Assembly (NCBI GenBank): GCA_025558095.1
Contig: JAIVFI010000018.1
Location: forward strand, 658,380 to 722,379
Direction: 5' to 3'
Source of the DNA: Hyaloraphidium curvatum
Taxonomy: Eukaryota > Monoblepharomycota > Hyaloraphidiomycetes > Hyaloraphidiales > Hyaloraphidiaceae
DNA length: 64,000 nucleotides
Positions within the stretch are counted from its first letter, which is position 1. Every line of letters starts with the position of its first letter. The notes below the pieces were generated by a model. The model searched no databases. It had not been told where the DNA came from and saw nothing but the letters and a program-made list of their open reading frames with translations. Position numbers and translations under genes: made by a program. Below, piece after piece: positions 1 to 64,000 of the stretch.

Positions 1-1
1 C

Positions 2-1960
2 CCCGGCTCCTCCGTCCTCGGCGACCTCTCCCTCTCCACCATCCCCGCCTCCCGCGTGCAGGGCCGCCTCATCAACGCCACCCTGGACGCCAACCGCGTC
101 CGCGGCCGCCTGACGAACTGCACCATCGACGCCGAGAACGTGGTCGGCATGCTGACCAGCGCGAGGATTCCCGCCGAGCGGGTGAGGGGATCGCTGGACT
201 GCGCGACGATCCCGGGGGGCAGCGTGATGGGCGATCTACTGGGTGCGACGATAGGAGCCGGTAGGGTGATAGGGAGGATCACGAACCCCGTGGAGGCGGC
301 GGGGGTGCAGGGTGTGCTCTCGTCGGCGATCATCCAGGGCTCGAGGGTGTTTGGCGACCTGACGAACTGCACGATTTCGGCCGGCCGCGTGGTCGGGGAG
401 CTCGATGACGCGACGATCGCCGCCGGGAGGGTGGTCGGCCTGGAGGCGGTCGCGGTGCCTGCGGCCAACGTGCAAGGGGACCTCTCCAACGCCACCATCC
501 ACGGCAGCAGGGTGCGCGGTGGGAGGATCAATGTCACTGTGGACGCCGCCAACGTCGTCGGGGAGCTGACGGGGGCGACGATCGACTTTTCGCGCGTCAC
601 CGGGGTCCCTCCGCCCGAGGCCGTCAACGCCTCGACGCTCGTGGGGATGCTCAACGCATCGCAGATTGCGGGCCTGGACGCACTGGAGATCGACGGGGCG
701 CAGATCACCGGCAGCTTGGATGCGGCGCGGATCTCGGGCACGTTCGTGTCGGCGACCATCCCCGCTCAATGCATCACGGGGGCCATCAACGCCGGACAAG
801 TCGAAGGCAGCTTTGCATCGGCCATCATCCCAGGGAGCATGGTGACGGGCACGATTTCGGCGGGGCAGATTGTCGGGAACCTGGCGTCGGCGACCATCGA
901 CGGGTCTCACGTAACGGGAGCTCTCAACGCGGCGCAGATCACGGGAACTTTCATGTCCGCCACGGTCAACGCCGCGCAAGTGACCGGGCCCATCACGGCC
1001 TTGCAAGTCACGGGGTGCCTGAGATCGGCCACCATTCCCGGCAGCAGGATCGGTGGACTCATCAATGGCGCGCAGGTCACCGGCACCATCTCCGTCGATG
1101 CCGTTTTCGGGTCCGTGGATGCTGCCCAGGTCACTGGGACTTTCCTGTCGGCCACGATCGCGGGCGCACAGGTGACCGGGGCGATCGATGCCGGCCAGGT
1201 CAGCGGTGTGCTTTCCTCCGCTACGCTCCCCGCGAGCCAAATCACCGGGATGATCGCCGCATCGCAAGTCACGGGGACGTTTACTTCAATGACCATCTCC
1301 GGGGCCCAGGTGACAGGCAACATTGACGCGGCACAAATCAGCGGCACCCTCTCTTCGGCAGTGGTTCCCGCGACCCAGATCAGCGGATTGATCGATGCTG
1401 CACAGATCTCGGGCACCTTCTCTTCCTTGACGATATCGGCTGCCCAGGTGACCGGCAGCATCGATGCGGCGCAGATCAGAGGCATCCTCTCGTCGGCGAC
1501 GATTCCCGGATCCCAGGTCACAGGCAACATGGCCGCAGCCCAGATCACAGGGACCTTTTCGTCTGTAACCGTGCCGGCAAGCCTCGTTACGGGTACCCTC
1601 GCCTCGGCCACCGTTCCGGCCGGGCAGGTCACGGGCACGCTGTCCAATGCCGTCGTGCCCGCGGCGCAGATCACGGGGACCATCCCCGCAGCCAGCATCA
1701 GCGGAAACCTCGACAACGCCTTCATTTCGGGCAGCAACGTCGGGGACCCGATCCTCATCCTCAACGCCCTCGGTCTGTCGCGCGCCAACACAGCAACCTT
1801 GAACGCGCCCTTCGGGGGATCCCTCGCGTGCCCCGGCGGGACGATCCGCATCGGCAGCTGCCCGGAGGTGACGGGCGGGTGCTTCCTCCTCTCATCGGAT
1901 GCGGTGACGTGCGATTACGGAGGGTTTGGGTGCCCGCAGCTGACGACGCTTTGCGCATGA
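2..1960 (+). CDS. Tandem-repeat beta-solenoid-like surface protein (5' end outside the window)
   Basis: The frame is open from the left edge with no start, so at least 652 codons of a longer gene are present. Nearly all of it is an imperfect short repeat: an Ala/Ser/Thr stretch followed by AQ[VI][TS]G or SRVxG, alternating segments of about 14 and 9 residues. The regular spacing of V/I and G suggests a right-handed beta-solenoid or pentapeptide-like fibre; that fold is inference. The last 75 residues leave the repeat and carry six cysteines around 1830-1957, which looks like a disulphide-bonded C-terminal cap. No membrane segment or anchor follows. No intron is apparent. A secreted or cell-surface adhesin-like role is plausible but unproven, because the signal peptide, if any, is upstream. 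I do not recognise a named family. Confidence 0.7.
   Translation, partial: PGSSVLGDLSLSTIPASRVQGRLINATLDANRVRGRLTNCTIDAENVVGMLTSARIPAERVRGSLDCATIPGGSVMGDLLGATIGAGRVIGRITNPVEAAGVQGVLSSAIIQGSRVFGDLTNCTISAGRVVGELDDATIAAGRVVGLEAVAVPAANVQGDLSNATIHGSRVRGGRINVTVDAANVVGELTGATIDFSRVTGVPPPEAVNASTLVGMLNASQIAGLDALEIDGAQITGSLDAARISGTFVSATIPAQCITGAINAGQVEGSFASAIIPGSMVTGTISAGQIVGNLASATIDGSHVTGALNAAQITGTFMSATVNAAQVTGPITALQVTGCLRSATIPGSRIGGLINGAQVTGTISVDAVFGSVDAAQVTGTFLSATIAGAQVTGAIDAGQVSGVLSSATLPASQITGMIAASQVTGTFTSMTISGAQVTGNIDAAQISGTLSSAVVPATQISGLIDAAQISGTFSSLTISAAQVTGSIDAAQIRGILSSATIPGSQVTGNMAAAQITGTFSSVTVPASLVTGTLASATVPAGQVTGTLSNAVVPAAQITGTIPAASISGNLDNAFISGSNVGDPILILNALGLSRANTATLNAPFGGSLACPGGTIRIGSCPEVTGGCFLLSSDAVTCDYGGFGCPQLTTLCA
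640..1700 (+). repeat. Degenerate in-frame coding repeat, about 69-bp period
   Basis: Within the first gene the DNA repeats roughly every 69 bp (23 codons, as 14 + 9), with recurring tokens such as gcgcagatcacgggcac and the cluster cctcgtcggcgacgattccc. Copies differ mainly at third codon positions and conservative sites, so this is an old, selected repeat and not a recent expansion. Upstream (2-640) the unit is shorter and less regular. Confidence 0.65.
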
Positions 1961-2098
1961 GGTGTAGCGTATGGAATCGGAACACCATCGACTGTGCACA
2001 AACGAGACACGGAATAAACCCTGCTCGATTCCCGCCTCCCAGCTCACCGACAAATACATGCATCGAGTGAAGCGATTCCCCAATTGTGGCCCGCTTGA

Positions 2099-3307
2099 TC
2101 AGTGCTCTCCCAACCGCGGAGCCCCGCCAGCGATCCGCGGCCGCTCCCCGTCGATCGTGAACGGCATCCCCGTGAGCGCAAAGTCCTCCCCCGGCACGGC
2201 CTGCTGCACGCCGAGCTCGCGCACCTGGGGCTCCTGGAGCACCTCGGCGAGGCTGTTGATCGGCGACGCCGGGACACCGAGGCGCTGCAGCACCGAGAGC
2301 CAATGTTCCCGCGGCTTGGAGGCCAGGATGGGTCGCAGCTCGGCAAAGAGCGCGGGCTTGTTGCGGAGCCGCGCCCGGTTGGTCGCGAACCGCTCGTCGG
2401 TGACCCAGTCCGGGCGACCGCAGGCCTCGGCCACGCGGGCAAATAGCCGGTCGTTGCCCGCGCAGATAAGGATGGGCCCGTCCGACGCGTCGAAAGCCTC
2501 GTAGGGGCACATCATTGGGTGCCCGCTGCGGTGCTTCTCGGGCAGCTTGCCCGTGTTGACGAGCTCGTCGGCCTTTTGGCCGCCCCACATGAGCGCGGTC
2601 TCCAAAAGCGAGCCCTGCACGATGCCGCCCTTGCCCGTCGCGTTCCGCCGGTGAAGCAGAGACAGCATGCCGATCGTAACCCACATGGCCGTACCTTGGT
2701 CGCAGAGCGAAGCCGCGGAGCGGATAGGGGGATCCGACTCGTCGCCGTTCAGCGAAGAGAGGCCCGAGTACGCCTGGATGAGCGGCTCATAGCCTGGTCT
2801 TTTGGCCAGAGGTCCGACAGCACCGAAGGCGGATATCGACGCGTGGATGAGCCGCGGGTGGCGCGCGACCATGGACGGCCCGTCGATGCCGAGCTTCACG
2901 TCCGTTCCCGGCTTGACGTTGTGAACAAAGAAGTCGGCCTGGGTCGCAAGGGCGTCCAGGCGCGTCCTATCCAGCTTCGAGGTCAGATCCAATTCGAGGC
3001 TCCTCTTTCCGCGGTTGAAGTGGTGGAAAAAGAGCGCGTCACCGCGGCGAAACTCCTGCCCCATCCTCCGCGCGTCGTCGCCGCCGTCCGGCCGCTCGAG
3101 TTTGAGCACATCGCAGCCCAGGTCCGCGAGGATCGAGCCGACGTACGGCCCGGCAATGACCTGGCCGAGCTCAAGGACGCGCGTGCCCGCGAGCGGGCCG
3201 ACGGGAACGCGTTGCGGCGGCGGCCACGCGTCACCCGCGGCACTGGCGAAACGACGGGCGCCAAAAGCGTGCGCCGCAACGCGCGGCAGCGGAATCAGCC
3301 GCGGCAT
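2099..3307 (-). CDS. Family III CoA-transferase (CaiB/BaiF), probably mitochondrial
   Basis: Single-exon gene of 402 residues. The N-terminus MPRLIPLPRVAAHAFGARRF is Arg-rich without acids and looks like a mitochondrial presequence. The family start VLELGQVIAGPYVG follows at about residue 42, then DVLKLERPDGGD, and SLCDQGTAMW, where the Asp is expected to be the catalytic aspartate that forms the acyl anhydride in family III enzymes. The length fits the family. It would move CoA between a carboxylate and an acyl-CoA; the substrate cannot be read from sequence (glutarate/succinate-type enzymes are the usual mitochondrial members). The ATG at 3307 is chosen because the longer frame begins only with GTG. 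It is divergent from the SDR gene that starts at 3573. Confidence 0.85.
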   Translation of the reverse strand: MPRLIPLPRVAAHAFGARRFASAAGDAWPPPQRVPVGPLAGTRVLELGQVIAGPYVGSILADLGCDVLKLERPDGGDDARRMGQEFRRGDALFFHHFNRGKRSLELDLTSKLDRTRLDALATQADFFVHNVKPGTDVKLGIDGPSMVARHPRLIHASISAFGAVGPLAKRPGYEPLIQAYSGLSSLNGDESDPPIRSAASLCDQGTAMWVTIGMLSLLHRRNATGKGGIVQGSLLETALMWGGQKADELVNTGKLPEKHRSGHPMMCPYEAFDASDGPILICAGNDRLFARVAEACGRPDWVTDERFATNRARLRNKPALFAELRPILASKPREHWLSVLQRLGVPASPINSLAEVLQEPQVRELGVQQAVPGEDFALTGMPFTIDGERPRIAGGAPRLGEH

Positions 3308-3572
3308 TGTCTCCCGCGGCCGCTGTTTGGTTGTTGGCGGAACTGTTCCTTTGAAGCCGCTGGTGAATCCCACCCCAATGGCTACAGCGTGGGGTTACTA
3401 GGCTTGCTAGTCAGGGTATGGATTGCTGTCGGCACCGTTTTGCCACTCGTCTTCGAAGTGGCGCGGATTCGGAGGCGGCGCCAATCTCGCGCGCGCGCGG
3501 CGGGCCGGCTGACGCCAAAACTCGGGAAGCGGATCCCACTCCTCCCGGTCGCAGAGCGGGCACCTTGCCACC

Positions 3573-4610
3573 ATGTCGTTCAACGCCGACACCTCCGCCG
3601 AGGAGGTCGCCGCCGCGCTGTCTGGGAAGATTGCCGGCAAGAACGGTGCGGAGCGTGGTCTGCCTCCCACTGCTTCTCTGATCCCGCCGAAGTACTCATC
3701 ACGGGTGCCTCCCCGAAGTCCCTGGGCGCCGAAGCGGCGCGCGTGCTGGCCAAGCACGGCGCTGGTCTCGTTGTTCTCGCTGGTCGGAACCGGAAGAACC
3801 TCGAGGAGACCCGCAATGCGATCCTTGCCGAGACGCCGAAAGCCAGCATCCGGCTCCTGGACATTGACCTGGCGGACTATGACAGCGTGCGGAAGGCAGC
3901 GAAAGAGGTCCTCGCCTACGAGGAGCCTCTGAATGTGCTGATCAATAACGCGGCGATAATGGCCACGCCGTACTGGACGAACAAGGATGGTTACGAGGCC
4001 TAGTTTGCCGGCAACCACCTCGGCCACTTCCTGTTCACGAACCTCGTCAGCAAGAAGCTGCAGGGCAAGGACGGCGGGCGGCCCCGCGTCATCAACGTCT
4101 CGTCCAATGGACACTACAACTCGGGCATCCGGTTCGACGACATTGGCTTTGGAAAGGGCTCCACGTACAAGCCCTGGGAGGCTTACGGTGGGATGGAATC
4201 GTGCGGCCCCTGCTGTCTGTCTGAAGTCAAACTGCCAAACACCAGGCCAGAGCAAGACGGCCAACATCCTCTTCTCGCGTTCCCTGGCCGTCAAGCGCCC
4301 TGACCTCGTCTCCTTGTCCCTGCACCCCGGCGTCATCCTTACCAACCTGGGGCGCGACCTTAACCCCGAAGCTCTACAGTACCTCCTTGATCTGGGCATC
4401 ACGCCCGACAAGTTCAAGTACAAGACCCTGGGCCAGGGCGCCGCCACGCACATCGTGGCCGGCTTCGACGCCGAGGTGGAGAAGAGCAACGGGGCCTACA
4501 TGGAAGACTGCAGGGTGGCCGAGGAGGCGTGCGCGCCGCACGCCAAGGACATGGAGGCGGCGGAGCGGCTGTGGCAGCTTTCGAACGAGATGGTCGGCGA
4601 GGCGTTCTAG
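3573..4610 (+). pseudogene. Short-chain dehydrogenase (retinol-dehydrogenase/WWOX-like) interrupted by an in-frame TAG
   Basis: Exons 3573-3645, 3693-4187 and 4246-4610 join in frame (introns of 47 and 58 bp) to 311 codons. SDR hallmarks: VLITGASPKSLG nucleotide-binding turn, NVLINNAAIM, the VINVSS serine, and YGQSKTAN, the Tyr-x3-Lys of the active site, split by the second intron. At 4001-4003 codon 128 is TAG, inside the conserved block GYEA-stop-FAGNHLGHF, where relatives usually carry Gln; CAG to TAG is one base. Everything downstream stays in frame and well conserved, so the loss is recent, or the base is an assembly error, or the stop is read through. No intron can remove it without deleting the conserved block. 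The codon was left as found. Confidence 0.75.
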
Positions 4611-4770
4611 ATGCACAAGAGCTCATAGATCTTGATGAACGAGGAGCTTTTTCGATCTTTCCAAACACGTCATCCTCTGCCCGCAGATATCCGGGCGTGG
4701 CAAGGTCGGCAACGCGTCCAAACAAACCGGGCCGGGAAATCTCCATCCTACGAACCCGCCGACCGCAGCA

Positions 4771-7662
4771 ATGACACTCAGGTGTGTTGGCTTTTGTCGT
4801 TCGGAAGTTGCAGTGCAGTTACAGTGTCTCATTCCCGGCGTCCGACGCTCCGCTACTCGGAACCGTTGTGTCTCCCACTCCTCCGCTGCCTCGCCATTCG
4901 CCGCCCGCAACGCGTTCCTTACGCGACCAGGTTCGACGGCCAGGTTGCCATCGTCACGTAAGCTACTGTTGCCGTGTTCTGGCGTCCCAATCCCCTCAAT
5001 GTTTTGCCAGCGGAGCCGGCAACGGCCTCGGCAAAGCCTATGCGACACTCCTCGGGGAGCGCGGCGCGACCGTCGTGATCAACGACTACGGGATCAGCCC
5101 GCATGGGCGCGGGACGGGCTCGAGCCAGGTCGCGGACCAGGTCGTGGAGGAGCTGAGGGCCAAGGGAATCAAGTGCTCGGCGAACTACGACGACGTCAGG
5201 CAGGGCGGCAAGATCGTGCAGCAGGCCATGAAAGAGTACGGGCGCGTGGACATCATCGTGAACAACGCCGGGAGTTCGTGCGCCGTCGGCCTTCGAGGGC
5301 TTCTTCAGTCTGATCCACCGCGTTCCGCTCCCCCACCCCCTTCCTCCCCCCACCCCTTCCACTCACACCCCCTTCGTTTTCAGTTGGCCGCGGCAAGCCG
5401 TTCGAGACCTTCCGAGATGAAGATGACTGGGACATGCTCTACCAGATGCACGTCGATGGGTGCTACCGGGTCGTGAAGGAGGCCTGGCCGATCATGCAGG
5501 CCCAGAAGTACGGCCGCATTGTCAATGTCTCGTCCCCGGTCGGCCTCTACGGCATGTTGCCCCAGGGTACGTTGTCTTCGGGTCCCTCGGCTTTATTGCT
5601 GACGTTTGGCTCACCCTTTCCTGAACACCAGCGAGCTACGGCGCTGCCAAGGCGGTAAGGGGACTCTGGCTGGTGCTTCCACTTTTCAGCTCACCGTCTG
5701 CTTGCTTGCAGGCCATCCACGGCTTCACCCTCACCCTGGCTCGCGAGGGCGCCAAGTACAATATCAAGGTCAACAGCCTGGGCCCCAACGCCGTTACGCG
5801 CCTCGCGGCGACCGTCAACATCTTCGGCGAGGCCACCGAGTTCGCCGACCCCTACGGCGCCATCGCCCCGACTGTCGCCTGGCTCTCCCACAAGGACTGC
5901 CAGAACACGGGGCACTTCATCGAGTGCGGGTCGGGGTGGGTCGCGAGGACGAGGATCCAGAGGAGCAAGGGCGTCGAGTTCAGGCCCGACGCGACCTTCA
6001 CCCCGGCCTCGATCAAGGAGGTGGGTCGGTGCTGGTTGCTGGCGTCGGATTCGAGTTCACTCTCGTCCTCCAGCGGTTTCACGAGATCTGTGACTTCAGC
6101 AAGGACGCCGTGGTCCCCGAGATTGTCCAGGCCGGCCCCGGCGGCGAAGGGACGATGGAACGGCTCGCCAGGGTCATGAGGCTGCCCCCGTCCGAGAAGC
6201 AGGAGGAGCTGTCGTTCAAGGGCCGCGTGGTGGTGATCACTGGCGCTGGCGCAGGTGCGTGGTGCACACGTTTTGAACCAAGACACTAGTTGACTCGCTA
6301 TCCCTTGGCAAGGCCTCGGGAGGGCGTACGCTCACGTGAGTGAAAATTTTCTGTCGAACATCCTCGAAAAGCTCACCGTTGCCTTCCCAGTTGTTCGCCA
6401 AAGCGGGAGCCAGCGTCGTCGTCAACGATCTCGGCGGCGGGCGCTTCGGCGAGGACGAAAAGGAGGCCGTCCGGCCCGCCGACGTCGTCGTCGACGAGAT
6501 CCGCAAGCTCGGCGGCACCGCCGTTGCCAACTACTCGTCCGTGGTCAACGGCAACGAGATCATCGACACAGCCATCAAGGCTTTCGGGCGGGTTGACGTG
6601 GTCATCAACGTTGGGTCGATTCGATTAGGGGCCTACCTGCTGCGGTCTGCTGACCAAGTCGCACCTACAGAACGCAGGCATCCTCCGCGACAAGTCCTTC
6701 ATGCGCATGTCGGACCAGGACTGGGATCTCATACAGCAGGTCCACGTCAAGGCGAGCATCTTCTTGCGGTCGCACGTCGGTGGCGCTAAATGAGATTGCA
6801 GGGTGTCTACAAGGTCGCCCGCGCCGCGTGGCCGCACTTCATCAAGCAGCGTTTCGGACGCTTGATCAACACGGCTTCGTCCGTCGGTCTGTATGGGTTG
6901 GTGCTTTGCCTGCGATGCAACCTGCTTCGTTGCTCACGTACTTCATGTCATTCATGGCATACAGCAACTTCGGCCAGGCAAGCTTCTTCGAAACGACTTG
7001 CGCTCATGGAGAGCTGACACCTGCCCTCGCCTAGGCGAACTACAGCGCTGCCAAGCACGCCATGGTCGGGCTCTCCAACTCGCTCGCCCTCGAGGGAGCT
7101 AAATACGGCATCACTGTGAACACTCTCGCGCCCGGCGCCGGCACCCGTCTCACGGCCACCGTCATGCCGCCTGAGCAGGTCAGTGCAACGGCAAGCGAAT
7201 CTCCGCTTGGATCTGACTGTTCCTGCTCGTCAGGTCGAGGCCATGAAGCCCGACTTTGTCGCCCCGCTTGTCGGCTTCCTGGTCCACGAGAACACCTGGG
7301 TCACGGGCCAGATCTTCGAATCCGCGAGGTTGGTTGAGGGAATCCCGACACGGGGCCTGGTTACTGACGAATCGATTCCAGCGGCTGGAATGCCATGGTC
7401 CGCCGCCAGAGGTCGGGAGGCCACTTGTTCCCGGTCCCGCACACGGTCGAGGATGTCAGGGACAACTGGGCCAAGATCAACGGTAGGAGTGCTTCAGAAG
7501 GCTCTTTCGTCACTAGCCTAAAGTGGTGGTTGCCCAGACTTCGACGACGGCCGTGCCGAGTACCCCACTTCCATCGAGGACGTCGTGGCGGCGATGCGCC
7601 GCGGCGCCGCCTACAACCGCGGGCTCAGGGACGGCAAGAAGTCCGCAGGCGCCAAGCTGTAA
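4771..7662 (+). CDS. Peroxisomal tandem-SDR enzyme, Fox2/MFE-2-like without hydratase domain
   Basis: Sixteen exons: 4771-4781, 4931-4957, 5011-5273, 5384-5566, 5632-5654, 5712-6020, 6074-6254, 6313-6335, 6391-6609, 6671-6751, 6802-6896, 6965-6977, 7035-7178, 7234-7328, 7382-7482, 7538-7662; 630 residues, all phases consistent. The start [20 protein letters not shown] matches the Fox2 N-terminus and fixes exon 1 at 11 nt. Two SDR domains follow (about residues 1-310 and 325-600), each with GxxxGxG, NNAG and the Ser/Tyr-x3-Lys set (SYGAAKA; YSAAK). They resemble the paired (3R)-hydroxyacyl-CoA dehydrogenases of fungal peroxisomal beta-oxidation. The MaoC-type hydratase-2 domain that normally follows is absent. 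The protein ends in AKL, a PTS1 peroxisome signal. Introns 6752-6801 and 6978-7034 begin with GC. The stop codon lies 12 bp from that of convergent AFG1. Confidence 0.9.
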
Positions 7663-7674
7663 TCCCCGCCGAAT

Positions 7675-9279
7675 CTACTCCGTCGCCGCGCCAGCCCTGC
7701 TCCAGCCCCATCCCCAACCGGACATCTCCAGCAGCCGCGACCGCGCGCGGCCGACGGAGAAGCCCACGTCCCTCTCGCCCGCCCCGCCGCGGGCAAGGGA
7801 GGCGCCTTCCAGGCCCGTGGCGGACCATTCGGTGCCGCCCGCGAAGTAGGTCGTCGCGTGGGCCGAAGAAGATCCTCCTGCGCCGCGCACCTCGATCTCC
7901 AGGGGAGCGGGCAGCGCCGCCGCGGATTCGGCGGCGAAGACGTTGCGCAGGAGGGAGATCTCGTCCGCGGCCCTGTCCGGCAGGGACGACGGGACGAGCA
8001 CGACCCGCACCCCGGCCTCGTAGGCCACGTCCAGCAGCACCACGAACCTGCGCACCGGATCCAGCCCCGACGGCGTGTCCGGCACCGTGATTGGGTACGG
8101 CGCCTCGGTCACGGCGATGAAGGGCGGGTGCCCTTCCGACATGCCGCGGAGGTGCGCGCACAGGGCGCGGTAGTCGCTCGCCCCGCGGAAGCCGAGGATC
8201 GCGTCGCGCCAGGGGAGCACGGCGCCGGCGATCGGGCCCGAGATCAGGTTGGGCAGGGGGAAGGTGCGCCCGTGGATTTCGATGGGGATGGTCGCGGGGC
8301 CCGTGAGGTGGGAACCGGCGGGGAGAGAGCGCACGAGGGAGTCCAAAGTGGGGTAGATACCGCGGAGCGCGGGGCCGGTGCCGGCCGCAGGCGCGGCGGA
8401 GCGCGTTTCGGCCGCGTGCTCGCGCCAGTCCTTCCCGTCCATCCGAAAGATCTTCCACCGCATGTCATCGATGCCCTTGAGCACCTGCCGCCGGTTCAAT
8501 CCGCCCTCGTAGAGCTCGGAAGGGTGGCGGTTCGAGGTCACGACGATCACTGCCTTGTGCGCCCTCCACGCCGCGAGCACGCGGAGCACGAGCAGGGCGT
8601 CGGCTGGATCCGTCAGCTGAAACTCGTCCAGAATGACTACGAAGCCCGGGGAGGGATGTGCCGGGGGATGGGGAGTCCCAAGACGGTGGACGCCCGTTGA
8701 GGTCAGAAAGGACCTCGCAGCGGCGTCCACGGGGTCGTGTCGTCCCTGCTGTTGTCGGAGCAGGAACAGCCGACGGTGCAAAAGTGCCGTGGCATCATGG
8801 AAGTGGTATCGAGCCCTCATGTCGTGGGGCAGGGACGCGGCGAAGAGCTCGGCCAGGAGCGATTTGCCGGTGCCGACGCCGCCGTAGATGTAGAGGCCCT
8901 CGGGGGCCTCCACCGCACCGCTCGGCTTGGACCAATATGAAGTCAGGTTTGTCCTCAAGCCGTCCAGCTCCGATGCGAGAGCGAGCTGCGCCGGGTCCGC
9001 GTCGACGATCCCCTTCGAAGCGAGGGCTCCGTACCGGGCCAGCACGCCGCCTGAGCCATGCTCTGAGGCGGTGGCGTTGACCCTAGCCTTCCGGCCGAGG
9101 GATATCCAGGGGCCAGGGCCTCCACTTTGAAGCGAATCGGCGTGGAGATCCGGCTGTACGGGAGAGTAGCCCCGGCGTCCAAGGAGGGCTCCGCATTGTT
9201 GGGGGAGACTCCAGGCACCGGAAGGCAAGCACCGAGACGCCAAAGAGCGCCCCGCTCTCGCCGATGTCCTCAAAGCCAT
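7675..9279 (-). CDS. AFG1: AFG1/LACE1/ZapE-family mitochondrial AAA ATPase
   Basis: Single exon, 534 residues. N-terminus MALRTSARAGRSLASRCLPS, followed by a GRRGYSP site, is a convincing mitochondrial presequence. Walker A is GGVGTGKS, Walker B is VVILDEFQLTD, and TSNRHPSELYEGGLNR is the sensor region typical of AFG1/ZapE. AFG1 proteins sit at the inner membrane and help degrade or dislocate unassembled respiratory-chain subunits. Between the helix preceding Walker B (DAAARSF) and Walker B there is an insert of about 20 residues rich in Pro and His; I tested it as an intron but no GT-AG pair keeps frame. The ATG at 9279 is preferred to an upstream GTG. It shares a 145-bp divergent promoter with the Myb gene at 9425. 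Confidence 0.88.
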   Translation of the reverse strand: MALRTSARAGRSLASRCLPSGAWSLPQQCGALLGRRGYSPVQPDLHADSLQSGGPGPWISLGRKARVNATASEHGSGGVLARYGALASKGIVDADPAQLALASELDGLRTNLTSYWSKPSGAVEAPEGLYIYGGVGTGKSLLAELFAASLPHDMRARYHFHDATALLHRRLFLLRQQQGRHDPVDAAARSFLTSTGVHRLGTPHPPAHPSPGFVVILDEFQLTDPADALLVLRVLAAWRAHKAVIVVTSNRHPSELYEGGLNRRQVLKGIDDMRWKIFRMDGKDWREHAAETRSAAPAAGTGPALRGIYPTLDSLVRSLPAGSHLTGPATIPIEIHGRTFPLPNLISGPIAGAVLPWRDAILGFRGASDYRALCAHLRGMSEGHPPFIAVTEAPYPITVPDTPSGLDPVRRFVVLLDVAYEAGVRVVLVPSSLPDRAADEISLLRNVFAAESAAALPAPLEIEVRGAGGSSSAHATTYFAGGTEWSATGLEGASLARGGAGERDVGFSVGRARSRLLEMSGWGWGWSRAGAATE

Positions 9280-9424
9280 GTCCTGCGGAGGGAATCCCAC
9301 GGTCTCGCGGGAATCGGATCGCGGTCGTGTTTACCCGCGAACTAGCCGAATTCGCTAAGGACCGTTGGACCCCCACCAACCTCGCTCAACGACTACTGTT
9401 CCGCGTCCGCGGTCCATCGCCGCG

Positions 9425-10613
9425 ATGTCTGATTCCGACTCGGACTCCGAGTCGCGGCTCTCCCTCCCCCTGGACTCGGTCTCGTCCCCCGTCGCCGGGC
9501 CCTCCTCCGGCCGCCCGCCCCGAACACCCTCGCCGGAGCCTTCTGAGGAGTCGGACCCCACGTACGACCCGCTGACGCCGCCAAGGACGCCCAAGAAGGC
9601 CGGGCGGCACGAGAAGCACGCCCCGTGGACGCCCAAGAAGGGGCCGGCCAAGAAGCACCCCGGCTTGGTGTTCCCGGAGGTCGGCATGAGGAGCTGGATT
9701 GACGAGGGCGCCATCGGCGAGGACGAGTGGAGGGCGAGGTGGGAGGCTCGTTGTTTGGTGGGCTGCGGGGCCTGAGGACCGGCCTCGCGCAGCCCTTCCC
9801 AGGGGACGAAGAGGCGCCGCGTCGACTACACTGAGGCCGACCAAAAGGTCATATTCAACCACCTCTACTCCGTGGCCGGCCTCGAGATGGAGACGTACTC
9901 TGGCAACGGCATCTTCAAGGATATCGCCAATCTGGTGGGCTTCCCCCGCTTCTCGCTTCTTTGGAGGCCCACCCTCTGACTGCTCGTAGTACCCACGGCA
10001 CACCTGGCACTCGTGGCGCGAGCACTGGGTCCGCGTCCTCGTGCCCCGCCTCGGCCCGGCCATGGACGAGCACCTGCCCACGGGCTCCCGCGCGCCGCGG
10101 ACCGACGAGGGGAAGCTGGAGCTGGCGAGGCGGATCGCGGCCGACGTGCTGAGCGCGGCCAGCCGGCCGGAGTTTCCCAAGGCCAAGATGCCTAGGAAGC
10201 CAAGGGCGGCGCCACGGTCGCCCCGGTCGCCGTGGACGCCTTCGCGGGCCCCGCGCACGCCATCTCGGGCCCCTCGGACCCCGATTCAGACTCCGCGCCC
10301 CGCACGGCGAGCCCAGGCGACCCGCGCCGCCACCCCGGAGGCCGAGAGACCCCTATACGTCGCAGAGATCGTGCGCACGCCGCACGGCTGGCTCTCCCGG
10401 CCCGTGGACCCCGCCGAGGCGCGGACGCCGGTGCCGCAGTGGCGCCTCCGCGACGGGGACGACGATTCCGGCGCCTTGCCGTCGCCGCCGCGGACGCGGG
10501 AGTACTGGACGCAGTCGCAACCCGCGTCGGCGTCGTTCCCGAGGGACAGCTACGTGAGGAAGATACTCGAGGAGGAGGAGGGTGTGGTGGATTCGGCCGA
10601 GGAGGAGGAGTGA
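9425..10613 (+). CDS. Rap1-type Myb domain protein, candidate telomere-binding factor
   Basis: Exon 1 starts at 9425 (MSDSDSDSESRLSLP). The first intron ends just before the sequence encoding GTKRRRVDYTEADQ; donor 9740 with acceptor 9791 (54 bp) and donor 9758 with acceptor 9802 (45 bp) both keep frame. The second intron is 9935-9989, and the last exon is 9990-10613. Joining exons 2 and 3 gives a single Myb-like repeat: DYTEADQKVIFNHLYSVAG, then NGIFKDIANLYPRHTWHSWR, then EHWVRVL. The HTWHSWR third helix after a long insert is the signature of Rap1/TRF2-interacting Myb domains. The flanks are Ser/Pro/Arg-rich and probably disordered, with a repeated SPRSPWTPSRAPRTPSRAP stretch and an acidic C-terminal tail. 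No BRCT domain is visible. A telomeric role is inference. Confidence 0.7.
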
Positions 10614-10785
10614 AGGCCCGTTTCGATTCCTACCTTTTCTTGTAACACTGCGGATCCATTTGTATCTCACCACGGGCGATGGTTCCGCTACTGCTATGGC
10701 GCTTGTCCAGCGGGAGACTCTCCGTCGATCGAGCTTTGTAGGACACGTGCCCCCCGCACCAATTCTGCAACGGCCATCGGACGCG

Positions 10786-11685
10786 ATGGAAACCACGGCC
10801 GGCACAAAGCTCCGCATCGCCATCGTCGGCCTGGGCGCCATCGGCACCACGTTTGCCTCCCACCTCTCGCGCGCGGGCCACGCGGTGACCGCCGTCGCAC
10901 GCGGCTCCCGCCTGGAGCAGCTCCGGCGCGACGGCGGCGCCATCCGCGTCGAGGGCGAAACCGAAACCGCGGCGGTCGACGTCGCGCCCGCCGGGCTGGA
11001 CACCGAGGCCGCGTACGACCTCGTCCTGGTCGTCGTCCTCGCCCACCAGCTCGCCCCGCTCGTCCCGGCCCTGAAAGCCACCCGCGCCGCGAAAATCATG
11101 CTCATGTTCAACACGTACTCGAAGCTCGAGGACCTGCGCGAGGAAATCGGCGCCGCCCCCGCGCGCTTCTGCTTCGGGTTCCCCGCGATCCTCGCCAAGC
11201 TCGTCGACGGCGTGCTCGTCCGCAAACTCTACCCGGGCATGGCCAGCATCGTCTCCGAGGGACCCTACGACTCGGTGTTTACCGCCGCCGGGATCACCAC
11301 CGCCGTCGAACCGCGCATGCAGTCCTGGCTGCGCACCCATGCCGCGCTGGTCGTCCCGCTCATGTTCCTGGGACAGCTGACCAAGCGCGAGAACCGCTCC
11401 GTTGCCTACTCCGACGCCTGGACGGCCGCGCTCGCAATGCACGAGTGCTTCGCGCTGGCGCGGAGAGTGGGCGAGGAGATCGTGCCGTCGGGGATCGCGG
11501 TGCTCTCGTGGACGCCGACGTTCGCGCTGGCGGGGATGCTGTGGGCGCTGGGGAGGACGGGGGAGTTCAAGGAGGTGCAGCTCGTGGGACCTGCGGAGCC
11601 CGAGGCGCTGCTGAAGGAGATGATCGCGGCTTCCGGCGGCGACGAGGGCGCGCTCAAGGCCCTGCTTTCGCTCCGATCCCCATGA
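10786..11685 (+). CDS. Ketopantoate reductase-like (ApbA/PanE) oxidoreductase
   Basis: Intronless, 299 residues from the ATG at 10786. The N-terminal Rossmann fold is clear: LRIAIVGLGAIGTTFASHLS with GxGxxG, followed by AGHAVTAVAR, placing an Arg for NADP phosphate. The C-terminal helical domain (about residues 180-299) is recognisable in outline, but I could not place the catalytic Lys and Glu of E. coli PanE with confidence, so the substrate may differ from 2-dehydropantoate. An in-frame ATG at 10696 would add 30 residues (MALVQRETLRRSSF...) that could be a mitochondrial leader; conservation starts at the second ATG. Confidence 0.75.
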   Translation: METTAGTKLRIAIVGLGAIGTTFASHLSRAGHAVTAVARGSRLEQLRRDGGAIRVEGETETAAVDVAPAGLDTEAAYDLVLVVVLAHQLAPLVPALKATRAAKIMLMFNTYSKLEDLREEIGAAPARFCFGFPAILAKLVDGVLVRKLYPGMASIVSEGPYDSVFTAAGITTAVEPRMQSWLRTHAALVVPLMFLGQLTKRENRSVAYSDAWTAALAMHECFALARRVGEEIVPSGIAVLSWTPTFALAGMLWALGRTGEFKEVQLVGPAEPEALLKEMIAASGGDEGALKALLSLRSP

Positions 11686-12145
11686 GGGCATGCGAGGACC
11701 TTTTCTGGGATCGTGGGAGTTTCGGCGATCGAAATCTATGCCGGTCCGCATGAAAGAGCAACGAGACTCACCTTGTAGTCCCCCCCACCCGCGGTTCAGC
11801 GCCAGATGTCAGGCACGGTAGGCGCGACGAAAATCACAAATCCGGTGCTCTTCATCCGCCAGTCTTTGGGTGGACGAGTCAGGAAAATGACAAAAGATAC
11901 AGCACCACGTATTCCTGTGTGGTCTCCCACCACAGTACTGACGTGGCTCATACCAGCTTAACTTCAGTGGTCTGACGAGAACGGAAGCAAGCTCAAATGG
12001 AACCCGAAGGCCACGCTGCGTCGGCGGCTCGATCAAGTTTCACCGCCTGCGTCGCAAGCAGACTCAGCGGGCTTGCCCCCAAGCCTGCCCTCCGCCGAGC
12101 GCTCCTCCGCAGCATCGCCGCAATCTTAGCAATCGCAGCACCGCT
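11686..12145. other. Intergenic, no gene seen
   Basis: 460 bp between the reductase stop and the P450 start. No conserved protein, RNA gene or repeat is visible; it presumably holds the reductase terminator and the P450 promoter. Confidence 0.5.
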
Positions 12146-13959
12146 ATGCTGTCTTCGGTCCCGCCGCCGGCGGCGATGGTGGCGTGGGCGCGCGCCGACC
12201 CGCTGGGCGCGTCCCTGCGCCTCGGCGCCCTCGTCGCCGCCGTCCTCTTCGCCGCGTGGCTCCTGCGGTTCCTGTACCGCGTCTACGTGTGGAACCTGTT
12301 CCTGAACCCGCTCAACCGCATCCCCGGGCCCCCCGTCAAGAACATCTTCCCCCCGCTCGGCCACTTCCCGCAGATTTTCCGGGAGGAGGCCGCGGCGCCG
12401 CACATAAGATGGCTGCGCGAGTACGCCCCCGACACGGGCGTCGTGCGCTACAACTCGCTGTTCCTGCAGCCGCGCGTGATGGTCGCAAACCCGGACGTGC
12501 TGCGCACCCTTCTCTCGGCGCAGAGCTACGACTTCCCCAAGGAGCCCATCGCGGGCCCGCTCAAGGAGGTGTTTGGCGGCGGGCTGCTGTTTTCCGAGGG
12601 CGGCGTACACAGGCGCCAGCGGCGGCTGCTGAACCCGGCCTTCTCGTACGCCCACGTTCGCGGCATGGTGCCGGCCTTCTGGGGCGCCGCGTGGAAGCTG
12701 TCCGAGAAATGGGCCGCCGAGCTGGCCGCTGCAAAGAAGGGCGGCGAGCAGACGCCCCAGCTGGACGTGCACGAGGACCTGGGCGCCGCGTCGCTGGACA
12801 TGATCGGCGTCGCGGGTCTGGGCCACGAGTTTGGCGCCCTCGAGGCGGAGCTGGCCCGCGCGAGGGCCAAATTGCGCGGGGACGGGGCCCAGGACGCCGA
12901 GCCGCCCGCCGCTTCGGGTTTGGCACGCGCCTACGGCAAGCTCATGTCGAGCTTCGGCCCCAGCCTGATTGGCATCCTGTTCTTCTTCTTCCCTTTCCTC
13001 GCGCGGGTCTACAAGTCGCCCAACCGGCAGGCGCAGGAGGAGGCGCTCAAGGAGATCAACGCGCATGTGAGCGAGCTCATCGACGGCAAGCGCGCGGCCG
13101 TGCGCGAGGGCAAGGCCGGCGGCGGCAAGGACCTCCTCTCCCTTCTGATGGAAGAGGCCAGCAGGGAGGGTACGGAGCTCACCGACAAGGAGCTCCGCGA
13201 CCAGGTCATGACCTTCCTCGTCGCCGGCCACGAGACCACCGCACTCGCCGTCTCCTGGACCCTCTGGCTGCTCGCGCACAACCCCGCCGCGCAGGCCGCC
13301 CTCCACGCCGAGCTCTCCTCTGCCCCCGCGCTGGCGAACCTCCGCGCCGCCTGCGCCCGCGCTGCTGCAGACCCGCTGCTCGACCTCGACCCGCCCGCCG
13401 TGGCCGCGGACGACCTCGACGGGCTCAAGTACCTTAACATGGCCTTCAAGGAAGCGCTCCGCGTGATCCCCCCCGCCCCCCTGGCCTCCACCCGCGTCGT
13501 GCAGCGCGACACGGACCTCACCGTCCCCCGCCCCGACGGCACCTCGGACACGTACCTGATCCCCAAGGGCACGGCCATCATGGTGTCCCCGTATGCGATG
13601 CACATGAGCCCGCGGCTGTGGGAGAAGGGCGGGGGGAAGGTGGAGGAGTTCAGGCCCGAGAGGTGGGAGGGCGAAGGCGGGGAGGGGGCGGTAGGGTGGA
13701 TGCCGTTTTCGATGGGGCCGAGGGGGTGCATCGGGCAGAAGCTCGCGATGATCGAGGCCAAGGTGGGTTTCCACAGCGGTGCCTGGAGGCGGTCGCGGGG
13801 CTGACGTGTTGCGCGTCGTGTCAGACGGTGCTGGCTGTGCTCGTCACGCGGTTCGAGTTCGAGCCGGTGCCGGGGTACGAGGTGAAGAAGAGCCTGCGGA
13901 TCACTTGGAGGCCGGACCGGCCGCTGCTGCTGCGGGTCAAGGAGCGGTCGCTGGCGTAG
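12146..13959 (+). CDS. Cytochrome P450 monooxygenase, ER-anchored
   Basis: Exons 12146-13762 and 13825-13959 (62-bp intron) give 583 residues. An N-terminal anchor (LGALVAAVLFAAWLLRFLYR) is followed by the proline hinge NRIPGPPVKN. The I-helix is FLVAGHETTALAVSW, with the full acid-alcohol pair; K-helix ExxR is KEALRVIP; the heme loop is FSMGPRGCIGQKLA with its Cys thiolate. The frame SEGGVHRRQRRLLNPAFS resembles CYP3/CYP4-clan fatty-acid or xenobiotic hydroxylases. The intron falls just after the heme helix. A Met at residue 11 is an alternative start. The natural substrate is unknown. Confidence 0.9.
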
Positions 13960-14287
13960 GATGCTTGGCGTACACATTATTGAGTGGGGCAGAAAGAAAG
14001 TGCTAGGAGGATGTTGCTGGGTGTCGAGCGGGGCAGTCGGGGTCGCAGACCGTAACATTATTCGACGTCGGGCTACTCCCACTCCGGGTTCGAGAGCGAC
14101 CGAGTGCCTGCTGTCGCTCAAGGACTGGGGAGGGAACCCGAGGATGTACGGATTGCGACTGAAGTGATTGCTCTCGTCGAACCATGCAAAGCACTACTGC
14201 CCAGCCTCGCGCTGTATAGCAGCAAATATCATTGCGATGATGAGGTAAGTCTGCTGTCGTTGGCTACGTAAACAAACAGACGCCAAG
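13960..14287. other. Intergenic, no gene seen
   Basis: 328 bp separating the P450 stop from the next start in the same direction. Slightly lower GC than its neighbours. No feature recognised. Confidence 0.5.
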
Positions 14288-16069
14288 ATGTCGGACCCTC
14301 CGCGTCCCTCGCTCTCGGCGCTCAAGCAGTCCGTCCTGTCGCGGAAGAAGGCCGTGAAACCCTCCCCCGACGCCGAGGATGCCGGCGAGCCCGTCTCGGT
14401 CTCGGAGCTGCTGGACGAGGCCGCATCGCTGGAGGACCAGGCTGAGCGGTACGGCATGTCGGGCGCCAAGGCGCGGGCGCGGCTGGAGGCGAGCTGGGCG
14501 GTGCTTGCCGGCCGTGTGTTAGCGGAGAGGTTCGGCTGGACGGTGCTCGGGCTGGGCGGGCGGCGGGCAGCAGCCTCGGTCGGGGACGAACGCCTCCCTT
14601 TCGAGGCTCTGTACAACGCGGCGCGCACGGCGGAGCTGCTGGCGACCTTCGAGGACCCTCCAACGCGTCCTGCGGGGGCGAGGTTGGACCTGCTTGAAGC
14701 AGCGCTGCTCCTGAGCGAACTCGCTGCCAGGCTGGCGGACGCGATGCCTGCGAATTCCCCGACGGAGCAAAGGACGAGGCTGGCGAACCTCGCGGACGCG
14801 CATTTCAACCATGCTCAGGCACTGCGGAGCCTGGCGGACGAACTGGATGGCATAGGGAGGCTTCCGGAGGGGCCTGTTCCAGTTTCCGTTGGCGCTGGTC
14901 TGCCATTCGCCGTGAACATGCCGCGAGAGCGCCTTGCTCGGACGGAAACACGTCTCCAGCTCGTGCAAACGGCACTGGAACACTTGAAACGCGTCTATGC
15001 GCTCCAGGAAGAGCGCGCTGGCCTAGAGACGACTGACAGGGAAGCTGCCGCGGCCGCAGAAACGGCAGATGAGACCGAGGACACCGCTTCCGCCCCCGGC
15101 ACTCCTTCAGAAGATGCCATGGACGAGGACGTGGACGGGTCGGAGGGCGGAGAGGAAGAGGCCGTGGTGCTGGAGCCCGTGACGCCCGAAGCCCTGGTCG
15201 ATACCACTGTCACCCTGGTTTCGACAACCACCGACCTGCTATCCCTTTCCCTTTCTTCGCCTGATATTGCGCCAGCCGACAACAATACCGTGCTCGCCGC
15301 TGTGCAGGGCTTTCTTTCGCGCGCCCGCGCCGGGCTAACCTCCATTGCGGATGCGAAGCTGCGCGCAACTCTCTCGCACTCGCTGGCACTCCACGAAGCC
15401 CAGCTCGGCCTCCTCGTTCCCCCGCTCCGCCCCGCCGCCGTCACCTCACTGCGGACGCTTGCCGCCGAGCTCGATAGGCACTACCCGCCTGATCTGGACC
15501 TCCTCCTACCGGCCCTGACGGACCTCGCCGATGCCCTGCTCGAGGACTCGTATCTGCCCGTGCTAGATGGCGCTCCCGCGCCCCCGCCAGCAACCGGCGC
15601 CGAGATCCTCCGACTGCTCTCCCGCGCACGTGCGCTGCGGCCTCGCGACGCGGGGATCTCTGCCTCGCTCGCCGACGCGACCGTAATCGCCGGCGTCGCA
15701 CCCCGGCACACTACCTCCCCGCCCTTCACCCCTTCCGAGCTGACAGCACTCAAGGACGCCGCCAAGTCGTACCACGACGCCCTCTCCATACTCAGCTTCG
15801 ATCTGGACCGCCCCGCCCCCGGCCGCGGCCGCCCGCCCACGGCCCAGCCTTCCTCGGAGGACCCCGACCCTCGCGCGCTGGGGGTGGCAAACAGGCTGCT
15901 CCTGGTCCTGCGGCACGTGGACCCCGCGGCGTTCGCGAGGGTCTCGGGGTCGCGGGCATACGCGGCGGCGGGGGGATCGGCGGAGGCGTTCGCGAGGGGG
16001 GAGGGGGGGGACGGGGACGAGGGAGTGGTCAGGACGTGGTTGGGGTTCGCGGCGGCGCAAGGAATGTGA
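14288..16069 (+). CDS. Uncharacterised helical protein with central acidic segment
   Basis: Intronless frame of 593 residues from MSDPPRPSLSALKQSVLSRK. Codon use matches its neighbours and the frame is uninterrupted, so it is probably a real gene. Predicted character: helix-rich Ala/Leu repeats (for example LLEAALLLSELAARLADAMP and LVQTALEHLKRVYAL), interrupted around residues 265-300 by an acidic run (DAMDEDVDGSEGGEEEA), then more helices with a Leu-rich heptad. The layout, helical repeats split by an acidic loop, recalls TPR chaperones such as NASP or the Nro1/Ett1 group, but I see no diagnostic motif. The C-terminal 60 residues are Gly/Asp-rich. Function unknown. Confidence 0.55.
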   Translation: MSDPPRPSLSALKQSVLSRKKAVKPSPDAEDAGEPVSVSELLDEAASLEDQAERYGMSGAKARARLEASWAVLAGRVLAERFGWTVLGLGGRRAAASVGDERLPFEALYNAARTAELLATFEDPPTRPAGARLDLLEAALLLSELAARLADAMPANSPTEQRTRLANLADAHFNHAQALRSLADELDGIGRLPEGPVPVSVGAGLPFAVNMPRERLARTETRLQLVQTALEHLKRVYALQEERAGLETTDREAAAAAETADETEDTASAPGTPSEDAMDEDVDGSEGGEEEAVVLEPVTPEALVDTTVTLVSTTTDLLSLSLSSPDIAPADNNTVLAAVQGFLSRARAGLTSIADAKLRATLSHSLALHEAQLGLLVPPLRPAAVTSLRTLAAELDRHYPPDLDLLLPALTDLADALLEDSYLPVLDGAPAPPPATGAEILRLLSRARALRPRDAGISASLADATVIAGVAPRHTTSPPFTPSELTALKDAAKSYHDALSILSFDLDRPAPGRGRPPTAQPSSEDPDPRALGVANRLLLVLRHVDPAAFARVSGSRAYAAAGGSAEAFARGEGGDGDEGVVRTWLGFAAAQGM

Positions 16070-16225
16070 TGCTACGCGTTTCTCAATCAATTCTTCATCT
16101 TTTCTGCGGCACACGGTCGGCACGGGGCGTCGCAGTTTTTTGTCGGCGTTCGGATCGGTGCTTACCGCCTCGCAGCAATCAAGCCAACTCAAGCCCACCG
16201 ATCCCGTCATCCTTCGAAATCGCCA

Positions 16226-18002
16226 TCAGAAGTCGTCGTCGTCGTCCTCCCAAGGATCGAACGCGCCTTCCGCATCAGCGTCAGTGTTAACGAGCTCGGC
16301 GGCCCGCCTCAGATTGTTGGGATCGACAGTCTCCTTGACGATCGCGCCAGCATGCTGTCCTGCCCCCGCGACGGCGTGCTCCGCTTCCAACTCCATTGTG
16401 AGGAGGCTTGAAACCCACATGTCGAATCCACGGGGTAACAGGGTCGGCCAGTCGTGGTCGGCAACGACCGCCCCCGCGATCGCCAAATCTTCGAGGCCAG
16501 TGAACATGTGCCCGGCCGTGGTCGCCACGAACAGGCTTCGCAATCAATCAACCCCACCCGGGGTACGGGCAGACGACCTCCATCGTCGCAAACACACCCG
16601 AACCCCTGAACAGCCCGTACATGGCGAACCCGACCGTGGCCAGCGACACTGCGGCCGCGCGCAGGAAGGAGAACGACGCCGGGAAGCCGAACACGGTGGC
16701 GCGCAGCCGCGACGCCTCGAGGAACGACGAGAGCACGTCGCAGTGCGCTCGCACACCCTCCGAGGGCGGGAGCAGCCGAAGGCGTTCACGCAGGTCGGCG
16801 TAGAGCTCGAGGACCGAGTCCACTTGGCCGTTGGAAAAGGACGCATGCACGAGGTCCTGTACCACCACGCCGATCGCGGTGGCGAGCATGACGAGCGAGA
16901 CGGCCGTGATGCACGTCCCGGCAAAGAGGTTGATGATCACGCAGGCGATGTCGAGGGGAATGTCAGGGACAACGGCTCTCCGAATTGCGGCAGAGGCGAG
17001 CATGCGACCTCGCCAGGTGCTTGCGAGGCGGAAATGGAGGGTGACGTACGGTTCCTCGGCAGCAGGAGGGATGGGTTCGCCTTTGAGGGCGGCCGTTCGG
17101 CAGCGCGTGTAAAAGTCCGCGAGAGCCAGCTTAGCTGCGCGGCGGTGGAGCCTGTGTTCGACGAATAGCACGAACGGGTTCTTGCGCCAGCGGATGGCCT
17201 CAATAGTGACGGAAATGTAAAGGAAAAATCCCGTAAGCATGACTGCCAGGTTAAGCACGGCCTACGGGGAAGTCCACGTGGTCGTGCCGAAAGTGACGAA
17301 GGCCGTCCACTCCGAGAACAGCACAGCCAATACCGAGGATATTGCAATCCAGAACAACGACGTCAGAATGGCAGCGGCTCCAGCCAAGGAAGGAAAGCGG
17401 CCAGCGCAACCAGCCGCGTCGCACGGACATAACGGGTCCACCGAGTCGTGCGAGAGGAGCGCCGAGCTGTCCGCGCCCTTCTCCCTGTCACCGGCAGCAG
17501 GTACGCCCTCGAGATACGTCGCGAGCTGGAGCAGCGCGTGTCCGGCGGTCCCCGAGTCTCCAAAGTCGCCCAACCATCCCTTCTGAAGCATGTGTCGTGC
17601 GATGCTGTACACGGCTTGCAGCGAGTATGCCACGATCCCGGCCGCAATCTGCTGCGTCCCGAAACGTCCGTCGTTGAGCGCGACAACAGATACGGTCGCG
17701 AGAGCAATCTTCGACGTCTGGAACCCGACGTAGAGCACCGCCGTTCCAAATCCCCGGGAGACAGCATTCCGTGCACTTTCCAAGCGCACGAGAAACGGCA
17801 GCGGCGGGGCTTTTTCCAACATGCGGGCCATCTCGGCATTGGAGGGAGGTGCGGCTTCGAATGCGGGCGTCGCCGCGTCGCCCTCGTCCAGGAGCGCCGA
17901 CGTGTCATCGCGAGCACCGCTCGGGAACAGGAGCCTCCAGTCGAGAGGGGAGAAGAGCTGCGGAGCCTCCGTTGGAGACGCGTCCGTGTCGCGTCCGTCC
18001 AT
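16226..18002 (-). CDS. Uncharacterised multi-pass membrane protein
   Basis: Read on the minus strand as exons 18002-17334, 17261-16621 and 16535-16226, 539 residues. The first intron (17262-17333, 72 bp) ends exactly at a TAG that would otherwise be an in-frame stop; using it as the acceptor gives LFWIAISSAVLNLAVMLTG. The second intron is less certain: 85 bp (16536-16620) or 31 bp (16536-16566) both keep phase. At least five or six hydrophobic stretches are visible (around VLYVGFQTSKIALATVSVVA, AAAILTSLFWIAIS, VMLTGFFLYISV, DIACVIINLFAGTCITAVSL, FLRAAAVSLATVGF). The N-terminus is acidic and cytosol-like; the C-terminus ends in an acidic run, EDDDDDF. No family recognised. Divergent from the P450 at 18935. 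Confidence 0.6.
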
Positions 18003-18934
18003 GGCCGCGTCGGGGTGCTGTTTGCCTCCCGAACCCGCTTCCGCGGGGACTATGGTCTGCAAGGAAGCAGATTTGCGGGTTCGCTGTGCGCTGCGTTGCT
18101 CCGCGTGCCGTGGGGAGGCGCCTTCGTGAACGGTGTTTGGCTGGTTCGGATCAAGCCCGGGCTCAAGCGAAACCACCAGCGCACGCACCTCGATCGAGCA
18201 GCTCTGTGGCAATGTAAGTACGCATATGACTCCACCAGATTCTAATCTCGTTGGAAGTCGGCCTGGCGGACAATAGTGGGCGATCAAGGCCCGAGACTGT
18301 CTTAGCCCTCATACTCAGCTCGCCCCGGTCCGCCGTCCCGAAATTCGCGCTAGCCCCCGACCGACCCTTCATGCGCCGCAGTCTTCCATCCCGTCGCATC
18401 CGCAGCACCTCGGTTACCTACTGGGATTTCCGCGTCACAATGTGACGACGAGCGCCGGCTTCGGCCGGCAGGTGGGACGGCCGCCACCCCAAAAGAGGCC
18501 GAGCGGGCGCCCGTCCCGTGCTCAACAGGCGATGGTCCGCCGCCATCTGAAACAACGAGTGAAACCAGAAAAGCCAAAAACAGCGCCAGGGCCTGGCGGC
18601 CCCCGCGAGGGGGCGAAGTGCCAACACCTCCGAGCTGCAAACACTTGATGCGACAACCCTTTTGCCTTGATACCAATCCGTCCTCCAGTTCGGCTGTGGT
18701 GCGAATCCACTCGCTTTTTCGCCGCGGGCGGGGTTGCCAATGGTCGTGGCGGCGTGGAGGAATTTGCCCTCGACAGCGAATGTTCGCCCCCGCTTCGCCC
18801 CCACCGGCCCCCACTTCGGGCCTCGCTTCATTCGGGAGACAGCGCGGGAGAAGTCAAAGGGCAGCCAGGCACAGCCGCGCACCCTCCGTCTCCCGGACAT
18901 TTCTCGCCCTCCGTCCTCCGGCAGCCTGCACGCC
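18003..18934. promoter_or_regulatory. Long divergent intergenic region
   Basis: 932 bp between two divergent genes (membrane protein and P450), long for this compact window. No conserved frame, RNA gene or clear repeat was found; it must contain both promoters and 5' UTRs. Confidence 0.45.
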
Positions 18935-20577
18935 ATGCTGTCGCTCTTCCTCTCGCTGCTCGCCGGGGCCTTCGTCCTCCTCGCCTACCTCACCCGGACG
19001 CGCAACCCCAAAGTGCCCGGCCCGCCGACATGGCCCATCATCGGCGCGCTGCCGACCTTCTTTGAGTTCATTAAGCGTAGTCGCCCAGGCCTCGGGCTGG
19101 CGGAGATCGCGAAGCGCCACGGCCCCGTCGCGCGGCTGACGATTCCGGGGGGCGACGGGGTCATCGTGTCGGATCCGGCCATTGCGCGGCGGGTGCTCCG
19201 CGGGGACGGCGGGAAGATCGTCAAGGGCGACGAGACGGAGCATGCCATGGTGCGTTTCCGAATGAGAGCCGCAATGACGCGTTACTGACGCAGCGGGCGC
19301 TATCCCACTGGGATGAATGGCATGATCAACCGTGGCTTCCAGCACGACATCGCGCCCAAAGGTCTCTTTGTCTTTGCGGATGGCCCCGACTGGACGCGCC
19401 ACCGCAAGCGCCTCCAGCCCGCCTTTGGCCCCGTGCATCTCCGCAACGCGCTCGGGATCGCCTCGGAAATTGCCGACAAGCTCTACGGTATCTACGACGC
19501 CAAGATCGGAACGAAGGAGGCCGAAGCCGGGTTCGACTTTTACAGCGGCCTGACGAGCGCGGTCGCCGACGTGCTGGGGAGGATGGCGTTCAGCTACGAT
19601 TTCGGAAACCTCGAGGCGATGGTCGACCCGTCGAACCCGCGGGAGACGTACAACAACCTGGAGAAGCTGCTACAGGTCTTTTCCGACCGCGTCTTCACCG
19701 TTCCTCGCCCCTTCTGGAACCTCGCCGGGCTGGGCAGCGAGAGTGTCAAGCCGGTGACGGCCAGGGTGCGGGCGGTCGTGGACGAGGTGATCGCCGCAAG
19801 GAAGAAGGCCCGGGAGGGGGGGAAGGAGAGGCCGGAGAAGGAGATGGACGTGCTCGACAGGCTGATGGCGCAGACCGCGGACGGGGAGGCCGCGTTCACG
19901 CAGGACGAGATCGTGGACGAGGTGCTCGCGTTCTACATGGCCGGTTGGTGGTCACTGAGTGGGCTCGATGTGCTGTTTTCTCACGCAATCGTTGTCGGAC
20001 AGGCCAAGATGCAATGGCGAACGCCCTGGTCTGGTTCGTTTACGCCCTGTCGCAGAACCCCGCAGAGCAGGACAAGATCCACGACGAGATCTGCCGCGTC
20101 GTCGCGGATCACACGGGTCGGCCGACCTACGACGAGCTCAACGAGCTGCGCTACCTCGACGCGGCCTTCCGCGAATCCCTCCGCCTGCACACCGTGCTCG
20201 CCCAGCCCGCGCCCCGCGTCGTCGTGCAGCCAACCGAGCTCGGCGGTTACCCGATCGCCCCCGGCACGCAGGTCTTTGTCATGGTCGCCGCGATGCACTC
20301 GGACCCCTCGCTGTGGCCCGACCCGGGGTCGTACCTCCCCGCGCGGCACCTCGCGGACGGCAAGGAGGAAAAGGACTCGTCGGCGTACCTGCCCTTCTCG
20401 GACGGCCCGCACCAGTGCCCCGGCATGCGGCTGGCGTACCTCGAGGGCAAGGCGTTCGTGGCGCCGCTGGTGCGGAGGTACAGGATCAGCCTGGTGCCGG
20501 GGCAGGATCTGGAGCCGGTGGAGGCGGTCAGCACGGGCTTGAGGAAGGGGCTGAAGCTGCGGTTGGAGAGGAGGTGA
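18935..20577 (+). CDS. Cytochrome P450 with atypical I-helix
   Basis: Exon 1 starts at 18935 with a short anchor ([19 protein letters not shown]) and the hinge [12 protein letters not shown]. The first junction is ambiguous: GT-AG intron 19250-19342 gives 496 residues with canonical helix-B spacing; GC-AG intron 19252-19293 gives 513. The second intron is 19944-20002, and the last exon is 20003-20577. The second junction restores [13 protein letters not shown], the I-helix, in which the conserved Thr of AGxDT is replaced by Ala/Met. ExxR is RESLRLH; the heme loop is [14 protein letters not shown] with Cys intact. [19 protein letters not shown] is the C-helix. It is a membrane-bound monooxygenase or a P450 with altered oxygen chemistry; substrate unknown. 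Confidence 0.85.
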
Positions 20578-20682
20578 ACTGGCTGAGCAATCTGCATGTA
20601 GCGATCTGCGTGCGGTTGGATTCGAACGACGCGCGTAAACAACCCTGTGTGTCCCGGGCGCCCTTCGCCGTCCCTTCCCGCG

Positions 20683-22543
20683 ATGGCCACGCCGACGGCG
20701 CTCACGATCGCGGGGTCCGACAGCGGTGGCGGCGCGGGCATCCAGGCGGACCTCAAGACGTTCAGCGCGTTCGGCGTGTTCGGCACGTCGGTCGTCGCGG
20801 CGCTCACCGCGCAGAACACGAAAGGCGTGCAGGGCGTCGTCGCCGTCGAGCCATCGTTCGTGGAGGCGCAGTGCGAGTCGGTACTCTCGGACATCGGGGC
20901 GGGTGCGGTGAAGACAGGTGGGCGACGCGTCCTCCTGTCGGGACCGGACGCGAGTTGACGCGTCTTCTGCCCTTTAGGCATGCTTTTCTCGGCACCCATT
21001 ATCGGGGTGGTCGCTTCGCAGCTGCGCAAGCACGGCGTGGCGCGGCTGGTCGTGGACCCCGTCATGGTCAGCTCGTCCGGCAGCCGGCTGCTGAGCGAGG
21101 ACGCCGTTGCCGCCCTGGCCGAGGACCTAATCCCGCTGGCCACCGTGTTGACCCCCAACACGCCCGAGGCCGAGGTGCTGTTGCAGCAAGCCGGGCGGCC
21201 CATGAAGATCGCGTCGGTGGAGGACATGAAGGTCGCCGCTCGCGCGATTCGCGAGGCGTTCGGGCCGCAGTACGTGCTGCTCAAAGGCGGCCACCTTCCC
21301 GTGTCCGACATTGCCTCTCCTGAGGTCGACGACGTGCGGACCGTGTTCCTTCCTTCCCCGACGCCGGATGCCAAGGGGCAGAACGGCGCGGCTTCGCACG
21401 TCGTAGACGTCCTCTACGACGGGCAGACCTTTGTGCAGTACCCGAAACCTCACCGCCGGACGCGCAACCTGCACGGGACGGGCTGCACGCTGTCGGCGGC
21501 CATCGCCGCGGGGCTGGCGCTGGGGAAGCCCGTGCCCGAGGCGGTTGAAGCGGCCCTGGTCTACCTCTCCAAGGCCATCGCCCCCGGCAAACCGTTTGCC
21601 GTCGGCACGGGAGCGCACGGGCCCGTGAACCACCTGCACTCCATCACCGCCGTGGCAACCCTGCTCGAGGCGCCTTCCGCGCCGCCTCCCGCCCCGTGGT
21701 CGGCCGTCGGCGCCGGCACCGACCTCGCCTCCCGTCTCATCGCCTCCTGCCCCGCCGAATGGCAATTTTTCGTCGACCACCCCTTTGTCCGCGGCATGGC
21801 CGACGGCACCCTTCCCCCGGAATCCTTCAGGCACTACATGGTCCAGGATTACCTCTACCTCACGCACTTTGCCCGCGCCTACGCGCTCGCGGCCTACAAG
21901 GAGCAGCGCATGGACGACATCCTCCGCGCCGCCGGAACGGTGCTCCAGATCGGCCGCGAGACCGAGCTGCACGTCGCGTGGTGCGCCCGCCTCGGCATAT
22001 CGAAGGAGGAGCTCGACGCCGCCCCGGAGGCCGTGGCCAACCTGTCCTACACCCGGTTCTTCCTCGAGAAGGGAGTCAGCGGGGACAGGCTGGATCTCAG
22101 GGTGGCGCTGGCGCCGTGCTTGCTGGGGTACGGGGTGATCGGGAAGAGGTTGGCGGAGGATCCGGCGACAAAGAGGGGTGGGTGGCAGGTGCGCGGGCCG
22201 GATTGGCCTTGGCTCACCTGTGTCTGGCAGACGGCAACCCGTACTGGGAGTGGATCGAGGCCTACGCCGCGGACGACTACCAGGAGGCCTGCCGCGAAGG
22301 CCGGGGTGGGTGCTCGCTCCGCCGTCGGCCGGATGCCGCTGACCGTGGTCCGCAGAGGAGCTCGAAAAGCTGTCCAAGGAGCTGCTTCCCGAGTCGAGCA
22401 AGGCCAGGATGCGGCAGCTGTGCGAAACGTTCCGCCAGGGCACGGTTCTGGAGGCCAAGTTCTGGGACAGTGGGTTCTCCCCCGGGCGTTGGTAGGGCAC
22501 GCCGCTAACCCGGTCGACAGTGGGGCTTCACTTGCAAGACTAG
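20683..22543 (+). CDS. THI20: HMP(-P) kinase / TenA fusion of thiamine biosynthesis
   Basis: Exons 20683-20917, 20978-22177, 22231-22305, 22356-22469 and 22521-22543; 548 residues. N-terminal ThiD kinase: [45 protein letters not shown] and [17 protein letters not shown]. It phosphorylates hydroxymethylpyrimidine to HMP-PP. The C-terminal half (from about residue 310) is a TenA/thiaminase II domain: [40 protein letters not shown]. The last 23-nt exon restores the typical FWDMGL end; without it the gene would stop in the intron at 22493. This two-domain order is that of fungal THI20/21. It is convergent with THI6, 35 bp between stop codons. Confidence 0.94.
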
Positions 22544-22578
22544 ATCTCTTTCTCATTTGGGCTCTGAGCAATCGAACA

Positions 22579-24245
22579 TCACTCGACCACCTCCACCTTG
22601 GCCATCTTCTCCAGAATCTCGGGCGTGAGCGCGTACAGCGCGTCGAAGAGCGCCGTCTTGAAGCTCCCCGGCCCCTGCACGGGGCCCTGGGCCACCGCCA
22701 TCTCCGCCGCGATCCCCATGGCCAGCACGCCGCCCGCCGCCGCGACCAGGTTGGCGTCCCATTCGAGGGCGACCCCCTTTGCCGCCCCCGCGAACGCACC
22801 GCACAGGGCCGCGGTGTCGCAGCCGGTGCCGGTGATCCTCCCCAGCCACTCGTTCCCGTTCGCCAGCTTGACCACCGCTCCGCCTCCCGGGGCGACGAGG
22901 TGGTCCACCGGCCCCGTCATGGCCACCGCCGCCCCGCTCTCCTTCGCCAGTCGCCTCACTAACCCCTCCGGGCCCGCAACCTCGCCCTCCGAATCCACGC
23001 CCCGCGACACGGGGCCGTCCGAACCAGCCAGGAACGCGACCTCGGCCGCGTTCCCCTTGATTATGCCCACGCGCACCCCCGCGACGATCTCGCGCGACAC
23101 CCGTTGGCGGTACGGGCTCGCGCCGGCGCCGACGGGGTCCAGCACCACGGGAAGGCCGAGCTCGTTGGCGCGGCGGCCGGCGGCCAGGAAGGAGGGGGAG
23201 GTTTCCTCGGCGAGGGTGCCGATGTTGATCACGAGGGCGCTGCAGATGGAGATGATGTCGGCGACCTCGGACATGCTGCGAGACAAGAGGGAATGTGAAC
23301 GTGGAACAGACATCGGAGCGACGGTCTGTACCTGTGGGCCATGATCGGCGAGGCGCCGATGGCGAGCAGCACGTTCGCGTTGTCGTTCATGACAACAAAG
23401 TTGGTGATCGAATGCACGAGGGGCCTCTTCTCCTTGACGGCGCGGAAGAGCGTGACGACGTCCTTGACAAAGGACTCGGCTTTGGGGCTGCGGCCCGGGG
23501 AAGCTGGCCCTCTCGGCACCGCGTCACCGGCAGCCAGGCGGGGCCGGACGATGGCAGCAAGCTCCTCCGTGGCCAATTTTGCGTCAGGTTGAGCCACGAT
23601 CGCAGAAACCACGGCCAGGCCGGCGAGACCGCGCTCAGGCTTGTCGCCATCGGCCGCCAGCTTCGCCCCTTCGAGCACGGCGGCCGCATTGTCCCTGCCG
23701 ATGCCACCGATCGCGACGATGGGGATCGGCCGCTTCCCAGCGGCGTGCTCCGCGTCCCTCAGCGCCGACAGGATGGCCTTGAGGCCTTCGATGCCGATCG
23801 AGCCCCCGCCGTCGTCGTAGACCTTGGTCTTTGTCGGAAACACGCCCGCGGTACCCAAATAATCGGCACCGGCGTTCAGCGCCTCGACGGCCTGCCTCGG
23901 ATCCTCCGCCGTCACGCCGATGATCGCGTCCTCGCCGAGCAGCTTCCGTGCCTGCGCGAGCGGCATGTCCGACTGCCCGACGTGCACGCCGTCCGCGCCG
24001 ACGGCCAGCGCGACATCGACGCGGTCGTTGATGAGCAGCGGCACGCCGCGGGCGCGGCACAGCGCGGCAATCTCGCGCGCGAGCTCGATGAACGGCCGCG
24101 TCGACGCGTTCTTCTCGCGGAGCTGGACGATCGTCGCCCCGCCGCGCAGCGCCTCGTCCACGACGCCCGGCAGCGTCCTGCCGGGCGGGACGAGCGTCGA
24201 GTCGGTGACGAGGTAGACGGAGAGGTCGAGCGGCGGACGGGGCAT
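22579..24245 (-). CDS. THI6: Bifunctional thiamine-phosphate synthase / hydroxyethylthiazole kinase
   Basis: Minus-strand exons 24245-23332 and 23275-22579 (56-bp intron), 536 residues. Residues 1-230 are Thi[61 protein letters not shown]. Residues from about 265 are Thi[35 protein letters not shown] (across the intron), [22 protein letters not shown] and the anion-hole motif GTGCDTAA. It couples HMP-PP with hydroxyethylthiazole phosphate to give thiamine phosphate. This fusion is the fungal THI6 arrangement. The ATG at 24245 is used; the longer frame has only TTG upstream. Together with adjacent THI20 it forms a two-gene thiamine block. Confidence 0.95.
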
Positions 24246-24361
24246 CTCTTCGATGGTGAGGTTGCTGTCGATTCGCCGTCTCCCGCTGTTCCTCGCTCCG
24301 CACCCGCCGATCCGTCCGCACAAAGATATACGTCACGAAACAGAGCATCCACGAATAAGAA

Positions 24362-26617
24362 TCAAGTCTCCAGGTACTCCTTGATCTCCCCGTCCATGAC
24401 GAGAATCATCCTGGCCACCGATCTGCCCGGATCTCCCACAGCGAGCAAGCGCGGATCCAGCTTCCCGACGTCCGTCTCCAGCTCGGGCGCGGCATCCCCC
24501 AGTGGAAAATCTTCCGGCGCGTCGATGCCGGCCTCGAGGATTGTGCGCCTGAAGTTTTGCGCCACCTTCCGCACTGCCATGCGGACGAGGAGGTCAGCAA
24601 GCTCTGCGCGCAACCGCGAGCGAAACCCACTGAAAGGCCCGTGCCTCAATGCCAGCCAGTCCAGCGTTCTCGCTGCTACGGCCACATCGCCCTCCAGTCC
24701 GGTGGCGGGCTGCCCGGCCCTCCTCAGCAGCCCGATCACCGCGACCCCCAGCGATCCCATCCTCAGGCACGGCGTGACGAGCGTAAAGTGCGTGAGCTTG
24801 CACCACGGATCCCATGCGCGGATGCCCTCGAACATGCGGGAGATTAGGATGGCGTTCTCGAGTACGTGCACAAAGGCGCGCGAGGCGAAGACGGTCCCTG
24901 GTGCGGAAGACGGGACGGCGTCTGCGTCTAAGAAGTAGTGCTCCATTTGTAACCCCCGGATGCAGGTGCAGAGGACGGCTGCGAGAGCTGCGTGCGCAGG
25001 ATCCGCGAAGCTGGTGGCCCAGCCCTCGAGGAGCGGGTCTGGGTTGCCGTCGGCGAGGGGTTCCGCGATTCCGGCCGGGAGGGAGGAAAACACGGCATCG
25101 GCGACGGCGGTGAAGACCTCGACGAGGGACACGAAGGCCCCTTCCGGGGGGCTGCGGGCCTCGGCCGGCTTGGCGAAGCAGTCCAAGGGGTCGATGCCGA
25201 GCGATGCCGCAAAGGCACGGAGCTGGAACCGCATGCGGCGCAGCAACGCAATGACGACGACGAAGACGAGCTGCGAGGCGCGGATGCCGAAGAAGGGTTC
25301 GAGGAGGGAGCGCACGAGGAGGACGCCCTCTTCCGCGGAAGGATTGGAGAAGAACGGCCGGAAATCCACGTAGGCCGGGAGGGAGGTGCCGTTCGCACGT
25401 GCGGCAGCGAGCAAATGAAAACCGTACTCGGGATCAGGATGCAGGAAGTAGGCCTCGTGGCAAGGCAGCATCAGTTGTGCGCTGGAAAAGTCGCAAAGCG
25501 GTTCCTTGCGCAGCATGTAGGCGGCCGAGCTGTCGAGATTTGTGAGGGTGATCCAGGAGCGGACGATCATTTCTCCACGCAGCCACTCATCCCACCGCTT
25601 CTGAGGCTGTGACCACATGATGGAGCCATCAGGCAGCACGGCGAGCCTCACCAGTAGGTCGACCGAAAGCTTCATGAAAGGCAACACCTTTGATCCCAAT
25701 CCCGCCGGTAGGGCCAGGTTCCACAGCAAAGTCAACGTCTGCAGTGCCTCTAGGTCCGATACGGGCGCGGCGTTCCCCAGGTGGCCCCCGCGGGCAAAGA
25801 AGCCTGCGAGCAGCAGCTCGCTCGCTTTCTCGCAGAACAATCGGGCGTAGCGCAGACGGTCCATCTCGGGAAGGGCCACGTCCGGTTCAGGATCCTGCAG
25901 CCCGAGGGCAGCCATGGCGTACATCAGCGCCATGGGCTTTGAAGCTCCGTAGAAGGGGCCGCCGGGGGAGGCAAAGGCGCGTTCAAAGGCCGTGCGATGG
26001 ACGAACGACATCTTGCGATTGTACCCCGACCAGAACGAGTCCAAGGCGAGCAGCACAAGGTCGCTCGGGACGGTTTCGGCACCCGAAGCTATCGGGAATC
26101 CACCAGAGGGAGAGGGCGAGTCCAAAGTCGATGAATGTGTCGCTTGCGGGGTGTTGAACGGCAGATAGCCGGGGTGGGAGGAGAAGGAAGCGTCGGGGGA
26201 AAACGGCTTCACCGATTCCGCTCGTGTAGCCGCCGGCTTTCCAGCTGGCTTCAGGACGCCGGCAGACACGGTCGGAGAGTCCCGGAGGGCCCTGACTTCG
26301 CGTCCGCCCGAAGTGGTCCCTGCGAGAAAGGCCCTCCGCCGCGGCGGCAGCGGCGTCGGGTCCTCCGGCAGCAGCCCCGCACCCAACATCCTCAGCCGCT
26401 CCCGCTTGCGCCTCGAGACGGCAAAGTCCTGCGGCGTGCACGGCAGCGAGAACTCTTCGCACCGCAGGCACCGCCCGAGGGGGTGCGGCCAACCCGGCGG
26501 GATGTGCCCCGAGCCGTTCAATGGCGCCTCCTCCGCGCGCTCGCACTTCTTTTTCGCATCGGAACATTCCAAGCAGCTCGGAGGACGGTCTTCGCCCCTG
26601 CGGCCCGGATGCCCCAT
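24362..26617 (-). CDS. Zn(II)2Cys6 transcription factor next to THI6
   Basis: Intronless, 751 residues. The zinc cluster is at the N-terminus: SCLECSDAKKKCERA, a loop of about 24 residues, then RCLRCEEFSLPC. The cysteine spacing inside each half is normal, but the loop between the third and fourth Cys is much longer than the usual 5-9. A Ser/Pro-rich linker (residues 85-170) precedes the fungal-specific regulatory domain, including SFWSGYNRKMSFVHRTAFE and a WDEWLRGEMIVRSW-type motif. It lies 116 bp downstream of the THI6 start, on the same strand. In budding yeast Thi2, a Zn2Cys6 protein, controls THI genes; a similar role here is only suggested by position. Confidence 0.85.
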   Translation of the reverse strand: MGHPGRRGEDRPPSCLECSDAKKKCERAEEAPLNGSGHIPPGWPHPLGRCLRCEEFSLPCTPQDFAVSRRKRERLRMLGAGLLPEDPTPLPPRRRAFLAGTTSGGREVRALRDSPTVSAGVLKPAGKPAATRAESVKPFSPDASFSSHPGYLPFNTPQATHSSTLDSPSPSGGFPIASGAETVPSDLVLLALDSFWSGYNRKMSFVHRTAFERAFASPGGPFYGASKPMALMYAMAALGLQDPEPDVALPEMDRLRYARLFCEKASELLLAGFFARGGHLGNAAPVSDLEALQTLTLLWNLALPAGLGSKVLPFMKLSVDLLVRLAVLPDGSIMWSQPQKRWDEWLRGEMIVRSWITLTNLDSSAAYMLRKEPLCDFSSAQLMLPCHEAYFLHPDPEYGFHLLAAARANGTSLPAYVDFRPFFSNPSAEEGVLLVRSLLEPFFGIRASQLVFVVVIALLRRMRFQLRAFAASLGIDPLDCFAKPAEARSPPEGAFVSLVEVFTAVADAVFSSLPAGIAEPLADGNPDPLLEGWATSFADPAHAALAAVLCTCIRGLQMEHYFLDADAVPSSAPGTVFASRAFVHVLENAILISRMFEGIRAWDPWCKLTHFTLVTPCLRMGSLGVAVIGLLRRAGQPATGLEGDVAVAARTLDWLALRHGPFSGFRSRLRAELADLLVRMAVRKVAQNFRRTILEAGIDAPEDFPLGDAAPELETDVGKLDPRLLAVGDPGRSVARMILVMDGEIKEYLET

Positions 26618-27369
26618 TCCGAGTTGCGGAGGTGCGGGGTTCCAGGCTCGCCCGCCTCGGGCACCCCGTCACCCCTGCCAAAGGAAAACGGTCCCCCATC
26701 CCCGATGACTCCACAGATTGGAGTGCGCCATAAAGCGAGATACTTTGCGGAGGGGCCTCACATGTGATTGTCCTCTCCTTCAAAGAAGAACACCTGGCCG
26801 GAAGAATCTTGGAGCGTCACCCAACGTTCTAGTGTACACTTGTATCCGATTTCGATGGCGGCGGCCACCTAGGTCAGTGTGTCGGTTGCCGTAGAGAGAT
26901 TCACTGCCTTTCGTCGTCCCTCTCGCTGATTCACAGGAAAGCGCTCCAAATCTCCACAGGCTGACAAAGCGGGCAAACGACTTCAATCAGGGGCGATTTT
27001 GAGCGCACGTTTCTCGAAGTTTGACCTCCTACGGAACGGCCAGCTCCGAAGGGGGATTTGCCACCAGGACGCGAAGCATTGCGATCCAGGCCGCACCACG
27101 AATCAGGATGTTCGTCTGACATATCAGATTGCCGACAGTGTCAGTCGTAGATCCGTTTTCATAACCTGTCGTCCTGCGAGCGAACGCTCTAAAGTTGTCA
27201 GCAACTGCCCGTTGTCTCGCGGCATCGAATTGAGCCGACCCTCAACAGCCTGTAATCTGAACGGCCCCCTCTTCGGCCCCGCACCGGCCACGACGTCTGG
27301 GCGCATAGACTTTGTTCTCGAAGCCCGTTCCGCCTTTCCGGGGGGATTCGCCAGCGGGGGACATCTGTA
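26618..27369. other. Intergenic region, no gene seen
   Basis: 752 bp between divergent genes (Zn2Cys6 factor and alpha/beta hydrolase). GC is visibly lower than in coding sequence. No conserved protein, tRNA or repeat recognised; it holds both promoters. Confidence 0.5.
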
Positions 27370-28326
27370 ATGACTCCCGCGCCGCCGACCTTGTTCACTG
27401 TCCTTGTGCCCCCACGGGCACAGGTCGACCCCCTCGGGGTCGACGAGCCCGACGCGGATCGTCCGACAATCCCGCTGGCGTGCCAGCTGGACCGCCATCC
27501 CCGGCCCCTGTCGTCGGGGATCGTCGTACTCTGCCACGGGATGCTGGACAACCGGACGAAGCACCCCATCGCCCACCTCCGAGAAACGCTGCCTTGGGAC
27601 GTCGTGAGCTTCGATTTCAGGGGCATGGGAGAGAGTGGTGGGGACACGGCGTTTGCGAACCACGGCTTGGAAGGGGACGACGTCCGGGCCGTCGTGGAGC
27701 ACGTCGAGAGGGAGTTTGGAAGGATCATCTGCGTCGTTGGACATTCCAAGGTGGGGCGTCTTGCCGACCCCGTGGTGGATGAGCTGACCACGGGCCGTGT
27801 CGGGGTAAAGGGAGCTGTCGCAGTCCAAATCTGGGCCGCTCGCTATCCCGAGCAGTCCTCGCGTATCGGACGGATCGTCAGCCTGAACCCTCTGTACTAC
27901 AACGGCGCCGTCCCCGGCTCCCCGCCCCGGCCGGTGCGGACGGTGCCCTATAAGTTCGCCAGCTTCCGGCGAGGCCCGGCCGGGAACCGGAACGAGGTCG
28001 TCGACTTCATGGTCACGGAGGCCGGGCTGGACTACCGGAACCAGCTGGACATGGGGATGGTGGCGTCCCGTGTACCGAAGGACGTCGCGGTGCTGACGGT
28101 CATAGGCGAGGTGGACGATCTCACCACGTACGATCGGGACGCGCCGCTGTGGAGGGCAGGGTACGGGGCCAGGGACCTCACGATCGTGCTCCTGCCTGGC
28201 TGTGGGCACTACTACAAAGAACCGTTCGAGAGGGAGAGGTGCGAGCAGGTAGTGACGGAGTGGTTGGCAGAGCGCTTGCGGATAAGGGCGGGGGACGTCG
28301 GCGGACCCGCGGAGGCGAAGCTGTAG
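27370..28326 (+). CDS. Alpha/beta hydrolase with peroxisomal-type C-terminus
   Basis: Exons 27370-27750 and 27811-28326, 298 residues. The 60-bp intron is a multiple of three and has no stop, so the unspliced frame is open; splicing restores the nucleophile elbow as GHSKGAVAV, with catalytic Ser. Other landmarks: IVVLCHGMLDNRTKHP (oxyanion region), FDFRGMGESGG, the acid in IGEVDDLTTYD, and the catalytic His in PGCGHYYKEP. This is the serine-hydrolase family with GHSKG seen in plant and fungal esterase-like proteins. The protein ends in AKL, a possible PTS1. Substrate unknown. The monooxygenase gene follows 190 bp downstream on the same strand. Confidence 0.85.
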   Translation: MTPAPPTLFTVLVPPRAQVDPLGVDEPDADRPTIPLACQLDRHPRPLSSGIVVLCHGMLDNRTKHPIAHLRETLPWDVVSFDFRGMGESGGDTAFANHGLEGDDVRAVVEHVEREFGRIICVVGHSKVGRLADPVVDELTTGRVGVKGAVAVQIWAARYPEQSSRIGRIVSLNPLYYNGAVPGSPPRPVRTVPYKFASFRRGPAGNRNEVVDFMVTEAGLDYRNQLDMGMVASRVPKDVAVLTVIGEVDDLTTYDRDAPLWRAGYGARDLTIVLLPGCGHYYKEPFERERCEQVVTEWLAERLRIRAGDVGGPAEAKL

Positions 28327-28516
28327 AGGCAATCGCCTCTGGATGAGGTTCTAGCAGAAGTTCGAAGTCAAAGATTGATCCAAGGCGCGCATCGGTGACG
28401 GTTCCCGATCGGGCGCGAGGATCGACTCGACGTGTTTACCCGGCACCCGGTCCCAGAAGTTCCAAACTTCCACTCACTCTAACCCCGACCTCCGGAGGAC
28501 TCTCTACTCTCCCGCG

Positions 28517-30560
28517 ATGGCAAAACTCACGCCACACTCGCTGCTGTCGCTCCGCCATGACGACATTTTCCCGGGGACCCTCGAGTCTCTGGCGAAGCAG
28601 CCGTCCGTCTGCATCATTGGCGGGGGTCTATCGGGGATCTGTGCGGGGGTGCAGCTCAAGAGGAAGCTGGGCGTTGATAACTTTGTCGTCTTCGAGGCAA
28701 AGCAGGGATGGGGCGGGACGTGGGCCGACAACTGGTGAGAGAAGCGCCTTCGAGCTGCGGCGTCGTCTTCTTCCTCATCGACGCTCCGTGTCATCTCTTC
28801 TAGCTATCCGGGGGCAGCCGTGGATATCCCCACGGTCTTCTATTCGTTCTCGTTCCACCCGTCGAACCTCTGGGTCAACAACTTTAGCCGCCAGCCTGAA
28901 CTGAAGCTCTACGCCGAGTCAGTGGCCGCGGCCTATAACCTCGGACCGCACCTCCTCACCCGGACCAAAGTCGAGCGGATCGCCTGGGATCCAGTGGCAA
29001 ACGCCTACGACGTGACCACGCGCGACCAGCGCAAGGACGGCCTGACCAAGACCTGGCGCTTCGATTTCGTGATCTGCGGAGTCGGGCAGCTCAACGAGCC
29101 CGCGATGCCGGACATTCCCGGTCTCGACTCCTTCGCGGGCGACAAGTGGCACTCCGCCCGTTGGAGGGAAGACGTTTCGATCGAGGGGAAGAAGGTCCTC
29201 GTGATTGGAACCGGGGCTACTGGCGCGCAGTTTATTCCCGAGGTGGCCAAGGTCGCGGGGGACGTCACGGTGTTCCAGCGAAGCGCCAACTGGATCATCA
29301 GGCGGGACGAGCACCTGATATCGCCGTGGCACAAGTTCATTCTCAACTGGGTGCCCGGCGTCCGTCTCGTAGAGCGGTTCTACCCTTGGTTTGCTGGAGA
29401 CGTCCTGTTCTGGCCGGTACTCGAGCAGAACGAATTCTTCGCCAAGATGATGGAGAAGATGGCGAACGACCACCTTAAGCAGCTCATCCCGGGAGAAGAC
29501 GAGAAGAGCGTTGAGCTCAGGAAGAAGCTTACCCCAGACGTGGGTCTCAACACGGAACGGTTTGCCCGTCATCTGACGCTGGCGCTGCAGTACGCTTTCG
29601 GATGTCGCCGCTTCCAGTTCTCGAACACCTTTGCTCCCACCTTCCTCCGGCCCAACGCCCATCTCGTCACGGACCCCATCCTACGGATCGAGCCCAAGGG
29701 GGTCGTCGCGCGCTTGCCCGACGGCACCGAGCAGCTCTACGAGGGCGAAGTTTTGCTTCTCGGGACGGGATTCAAGGTTCACGACTTCCTGAGCACGCTC
29801 GAGGTGGTGGACGCGAAGGGTAACAAGCTGGCGGAGCGCTGGAAGGCACTTGGTGGCGCCGAGGCTTACTGTGAGCGCTCGTCTTTCACGTCTTTCACAT
29901 TTCACGCTTGCTCTGACCGTGTTTTTAGACGGAATTATGGTTTCCGATCTCCCGAACCTGTTCCTGACGTATGGTCCCAACACCAGTGAGGTCTCTTGAC
30001 ATGTTCCGCTCCTCTCCACTCACCCCCTACGAAGACCTCGCGAGTAACAGTATCATATTCATGATAGAGAATCAAGTAGAATTCGCCCTGAGGGCCATAG
30101 CGTACTGTGTACGCAATGGCGTGGCCTCTGTGGCCGTCAAGCGCGAGGTACAGGAAGCGTTCAACGCCCAGCTCCAGGAGGACATCTCCAAGCTTGTCTG
30201 GACGACAAACTGCACCAGCTGGTACAAGACTTCTTCGGGAAAGGTCACGAACAACTGGTCGGGCCGGACGTGGAGGTACATGCGCGAGACCGCGGCCGTG
30301 AGCTTTGGCTCCGACGCGTTCGAGCACCAGGTGGGACCCTGCTCTTCGTCCATCGTGTGCTGCATCCTAATCGGTTGGATAGGGCAAGTCGGACTGGAGG
30401 ACGCCCAAGGGGACCGGCTCGTGGTTCACGTCACCCGCTGGATTGGCCACGATCGCGGTGGCTTCCGGGCTTGGGTGAGCATCGCTGATTCTCTTCCGTG
30501 CCGTCGAAGCTGACGAGCTCGGTTCCCAGATACCTGGTCGCCAAGGTGCTGAGGAAGTGA
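28517..30560 (+). CDS. Flavin-containing Baeyer-Villiger-type monooxygenase
   Basis: Exons 28517-28734, 28804-29870, 29929-29985, 30035-30330, 30383-30474 and 30530-30560; 586 residues, all phases consistent. FAD site IIGGGLSGICAG; WGGTWADNCYPGA across intron 1; BVMO fingerprint FAGDKWHSARW (FxGxxxHxxxW); NADPH site VIGTGATGAQ; YGPNTNLASNSIIF across intron 4. The C-terminus ends with a hydrophobic helix (AGLATIAVASGLGYLVAKVL) and RK, suggesting a tail anchor in the ER or another membrane. These enzymes insert oxygen into ketones or oxidise heteroatoms; the substrate cannot be read. An apparent frame break at the fourth intron disappears with the acceptor at 30034. Confidence 0.92.
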
Positions 30561-30682
30561 AGCTAAGCGTGTCTATTCCGGATGGAAAGCTGAGCTTGGA
30601 ACTAGAAGGCACACATATGCTAGGCATCGACTGGAAATCATCATTTCTTCAGCAAAACCGGAATACATTGCGAACTGGGGTA

Positions 30683-33466
<2,784 letters not shown>

Positions 33467-33622
33467 CGCTGTTCGGTAGCTTCGGAAGCGCGATTCAATA
33501 GCGCGTTTTCGGTGTTCTAGGGCCCTTTAGCAACTGTCGCCCAGTTGGGAAGAGAGTCCTTCCGCGACGCGCCGTGGCGCAAGTCAACCCGCGGTCAACA
33601 CTTCAGGGACTCCCCAGCGCGG
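33467..33622. promoter_or_regulatory. Bidirectional promoter of PTA and acetate kinase
   Basis: Only 156 bp separate the two start codons of the functionally coupled, divergent PTA and ACK genes. Both promoters and 5' UTRs must fit here, so coordinated control is likely. No specific binding motif is claimed. Confidence 0.6.
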
Positions 33623-35175
33623 ATGAAGGGCAGCTTCCTGCGCTTAGCGACCCGCGGCTTAAATGCGATGCAGCGCACTGCCGTCGCGTCCGCATTCCGG
33701 GCGGCGTCGCGGGGGTTCCACGCGACCCCGGCCGCGGAACAGCGAACACGGAACACGAAGGTCATGGTCGTGAACGCGGGCAGCTCGAGCCTCAAATACT
33801 CGCTCTTCGAGAGCAGCGCGGATAATCTCACCCCGCTGATGACCGGGAAGGTGCGAAACGACCGAGAGGAGACGGCCGAGGGCCAACTCATCGTCTCTCC
33901 TGGACAGGTGGAGCGGATAGGCGAGAGCACGTCGAAGCTAAAGTCGAAGGCGCTGCTGCCGACCGGGGAGAGGAAGCTGGAGGTCGACGAGCGCATGGAG
34001 GACCACGAGGCCGCCATCAAGTACGTCATCGGGCAGATCGAGGAGTGCTTCTCGGACCATATCCGCGGTGCGTGCTCCGCACCCCTTCGCAGCACTGTCT
34101 GCTAATGGACGAGCCCCTGTAGAGGAAGTCGACGTCGTAGGCCACCGCGTCGTCCACGGCGGACCGAGCCACTCGGAGGCTGCCGTCATCGACGACGGCG
34201 TCCTCGCCTCGATCCAAAAGTACTCCGTCCTCGCCCCCCTGCACAACCCACACAACCTTGCCGGCATCCGCGCCTGCCGCAGCTTCTTCGCCGGCGTGCC
34301 GCAGGTCGCCGTCTTCGACACTGCCTTCCACGCCACCATGCCGCCCGAGGCGTACCTCTACGCCATCCCGCGCGAATGGTCCGAGCGGGACCTCAGGCGC
34401 TACGGGTTCCACGGCACCTCGTACCTGCACCTCGTCTCCCGCGCCGCGCAGCTCCTCCGCAAGCCGGCATCCTCTCTCAACCTGATCGTGTTCCACCTCG
34501 GCGCCGGCGCCTCGGCGTGCTGCGTGCGCGGCGGGCGGTCCATCGACACCAGCATGGGCATCACCCCGCTCGAAGGCCTGGTCATGGCCACCCGCTGCGG
34601 AGACGTGGACCCCGGCTTGCCCCGGATGGCGGGGGACATGTTCGGCCTGGACGCCGCGGGGGTGGACAAGGTGCTGAACGGGAAAAGTGGCGTGCTGGGG
34701 ATGTGCGGGGAGAAGGACATGAAGGCCGCCGAGGACGTGGTGCTGGAGTTGGATGCCAAGGGGGAGCGGGCGACGCCCGAGGAGAGGGACAGTGGGGCGC
34801 CGTACAGGACGGCGATGGACGTGTTCGTGCACCGGATGCGCAAGTACCTGGGAGCGTACATGGTGCACCTGGATGGGAAGGTGGACGCGGTGGTGTTTTC
34901 CGGAGGCGTCGGCGAGAACAGGTTGGTCCGCTGAACGATCGCGAAGACTCGGCTGACATGGGCATCGCGCCAGCCCGTACCTCCGCTCCCGCTGCCTCGC
35001 CAACCTCTCATCCCTCGGATTCGAGGTCGACGAGGCCAAGAACGAAAAGGCGCGGGGTTCCAAGGTGTTCGAGGACATTTCCGGGCCGGGCGCGAGGGTC
35101 AGGGCGCTGGTGATCGCGACGGACGAGGAGGCCAGCATCGCGAGGCAGAGCTTGGAGGCCATCGGTAGGCGGTGA
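33623..35175 (+). CDS. ACK1: Mitochondrial acetate kinase
   Basis: Exons 33623-34067, 34123-34921 and 34974-35175; 481 residues. The leader MKGSFLRLATRGLNAMQRTA...SRGFHATPA has the classic RGF-H-x-x-P mitochondrial cleavage pattern. Family motifs: MVVNAGSSSLKYSLF, VAVFDTAFHATMPPEAY, LRRYGFHGTSYLHLV, HLGAGASACCVRGGRSIDTS, RCGDVDPG and FSGGVGENSPYLR (across intron 2). HLGAGAS replaces the usual HLGNGAS, an Asn-to-Ala change next to the phosphate-binding loop. The enzyme transfers phosphate from acetyl phosphate to ADP. With PTA it would give mitochondrial ATP plus acetate from acetyl-CoA, the arrangement known in Chlamydomonas mitochondria. Confidence 0.95.
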
Positions 35176-35291
35176 GATCGGAATACACCTTCTCAGGGCT
35201 CTCGGATCCGAGTAATCGATCGTTGCCGTTGCGGGAGGAAGCCGGGCCGATTCCAAACACCGGCAACGCGTCTCTTGCCTCCCTCCCCAAA

Positions 35292-36811
35292 ATGTCCACT
35301 GAGGCCACTGAGGTCCGCGTGCCGCTCGACACGGCTCGCCTGGAGCCGTGGCTCCGCAAGAACGTGCCAGGCTACAAGGGCCCCGTCACGGGATTGAAAC
35401 AGTTCTCCAATGGCCAGAGCAATCCTACTTACTCCTTCGCGGACGCCGCGACCGGCAAGAAATACGTCCTGCGCCGGAAGCCGCCCGGGGAAGCCATCTC
35501 CAAGACCGCGCACCAGGTGGAGCGCGAGTTCCGCGCGATGCGGGCGATGCGGGGCACCAAGGTGCCCGTGCCCACCGTGCACGCGCTGGAGGAGGACACG
35601 GGGGTGATCGGGGCCGTGTTCTACGTCATGGACTTTGTCGAGGGTGCGGGCATCACCGTCGTGGCGGGGAAGGGGGGCTGACCCGTACCGGCCGGCAGGA
35701 CGGGTGTTCGCGGACCCGAGGCTGCCGATGCTGCCCGAGGGCGAGCGCAAGCAGGCGTGGTACTCGTTCGTCCGCACCATTGCCGCGCTCCACACCGTCG
35801 ACTTCAAGGCGGTCGGCCGTGGGTTTCTCGTCTTCCACACGAGCGCGGGATCATCGCTGACCCCATTTCTGTCAGTCCTCGGCCAGCCCGGCTTCGACCG
35901 TCCTGGCAACTACTTCCAGCGCCAGCTCAAGACGTGGTCCCTAATCGAAAAGGCCCAGGCTGCCGTCAAGTTCCCCGACGGACGGCCGGTGCCCCCGCTG
36001 CCGCACACGGCGGAGATCGTGGAGTGGCTCAAGAAAAACGAGGTGCCAGACGAGGTGTGCCTGGCGCACGGGGACATCCACATTGGGGTGGGCGTGGCTC
36101 TCTGTTGGCTCCGCAGGGAGGCGCTGACGGATTTCGGCCAGAACGTGATGTTCCACCCCACCAAGCCCGAGGTGGTCGCCGTGCTCGACTGGTCTGTGGC
36201 GTCTGGGAACCGGTGCGCGATCGGGCACTGACTGGGTGGCCTTCAACAGGGAACTCGCGACTCTCGGGCACCCGCTCAGCGATCTTGCCAACTGGTGAGC
36301 TGGCCGTGGCGCCTTTGGCAACGACTCGTCACTCAATAAGCCCCTTGCAGCCTCCAGCACTACTTCACGCCCTTCGACCCCGAGTGGTGAGGGATCCGCC
36401 CCTCCCTCATATCTATCGTGGCCGGCTGATCACCTATTGATTCAGGGCCGGGGATGTCAAGACCGGCATCGCGGACGTGGACCCTGCGACCATCGGACTG
36501 CCCACGTTCGACGAGCTCGTCAAGGTCTACTGCGAGGCGGCCAGCCGGAAGCCGTTCCCGGACTCGGCGTGGGACTTTGCGAAGTGGGTGGTTGCCGGAT
36601 CGACGGCCCCAACGGATGGAGCTGACCCGTGGCCAGGATCTTCACCTTCTGGAAGTACGGCATCGTCTACCAGGGGATCACCGCCCGCTTCGCTTCGGGC
36701 CAGGCCGCCAGCCCGACTGCCGGCTCCTTCGCCAAGATGATCGACCGGAACGCCAACCTCGCCATGCGGGCGATCGCGGAAGCCGACAAGCGTCGGGGCT
36801 CCAAGCTCTAG
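35292..36811 (+). CDS. ACAD10/11-type aminoglycoside-phosphotransferase-fold kinase, peroxisomal
   Basis: Exons 35292-35643, 35699-35818, 35876-36087, 36142-36191, 36250-36294, 36351-36386, 36446-36583 and 36638-36811 (the last border may be 36637; the frame requires 36637). 375 residues. Kinase landmarks: QFSNGQSNPTYSF glycine-rich loop, YVLRRKPPG with the ATP-binding Lys, LAHGDIHIGNVMFHP (catalytic loop, across intron 3), VLDWELATLGHPLSDLANC with the metal-binding Asp. This matches the N-terminal kinase of ACAD10/ACAD11, which phosphorylates 4-hydroxyacyl-CoAs; here it is free-standing, without an acyl-CoA dehydrogenase. The protein ends in SKL, the canonical PTS1. It lies between acetate kinase and the DAB fusion, same strand. 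Confidence 0.88.
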
Positions 36812-37122
36812 GCAGGCCGGGGAGGTACCGGATCGGCTACTTTTCCGGCCCGGTGGTCGCCGGTGGCGCGGGTGTTGCGCCTCCGCGTCACGGCCCAAGC
36901 GCGAGGGCGTTTTCGGCAAAGTGCATCCGCGGCCCGCGGGTGGGAATCGGGAGTCCGATCTATGTAGTTGGAATGACAGGCGAGCTGGTTGCATCGAAAT
37001 CCGCGCTGGTATGTGCACCGGTGCGGAATCCCCCGATGAGATCCGTTGGGGCGCGCAAGGGCACCGGACCGGGAAGGGTCACGCTTTGACCGGGCCGACT
37101 TCCCCCACCATCCCCCGGCACG
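36812..37122. promoter_or_regulatory. Intergenic region upstream of the DAB fusion gene
   Basis: 311 bp between the kinase stop and the DAB fusion ATG. No gene seen; presumed terminator and promoter. Confidence 0.45.
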
Positions 37123-40100
37123 ATGGATCCGCTCACGCTGACGGCGCTCGCCATCTGGGCCGGCGCTGCGGGCGCCGCCGTCCTCGCAGGATTCGTCGCG
37201 GCCGCGCCGTCGGCGACGGTCGAATGGGCGCTGTACCGCGTCGAGTTCGGCGGGCCCATCAAGGCGCTCGGACACGCGACGATCGGCTTCCGTGGGTTCC
37301 TTGCCGTTGCTCCATATTCTTGTTACCTATTCTGACTCGCGGAACGGCATTTCGGTCGGTTCCCCAACCCCGACGCGGCCGGATCACTTTCGCCACTACT
37401 CTTCCGCCGGCAGGCGTGACCCCAATCAATGCGGCCCTCCTGCTACTGATCATCGGCGTTGCCGGCATCGTCGCCACGTTTTCGGCCAAGAACCTCGTCG
37501 GCCAGCACCGTATCCTGCGGTACTGCGTGCTCCAGCTCTGCCTCGTCGGCTCCCTGGCCCTGGCGGTCACCGCCGCGTCGCTTCCCCTTGTTATCCTCGG
37601 CTGGTGTGCCGGCGGACTTGCTGTCGCGTCCCTGGTCTCCCACACGGGCACCAAACCGGCCGAGTTCTCGGCGGCGGTTACTCGGTCTCGGCTCCTGTTC
37701 GGCGACCTCTGCATCCTGATCGCCTTCGTGCTCTTGGGCGTCTCGGTCGGCAGCATGGACCTTGCGGACGTGTTTTCCTTCTCAGTCAACCAGCCCGAGG
37801 GGCCTGCCAACCCTCTGACCACCGCGGCCGTCTTTCTGATGATGATTGGCGGCGGCACCCGGTCCACCTTGGTGCCCTTCTACGATTGGCTGCCCGAGAC
37901 CGCTGAAGCCCCTACTCCGGTGTCTGCTCTGCTTCACGCTGGTACGTTCCTGACCAAACTCTTTGTTGCCGCCGGCACTGAACCTTGCGCTCGTCCAGGT
38001 ATCGTCAACGGCATTGGTGTCTTTGGCCTTCTACTCTGGCCCGTGTTCCGCTCGGTGCCCATCGCCAACTACTTCCTGCTGACCCAAGGTGTCCTCACGG
38101 CGCTATTCGGCATTGCCCAAGCCCGTGTGCGCGCCGACGTCAAGGGCCGCCTTGCCGCTTCGACCACGTCGCAGATGGGGTTCGTGATCACTTGCTCCTT
38201 GGCTGATTCCCGGTTCCTAACTCTGCCCTGCACCAGATACCTCGCCGTGCAGGTCGCTCTGGGTCTTCCGGCGGCCGCATTCACCCACTTGGTCGGCCAC
38301 GGTCTTTGGAAAGCCGGCCTCTTCCTCCAGGCCGGAGGCGCCGTCGAGCGCGTCCGTGCCGCTCCGGATCACCACGTTCACGAGCTCAAGGCCTCGCGCT
38401 GGCTCATCGCTGCTGCCGTCTCGGCTGTCGTAATCTTCCTCGCCCTCCTGCTCCCCGGCCTCATCCACGGCACCTTCGCGATCACTGTTCACTCGACCTA
38501 CGACATCGTCGCCTTCCTCGTGGCGTGGTTCGCCGGGACCTGCGCTCTGGTTCCCGCGACGACACCCAAGGCGTACGCCGTCGTCTGCACGGCCGTGTTT
38601 CTCTACGTGCTCGGCGCCGAGACCATGAACGCCGTCGTCGGCAACCTGAACGAGGTCGACGGCCCGCCCCGCTGGGCCTGGTACGAGTTCCTCGTGATCG
38701 GCATCCTCGTTGCCATCGCCACGGCCGCGGTCTGGATGGACCAGATGATGCGCAAGGGTTACTTCCGGCCCATCGCTTCCTGGGTCGCGCAGACCTCCAT
38801 GCCCCCGATCGGCATCGTCGACTGGTTCGTTCGCCCTCGGCTTGTGGTGCCCGACGACCTGCGCAAGATCCCCGCCCTCAAGAACTCAGCACAGCTCGCC
38901 GAGCCCGTGCGCAGCCGCCACCGCAACTCGTTCACCTCGCGCGACATCATGCCGGACGTCATGCAGGCCATGAACCACGTCGCGCCCGTCTGGCCGCTGG
39001 CCTCGTTCGTCGCTTCCAACCCGCTGGCCGGCCTGGAGGACCTGTCTTTCCGCGACGCGCTGGCTGCCGCTCGCCGTTCGTGGGGTTCCAACACCGGCCC
39101 GGACGCCTTCATCATGCGGCGCGCCGCGGACGAGTGGCGGATCGGCTTGGTCGATGCCGTCAGGGAGCTGGCCCGGGAGCCGCAGCTCCTCGAAGCCGGG
39201 CAGGCCGAGTTCCGCGTCGCCGGTAAGAGTTTCGGCCGCAAGGAGTTCCTGCGCAAGCTCGCGCTCGGCGGGGCCGCCATCCCCGCCGGTTCGGAGGACA
39301 AGATCCGGCAGCTCGTCAAGGACTGGATCCGTGCCGGCAACGAGCTCGAATTCAACTTCCCCTCGGTCCGCACCCCGCTCGAGTCCCTCTGCACGCAGCA
39401 CCGCGGTCTCCGGCCGTACGACGAGCTGGCCCGCACCTTCGGCTCGCTCCTTTTCTCCCGCGTGCTGGGCGACCCTGCCTGGCCGGCCACGGGCATGGAC
39501 GGGCCCGCTACGGGCATCTGGGACGCCTTCCGGTACAAGGCCGCCGCCGGCGCCATCGACGGCGCTCTGGGTCTGACGGGTGCCGACCGCTTCGTGCGCA
39601 AGCTGCCGGCCTCCGCCACCAACGCCCTGCAGATGATGCTGGAGGAGATGGGCGCCGAGAGCGTGGGCGTCGACCGGCCCACACTGCTCGCGCGCTACCT
39701 TGCCCGGGAGCCCGGGTGGCCCGCGCACGTCGCCTGGCGCGTGCGCCAGAACCGGGACCCCAAGGGCGGCGTCGTCGAGATCCTCGCCGTCCGGGTCGCG
39801 CTCGAGGCCGCCATCCTGCTCGCCTACTACAACCGCCAGATCGCCGTGGAGGACGTCGAGGGCGAGCGCGCCCCCCTGCTCGGCGGCGGGCTGAGCAAGT
39901 CGTTCGAGGAGGCCGACGCCGAGGCGGCCGAGGCCGAGGCCGTCGACCGGATGGTGGAAGCCTGCGAGGCCCTGGCCGTGGACCCCGCCGAGCTGCGCCC
40001 CCAGGATGTGGACATTCTGCTCGCCGTGACAGCTTCCGTCGACCCCGTCGCCATCGGTCAGGTCCGCTTCCGGATCCTCGAGGAGGCCTTCCGCGGGAAC

Positions 40101-41822
40101 CTCATCCAGGGCATCCACAAGACCCTCGGCCTCGTTCCCCCGCCTCCCCCGCCGGACGCTCAGGTGGTCTTCTGCATCGATGTGCGCTCGGGTCGTCTCC
40201 GGCGCCAGCTCGAGCACCTCGGCCGGCCTTGGGAGACCTTTGGCGCCGCCGGCTTCTTCGGCCTCCCTCTTCGCCACGTCGACCCCCGCGGCGCTTGCTC
40301 AGATCGGTGCCCCGCACTGCTCATTCCCGACCGCGAGGTCATCGAAGCGGCGCCGTCGGGTCCCGTCAAGCTGGGCATCGCCGAGGCCGCGGTGGAGGAG
40401 ATCGAAGTCAAGGCCGTCGCTCCCTTCGCGTGAGTTGTTCGCGGTCTCATTGCTTTCCTGCCTTTCTAAGCGTTATCCTCGCAGCTTTGCCGAGGCCGCC
40501 GGATGGATCACGGGCCCGCTTTCGCTCTTCCGTACCCTCCTCCCGCCTCTGTACGACCGCTTCTTCGGGACCTCGCGGGTCGTGGGCGAGATGCCACTGG
40601 AGGACGACATCAAGCCCGACGCGGTCGCGGTCGGCATCGAGGACGACAGCCTCTCGCAGCGGCTCCCCGGCTTCTCCGTCGACGAGCTCGTCGGCGCCTG
40701 CGCCAACTTCCTCAACACCACCGGCTTCACCAGCTTCTCGCCCCTGGTCGTGCTCTGCGGCCACGGCGCCTCGGTCGCCAACAACCCTCACGTCGCGGCG
40801 TACGACTGCGGTGCCTGCGGCGGCTTCTCGGGCGACGTCTCGTCGCGCGCCATGTGCGAGGCCCTCAACTCGCCCCGTGTGCGCGCCGGGCTCGCCGCCA
40901 AGGGCATCTCGATCCCCGCCGACACGCACTTCACGCCGGCCGTCCACGACACCACCCGCGACCTAATCCACCTGCTCGAGCCGGCCCGGGTTCCCGAGCG
41001 GCTCCAGGCGACCCTCAAGAAGCTGGAACAGGACCTCGCGACCGCTGCCGACGCTTCCCTCATCGAGCGGTTCCCGGAGCTGCCCGGCGCCCCGATCACC
41101 TCGTCGCTCGACGTCATGCGCCGCCACGTCGCCGTCCGCGCCGTCGACTGGGGTCAGGTGGGTTGATTCGGGGACCGAATCTCGAAGCCGGACCTGACTT
41201 GGCCTTTGCTCAGCCCCGACCCGAGTGGGGTCTCTGCACCAACGCCTGCATGGTCATCGGACCGCGGCACCTCACCAGCCAGCTGAAGCTCAACGGCCGC
41301 TCCTTCCTGCAGTCCTACGAGCCCTCGATCGACACCACCGGCGCCGCCCTCACCTTCCTCATGACGGCCCCACTCGTCGTCGGCCACTGGATTTCGTCGC
41401 AGTACCTCATGTCGACCATCGACCCCGACCGCTTCGGCGCCGGCGACAAGACCACGCACGACGTCGTCTGCGCGCACGACGGCACCCCGAGCCTCCTCAC
41501 CGGCGTGCTCACCGGCGTCCGCGGGGACATCCGGATCGGCCTGCCGTGGCAGGCGGTCTCGGCCACGGCGCCCATCGCGGGGCGCTGGGTCTCGTCGACC
41601 TTCCACGAGCCCGTGCGGCTGTTTGGGATCATCTACGCCAAGACGGCGGCGATCGACGCGGTGCTCGAGGCGCAGGAGAGCATCGGCAAGCTCGTGCGCG
41701 GCGAGTGGCTGCACATCTGCTCGATCGACCCCGAGACCAAGGAGATGCAGCGCCGGATGCCGGGCGGGGGTTGGAAGAAGGAGGAGGCGCTGGTTTACGA
41801 GTCGCGGGAGTCGCTGAACTAA
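37123..41822 (+). CDS. Fused DabB-DabA inorganic-carbon transporter (NuoL-like + DUF2309)
   Basis: Six exons: 37123-37291, 37414-37941, 37999-38179, 38237-40429, 40485-41157, 41214-41822; 1450 residues, frame consistent throughout. Residues 1 to about 560 are a multi-pass proton-channel subunit related to NuoL/MrpA (DabB): DWLPETAEAPTPVSALLHAG, TTSQMGYLAVQVALG, THLVGHGLWKAGLFL. After a linker the rest is DabA (DUF2309): RDIMPDVMQAMNHVAPVWPL and ASNPLAGLEDLSF. Zinc-site residues of the beta-carbonic-anhydrase-like centre are present: C939 and D941 in FCIDVRS, H1117 in CGHGAS, C1132 in YDCGACGG. The His-to-Cys spacing of 15 equals that recalled for Halothiobacillus DabA (H524, C539). It would couple ion flow to CO2 hydration. 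No clear organelle presequence. Codon use and introns match the host. Confidence 0.93.
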
Positions 41823-41982
41823 CGGGCTTTCGGGTCGGGGAATTGGGGGACTCGCGTGCATGCTTCTGATAGATTTTCATCCGAAAAAGTGATCGAACTA
41901 GACAAGTCGAATGGGCGATGTATTCCGCAAGGGGATTCGGAAGAGTTGCAAACAGGGCGAGATCGCGACTACTCGGTCTTTC

Positions 41983-42837
41983 CTACGAATCGCACGCCGG
42001 GGCCACGTTCCGCCCCGTCACGTAGAGGGTGTGGAGACCGAGGTCGCCCAGCTCGTGCATGCTGACGCAGAAGGGGCCCTTGGTCCAGCCGCGGTTCAGC
42101 ATGATCCCGCCCATGGGGCTGTAGCTTGGCGCCATCTGGTCTTCCAGGTAGAAGATGGCCTGCGCGACCTGCGGATTCCAATGAGCTCTGGCTGCCAGCT
42201 AGACGGCATGGAGCGGATCCGACCTGCATGACCCTCGCCACCAGCGCCTTGAGCGTGAAGCCCGCGTCCGATCTTTTGGGCGGCCGCACCTCCCACGTCG
42301 TCGCGACCCCCGTGTACGCCGTCCAGGTCACGAACGCCGACTCCGTCCCGGGCAGCACGACATCGTCCGCCTCGGCCAGGTCCGCGAGATCGCGCTCGGC
42401 CTCCCCGGCGGTGAGCGCCGCCGAGTACGGGCGGTACCCGTCCTCCTGCTCGCGGAAGGAGAGCGAGATCTCGCGCGTCTCGCCGCCGTCGGCGACCAGG
42501 GGGACGCTCTTGCGGTCCACCATCCGGATCCCTTCGGGGAACAGGGGCAGCGGGGACTCGTGGCGCGCGGCGAGGTCCTTGCACTCGCGACGGTGCGAGG
42601 GCCAGTTGTCCGTCTGCGGCGGAATCAAGCGGTCAGATGGAGATGGCGGCGGGGTGAGGGGCGGACCTGGCACTGGCGGCTGCAGTAGACGAGCTCCTTG
42701 CAGACAGAGCACTGATAGGTGCCCGGCCGCCCGCACGCGCCGCAGGGCTTGTAGGTCACCTCGTCGGGGAAGATGTCGGGGAAGAGCGAGACCCGCTTGT
42801 CCGGGGAGCGCAGCGGGAACAGCTTGTTCGAGGCCAT
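41983..42837 (-). CDS. MYND-type zinc finger protein
   Basis: Minus-strand exons 42837-42667, 42613-42224 and 42168-41983 (introns 53 and 55 bp), 248 residues. The finger CGACGRPGTYQCSVCKELVY-CSRQCQ-TDNWPSHRREC is completed across the first intron and has the full MYND C4-C2HC set. The remaining 170 residues (SLSFREQEDGYRPYSAALTA, FYLEDQMAPSYSPMGGIMLN) form a domain that I do not recognise, with no SET motif. MYND fingers are protein-interaction modules. Its start is 103 bp from the divergent oil-body-associated gene. Confidence 0.8.
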
Positions 42838-42940
42838 CTCGAGTCGGCGGATGTTGTTGATGAATGACTCGACCCGAACGGCGGGCGCAGCGCCAGATCA
42901 GCGCTCGCGCTGGCGCACTTCAAACTCAATGAACGTCCCC

Positions 42941-44061
42941 ATGGCACACTCCAAGGCTCCCGGCGTTGCCGGCGACGACATTTCGGCCAAGAACACTGTG
43001 CTCGAAGCCGCAGCAGGCGGGTCTCTTCCCTTCTCAAGCAGCCCGGCGCACCTCACCGACAGCAGGCCTCACCCAGTCCTTCGAGCCCCTCCAGCAGGTC
43101 TGCGCGTGCCTCAACGCGTTCCACGTCTACGCAGGTGCGTTCGTGCTCAGTTTGGAGCGACCGGATGTGACGGTTTGGTCCCGCAGACGACCTCTCGCGA
43201 CACGTGGAATGGGCTTCTCCGGGACGGCGCGGTTCCCCGCCTGAACCGCAGGTAACAATCGATGGACCACATCATTCCACTACTGCGTAGGACTCCGGCC
43301 TCCCGATTCGCCCGGCGCAGCCCTGATCCGCGGCGCCAGAACCACCTGAGCGAGGCCGTACGGCAGTGCATGATCTTCGATTCGGACCGAGGGACGCCAA
43401 GCTCATCGGTGGGCAGGCGCCGTAGTCGAAGTTCAAAGGTTGGGCTTCTGACGTCCAAGATTTCGCGTGTCAACCCACAGGGGTGGAGTACATGGTCTCG
43501 GAGCGGATTTTCGACACCCTCGACGCGGACGAAAAGAAGATGTGGCACTCGGTGGGCTGCCTCCAACAATCGTCCGATTCCCCTCAAACGGACTGCACAT
43601 GCAGCACGTCGCCGAGGTCAAGAGCGGCATGCCGGTGATGCCCAAGCCCGCGCTCGTGCCGGACGCGGTGTGGGAGGCGGCCGAGAACGCGGAGATGGAG
43701 CAGGTCGTCAGGTGGGCCGGCTTATCTCGTTGTCGCACTCGGCTGGCAGCGTGCTGCAACAGCATTGGCCCACAGGTGGTTCGGCAAGACGTACCACTTC
43801 TGGCAGACCGACCTCGGCCACACCTTGCCCCTCGGCCCTCCCAAGCTCATGAAATCGTACGTCCCCGAAGCGGGCATGCCGTGCGAGGCGTGGGACGCGC
43901 GCGATCGGAGGATGGGGATCGATCGGGAGAGGAAGAAGGCGGGGCGGGAGGGGTTCAAGGAGCCGGGGAGGAAGGAGGGGGCGGACGGGTGTTGGGAGGG
44001 CAGGGGCGGGAGGTTCGTGCTCCAGGATGTTCGTTTGGAGGATGGGGAGCGTGAAACTTGA
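42941..44061 (+). pseudogene. Oil-body-associated protein (OBAP, DUF1264), frame-disrupted
   Basis: Conserved blocks in order: VLEAAAGLTQSFEPLQQVCA (across GC-AG intron 43017-43065), FHVYADDLSRHVE, FHYC joined to NHLSEAVRQCMIFDSD, DAKLIG joined to [18 protein letters not shown] joined to [35 protein letters not shown] and PKLMKSYVP. These are the OBAP signature. Introns 43409-43480, 43552-43604 and 43712-43775 splice cleanly. Two places do not: between RHVE (about 43208) and FHYC (about 43281) no GT/GC-AG pair keeps frame, and between IFDSD and DAKLIG (about 43387-43395) the frame shifts with no possible intron. Either the gene is decaying or the sequence has indel errors. An ATG at 42929 is an alternative start. 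Confidence 0.75.
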
Positions 44062-44532
44062 TTTTGCGGCGGACGGAGATGGGCCGGAATGGAATCGGAA
44101 GTCGGTGATCTTCGCCACAGTTTCCCCGCCCATGGTTCGTGGCCCCGGCTCCTGCGCCCCCCAAACGGGCGTTCGAGGTCTCGGAACGACTTTGCTTCAA
44201 ATGTGAGCGTCCATCTGTTATGGCCGATGACCCCTTCTCTCTCGGTTCCCGTTTGGAGCAAAGTCAATGACGTGATTGCGGCAGCCGGGCCCGTTGTGCT
44301 CACAATCGAGGGGAGTCCGCGAAAGAGCCCCGCCGCCGGGGTTCGGAGCTCGGTATATGTCTGCAGACAGCATTGTGCGGGAGGGAGCACGCGATCGGAT
44401 CCCTGCTCGGACCTTCGGAGGACCCTTTCGGAGCGGGCGGTTCCCTTCTGGCGGTGCACACCGAGATCCCCCACGCCATCTCGCCACCGGGCGGGCGTGA
44501 ACGGACCCGCGGCCACGGCGCCCGACGTCGGA
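44062..44532. other. Intergenic, no gene seen
   Basis: 471 bp between the OBAP gene and the mucin-like gene. Nothing recognised beyond presumed terminator and promoter. Confidence 0.45.
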
Positions 44533-47500
44533 ATGCCGCGCCGAAGCCGCCTGCCGCGGATTGCGGGGCTCGCGGCGCTGCTCGGCGCGCTGCTGCTCTG
44601 TTTGTCGCCCGCGTCGGCCAACAACAACGGCGTCGTGTGCCGCACGCTGCGCCAGAACGGCGGCGGCCGCTGCACGACGACGCGCTGCAAGAGCACGAGC
44701 ACGCGATGGGCCACGCGGACGGCGACGCGGAAGGTGGGCGCGCGACGCCGAGTCGCCGGCACGCAGCTGACGATCCGATGCCGCGCGGCAGACCACTGTG
44801 ACCCAAAAAGTGACGTCCACGAGCACGCAAAAAACTTCTACAACCACCACGGCCTCGATTTGGGTGGGGAACCCGCTCCGGCAGCGCCCGGCACTCCCTG
44901 AATCACTCCCGTGCAGGTTTTCCCGCTCCCGGACGGAGGGCCGACAATCACAGTGACTCCGACCCAGCTGCCATTTCCTGACACCACGTACACCTTTGTG
45001 ACGACATCTACCGTCTTTGTCAGCGGGAGCACCTTCACGGTCACCGAATCGGGGAACATTGTAGGGATCTGCCGGACGTTCCTCATTCCCAAGCTGACGG
45101 GGGGCTTCTTTCGCTGCAGGAGCTTCCTATCGTCACAAGGACGACCAGTAGGAGGATCGGCGGACGCGCTAGATGCAGCCACTGACCCGATTCCAAAGCC
45201 CTGACCATTACAAGTACTCGGACGACCACCACCGGCTTCGTGCTCGACTGTGAATCGGCGCCGGCCCTTGACGACTCCCTGCGTCGTCCCTTCCGCCGGC
45301 GGCGGCGGCTCCTGCGGCGCGCACCCCGGGGGATCCGCGGCCAAGCGCCCCTGGAGCTGCCCACGGGGGAGCACGTGAACGCCACCTTCCGCCCGATCGG
45401 GATGGACGGACCGGGGCTGTTGTGGGGCGGCATGGCCGTGGCTGCCATCTCGGACGGCGGAACCGAGGACTTCGGGGGCCATCCGGCAGGGTTCTTCGCG
45501 CCGCCACATCTCGAACCGCGGCAGATCGTGCCGAACACCAACAACGGGAACAAGCCGTGCGTGGTCAGGTGCACCTCCTACAAAAGGTGCACGGTGAGGC
45601 GGACAAAGACCCGGACGACCACCCAGAAGTCGACCAAGAAGGTCACCTCGACCAAGCGGACGACCCAAACTGTCGTTGTGACTTCCACGATTCGGACGAC
45701 GGGGGTGGCAAGCGCGACCACCTCGGGAGGTGTGGCGACGATCACCCTGTGGGTTTTCATGGGTATACAGGGTCGCAGATATCGTTCCTGATCTTCCTTG
45801 CCCTGCCGCTCCGCCGCAGCACCATTCCCGGATTGATCCCAGACGTGACGGGCACCTACTTGTTCTCGACTACGACGGAAACCTGTGGGTGCATCGCCGC
45901 CCGACGTAACGGGGCCCAAAGGAGGGAGGCGGGAAGCTGAAATCCGCTCTCTAGTCACGGTGCCAAACGACGCCACGACGACTGTCATCTCTTCGCCGGG
46001 GCCTGCCGCGACGATTACGTCGACCTTGGTGGCGCCCACCACTCCCACGTAGGTCCCTTTGACGTACCCATCTGTTCTGGTAGGCTGACATCCATGGCAG
46101 CGTCACAACCTCGGTCGTCGCGACCATCACCTGCGGCCCCGACCCGGGACCTGCTCCCCCGCCGCCGATCATCGTCACCACGACCACGGAAGCCACGCGA
46201 ACCAACCCCGTGCAGACGCGGACGACCTCGGGCACCACGTCGGGGACGACCTCGGCCTCGCAGACGGCGACCAGCTCGACATTGTCGGAGACATCGTCCG
46301 AGACCACGGTGTGTTGCGCGGATGGTTGATCGCCGTCCAGGAGGGCTAACGGAGAATCGGTTGCTCGTCTAATGTGGGAATCAAGTCGACGCAGACCACG
46401 GTGGGTGCCAGGGTCGGACTGCGTCCTCACAGAGACTGACGGGCGAGGCTTGCCCAGTCCTCCTTCACCGAAACTTCAACGTCCGAGACCGCGACGACCC
46501 TGACCTCCTCCACGAGCAGCCAGACCACCGAGTCGAGCACCTCGTTCACGTCCTCCACGGTGGGCCCGCAACGAGCGAAAAGCATCAGAAGCTGACCCGG
46601 TCCACTTGATCGCAGCAAACGCCCTCTTCGACGACATCGAAAACCACCAGCAGCCTCTCCCAGACGACGAGCTCGACCAGCCGGACCGCAACCACGTCCT
46701 CGCTGTCGCGGACGTCGACTTCGCTCACTTCTTCGACGACCAGCGAGTCCCTAACCTCGAGCACGTCGATCACGACCGAAACTCCGACGACATTGACCGT
46801 GGGTTAGCCATACCACGGGGAGGTGGAAGACTCGCTAACGCTGCATTGCTCCCCTCGCGGTCTAGTTCACGATTACGAGCTCCACATCGCTGACGAGCGA
46901 GACGCAGACGTCCAGCACAGTGAGCGCGACGACCTCGGAATCACAGACCACTTCGAGTCTGTCCGCTACGACTTCATCGACCACCGAAACGCCTTCGAGC
47001 ACGTCAGAGACGACGTCATCGGAGACGGTGGGTGGATGGATTGCTGTCCCGTCATCTCCTCTGATATATGGCTGTGCAGCTCACGAGCTCATCCTCGACC
47101 TCGCTCACGGAGACGTCATCGAGCCTCACGGCCACCACGAGCTCCCTCTCTCCGACCTCCTCGTCGCGCACGCGGACCTCGTCGAGCTTCACACCCAGCA
47201 CCTCGTCGCGCACGACCAACTCGCGCACTCGCACGACCTCCTCCGAGACCCGCACCTCGTCCAGCCTCACCCAGACCACGAGCTCCCGCACCCGCAGCTC
47301 CACGACCTCGTACACCTCCACCCTCTCCCTCCTCTGCGTCGAGTCGCCCCCCGTCAAGCCCCCCGTCGGCGGCTCCGACCCGTGGAGCGGCTCCCTCGAG
47401 GCCGAGGCGCCCATCACGCCCCCGGGGGTCACCTTCCAGTCCAACACGGGCGGCGACGGCTGGGACCTGGGCTTCCACGAGGACGGCGAAAGGATTTTCA

Positions 47501-49299
47501 ACATCTTCCACCACAAGACGCCGTGGACGCTCGACTGCCACATCAAGTGGAACGGTGCGCGGTGCGCGGGGGGTTACCCGTTCAAGGCGCCGAGCACGGT
47601 GGCGTCGGTGTTCCAGCCGCACACCTTCTTCAGCCCCCTAAACCCGAACCTGATCATCTCCTGGGTGGGCCTCTCCGAGCCCGAAGGCCAGAGCTCCTCG
47701 GGCATCATGGCGATCGACGTGGGCGCCAAGGGTGCCACCCCCAAGATCCTCGGCACATACAAAATGACCCGGCCCGGGTTCGGCTCGCGGCCCACGGGGT
47801 TCGGGGGGGACTACGGCCCCACGGGCGGGGTCGTGACGGGGAACCTCTTCTGGGCGGTGAACAACGCGCAGAATGCCGGGTTGGACGCGGAGCGCAACGC
47901 AATGCTGTGCTTCGATGTGGCGGCAGGGCAGGAGTGCCCCGGGTCGCCGTACCCGATCGCGTACCCGGCGGGGTGGAAGAACGCGGCGGCCGTGACGGCG
48001 TGGCTCATGCTCGCGGGGGGGAAGTTCTACGTGTTCAACCCCGGGACGATCGGGAGCACGAGGTCCAACGTGGTGACGTGCTTCGACCCCCGGGCGGCGG
48101 ACTACAGGTGCGCCGGGACGGCCTGGCCTCAGATCGCGCCGGCCAACACGAGCTCCGATGGGAGCTCGCGCGCCTCGGACCTGTTCCCGTACGTGCCGCG
48201 GGGGACGCCCGAGGGGGTGTGCGTGGGGGGTGTGAGCCAAGAGAACAGGACCAACACGGGCAACGCGTACTGCTGGACCCTGGCGGGGGCGCCGATCGGC
48301 TGTGGGTTGCCGCGCGGGATGGGGGGTGATCGGTACTGACCATTTCGACCGCAGTCCTGCGGGGTCTCAAGACGGCGGGCCTCAAGTGGTCCGGCACCTC
48401 CGGCGCCCTCTTCCAAAGCACAAAGCTGCTCCTTCCCTCCGCCAGCGGCGTCCAATGGTATGTCCCTCGGCACGCACGTCGCCCGCGATCTCTGATCGCC
48501 CCGTGCGCAGCTTCGATATGGCCACGGGCGCCACCTGCCCCGGCTACCCCATCGCCGGCCTCGCGCCGGCCAACGAGACCACCAACGGGTGGTACAGGAC
48601 CTACACCATCCGCCAGGAGACGCCGACGTGCTACTGGGCCAACGGGGACGCGGGGAACATGTGGGTCCCCCGGTTCGGGCGGAGGGGATAGGGACTGACG
48701 CGCGGCTGGCAGCTGGAACTTCAATCCGGTAACGAGGACGAGGGGATGCGGATCGCAGCCGACGGCGTTCGGTGGGCGGTGTGACGGCAGCGGACGGGAG
48801 AAATCGCTGACGTCCAGCCCCCATGACAGACAACTTCGCCCCGATTGAGCTGACCGACCCGGCCAAGTGCACGCAGAACATCACCGCCTGGGAGACATTC
48901 ACCCTCGTCAGCGTCGAGGGCGCCTGTGGGTTCCCCCGCCTCCCCCCGGCACCGGCTCGGCGCCCCCTGATTGATCCGCCACAGACGCCGCGGCCAACAT
49001 CACCTTTTTCGACAAGGGCGGCGCCGCCGTGCCCGGTCTCACGAACGTCGCGCTGTCCCGCCCGCCCGCCAGCGTGTCGCTGGCGTCGCTCTCGCCGGCG
49101 GCGACGGGCAACAACCTCCGGTTCGAGATCAAGTTCTCGGGGCTGCAGTGCCAGGTGTGCAAGTTCAGGTACCGCGTGACGTGTGGGTGCTCCTCCCGCC
49201 GCGCTCGGGGCATGCGGCGCGGTTCTGATCGGCCCCGCAGTCAAGTCGACGCCGCAGATCTGCTGCAACGCCAACATCGTCGTGCCGGGGAGCTTCTAG
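44533..49299 (+). CDS. Large secreted mucin-like Thr/Ser-rich protein
   Basis: Nineteen exons: 44533-44733, 44792-44863, 44917-45060, 45120-45147, 45199-45748, 45820-45884, 45955-46048, 46101-46308, 46386-46400, 46458-46559, 46616-46798, 46866-47027, 47080-48301, 48355-48457, 48511-48664, 48713-48728, 48818-48925, 48985-49182, 49241-49299; 1227 residues, every junction in phase. It starts with a signal peptide (RIAGLAALLGALLLCLSPAS-A). Residues up to about 690 are a stalk of TTTT, STST and TSS runs with two Cys-rich islets (CRTLRQNGGGRCTTTRC and CVVRCTSYKRCTVRR), expected to be heavily O-glycosylated. The C-terminal half is a globular Cys-containing domain (VTFQSNTGGDGWDLGFHEDG, NIFHHKTPWTLDCHIKWNG) that I do not recognise. 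It ends in QICCNANIVVPGSF with no GPI or membrane anchor. Likely a cell-wall or extracellular protein. Confidence 0.75.
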
Positions 49300-49627
49300 C
49301 CCCTAACCCGGGCGGCGCGACGGACCGCCTTTGGAGGTCGGGATCCGGATCCGACAAGAAGTGCTCTGTCATATCTTATTCTATCGAAATCTTGTTCTTC
49401 GTAGCGTGCACGCCGCGGCCGGCCCCCCGAGCCGGGCCCTCGGTGGATCGCCCTACCCGGGTCGCTCCCGGGAAAACTAGCGCGTTAAACACCCTGAGTG
49501 TTCACGGCCGTGCCTCCGCCGCCGGCCGATCGCGCCCCCCATACTCTTCGCCTTCCCAACCCGCCTTCCGCCAGCTCATCCCATCGATCCCCCTCCCGAC
49601 GCGTCTTGCCCCTTGCCGATCGCCCCC
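49300..49627. other. Intergenic, no gene seen
   Basis: 328 bp between the mucin-like gene and the next gene in the same direction. No feature recognised. Confidence 0.45.
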
Positions 49628-50164
49628 ATGCTCTCCCCCGGCGACCTGCTCCTCCCCTTCACCCGCAACGCGTCGACGGTTCCCCCCCTGCATCCCGCCC
49701 TCCCGCTCTCCCCGCGCGAGCTGGCCGCCCTGCGCGACGCCGACGCGCTGGCGAAATGGTGGCCGCTCGCGTCGGCGTGCTACGCGTCCGTGGGGGTCTG
49801 GTTCAACCGCCAATTGTGCGGCTTGGTCGACTCGCGGCTCGCGCGGATGGGGTGGGGGACGCTGCCGCGCCCCGCCACGCGGTTCCTGGCCGCGTATGCC
49901 GGGGTCGTTGGCGCCGCGGCGGGGATGGCGGGGCATCTGCAGGTCGCGCGCAAGGGGCTGCTGCGGAGCCTGCCGGCGGGCAGCGGGCTCAGGAGGAGGA
50001 TGCTGGCGGCGCAGTTCGGGGGGATGCCGTACCCGCCGCCCGCAGCGGACTGGCCCGGGGACCTGCTGGTGGAGGGTGCGGGGGAGGGGGAGGGGTCGGC
50101 GTGGGACAGGATACGCAGGGGGAACGCGGGTCAGGAGGGGGGAGGCGGCACCGGGCCGCGGTAG
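49628..50164 (+). CDS. Small protein, possibly OCIA-domain-like
   Basis: Intronless, 178 residues from the ATG at 49628. Opens with LPLSPRELAALRDADALAKW, then a helical segment and a hydrophobic stretch (FLAAYAGVVGAAAGMAGHL), then a basic tail and a Gly/Glu-rich end. The order (PLSPREL, a short helix, a GTLPRP turn, a Gly-rich membrane helix, a basic region) resembles OCIA-domain proteins of mitochondria and endosomes, but the match is by eye and weak. Convergent with the cupin gene, 23 bp between stops. Confidence 0.5.
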   Translation: MLSPGDLLLPFTRNASTVPPLHPALPLSPRELAALRDADALAKWWPLASACYASVGVWFNRQLCGLVDSRLARMGWGTLPRPATRFLAAYAGVVGAAAGMAGHLQVARKGLLRSLPAGSGLRRRMLAAQFGGMPYPPPAADWPGDLLVEGAGEGEGSAWDRIRRGNAGQEGGGGTGPR

Positions 50165-50187
50165 CTCCGTTGGAGATCGCCCTCTCG

Positions 50188-51680
50188 CTACGATACCATC
50201 CCCGTGTTGGCGATGAACGCGCCCTCGGGCTCCCCTCCGCCTTCCCACCCTCCCGGCGCCGCCTGCCCCTCGTCGGGCTCGGGGTGGAGGCCGGGAACGT
50301 GCACCTCCCTCGCGTGCGCAAAGAAGAGCAGCGCGGGCTCGGCGTGCGGGTTGTGCAGGGAGTACATGTTTCCTGCCGCGCAGGGGGAGCGTCAGCGGGG
50401 AGGGAGGGGCGGGCAGGCGGGCACGGTACCCCTGGGAACGTGGAACATGTCGCCCGGCCGCGCCGAAATGAGGGTGCCGTTGATGTCGACCTTGATCCTG
50501 CCCCTGTGCACGAAAAAGAACTGCCCGCGCGGCGGCGCGTGAGCACGCTTCCCGACGGCCCGGAGCCCGGTCCCCCCGCCCCGGAACCCACCATCGCCTG
50601 CTCCTTGGTCGACCGCGACGGCTTCTCGGACGCCGGGTTCAGGAGCATCTGCCCGCACGCGGAGAAATCGCCCTCGCCAAACACCTTGGCGAAGCGGAAG
50701 GGGCGCGCGGAGCCGCGCTCGAAGGCGACGGTGCCGGCGCGGGAGAAGATCTCTGCGAGGGGAGGCGGTCAGCGGCAAGCGAGGCGACCCGCCCCGGCGG
50801 GGACCCACTCTGGTCCACGACCCGGTTGTCCATCACGACGGGGAACCAGCCGTCCGCCGCCGCCGCGTCCCCGGGGGCCGGGCTGTCTGCGTCCGACCCC
50901 GCCTCGGCGCGGTCCGACGCCTGCACGTCCTCGGACGCCGCACGCCGCCGCTTCCGCCCGGGCTCCACGTCCCCGTCCCGCCGCGCCTCCAGCAGCGGCC
51001 CCAGCGCGCCCAGCATGGCTTCCAGCTCCGCGACCCTCCGTTCCAGCCCTGCGTCCAGGGCGGGCCGCCCCTCCAGCCCCCGTGCCCTCGCCTCGGCGGC
51101 GTCCGCCCGCGCCCGCAGCTCCCCCACCAGCAGCGCCTGCTGCCTGTGCGCGTCGGCCAGCAGCTCCAGCTGCGCGGCGGTGCGGTCCAGCTTCTCTGCG
51201 GCCTGCTCGAGGTCGGACCGCGTCTGCGCTGCAAAGTCCCACGTCTCGTCGAGCTGTCCACCACACCCGGCATGCGACGCGTCAGCCACCGCGTCCCGCG
51301 CCCGCGGAAGAGCCCACCGTGATGGGCGGCGGCCCGAGGCCGAGCCCGGCGTGGCCCGCGCCGCCCGCCGCGTGCGCGCCGTCCCCGTTCGGCGGCCCTC
51401 CCCCGCCCGCGCCGTCCCACCCCGCCGGCTCGCCCTCCTCCGACCCGTCGCCCCCGTCCCGCGCCGTCCCGGCCTTGCCCCCGCGGCCCCGCCCCCGCCC
51501 CCGGCCGCCCTTGCCGCGCCCCCGCGCCGTCCCCCTCCCGCGCCCGCGCCCGCGGCCCCGCCCCCGGCCACGCCCCCGCGCCGCGTGCGGCGAGTCGGAG
51601 TAGCCGTCCGAGTCGGTCTCCGTCGCCGAACCCGCCGGGAAGGCCTCGGGGAACGGGCTGAGGCCAGAGCGGGAGGACAT
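50188..51680 (-). CDS. CENP-C/Mif2-type cupin protein
   Basis: Minus-strand exons 51680-51318, 51253-50809, 50752-50592, 50520-50430 and 50372-50188; 414 residues (430 if the ATG at 51728 is used). The N-terminus holds a long Arg-Gly array, (GR)n, around residues 25-45, like an AT-hook or RGG region. A coiled-coil-like helix follows (DLEQAAEKLDRTAAQLELLA, then ERRVAELEAMLGALGPLL), then a basic KRRR site. The C-terminus, assembled across two introns, is a Mif2/CENP-C cupin: KEQAMFFFVHRGRIKVDING, ISARPGDMFHVPRGNMYSLH and PALLFFAHA. CENP-C links centromeric nucleosomes to the inner kinetochore, and the cupin dimerises it. The CENP-C nucleosome-binding motif (an RRSxR...W element) is not visible. 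Confidence 0.8.
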
Positions 51681-51845
51681 TCTGGTCGGTGTGGGACCGC
51701 GGGTGCGCTGCTGCGCGCGGGAATCCATCCAGCACCAGGTACCTCGACTGCCTCGCAGCTCCTCACACGCAAAGCAATCCCGTTCCAACGGCGGGTTCTC
51801 CCCAACGGCGTCGTACGATCGGATCCCCGCCGCCGCGCCCTCAGC

Positions 51846-52641
51846 CTACCCCTCCGCCCGCCTCCTGACCGCCCTCCTCCCCCGCCCCCGCCTCTTGAAC
51901 GGCCCCGTCGCGTTCCCGCCGCCGTCCCCGCCCCCGATCGGGAACGTCACAATGCCCCCGCCGCCGCCGCCGCCCAGCGTCTGCGCCGCGGGGCACGTCG
52001 CCGCCCTGACCCATGTCGACGCCGAACCCGATGCGAGCCACAGGCCGCACGCGCCGCCGGTATCGCACCCGATGCCGTCGTAGAAGGTGGCGCGGGAGCA
52101 GCCGGCCTGGGCGTCGCACTTGGCCCTGCAGGCGTCGGGGGAGCCGACCGAGGTGTCGAGCAGGGAGGTGCCGGAGCAGGAGATCCCGCCGCAGTCGATC
52201 CACGGCGGCGGGGCGTCTGCGATGGGGCCGGGTCGCGGGGGTGGGTCGGATGGCACGCGGGTCAGCGCGGGTGGAGGCCAAGCCGAGGGGAGGTCCACTC
52301 ACCCGACGAGGCATAGCGGCGGTACGGCGAGCCTCTGTCCGTCTTGACGCAGGCGACCGAGCCCTCGGGCGCGCCGGGGTGGGCGAACTCGCTGCGCGGG
52401 CGGGGCGGTCAGTCGCGCACGGCAGCGAGGCCGGGCGGCGGCGGGCGGCACCAGAACGTCTCGGGGCCGCAATCCCCGCACGAGCGGCGGAACACCGCGG
52501 CGTCTTTGAATGCGGGCCTGGCGGGGCGGGGCACGGGCCGTTTTCGTTTGCCGTTGTGGGGGCGGGAGGCGGGCGGGCGCACCTGGCGTCGGCCGCGCCG
52601 GAGAGGGCCAGGAGCGCGAGAAAAACGACGGCGGCGCGCAT
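51846..52641 (-). CDS. Small secreted Cys-rich protein, PAN/apple-like
   Basis: Minus-strand exons 52641-52583, 52517-52452, 52391-52303 and 52216-51846; 194 residues, frame consistent. Signal peptide MRAAVVFLALLALSGAADA. The mature part carries paired cysteines: SCGDCGPETFC across intron 2, then DCGGISCSG, DACRAKCDAQAGCSRATF, GCDTGGACGLW and AATC. The CxxxC...C arrangement with an FYDGIGC segment recalls PAN/apple domains, which bind carbohydrate or protein. The C-terminus is Gly-rich then strongly basic. No anchor. The fourth-exon start is set by the 86-bp intron 52217-52302. Confidence 0.7.
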
Positions 52642-53485
52642 TCCGGCGGCCGGCGGTCGGGGGTCCGGCAATCTCGCCGCTGGCCGGATGGTCCGGATGG
52701 TCGGGCGGACCCTGTGCGATGGGGCCGAGCCAGGCGGGTGCGGCCGGGAATTTGTGCGCAGTCGGTCATTGCGCCCCCACATGCCGCCGGGCCGGCATAC
52801 ACGTAGCAAGTGGCGATGCGACGTACGGCGCGTAAGCTGTTTTCCGATCGGCTGCCGAAGCGCCGGAGCACGGGGTCGTCCGACGCGCCACCCGATGGTC
52901 CCGCCCCGCCCGCCCCTCCTCGGCGCATCGGGGCCGGTGCGGCCGGATCGGTGATTCGACCGGCCCTGAAAGGAATTCTTCCCGATCATCGCACGAGAGA
53001 GGTTGGTACTGCTGGGCGGCACGGATCGGCTGGTCCGGTTGGCGTGGCAGGCACCCGACTGGAAGGCCGCTTTCCGTCGCACCGGCCCCCAGCCCGACGG
53101 ATCGGACGGCGGCGCCATCCCACCGTGGATGCTAGCTTCCGGCAGGGACGCAGCACCGTTTGGAACGGCGCATCCGGCGGTGCGATCTTTCACGTGCGTC
53201 GCCCTGGACCCATCGCCCCCACTCACCTCGCCTTCCCCTGTCGACAACGGATCATTTGCGGGGCACGGCGCTCCCAATGAGGCGCAGCTCCCACAATACG
53301 CCCCTCCGTGTCCAGATGTCCGCGATTGGGCTTCCAAGTGGATCCCTCGTGGGGTCACGAGCGCCGAGGTCCAGACTCCGGAGAACGCGCCACCTGACAC
53401 CCACGGCCCAGCCCTATCTTCCCCCTGCCCACGACCCGCAGCGGGCGCGTCTCCGCCCCGGAATCGGCGCCGCAGCAATACCGAT
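52642..53485. other. Divergent intergenic region, no gene seen
   Basis: 844 bp between divergent starts (secreted Cys-rich protein and RING protein). Very GC-rich with open frames on both strands caused by composition. No conserved frame, RNA gene or repeat recognised. Confidence 0.45.
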
Positions 53486-54680
53486 ATGCAAACCGACGTG
53501 AAGAGGCGCGGAAACCGCGCGGCAACGCGCTTCCCGGCGCCCCACGGCGTGTCTCCCACGGCCGTCGACTCAGGGATCCCGCCACCCGCTCCTCCCCGGC
53601 TCCCTCGCGCCTCGTTGCCCGCCCCCCGCGCTCCTCCGCGCCGCAATCGACGCGTCCCGTGCGCCCCCCTCGCCTCCGCTGTCCCCCTCGGCGCGCTGCT
53701 CGCCCTCCTCGGCCCAACCCCGCGGTGCACAGCCCAGCCCGTCCCCGCCCCCGACCAGTTCAACCGCACCATGGCGACGGTCCACGACAACGCGGCCAAC
53801 TCGACGTACATGGACGACCAGCGCAAGCTCGCGGCCTCGCTGGCGCCGACCTCGGCCACCCCGCCCCCCGAGCAGGTCGCCAAGGGATCCGGGGCCGCCA
53901 CGAGCGTGACGATCGCCATGGCGGTGGTGTTTTCATTCATCGGCGCGTTCGTGCTGTACCGGTTCGGGATCAGGCGGTGCGTCCGCGGACACGTGGGTCG
54001 CCTGCCCCCCGTCCCTTCCTCCCTGCCTCGTACGCTGACCCCCCTACCTTGTTCCCCAGCAAATACAGACCCCCGCCAAGCGCCCGCGCCGCCGCGCGTC
54101 CCACGCGTACCCGCCGGACCCCTCCGACCCCAACTTCGGCATCGTCCTCTCGCAGGCCGAGTGCGATGCGCTGTTCCCGGAGCACCCCTTCCGCGGGGAA
54201 GGCGAGGGCGGCATCGCGCCGGGGTACAGGGAGTACCGCAGCGCGCACTCCCCTCCCACGGAAAAGGGGGATGCGTCCGGGGAGGACAAGTTCAGGGACG
54301 AGGAGATGGGCTGCGCCGTGTGCCTCGCGGCCTTCCGCCCCGGGCTGCCGGTGCGCACGGTGCCGTGCTGCAGCAGGGGGTTCCACTCGGCCTGCCTGGA
54401 GGAATGGGTCACGGCGCGGAGGGCGGTGTGCCCCGTGTGCAGGTTCGCGTTCCACAGGCGGGGGGTGGACGCGGCGGAGAGGGGGGAGAGGAGGGTGCAC
54501 GCGGGGTACGAGGAGCTGGCGGCGGCGAGGGAGGCGATCAGACGGGGGGCGATGGGGGGTGCCGGGAGGGCGCCGACGGTGGTTGCCGTGGCGGAGGTTC
54601 CGGCTGCCGGGGCCGAGGGGGGGGAGATGGTGCAGGCGCCGCCGGTCGCGAGGCCGGAGCCGGCGCGCCTCGGCGACTAA
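53486..54680 (+). CDS. Membrane-anchored RING-H2 E3 ubiquitin ligase
   Basis: Exons 53486-53992 and 54060-54680 (67-bp intron; a donor at 53981 is also in phase), 375 residues. A hydrophobic stretch at about residues 64-78 (LASAVPLGALLALLG) may act as signal sequence. It is followed by two N-glycosylation sites (NRT, NST), then a transmembrane helix (SVTIAMAVVFSFIGAFVLY) and a basic stop-transfer. The cytosolic RING-H2 is complete: CAVCLAAF, CCSRGFHSACLEEW, CPVCR. The single-pass layout with a C-terminal RING matches PA-TM-RING/ATL-type ligases. ATG 53771 would give a shorter form without the signal. The C-terminal tail is Ala/Gly-rich. Confidence 0.78.
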
Positions 54681-54927
54681 ACCGGGTGGGCCGGATCGGG
54701 CATTGGACGGGGCGCAATTATAGGTTCGCCGTCGTTGGATCGTCGGATCGTTGGATCGGGAGGAGGTCGCTCAAAGGTCGGGTCGGCAGTCTGCCGTCGT
54801 TGGTCGGGCGGGGAAGCGGTCGTGCCGCGCGACCGTGTAAATTGCGATCGTTCCGTGCAATGCGGGTATCGGAGTCTCTGTTCATCCGTCGACGTCCGCC
54901 GCGTCCCAGCAATCCAGGGCCCCGCGC

Positions 54928-55783
54928 CTACCACGGTATCCTCTCCCTCTTGTAGTCGAAGAACCCGCCCCCGTCCTCCTTCCCCAACCCCGCGACGACG
55001 TCCAGCAGCATCCCCGCCGCCTCGTCGGGGGCGAATATGCGGTGCTTCACGCCGCCGGAGAAGTTCCTGGACATGTCCGTGGCGACGGTGCCCGGGTGCA
55101 GCGCGACGCAGAGCACGTTCTTCCTGCCGAGCTCGGCCTGCATCGTGGCGACGAGCTGGTTCAGCGCCGCTGTCCCCGGATGCACGGCGGTCAGCGCCCG
55201 GGGCCGCGTGCGGGGAGGCCGGCCCACCTTTCGACGCGCGGTACGAGTACCAGCCCCCGAGCTTGTTGTCCCCGATGCTCCCCGTGCGCGCGGACATGCT
55301 GGCCAGCACGCTTCCCTTGTGTTTCACGAACTCCGGGTCGGCGAATTCCCGCGGGGGCTGGGCGGAGTAGAGGAGGCCGCGCCCGGCGAAATGCTTGGCG
55401 GTGAGCACCGGCCCGAACGCGTTCGCGAGGAAGTGGTGCCGCAGCGTGTCCGCCGTCACGCCCTGCAGCGATTTCTCGGGCGCCAGCACGCCCGCGACGT
55501 TGAACAGCAGGCGGACCGAGTTGCGGCCGTACAGCCGCTCGGCCTCCTCCGCCGCGCGCGCGAGCGACGCCTCGTCGGTCACGTCCGCCGGCAGCGCGGT
55601 CAATCGCGACACGGCATCGTCGGGCAGCTCCGCCTGCGCTCGATAGGCGGCGTCCGGGTCGCGCGCCAGGGCGAGCACCTCGACGCCCGGGTGCCGGCGC
55701 AGCACGGCGCGGACGAGGGCGGCGCCGATGCCGCGGGAGGCGCCGCTGATCACGGCGACGCCCGATGGCGCGGGGATCGACAT
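54928..55783 (-). CDS. Short-chain dehydrogenase/reductase (CsgA-like)
   Basis: Minus-strand exons 55783-55228 and 55169-54928 (58-bp intron), 265 residues. VAVISGASRGIGAALVRAVL is the NAD(P) turn, LLFNVAGVL takes the NNAG position, SARTGSIGDN carries the catalytic Ser, and YSYRASKAALNQL (completed across the intron) gives Tyr-x3-Lys. ALHPGTVATDMS is the PG motif typical of the CsgA/sniffer-like classical SDRs found in many fungi. The C-terminus FFDYKRERIPW is also typical. Substrate unknown. Confidence 0.88.
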
Positions 55784-56559
55784 CGCGGGGATCGGGGTGG
55801 AAGGTCGGCGGTGTTTGGGACGCCGGGAGCGAAGATGGATCGGGTCGGGTAAACCTGGCGTGCGGGGACCCTGGACGATCGGGAGGGGTTGGAGGCGGAC
55901 GGTGCGCGACGGGGACGGGGGAGTGCGCCGCGATCCCTCCACAGGTGCGGGCATTCCGTGTTTCGATCCGATCGGCTGGCGGAAATAGGGGGAGGCCACG
56001 TGCGGGCATTCGGCGAACGGCTTGGGGGGGCTTCGCGCCTCCAACCCTTCCTCGATACCGATCGCGAGGTTTCCGCCTCGCGGCCACTATGCGGCCGGCG
56101 AGGCGGGTCCCACCCCCGCGGTTTCATCGCCGCAGCCGCCCGCCGGCCGTGGTGGCGGCCGGGCGGGATCCGAGCGGCCTCGACGGCCGTGTGCTGCGGG
56201 GCCGGGGACGCTCGCGGTGCATCGCGCGCCCGGCGATCGGCGCATCGGAGCGGGCCCATACTCTTCCATCCCGGCAGGCGCGGGGACGAGGGACGCGGGG
56301 CACCAGCCACGGGGGCGGATGGATGGATCGGGCCGGGGGCGGCTGCCTGCCGCGCCGATTGCCGCGTTGCCGCCGTCGAAAACCACACAACCGCGGGGGA
56401 ACGCCCGGCGATGGGGCGGCCCCGGGGCGGCAGGAGCGCGCGCTGAGAGCGCGGAAGGAGCGCGAGTGCGGTGGCCGCCGGGCGGGCGGGCGCGGCGGGC
56501 CGCTCCTCTGCTCCGCGAGGGCGCGACGAGCTTCAGGGCCCCGGTAGTACCCCGGGACC
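55784..56559. promoter_or_regulatory. Divergent intergenic region
   Basis: 776 bp between divergent SDR and Zn2Cys6 genes. Extremely GC-rich, with composition-driven open frames but no conserved coding sequence recognised. Confidence 0.45.
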
Positions 56560-58848
56560 ATGGAGCAGCCCAAGAAGCCGCGCAACCGGCCGTGCCTGCT
56601 CTGCCAACGGAAGCGCACCAAGTGCGACGCGGACACGCCGTGCCAGCGCTGCAGGCTGAACGGGGAGGACTGCGTGCGCACGCCGCCGGAACAGCCCGCC
56701 CCGCCAAAGGCCCGGCGGCCCTCCCAGCAGTCTCAGCAGCCGTCGGCCCACCAGCCGCCGCAGAAGAAGGCCCCGAAGGCCGAGAAGGCGGGGCCGGCGG
56801 GGGCGGGCAGGGCGGCGGGGGCCGCGCGGGCGTTCCCGGCCCCGCCCCCCGCGGGCGGCTCCCCCTCCCGCAGCGCGCCCGCGGTCCCGCTGCCGCAGGC
56901 CGCCGCGCAGATCCCGTGGACGGGGCCGCCGGGGGCCGCGACGCCGTCGTCGACCGCCTCGCCGTGGCCGCCGCCCGCCTCGCCGTGGGCCGCGCCGGGC
57001 CTGCTGGCGATGGGCCCCGCGCTGATCGGCGGCCTGCCGCTGGCCGCGCCGCTGGCCGCGCCGCTGGCCGCGCCGCCCGCAGCCCTCTTCGCCTTCCCGC
57101 CGCCGCCGGCCCGCCCCGCCCTGCAGCCGTCGCCGCTCGGCGCGGACCCCGGCCTGGCCCCCGGCGCGCTCGCCGCCCTCGCGGACGCCTTCTTCTCCTC
57201 CACGCACTTTACCATGGTGCACCGCGGCCTGTTCCGGCGCGCGCACGGCACGGAGCGCGCACCGCCCGCCATCGCCCGCGCCTACCGCCACCCGCTGCTG
57301 CTGCTCGCCATGGCGTGGCTCGGCGCGCGGATGGCCGCAGGCGCGGACCAGGCAAGCACGCCGCCGCCGCAGTCGGCAGTCGCCGCCTCGCGCGCCGACT
57401 CGCTCGACGCCGTCGCGCTGCGCCTGCGGACGATGCTCGAGGCGCACGCCGAGAGGGAGCTCGCCCGGCTGCACGCCGAGCTGTCGGCGGGCGCCGTCGG
57501 CCGCGCCGCCATGACCCCCGACAATCTGGGCGTGCTGACCGCGCTGATCCTGTCGCTGCGCGGCTTCTGGGTCGAGCGGAACCCCGGGACGAACTTCCTC
57601 CCCCTCCTGACCACCGTGCTCGGCCTGGTGCGCGACATGGGCGTCGCCGGGGAGCTCGCCCGGTCGGGCACCGAATCCACCGACGTCGACGCCTTCCTCG
57701 CGGACCAGGAGTGGCTCTCGATGCTGTGGGCCGTCGCCGTGCTGGATTTGAACTCCTTCTCGGGCGGCGTCAAGCCCGAGGTCGTGATACCCTGGTCCTC
57801 CTTGTACCAGCTGCGGTTCCCCTCCCCCGCGCGGCTGCACGACGCCGCCGTCGACCGCGCCGCGCTGGACCCCGCCCTGGCGCCGCCGTCGAACCGGCAG
57901 CTCCTCCTGGAGGCCGGCGAGGGGAGCGGCACCGCGCAGCGCGTGGCGGACGTGATCGCCGCCGAGCCGCCCAAGCCGTTCGACCTGGGGGCGTCGGGGC
58001 TGGCGGCCTACAACTTTGCCGTGTCGGCGCTGCGGTCCCGCATCGCGGTGCTCGACGCCGCGCTGTCCGCGGCGTCGCTCTCGATGCTGGACCTGGCCGT
58101 CGTCGAGGACCTGACCGAGCGCGGCGCCCCCGTGCGGGAACAGCGCGTCCTCCTGAACCCCGAGCTCATGAGGCTCCTGCGCCGCCGGCGCACCCTCCTC
58201 GCCGCCTGCGCCGCCCTCCGCGCCGCGCTCCCCGCCCGCCTGGCCGAGCTCGCCGCGCAGGGCGACATCCCCGGCCTCCGGACCTACTCCTCCGCCGCGT
58301 TCGGCCACCCGCGCGGCACGTACGACCTCTGGGCCGTGCTGATGCAGCTCGACGGCGCGCAGCTCTCCCTGCTGGGCGCCGACCCGCGGCTGTCCCCGGC
58401 GGCGGCGGGCGGCGACGAGTGGTCGGCGCAGTACGCCCTCACGGGCGCGATGATCGACGCCGTCGCACGCGCGCAGGCGATCGCCGCCTACGCCCGCACG
58501 CGCGTGCACCGCCCGCAGGCCGCCGACGGCGTGCTGGCGCCCTTTTGCCAGCCCATGTGGATCGCCGCCGCCGCCTCGCTCGCCGCCCTCGCGTCGTGGG
58601 TGCGCACGGGGTTCCCGCGGACCGAGGGCAACGCGCGGATCGCGGCGGGGATGCTGGACGACGCAGAGGTGTGCCTCGTCGCGGCCGAGGGGAGGGCGAC
58701 GGGGCCCGCCGTGGCGAGGGTCAGGGGGTTCGTGCTGGCCGAGAGGGCGAGGGGGTCGCCGAGGAGCGAGGGCAGCGGGAGCTTCGGCGGGTCCGAGGGG
58801 GCGGGGCTGTGGTCCGCGAGCGTGCGGAGCGGGTCCGACCGACAATGA
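56560..58848 (+). CDS. Zn(II)2Cys6 transcription factor
   Basis: Intronless, 762 residues. Cluster at residues 12-38: CLLCQRKRTKCDADTPCQRC ending RLNGEDC, exact C-x2-C-x6-C-x5-C-x2-C-x6-C, with the basic RKRTK DNA-contact stretch. A long Ala/Pro linker (residues 45-195) is followed by the fungal-specific regulatory domain (FFSSTHFTMVHRGLFRRA, then EWLSMLWAVAVLDLNSFSGG). Fungal regulators of this class control catabolic and secondary-metabolite genes. Its stop is 46 bp from the convergent crotonase gene. Confidence 0.9.
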   Translation: MEQPKKPRNRPCLLCQRKRTKCDADTPCQRCRLNGEDCVRTPPEQPAPPKARRPSQQSQQPSAHQPPQKKAPKAEKAGPAGAGRAAGAARAFPAPPPAGGSPSRSAPAVPLPQAAAQIPWTGPPGAATPSSTASPWPPPASPWAAPGLLAMGPALIGGLPLAAPLAAPLAAPPAALFAFPPPPARPALQPSPLGADPGLAPGALAALADAFFSSTHFTMVHRGLFRRAHGTERAPPAIARAYRHPLLLLAMAWLGARMAAGADQASTPPPQSAVAASRADSLDAVALRLRTMLEAHAERELARLHAELSAGAVGRAAMTPDNLGVLTALILSLRGFWVERNPGTNFLPLLTTVLGLVRDMGVAGELARSGTESTDVDAFLADQEWLSMLWAVAVLDLNSFSGGVKPEVVIPWSSLYQLRFPSPARLHDAAVDRAALDPALAPPSNRQLLLEAGEGSGTAQRVADVIAAEPPKPFDLGASGLAAYNFAVSALRSRIAVLDAALSAASLSMLDLAVVEDLTERGAPVREQRVLLNPELMRLLRRRRTLLAACAALRAALPARLAELAAQGDIPGLRTYSSAAFGHPRGTYDLWAVLMQLDGAQLSLLGADPRLSPAAAGGDEWSAQYALTGAMIDAVARAQAIAAYARTRVHRPQAADGVLAPFCQPMWIAAAASLAALASWVRTGFPRTEGNARIAAGMLDDAEVCLVAAEGRATGPAVARVRGFVLAERARGSPRSEGSGSFGGSEGAGLWSASVRSGSDRQ

Positions 58849-58894
58849 TTGTAGGGCACGTCCGCGCGATACACCGCCGGCCTGCCCCTGACAG

Positions 58895-60248
58895 CTACCC
58901 GTGCTTGCGCCGCGCCGAGACCGCCTCGCGCATCGCCCTGCCCCCCCACAGGGCCACGAACGCCTCCCTCTCGGCCTCCACCTCCCGCGCCTCGTCCGCG
59001 TCCGCCGACGCGCCCCGCGCCGCGCGCTTCATCGCCCGCACGGCCTCGGGCGGGTGCGGCGACGGCTTGGGGACCTGGTGGTCCAAATACACGGCGGGGG
59101 CGAGGAAGGCCAGGGCTTCGCGGACGATGTGGTCGTCCGAATCCCCGGCGCCGGACATGACGAGGCGGTCCGCGAATCTGCGATGCGCCGGGACACGTCA
59201 GGTTCAGACGGGGAACCCGCCCAGGCCGACGACCCACCCCGTCCGCTCCATCTCGTCGTGCTCCAGCCGCTTCGTGGACGTGAGCCACCGCATCGCCGTC
59301 TTTGTCCCCACGAGCCGCCTGAGGAAGGTGGCGCCGCCCCACGCCGTGGTCAGGCCGATCTTGACCTGCACGAAGCGGACGAACGCGTTGTCGGTGAGGA
59401 CGCGGAAGTCGCACGCGGCGGCGATCTCGGCGCCGCCTCCCTGTACGGGCGGGGGGCGCAAGTCAGCTTCGACCCCGCGTCTGGTGGGGAGCGAGCCAGG
59501 CAACCCACGATGGCGAACCCGTCCACCGCCGCCACGCTCATCAGATCCAGCCGCCTCAGCCGGAGCAGCGCCTCCCCCATCGCCACGCTCATCTCGTACC
59601 CGCCCCCCTTCACCTCCTCTTCCGTCGTGCCCTCCCCCGCCACGCCGATCATGGCCGCGAGGTCGAGGTCGAACCCGGCGCAGAAGGTGCGGGCGGCGCC
59701 GGCGAGGACCACGGCGACGAGGGGGTTGGGGCGGGGGCCGGGCGGCGCGGAGAGGACGGTTTCGAGGGCCGAGACGGCGTCGTGGAATTGCGCAATCATG
59801 GGCGCCGAGATTGCGTTCCTGGAAACGGGCGGGGGTAAGCCGCGTGCAGGGTGGGCCGGAACACGCGCAGGTACCTCTTGGAGACGTTGTTGAATCGGAT
59901 CAGCGCCACGCCGGGGGCGTAGTTGAGCTGCAGAGTCACGGTGCCGGCGGACACCGCGGCGGTGGCCTTGCCCGCGGTGGGCGACGTCGGTGAGGCCGGG
60001 GAAGGCGCGGATCCACCCATCGCACGGAATTTCTCCACTATGGCCTCGACTTCAGAGCGTTTTGCCCCGTCTCCGTTCGGTGCGGGGGCCGCAGGAGGCT
60101 CGGGCGCATGTGCCTCCTCGCCCGGCGCGTCCGCCGTTCCAGGCGCCGCATCGCCGCCCGGAGCCGCGGCCACCGCGTCCTGCGACGGCTCCTCGGCGCC
60201 GCCAAAGGCCTCGAGGACCTCGGCGGGGGCTTCGGACGGGCTGCTCAT
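58895..60248 (-). CDS. Enoyl-CoA hydratase/isomerase (crotonase) family protein
   Basis: Minus-strand exons 60248-59875, 59818-59509, 59440-59217 and 59177-58895 (introns 56, 68 and 39 bp), 396 residues. The first 100 residues are a Pro/Ala/Glu-rich extension of no known role. The crotonase core follows: GVALIRFNNVSKRNAIS, AARTFCAGFDLD (first oxyanion-hole strand), VDGFAIGGGAEIAAACDFRV (second oxyanion-hole glycine, across intron 2), FVQVKIGLTTAWGG. It would hydrate, isomerise or otherwise process an acyl-CoA. The Glu residues of true hydratases cannot be assigned with certainty, and the Asp in FDLD differs from the usual G-x-D-L spacing. No PTS1 (ends KHG). Confidence 0.88.
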
Positions 60249-60510
60249 CGCGAGATGAGGAGGGCGGGGTCTGAGAGGTGCGCGTTGCGCGCCCCCCTTA
60301 TCGCGGCTTCGGATTGGTGGGCAGCTGTGAGGAGATTGGCGTCGATTAAACTGGAGGAGCACGGTACGATTGAATTTGAGTGGATGGATGGTTCCGGGCT
60401 CCGACGACGTGATCGATGCCGCAAGAGCACTGTTCCATTGTTGCTCGCTTCCGAACGACCGGCGTCAGGAAAACGAAGGTGCAATCGAATCGCCCTGACA
60501 CCGGATGGAG

Positions 60511-63355
60511 CTAAGCTAGCCCGCCCGACGCGTGCCTCTGCAGCGTCCTCCCCAGCTCCGGGCCGCCGAGCCTCCACCGCCACTCGACCGCCGCCGACGA
60601 CGCCTCGCTCCCCGCCGCGCCCGCCGCCGCCCCCGGCGCGAGCGACCCGCTCCGCCGCACGTCTGCCTCCGGGCTCGCCCATTCCTCCCCGTCCCCCGAC
60701 CCGACCGCCTCGTCCCAACCGACCAGCACGTGGCCCGCGTCCGCGTCCGCGACGAGCAGCCCCAGCTCGGTCCACATCACCGGCGCGCGGGCCTCTGGGA
60801 CGCCGGCCTGCGCGAGCTCGAGCATCCGTCCGAAACGGTCCGCACCCTCCTCCATCGTGCCGAGGAACAGCGCCATCTGCGCGGCCATCCGAGAGGAGCG
60901 GCCCGAGAGCGCCTGCTGGCGCCGCAGGACGCCCAGATCGGAACGCGCGAGCTCCGCCGACGCCTCGATGAGCGAGATCACATCCTCGCCGCCCGGTCCC
61001 CGGGCGCGCAGCCTCGCGGCGGCGCGCTGCGCGACGACCATGCGGACAAAGGCAACGGTGCCGGCAACCTGCACCGCGGGGATCTGCACCATCAGGTCCA
61101 GGTGCTCCCGCGTCGAGTCCACGGCATCCAGCTTGGAGACGAGCTCCGCCACGCGGGACGAGTGCTCCGCGGCGGTGGGAAAGTCGGGGCCCGCCAGCCA
61201 GTCCGCCGAGGAAAGCAGCGCGGATGGGTCAAGCCCGGCGCCTTTGCGCGGCGCGTGGAGGGAGATGTACGCCCAGTGCAGGCATGCTGCGTGCCAGACG
61301 TCCGCGGGGTCGGGGCGCGGGTTGACGGGGGTGAAGGGTCGTAGGTGGGCGGGGAGCATCGTCTCGTGCTGCTGCAGCGCGGCGAGCGCGCGGTTCCGCA
61401 CCGGGGAGGCCAGGAGGGGCTGCTGCAGGGGGTCGATCGAGTTGCTGAGGCAGTGCTGTTGTAAGGCGGAGGTGCGTAAGTGCACTGCCGACCGGCACGG
61501 GCCGCGTCGACTACGCGGCGTCACCCACCCAATGGTACTCGATTACCTTGCCCATCGCGACCGCCAATCGGAACCTCCACCACCTCCTGTCCCTGCCCTC
61601 TGCCGCCGCCTGCGCCGCCCGCTTCGCGCTCAGCACCTCCCGCGCCTCGCCGCCGAGCGCGGCCGCGATCTCTTCCGGGCCCTCTGCGGCGACCCACGCC
61701 GCGTCGTCGCACGGCAGCAGCAAACCCGCGACGTCGGCGTCCGCCACCACCGGCATCGGCCCGAACTTGCCCGGGAAAGGGGTGATGAGCCCGGCCACGC
61801 GATCCATGCACCACGCGTACCACGCCACGCGGCGCACGGCCTCGCGCTCGGCGAGGGTGGGGAAGGGGTGGAGGGGGTCCGGGATGCCGGCGGCCTCGAG
61901 CGCGGCGCGTGCGCGTTCCACGTCCGCTGATTCCGGCAAGGCAGGGCGCAGGATACCGTACACGCGAAGGAGGACGATGAGCAGGGCGCCAAGCTGGATC
62001 CCCAGCTGGCTCGTGCTGAAGGCGATCGAAGCGTGCCACGACATGACACAGAGCGCGCAGAGCTGCGCGGCCGTGGGCAGCCGGCCCTGGAGAAGAGGGG
62101 CGATGAGGGGCTGGAGGAGGCGCTGCGCGCGCCGGAAAAATGCGAGGCCGGTCGCGTGGCCGGACCCGGGCGTGGCACACGAGCCAGCGCCAAGCAGGGC
62201 AAAGGAGAGGAGGAGCTCGCCACCGTCCACCCGCGAGAAGAAGGTAGGAGGGTGGACAAAGTAGAGCAGCGAAGGGTTCACGCGCTCGAAGAAGGCCCCG
62301 ATGATGGCGGCGATGGCGTCCGTCGGCGGGAGCGGCGGCAGGTCGTCGAACATGCCCGGCTGCGCTTGAGGCCGAGGGGCCATCAGCACGGCGACGAGCG
62401 GCTGCAGCCCGTGCTCCGTCATGAGCCGGAGCAGGAGGGTGTCGTCAGCGGAGAAGAGGTCCCATCGCGGCGATCCCTCCGACACGACGGCTCCAGCTGG
62501 GGCCGTTGCGAGGTCCGCATCGCCGTTCCCGGTGCCATCGGCCGGCCAACGGTGCCAACCGGGACCCTGCGCGTCCCCTGGAAAAGCCAACAGGGACGAG
62601 ATGGCCATCTGGGGGCTGCGACGGCCGCTGTCCGGCACGCCGGCCGCGCCGTCCGGGGGCGATAGCTGAGGTCCCCACGGTCCCTGCGGTGCAAACGAGC
62701 GGAACGAAGACGAGGAAGAGGGGCTCCAGGAGTCCGTCGGGGGGAAGGGGGTCGAGGATGGCAGGGCGAGGGAACCCTCCGAGCGCGGGCGTTGGGACGG
62801 CGCGGCGCCCCAGAGGCCCGGTCCGCTGCGAGCACCGACACCCTGTAAGGGCACGTAACTGTCGTCCGAGGAATAGTAGGGAAGGATGGCGGGGCCGGAG
62901 ACGGGCCGGTAGTTGGCGAACGCGGCAGCCGCGGCGGGAAAGGGGTGTATCGCGTCCGCGACCGGGGCCGGCCCCGGGAGGCTGCGCCGTGGCGAATCGC
63001 GGTTCGCGACGCGTTTCTTGCCGTCCGCCACACCCGTTGGATCGTTGCCCGACGCGTCCTTCCTCTTTCGTCGGGTCTCTTTCGCCATGACCACGACGGC
63101 GCCCGGCGGATGTCGGGGTCGCGCTTCCGCCGCCCCTGCCGTGGCGTGCGATCCTCGCCGCCGGTCTACCCGGCTGTAGACGCAGTCGCCGCCACGAGAG
63201 GCGCAGCGGCCGCACCGGGGCGCTCCGCCGTCGCAGCGCCGGCGGGCCGACTTGCAAGTATCGCAGGCCCGGGAGGCCCGGAACCGATGCACGACGACCG
63301 GAGCCGGCCCGTCCGCGGCAACGCCATCTGACGGATCGACGCCAGACGCCGGCAT
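60511..63355 (-). CDS. Zn(II)2Cys6 transcription factor, subtelomeric
   Basis: Minus-strand exons 63355-61525 and 61484-60511 (40-bp intron), 934 residues. Cluster near residue 30: ACDTCKSARRRCDGGAPRCG continuing RCASRGGDC, exact canonical spacing. A Ser/Pro linker precedes the regulatory domain (IIGAFFERVNPSLLYFVHPP and RRVAWYAWCMDRV). The intron removes a stop in the terminal part; the second exon continues with a helical region (LLEL/ALLSSADWL type) to the end. It is the last gene before the telomere, about 0.5 kb away. Confidence 0.85.
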
Positions 63356-63849
63356 CGCGCGACGAGCCGGAGCACCGAACGGTCGGCGGACCGAGGGGCG
63401 AAGAATCGGGATTGTGCGGGCGCGGCGTCCCGCCCGATGCCGACGATCGATCGACACGGATTCAACGGGGTCCGCTACATGTACGCCTGGATGGCTAGCT
63501 CCTCATTACACAACGGAGCTAGATGCAGTTCGCGAGCCGGCTCTGTGGCTCGCCGAGCAACTCAGCGCGTAAGCAGTACGCTTACCAAGGCCACTAGGCA
63601 TGAAAACGACAATCCCCGACGTCAAGAGCCGGCTTGGCTCACGTTTACGAGGCATGCACAGGTCATCAGCCGTTCCCCCCTGTGCTCCCCTTCAGCGACA
63701 GCATGGTGGGTCAATCACACACTTCACTGACATTGAAACCCCCAAGAGCTTTTGTCCTGGTGGGTTTCTTTCTAAAGGTTTTCCAGGCGCGCGATCGGCA
63801 GAGGTAATGCTCAACTGTGCTCTATCAGCATTGCAGGGTAGTTCTCGGG
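63356..63849. other. Subtelomeric spacer
   Basis: 494 bp between the last gene start and the telomeric array. GC falls toward the end. No open conserved frame, no helicase remnant and no repeated subtelomeric element recognised. Confidence 0.5.
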
Positions 63850-64000
63850 TTAGGTTAGGTTAGGTTAGGTTAGGTTAGGTTAGGTTAGGTTAGGTTAGGT
63901 TAGGTTAGGTTAGGTTAGGTTAGGTTAGGTTAGGTTAGGTTAGGTTAGGTTAGGTAGGTTAGGTTAGGTTAGGTTAGGTTAGGTTAGGTTAGGTTAGGTT
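63850..64000 (+). repeat. Telomeric array (TTAGG)n, right chromosome end
   Basis: About 30 tandem copies of the pentamer TTAGG run to the edge of the window, preceded by CTCGGG. The G-rich strand reads 5' to 3' toward the end, as expected at a right-hand terminus. One unit near 63955 is TAGG, lacking a T. There is no TTAGGG hexamer inside the array. Confidence 0.93.

What the first reader, a model, noticed from the sequence alone, without database searches (positions are those of the whole stretch)
37123..41822. A single intron-bearing fungal gene encodes a DabB-DabA fusion (inorganic carbon pump)
Seen directly: a NuoL-like membrane half joined to a DUF2309 half in one 1450-codon frame across six exons, with C939, D941, H1117 and C1132 of the zinc site all present. 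Known: DabA-DabB is a two-gene, energy-coupled CO2 hydration/uptake system of bacteria and archaea. Inference: a eukaryote acquired it by transfer, fused the subunits and gained introns, possibly to supply bicarbonate to carboxylases. Why a heterotrophic fungus would keep an ion-driven CO2 pump is open.
Basis: partly seen in the sequence, partly recalled or inferred. Interest (0 to 1): 0.93.

Follow-up and report, generated by a model that had tools for sequence, protein, structure and literature searches.

The report
Bacterial carbon pump in a fungus
A microscopic fungus carries, inside an intron-bearing gene, a one-piece version of a bacterial machine thought to use membrane energy to turn carbon dioxide into bicarbonate, and it has a second, differently built copy elsewhere in its genome, so a system described in prokaryotes also exists in eukaryotes.

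Summary
At 37123-41822 (+), six exons join into one 1450-codon DabB-DabA protein with C939, D941, H1117 and C1132 in place. The host is the fungus Hyaloraphidium curvatum; eukaryotic-type genes flank it, so contamination is unlikely. The Zn/Asp-Arg residues, finger glutamate and seven proton-path residues tested by mutation in the solved bacterial DAB2 complex are conserved; two ion-pair positions differ. The strongest new result is a second DAB gene in the same genome (contig C7): opposite order (DabA-DabB), a separate clade, a presequence-like N-terminus. It belongs to a eukaryotic family (EukProt, MMETSP and Amoebophrya entries, many unnamed metagenome proteins) with histidine at a position that is leucine in DAB2 (107 of 107). 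Best explanation: a proton-motive-force-driven, one-way CO2-to-bicarbonate enzyme. Function, location and expression are untested. Ten searches of an open-licence library listed no report of eukaryotic DABs; key DAB papers are not held there.

The parts
37123..41822 (+). whole gene: fused DabB-DabA, 1450 aa (NCBI DFJ74DRAFT_133295 is a shorter model)
   Evidence: spliced frame; Pfam; NCBI name
37123..37291 (+). exon 1 (first ATG of its open frame; no presequence-like N-terminus)
37292..37413 (+). intron 1, 122 nt, phase 1
   Evidence: GT..AG
37414..37941 (+). exon 2
37942..37998 (+). intron 2, 57 nt, phase 1, stop-free; left in as coding by the NCBI model
37999..38179 (+). exon 3
38180..38236 (+). 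intron 3, 57 nt, phase 2, stop-free; removal restores the family motif QMGYL
38237..40429 (+). exon 4 (end of DabB, linker, first part of DabA with C939, D941, R943)
40430..40484 (+). intron 4, 55 nt, phase 2
40485..41157 (+). exon 5 (contains H1117 and C1132)
41158..41213 (+). intron 5, 56 nt, phase 0; relative P0002 reads VSFGEES and stops at the same point, as if an intron sat there too
41214..41822 (+). exon 6 and stop
37123..38858 (+). DabB (NuoL-like) half, residues 1-500: S227, H231, K281, S287, H310, H314, K318 = DAB2 S256, H260, K310, S316, H339, H343, K347
38934..41819 (+). DabA half, residues 526-1450: C939, D941, R943, H1117, C1132 (Zn site), E1027 (finger, = E444), L1255 (= L658)

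Best explanation
The gene encodes a one-chain member of the DAB/DAC family: a membrane DabB half that conducts protons down the proton motive force, and a DabA half with a buried beta-carbonic-anhydrase-like zinc site that hydrates CO2 to bicarbonate in one direction only. The fungus got it as an already fused gene from an actinobacterium, and introns were added later. Shown here: gene structure, family, conserved catalytic and proton-path residues, placement of both halves among actinobacterial fusions, and a second, separately derived DAB of opposite domain order with a presequence-like N-terminus. Inferred: that it is expressed and active, that it sits in a non-mitochondrial proton-energised membrane such as the plasma membrane with DabA in the cytosol (its N-terminus is hydrophobic and not presequence-like), and that its job is to supply bicarbonate to carboxylases when CO2 is scarce. 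The second gene would do a similar job in the mitochondrial matrix.
For: Pfam DabA and Proton_antipo_M over the two halves. A profile of the window protein, 12 B-A and 2 DabA-only relatives matches both chains of the solved DAB2 complex: 9rd0_A E=9.6e-195, 9rd0_B E=6.6e-61. The mutation-tested Zn, dyad, finger and proton-path residues are present. Both halves lie among B-A fusions: DabA tree, 15-row set at SH-aLRT 99; DabB tree, 18-row set at 99; full-length tree, 19-row set at 100/100. GT..AG introns, a long contig with eukaryotic-type genes, NCBI record in Hyaloraphidium. No RuBisCO match in the genome while the same query rang in 5 of 14 control genomes, which points to a non-autotrophic use. 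In the DAB2 paper a fused DabB2-DabA2 construct had no significant impact on growth yield (PMC13144422).
Against: No transcript, localisation or activity data. The genome has at least 3 beta-carbonic-anhydrase places, so the pump is not a simple replacement. K235 of the ion pair is R206 here and R182 is L151, although 79 of 83 B-A proteins also have Arg and 56 of 81 Leu at those columns (window included). The NCBI model is shorter and keeps intron 2. In the DabB tree the window half has a long branch (1.05) and an unresolved place inside its set. Ion coupling (H+ or Na+) cannot be read from sequence.
Confidence: 0.7

Rival explanations
1. It is a Na+-coupled bicarbonate transporter of the MpsAB kind rather than a proton-driven CO2 hydratase.
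For: MpsAB is a homologue proposed to be a Na+/HCO3- symporter (PMC13144422). The K235 and R182 positions differ from DAB2.
Against: The residues that DAB2 needs, including the finger glutamate E1027, are conserved, and the DAB2 authors argue against sodium coupling for DAB2. Coupling cannot be read from sequence.
Confidence: 0.12
2. The gene is a non-functional relic of transfer, drifting without expression.
For: No expression data. NCBI calls it a hypothetical protein with a shorter model.
Against: An open frame of 1450 codons, the catalytic columns kept, and a relative (P0002, 57.5% identical over 723 aligned DabA positions) that by eye has a similar acidic extra segment and apparently the same intron 5.
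Confidence: 0.1
3. Bacterial contamination or misassembly.
For: Closest relatives with a named organism, apart from the gene's own record, are bacterial.
Against: Five GT..AG introns of 55-122 nt; a 722 kb contig with a MYND finger protein, a Phos_pyr_kin-TENA fusion and a P450 in the window; GC3 0.89 against 0.86 and 0.77 for two neighbouring ORFs.
Confidence: 0.02
4. It serves pH homeostasis or CO2 sensing rather than supplying carboxylases.
For: CO2 hydration coupled to proton flux changes pH on both sides (inference). At least 3 beta-CA places already exist.
Against: Pfam found no further domain in the protein. The described DAB2 serves CO2 uptake (PMC13144422 abstract).
Confidence: 0.2

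Closest known systems
DAB2 of Halothiobacillus neapolitanus (DabA2-DabB2; PDB 9rd0, 9rd8, 9rd9; PMC13144422)
   Same: Both subunit families; Zn ligands, Asp-Arg dyad, finger Glu, Leu at 658, A376, F378, R653, W656, and DabB S256, H260, K310, S316, H339, H343, K347 conserved
   Different: One chain instead of two; K235 is Arg and R182 is Leu; fungal gene with five introns; acidic segment at residues 831-861
Fused DabB-DabA proteins of Actinomycetota (Longivirga P0011, Nanopelagicales P0012/P0024, Isoptericola P0044, Terrabacter P0246)
   Same: Same order, 1377-1478 aa; 39-43% identity for P0011, P0012, P0024 and P0044 (P0246 not measured against the window); the fungal protein nests among them
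   Different: Bacterial; the fungal protein is on its own branch with P0002
Single-subunit DAC of Acidimicrobium ferrooxidans (Schmid et al. 2021, cited in PMC13144422; that paper is not held)
   Same: Natural single-chain DAB/DAC
   Different: Sequence and domain order not compared here
MpsAB of Staphylococcus aureus
   Same: Homologous system in a heterotroph (passages of PMC13144422)
   Different: Proposed Na+/HCO3- symporter; sequence not compared here
Eukaryotic DabA-DabB (A-B) family, incl. H. curvatum C7 gene P0121, EukProt P0150/P0156/P0163/P0171, Amoebophrya P0226/P0229
   Same: Same two domains in one chain, same Zn site
   Different: Reverse order; separate clade; His at the 658 column, no Glu at the 444 column (0 of 103), H260 Tyr in 96 of 105, H339 Leu/Met in 95 of 104, K347 Arg in 103 of 103; presequence-like N-termini in 31 of 48 testable

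Membership tests
DAB/DAC (DabA-DabB) family | DabA domain (PF10070) over the catalytic half | tested here: met
   E=5.8e-167, profile 2-747 of 747 (1469-aa version)
DAB/DAC (DabA-DabB) family | NuoL-like Proton_antipo_M membrane half (PF00361) | tested here: met
   E=6.7e-30; profile A2 matches 9rd0_B E=6.6e-61
DAB/DAC (DabA-DabB) family | Zn ligands C351, H524, C539 and dyad D353-R355 | tested here: met
   C939, H1117, C1132, D941, R943
DAB/DAC (DabA-DabB) family | Finger glutamate E444 | tested here: met
   E1027; E in 80 and D in 3 of 83 B-A proteins, 1 gap
DAB/DAC (DabA-DabB) family | DabB proton-path residues S256, H260, K310, S316, H339, H343, K347 | tested here: met
   All seven identical in the window protein
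DAB/DAC (DabA-DabB) family | Ion-pair residues K235/D185 and R182 (modulating in DAB2) | tested here: not met
   D154 kept, K235 is R206, R182 is L151; 79 of 83 B-A proteins also have Arg at 235. Mutants of these in DAB2 still complemented at lower yield, so I do not treat them as defining
DAB/DAC (DabA-DabB) family | Leu at position 658 | tested here: met
   L1255; Leu in 81 of 81 B-A proteins with a residue there, 3 gaps
DAB/DAC (DabA-DabB) family | Rescue of a carbonic-anhydrase-deficient strain in air, dependent on proton motive force | not testable with these tools
   Bench test
Canonical beta-carbonic anhydrase | Transition-state Gln/His at the position of DabA2 L658 | tested here: not met
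   Leu in the window protein; His in 107 of 107 A-B proteins
MpsAB-type Na+/HCO3- transporter | Sodium dependence | not testable with these tools
   Cannot be read from sequence

The most novel reading that the evidence does not exclude
DAB pumps are an overlooked eukaryotic system. A separate reverse-order fusion (DabA-DabB), spread among protists and present in this fungus, is imported into mitochondria (and possibly plastids in algae), where it uses the organelle's proton motive force to make bicarbonate one-way in the matrix. H. curvatum, in which no RuBisCO was detected, runs two such pumps of separate origin and opposite domain order in two membranes.
Probability: 0.45. Interest if true: 0.92.

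Novelty: new variant of a known kind. Interest (0 to 1): 0.76.

Why it matters
DABs are described as prokaryotic carbon-uptake machines of interest for CO2-concentrating mechanisms. Natural, intron-bearing, single-chain versions in a eukaryote show that a eukaryotic genome can encode and keep one, give ready-made candidates for testing in yeast, and raise the question of what a heterotroph without detected RuBisCO gains from energy-driven bicarbonate production. The reverse-order eukaryotic family, with probable organelle presequences and a histidine at the position where DAB2 has leucine, makes the role of that residue testable on natural proteins.

Tried and rejected
Viral origin or spread: one scan of viral contigs with the A-B alignment matched 10 stretches, none encoding a relative; the B-A family was not scanned there. 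RuBisCO-linked role: no match in the genome. Replacement of carbonic anhydrase: rejected, at least 3 beta-CA places, one of them with two TGA codons inside. In-house fusion by the fungus: rejected on the trees. A common origin of the two fungal genes: rejected; in the DabA tree they lie in two sets of 34 and 44 rows, each at 100, and they are 28% identical in DabA and 18% in DabB over aligned positions. Other intron 3 choices also keep the frame (7 listed, the chosen one included), but 38180-38236 is the one that gives the family motif and is used by NCBI. Bacterial A-B fusions: 0 of the 80 GTDB loci kept have one; 71 have separate A then B genes and 9 A only. Structure prediction was not run: the protein exceeds the 1200-residue limit and the solved homologue made it marginal. 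Schmid 2021 and Desmarais 2019 are not held.
Full report
Observation. Removing five GT..AG introns (122, 57, 57, 55 and 56 nt) from 37123-41822 gives 1450 codons without an internal stop. C939, D941, H1117 and C1132 are where claimed, and R943 is present. Introns 2 and 3 are multiples of three without stops, so the frame alone does not force their removal. Bacterial relatives P0003 and P0004 read through both points without an insert (LLHAGLVNG/LLHAGFVNG and QMGYL); the NCBI model removes intron 3 but keeps intron 2, starts at M171 and lacks 9 residues. Pfam finds DabA (E=5.8e-167) and Proton_antipo_M (E=6.7e-30) (run on the 1469-aa version that still held intron 3; searches used that version too).

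Host. The best database match is P0001, 'hypothetical protein DFJ74DRAFT_133295 [Hyaloraphidium curvatum]', on a contig of 722,379 bases, the position at which the window ends. NCBI places the species in Fungi, Monoblepharomycota. Other genes in the window fit a eukaryote: a MYND finger just downstream, an APH-type phosphotransferase just upstream, a P450, a Phos_pyr_kin-TENA fusion, and a Fungal_trans match below its cut-off; a phosphate acetyltransferase and an FMO-like match were also seen (8 of 10 and 4 of 9 ORFs scanned had no match). GC3 is 0.89 for the gene (four-intron version) and 0.86 and 0.77 for two neighbouring ORFs that I chose.

Second gene. Searching the whole genome for PF10070 gave 5 matches in two genes: the window gene and one on contig C7. 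The C7 gene codes DabA first and DabB second and is NCBI DFJ74DRAFT_641843, P0121, 1384 aa. A 50-nt intron separates a presequence-like first exon from the body; the NCBI model also leaves out a stretch near the C-terminus. The first 103 residues of P0121 hold no acidic residue, and net charge over the first 40 is +5. The 3 matches of PF00361 fall only in these two genes; the tool calls its counts lower bounds.

Relatives. I collected 240 proteins from two searches (120 best of 133 and 120 best of 310, each with only the 8000 most word-sharing candidates scored) plus the window protein. By domain order 84 are B-A (82 besides the window protein and its own NCBI model), 107 A-B and 50 DabA alone. 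B-A proteins whose source names an organism are actinobacterial apart from H. curvatum. A-B proteins with a named or typed source are eukaryotic (H. curvatum, two Amoebophrya, EukProt and MMETSP entries); most A-B proteins are unnamed metagenome sequences, and I take them as eukaryotic by clade and N-terminus only. No other named fungus appears in the listed rows. A third search, from P0002, returned P0001 as its best relative (53%; 120 best of 163 listed).

Trees. I chose 78 rows for DabA and 62 for DabB by hand from the 241 proteins and 80 bacterial loci. In DabA the window protein pairs with P0002 (100) inside a 15-row set (99) of B-A proteins, named actinobacterial or unnamed, with one DabA-only protein. 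In DabB it lies in an 18-row B-A set (99), with an unresolved place inside and a branch of 1.05. A full-length tree of 27 rows puts it in a 19-row set at 100/100 without naming a closest genus (LG+G4). So one donor group fits both halves, and the fusion is older than the transfer. The A-B proteins form one clade (100 in both trees) that includes the C7 gene. Against a simple picture: the deep branching of the DabB tree differs from that of the DabA tree (the B-A set sits next to three Pseudomonadota loci there, 95), and many rows have odd composition, as the program warned. The bacterial relatives of the A-B family have separate adjacent genes: 71 of 80 loci A then B, 9 A only, 0 fused (the best 80 of 577, ranked by match to an A-B query).

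Mechanism. I mapped the DAB2 residues named in PMC13144422 (Results and Discussion sections read; abstract and outline) through the alignment to the 9rd0 chains and counted columns over the collected sequences. Zn ligands and the Asp-Arg dyad: each sequence with a residue there has them, in all four groups (gaps: up to 10 of 107 A-B, up to 1 of 84 B-A). The window protein also keeps the finger Glu (E1027), Leu at 658, R653, W656, A376, F378, and all seven DabB proton-path residues. It differs at K235 (Arg) and R182 (Leu), as do 79 of 83 and 56 of 81 B-A proteins (window included). The A-B family has His at the 658 column in 107 of 107 (80 of 80 bacterial loci, 13 of 50 DabA-only), Glu at the 444 column in 0 of 103 and within three columns in 0 of 107 (the finger may be poorly aligned between the groups), Tyr at 260 in 96 of 105, Leu or Met at 339 in 95 of 104, and Arg at 347 in 103 of 103. 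So the C7 copy may not work in the same way as DAB2. The paper says Leu658 was strictly conserved in its 150 homologues and that Gln, Gly, Ala or Asn there still supported growth, so what His does is open.

Location. Of 48 A-B proteins with a start Met and at least 30 residues before DabA, 31 have net charge +4 or more in the first 40 residues and no acidic residue before position 17. Random windows inside the same proteins meet this in 2.5% of draws, bacterial DabA-only proteins in 2 of 48, B-A proteins in 8 of 83. I set these limits after seeing the N-termini. H. curvatum C7 fits a mitochondrial presequence, the window protein does not. Against: both Amoebophrya and both MMETSP proteins do not fit. 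No trained predictor was run.

Physiology. No RuBisCO was found and at least 3 beta-CA places were. Supplying bicarbonate to carboxylases is therefore an inference. The DAB2 paper's introduction notes homologues in heterotrophs (passage).

Novelty. Ten literature searches in the held library listed, by title and start of abstract, no paper on DABs in fungi or other eukaryotes (one search listed 40 of 58). Of PMC10880623 and PMC12115818 I saw passages only. Key DAB papers are not held, so this is not proof of absence in print. The proteins themselves are in public databases with the Pfam domains attached.

Noticed in passing
L006:4668-8932 (G000 contig C7): Second DAB gene of the genome, reverse order DabA-DabB, 50-nt intron at L006:4769-4818 between a presequence-like exon and the body; member of a eukaryotic A-B family.
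   Followed up: yes
P0201, P0211, P0198 (A-B proteins from metagenomes): N-termini look like signal peptide plus transit peptide (VTG-FQAP, GEA-FTVP in the first two), resembling recalled bipartite targeting to complex plastids; some algal A-B DABs may be plastid proteins.
   Followed up: no
37942-37998 and 38180-38236: Two neighbouring 57-nt, stop-free, multiple-of-three introns in the DabB half; retention would insert 19 residues without breaking the frame, intron 2 right after the proton-path H231 (HAG).
   Followed up: partly
31331-33526 (-): Phosphate acetyltransferase (PTA_PTB with a borderline AAA_26 match) encoded about 3.6 kb upstream of the DAB gene.
   Followed up: no
20959-22959 (+): Phosphomethylpyrimidine kinase fused to TENA/THI-4.
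   Followed up: no
11897-12008 (-): 5S rRNA gene, the only Rfam match in the window at gathering threshold.
   Followed up: no
window protein residues 831-861: Acidic segment (EDVEGERAPLLGGGLSKSFEEADAEAAEAEA) with a similar stretch, by eye, in P0002; the NCBI model lacks 9 residues of this region.
   Followed up: partly
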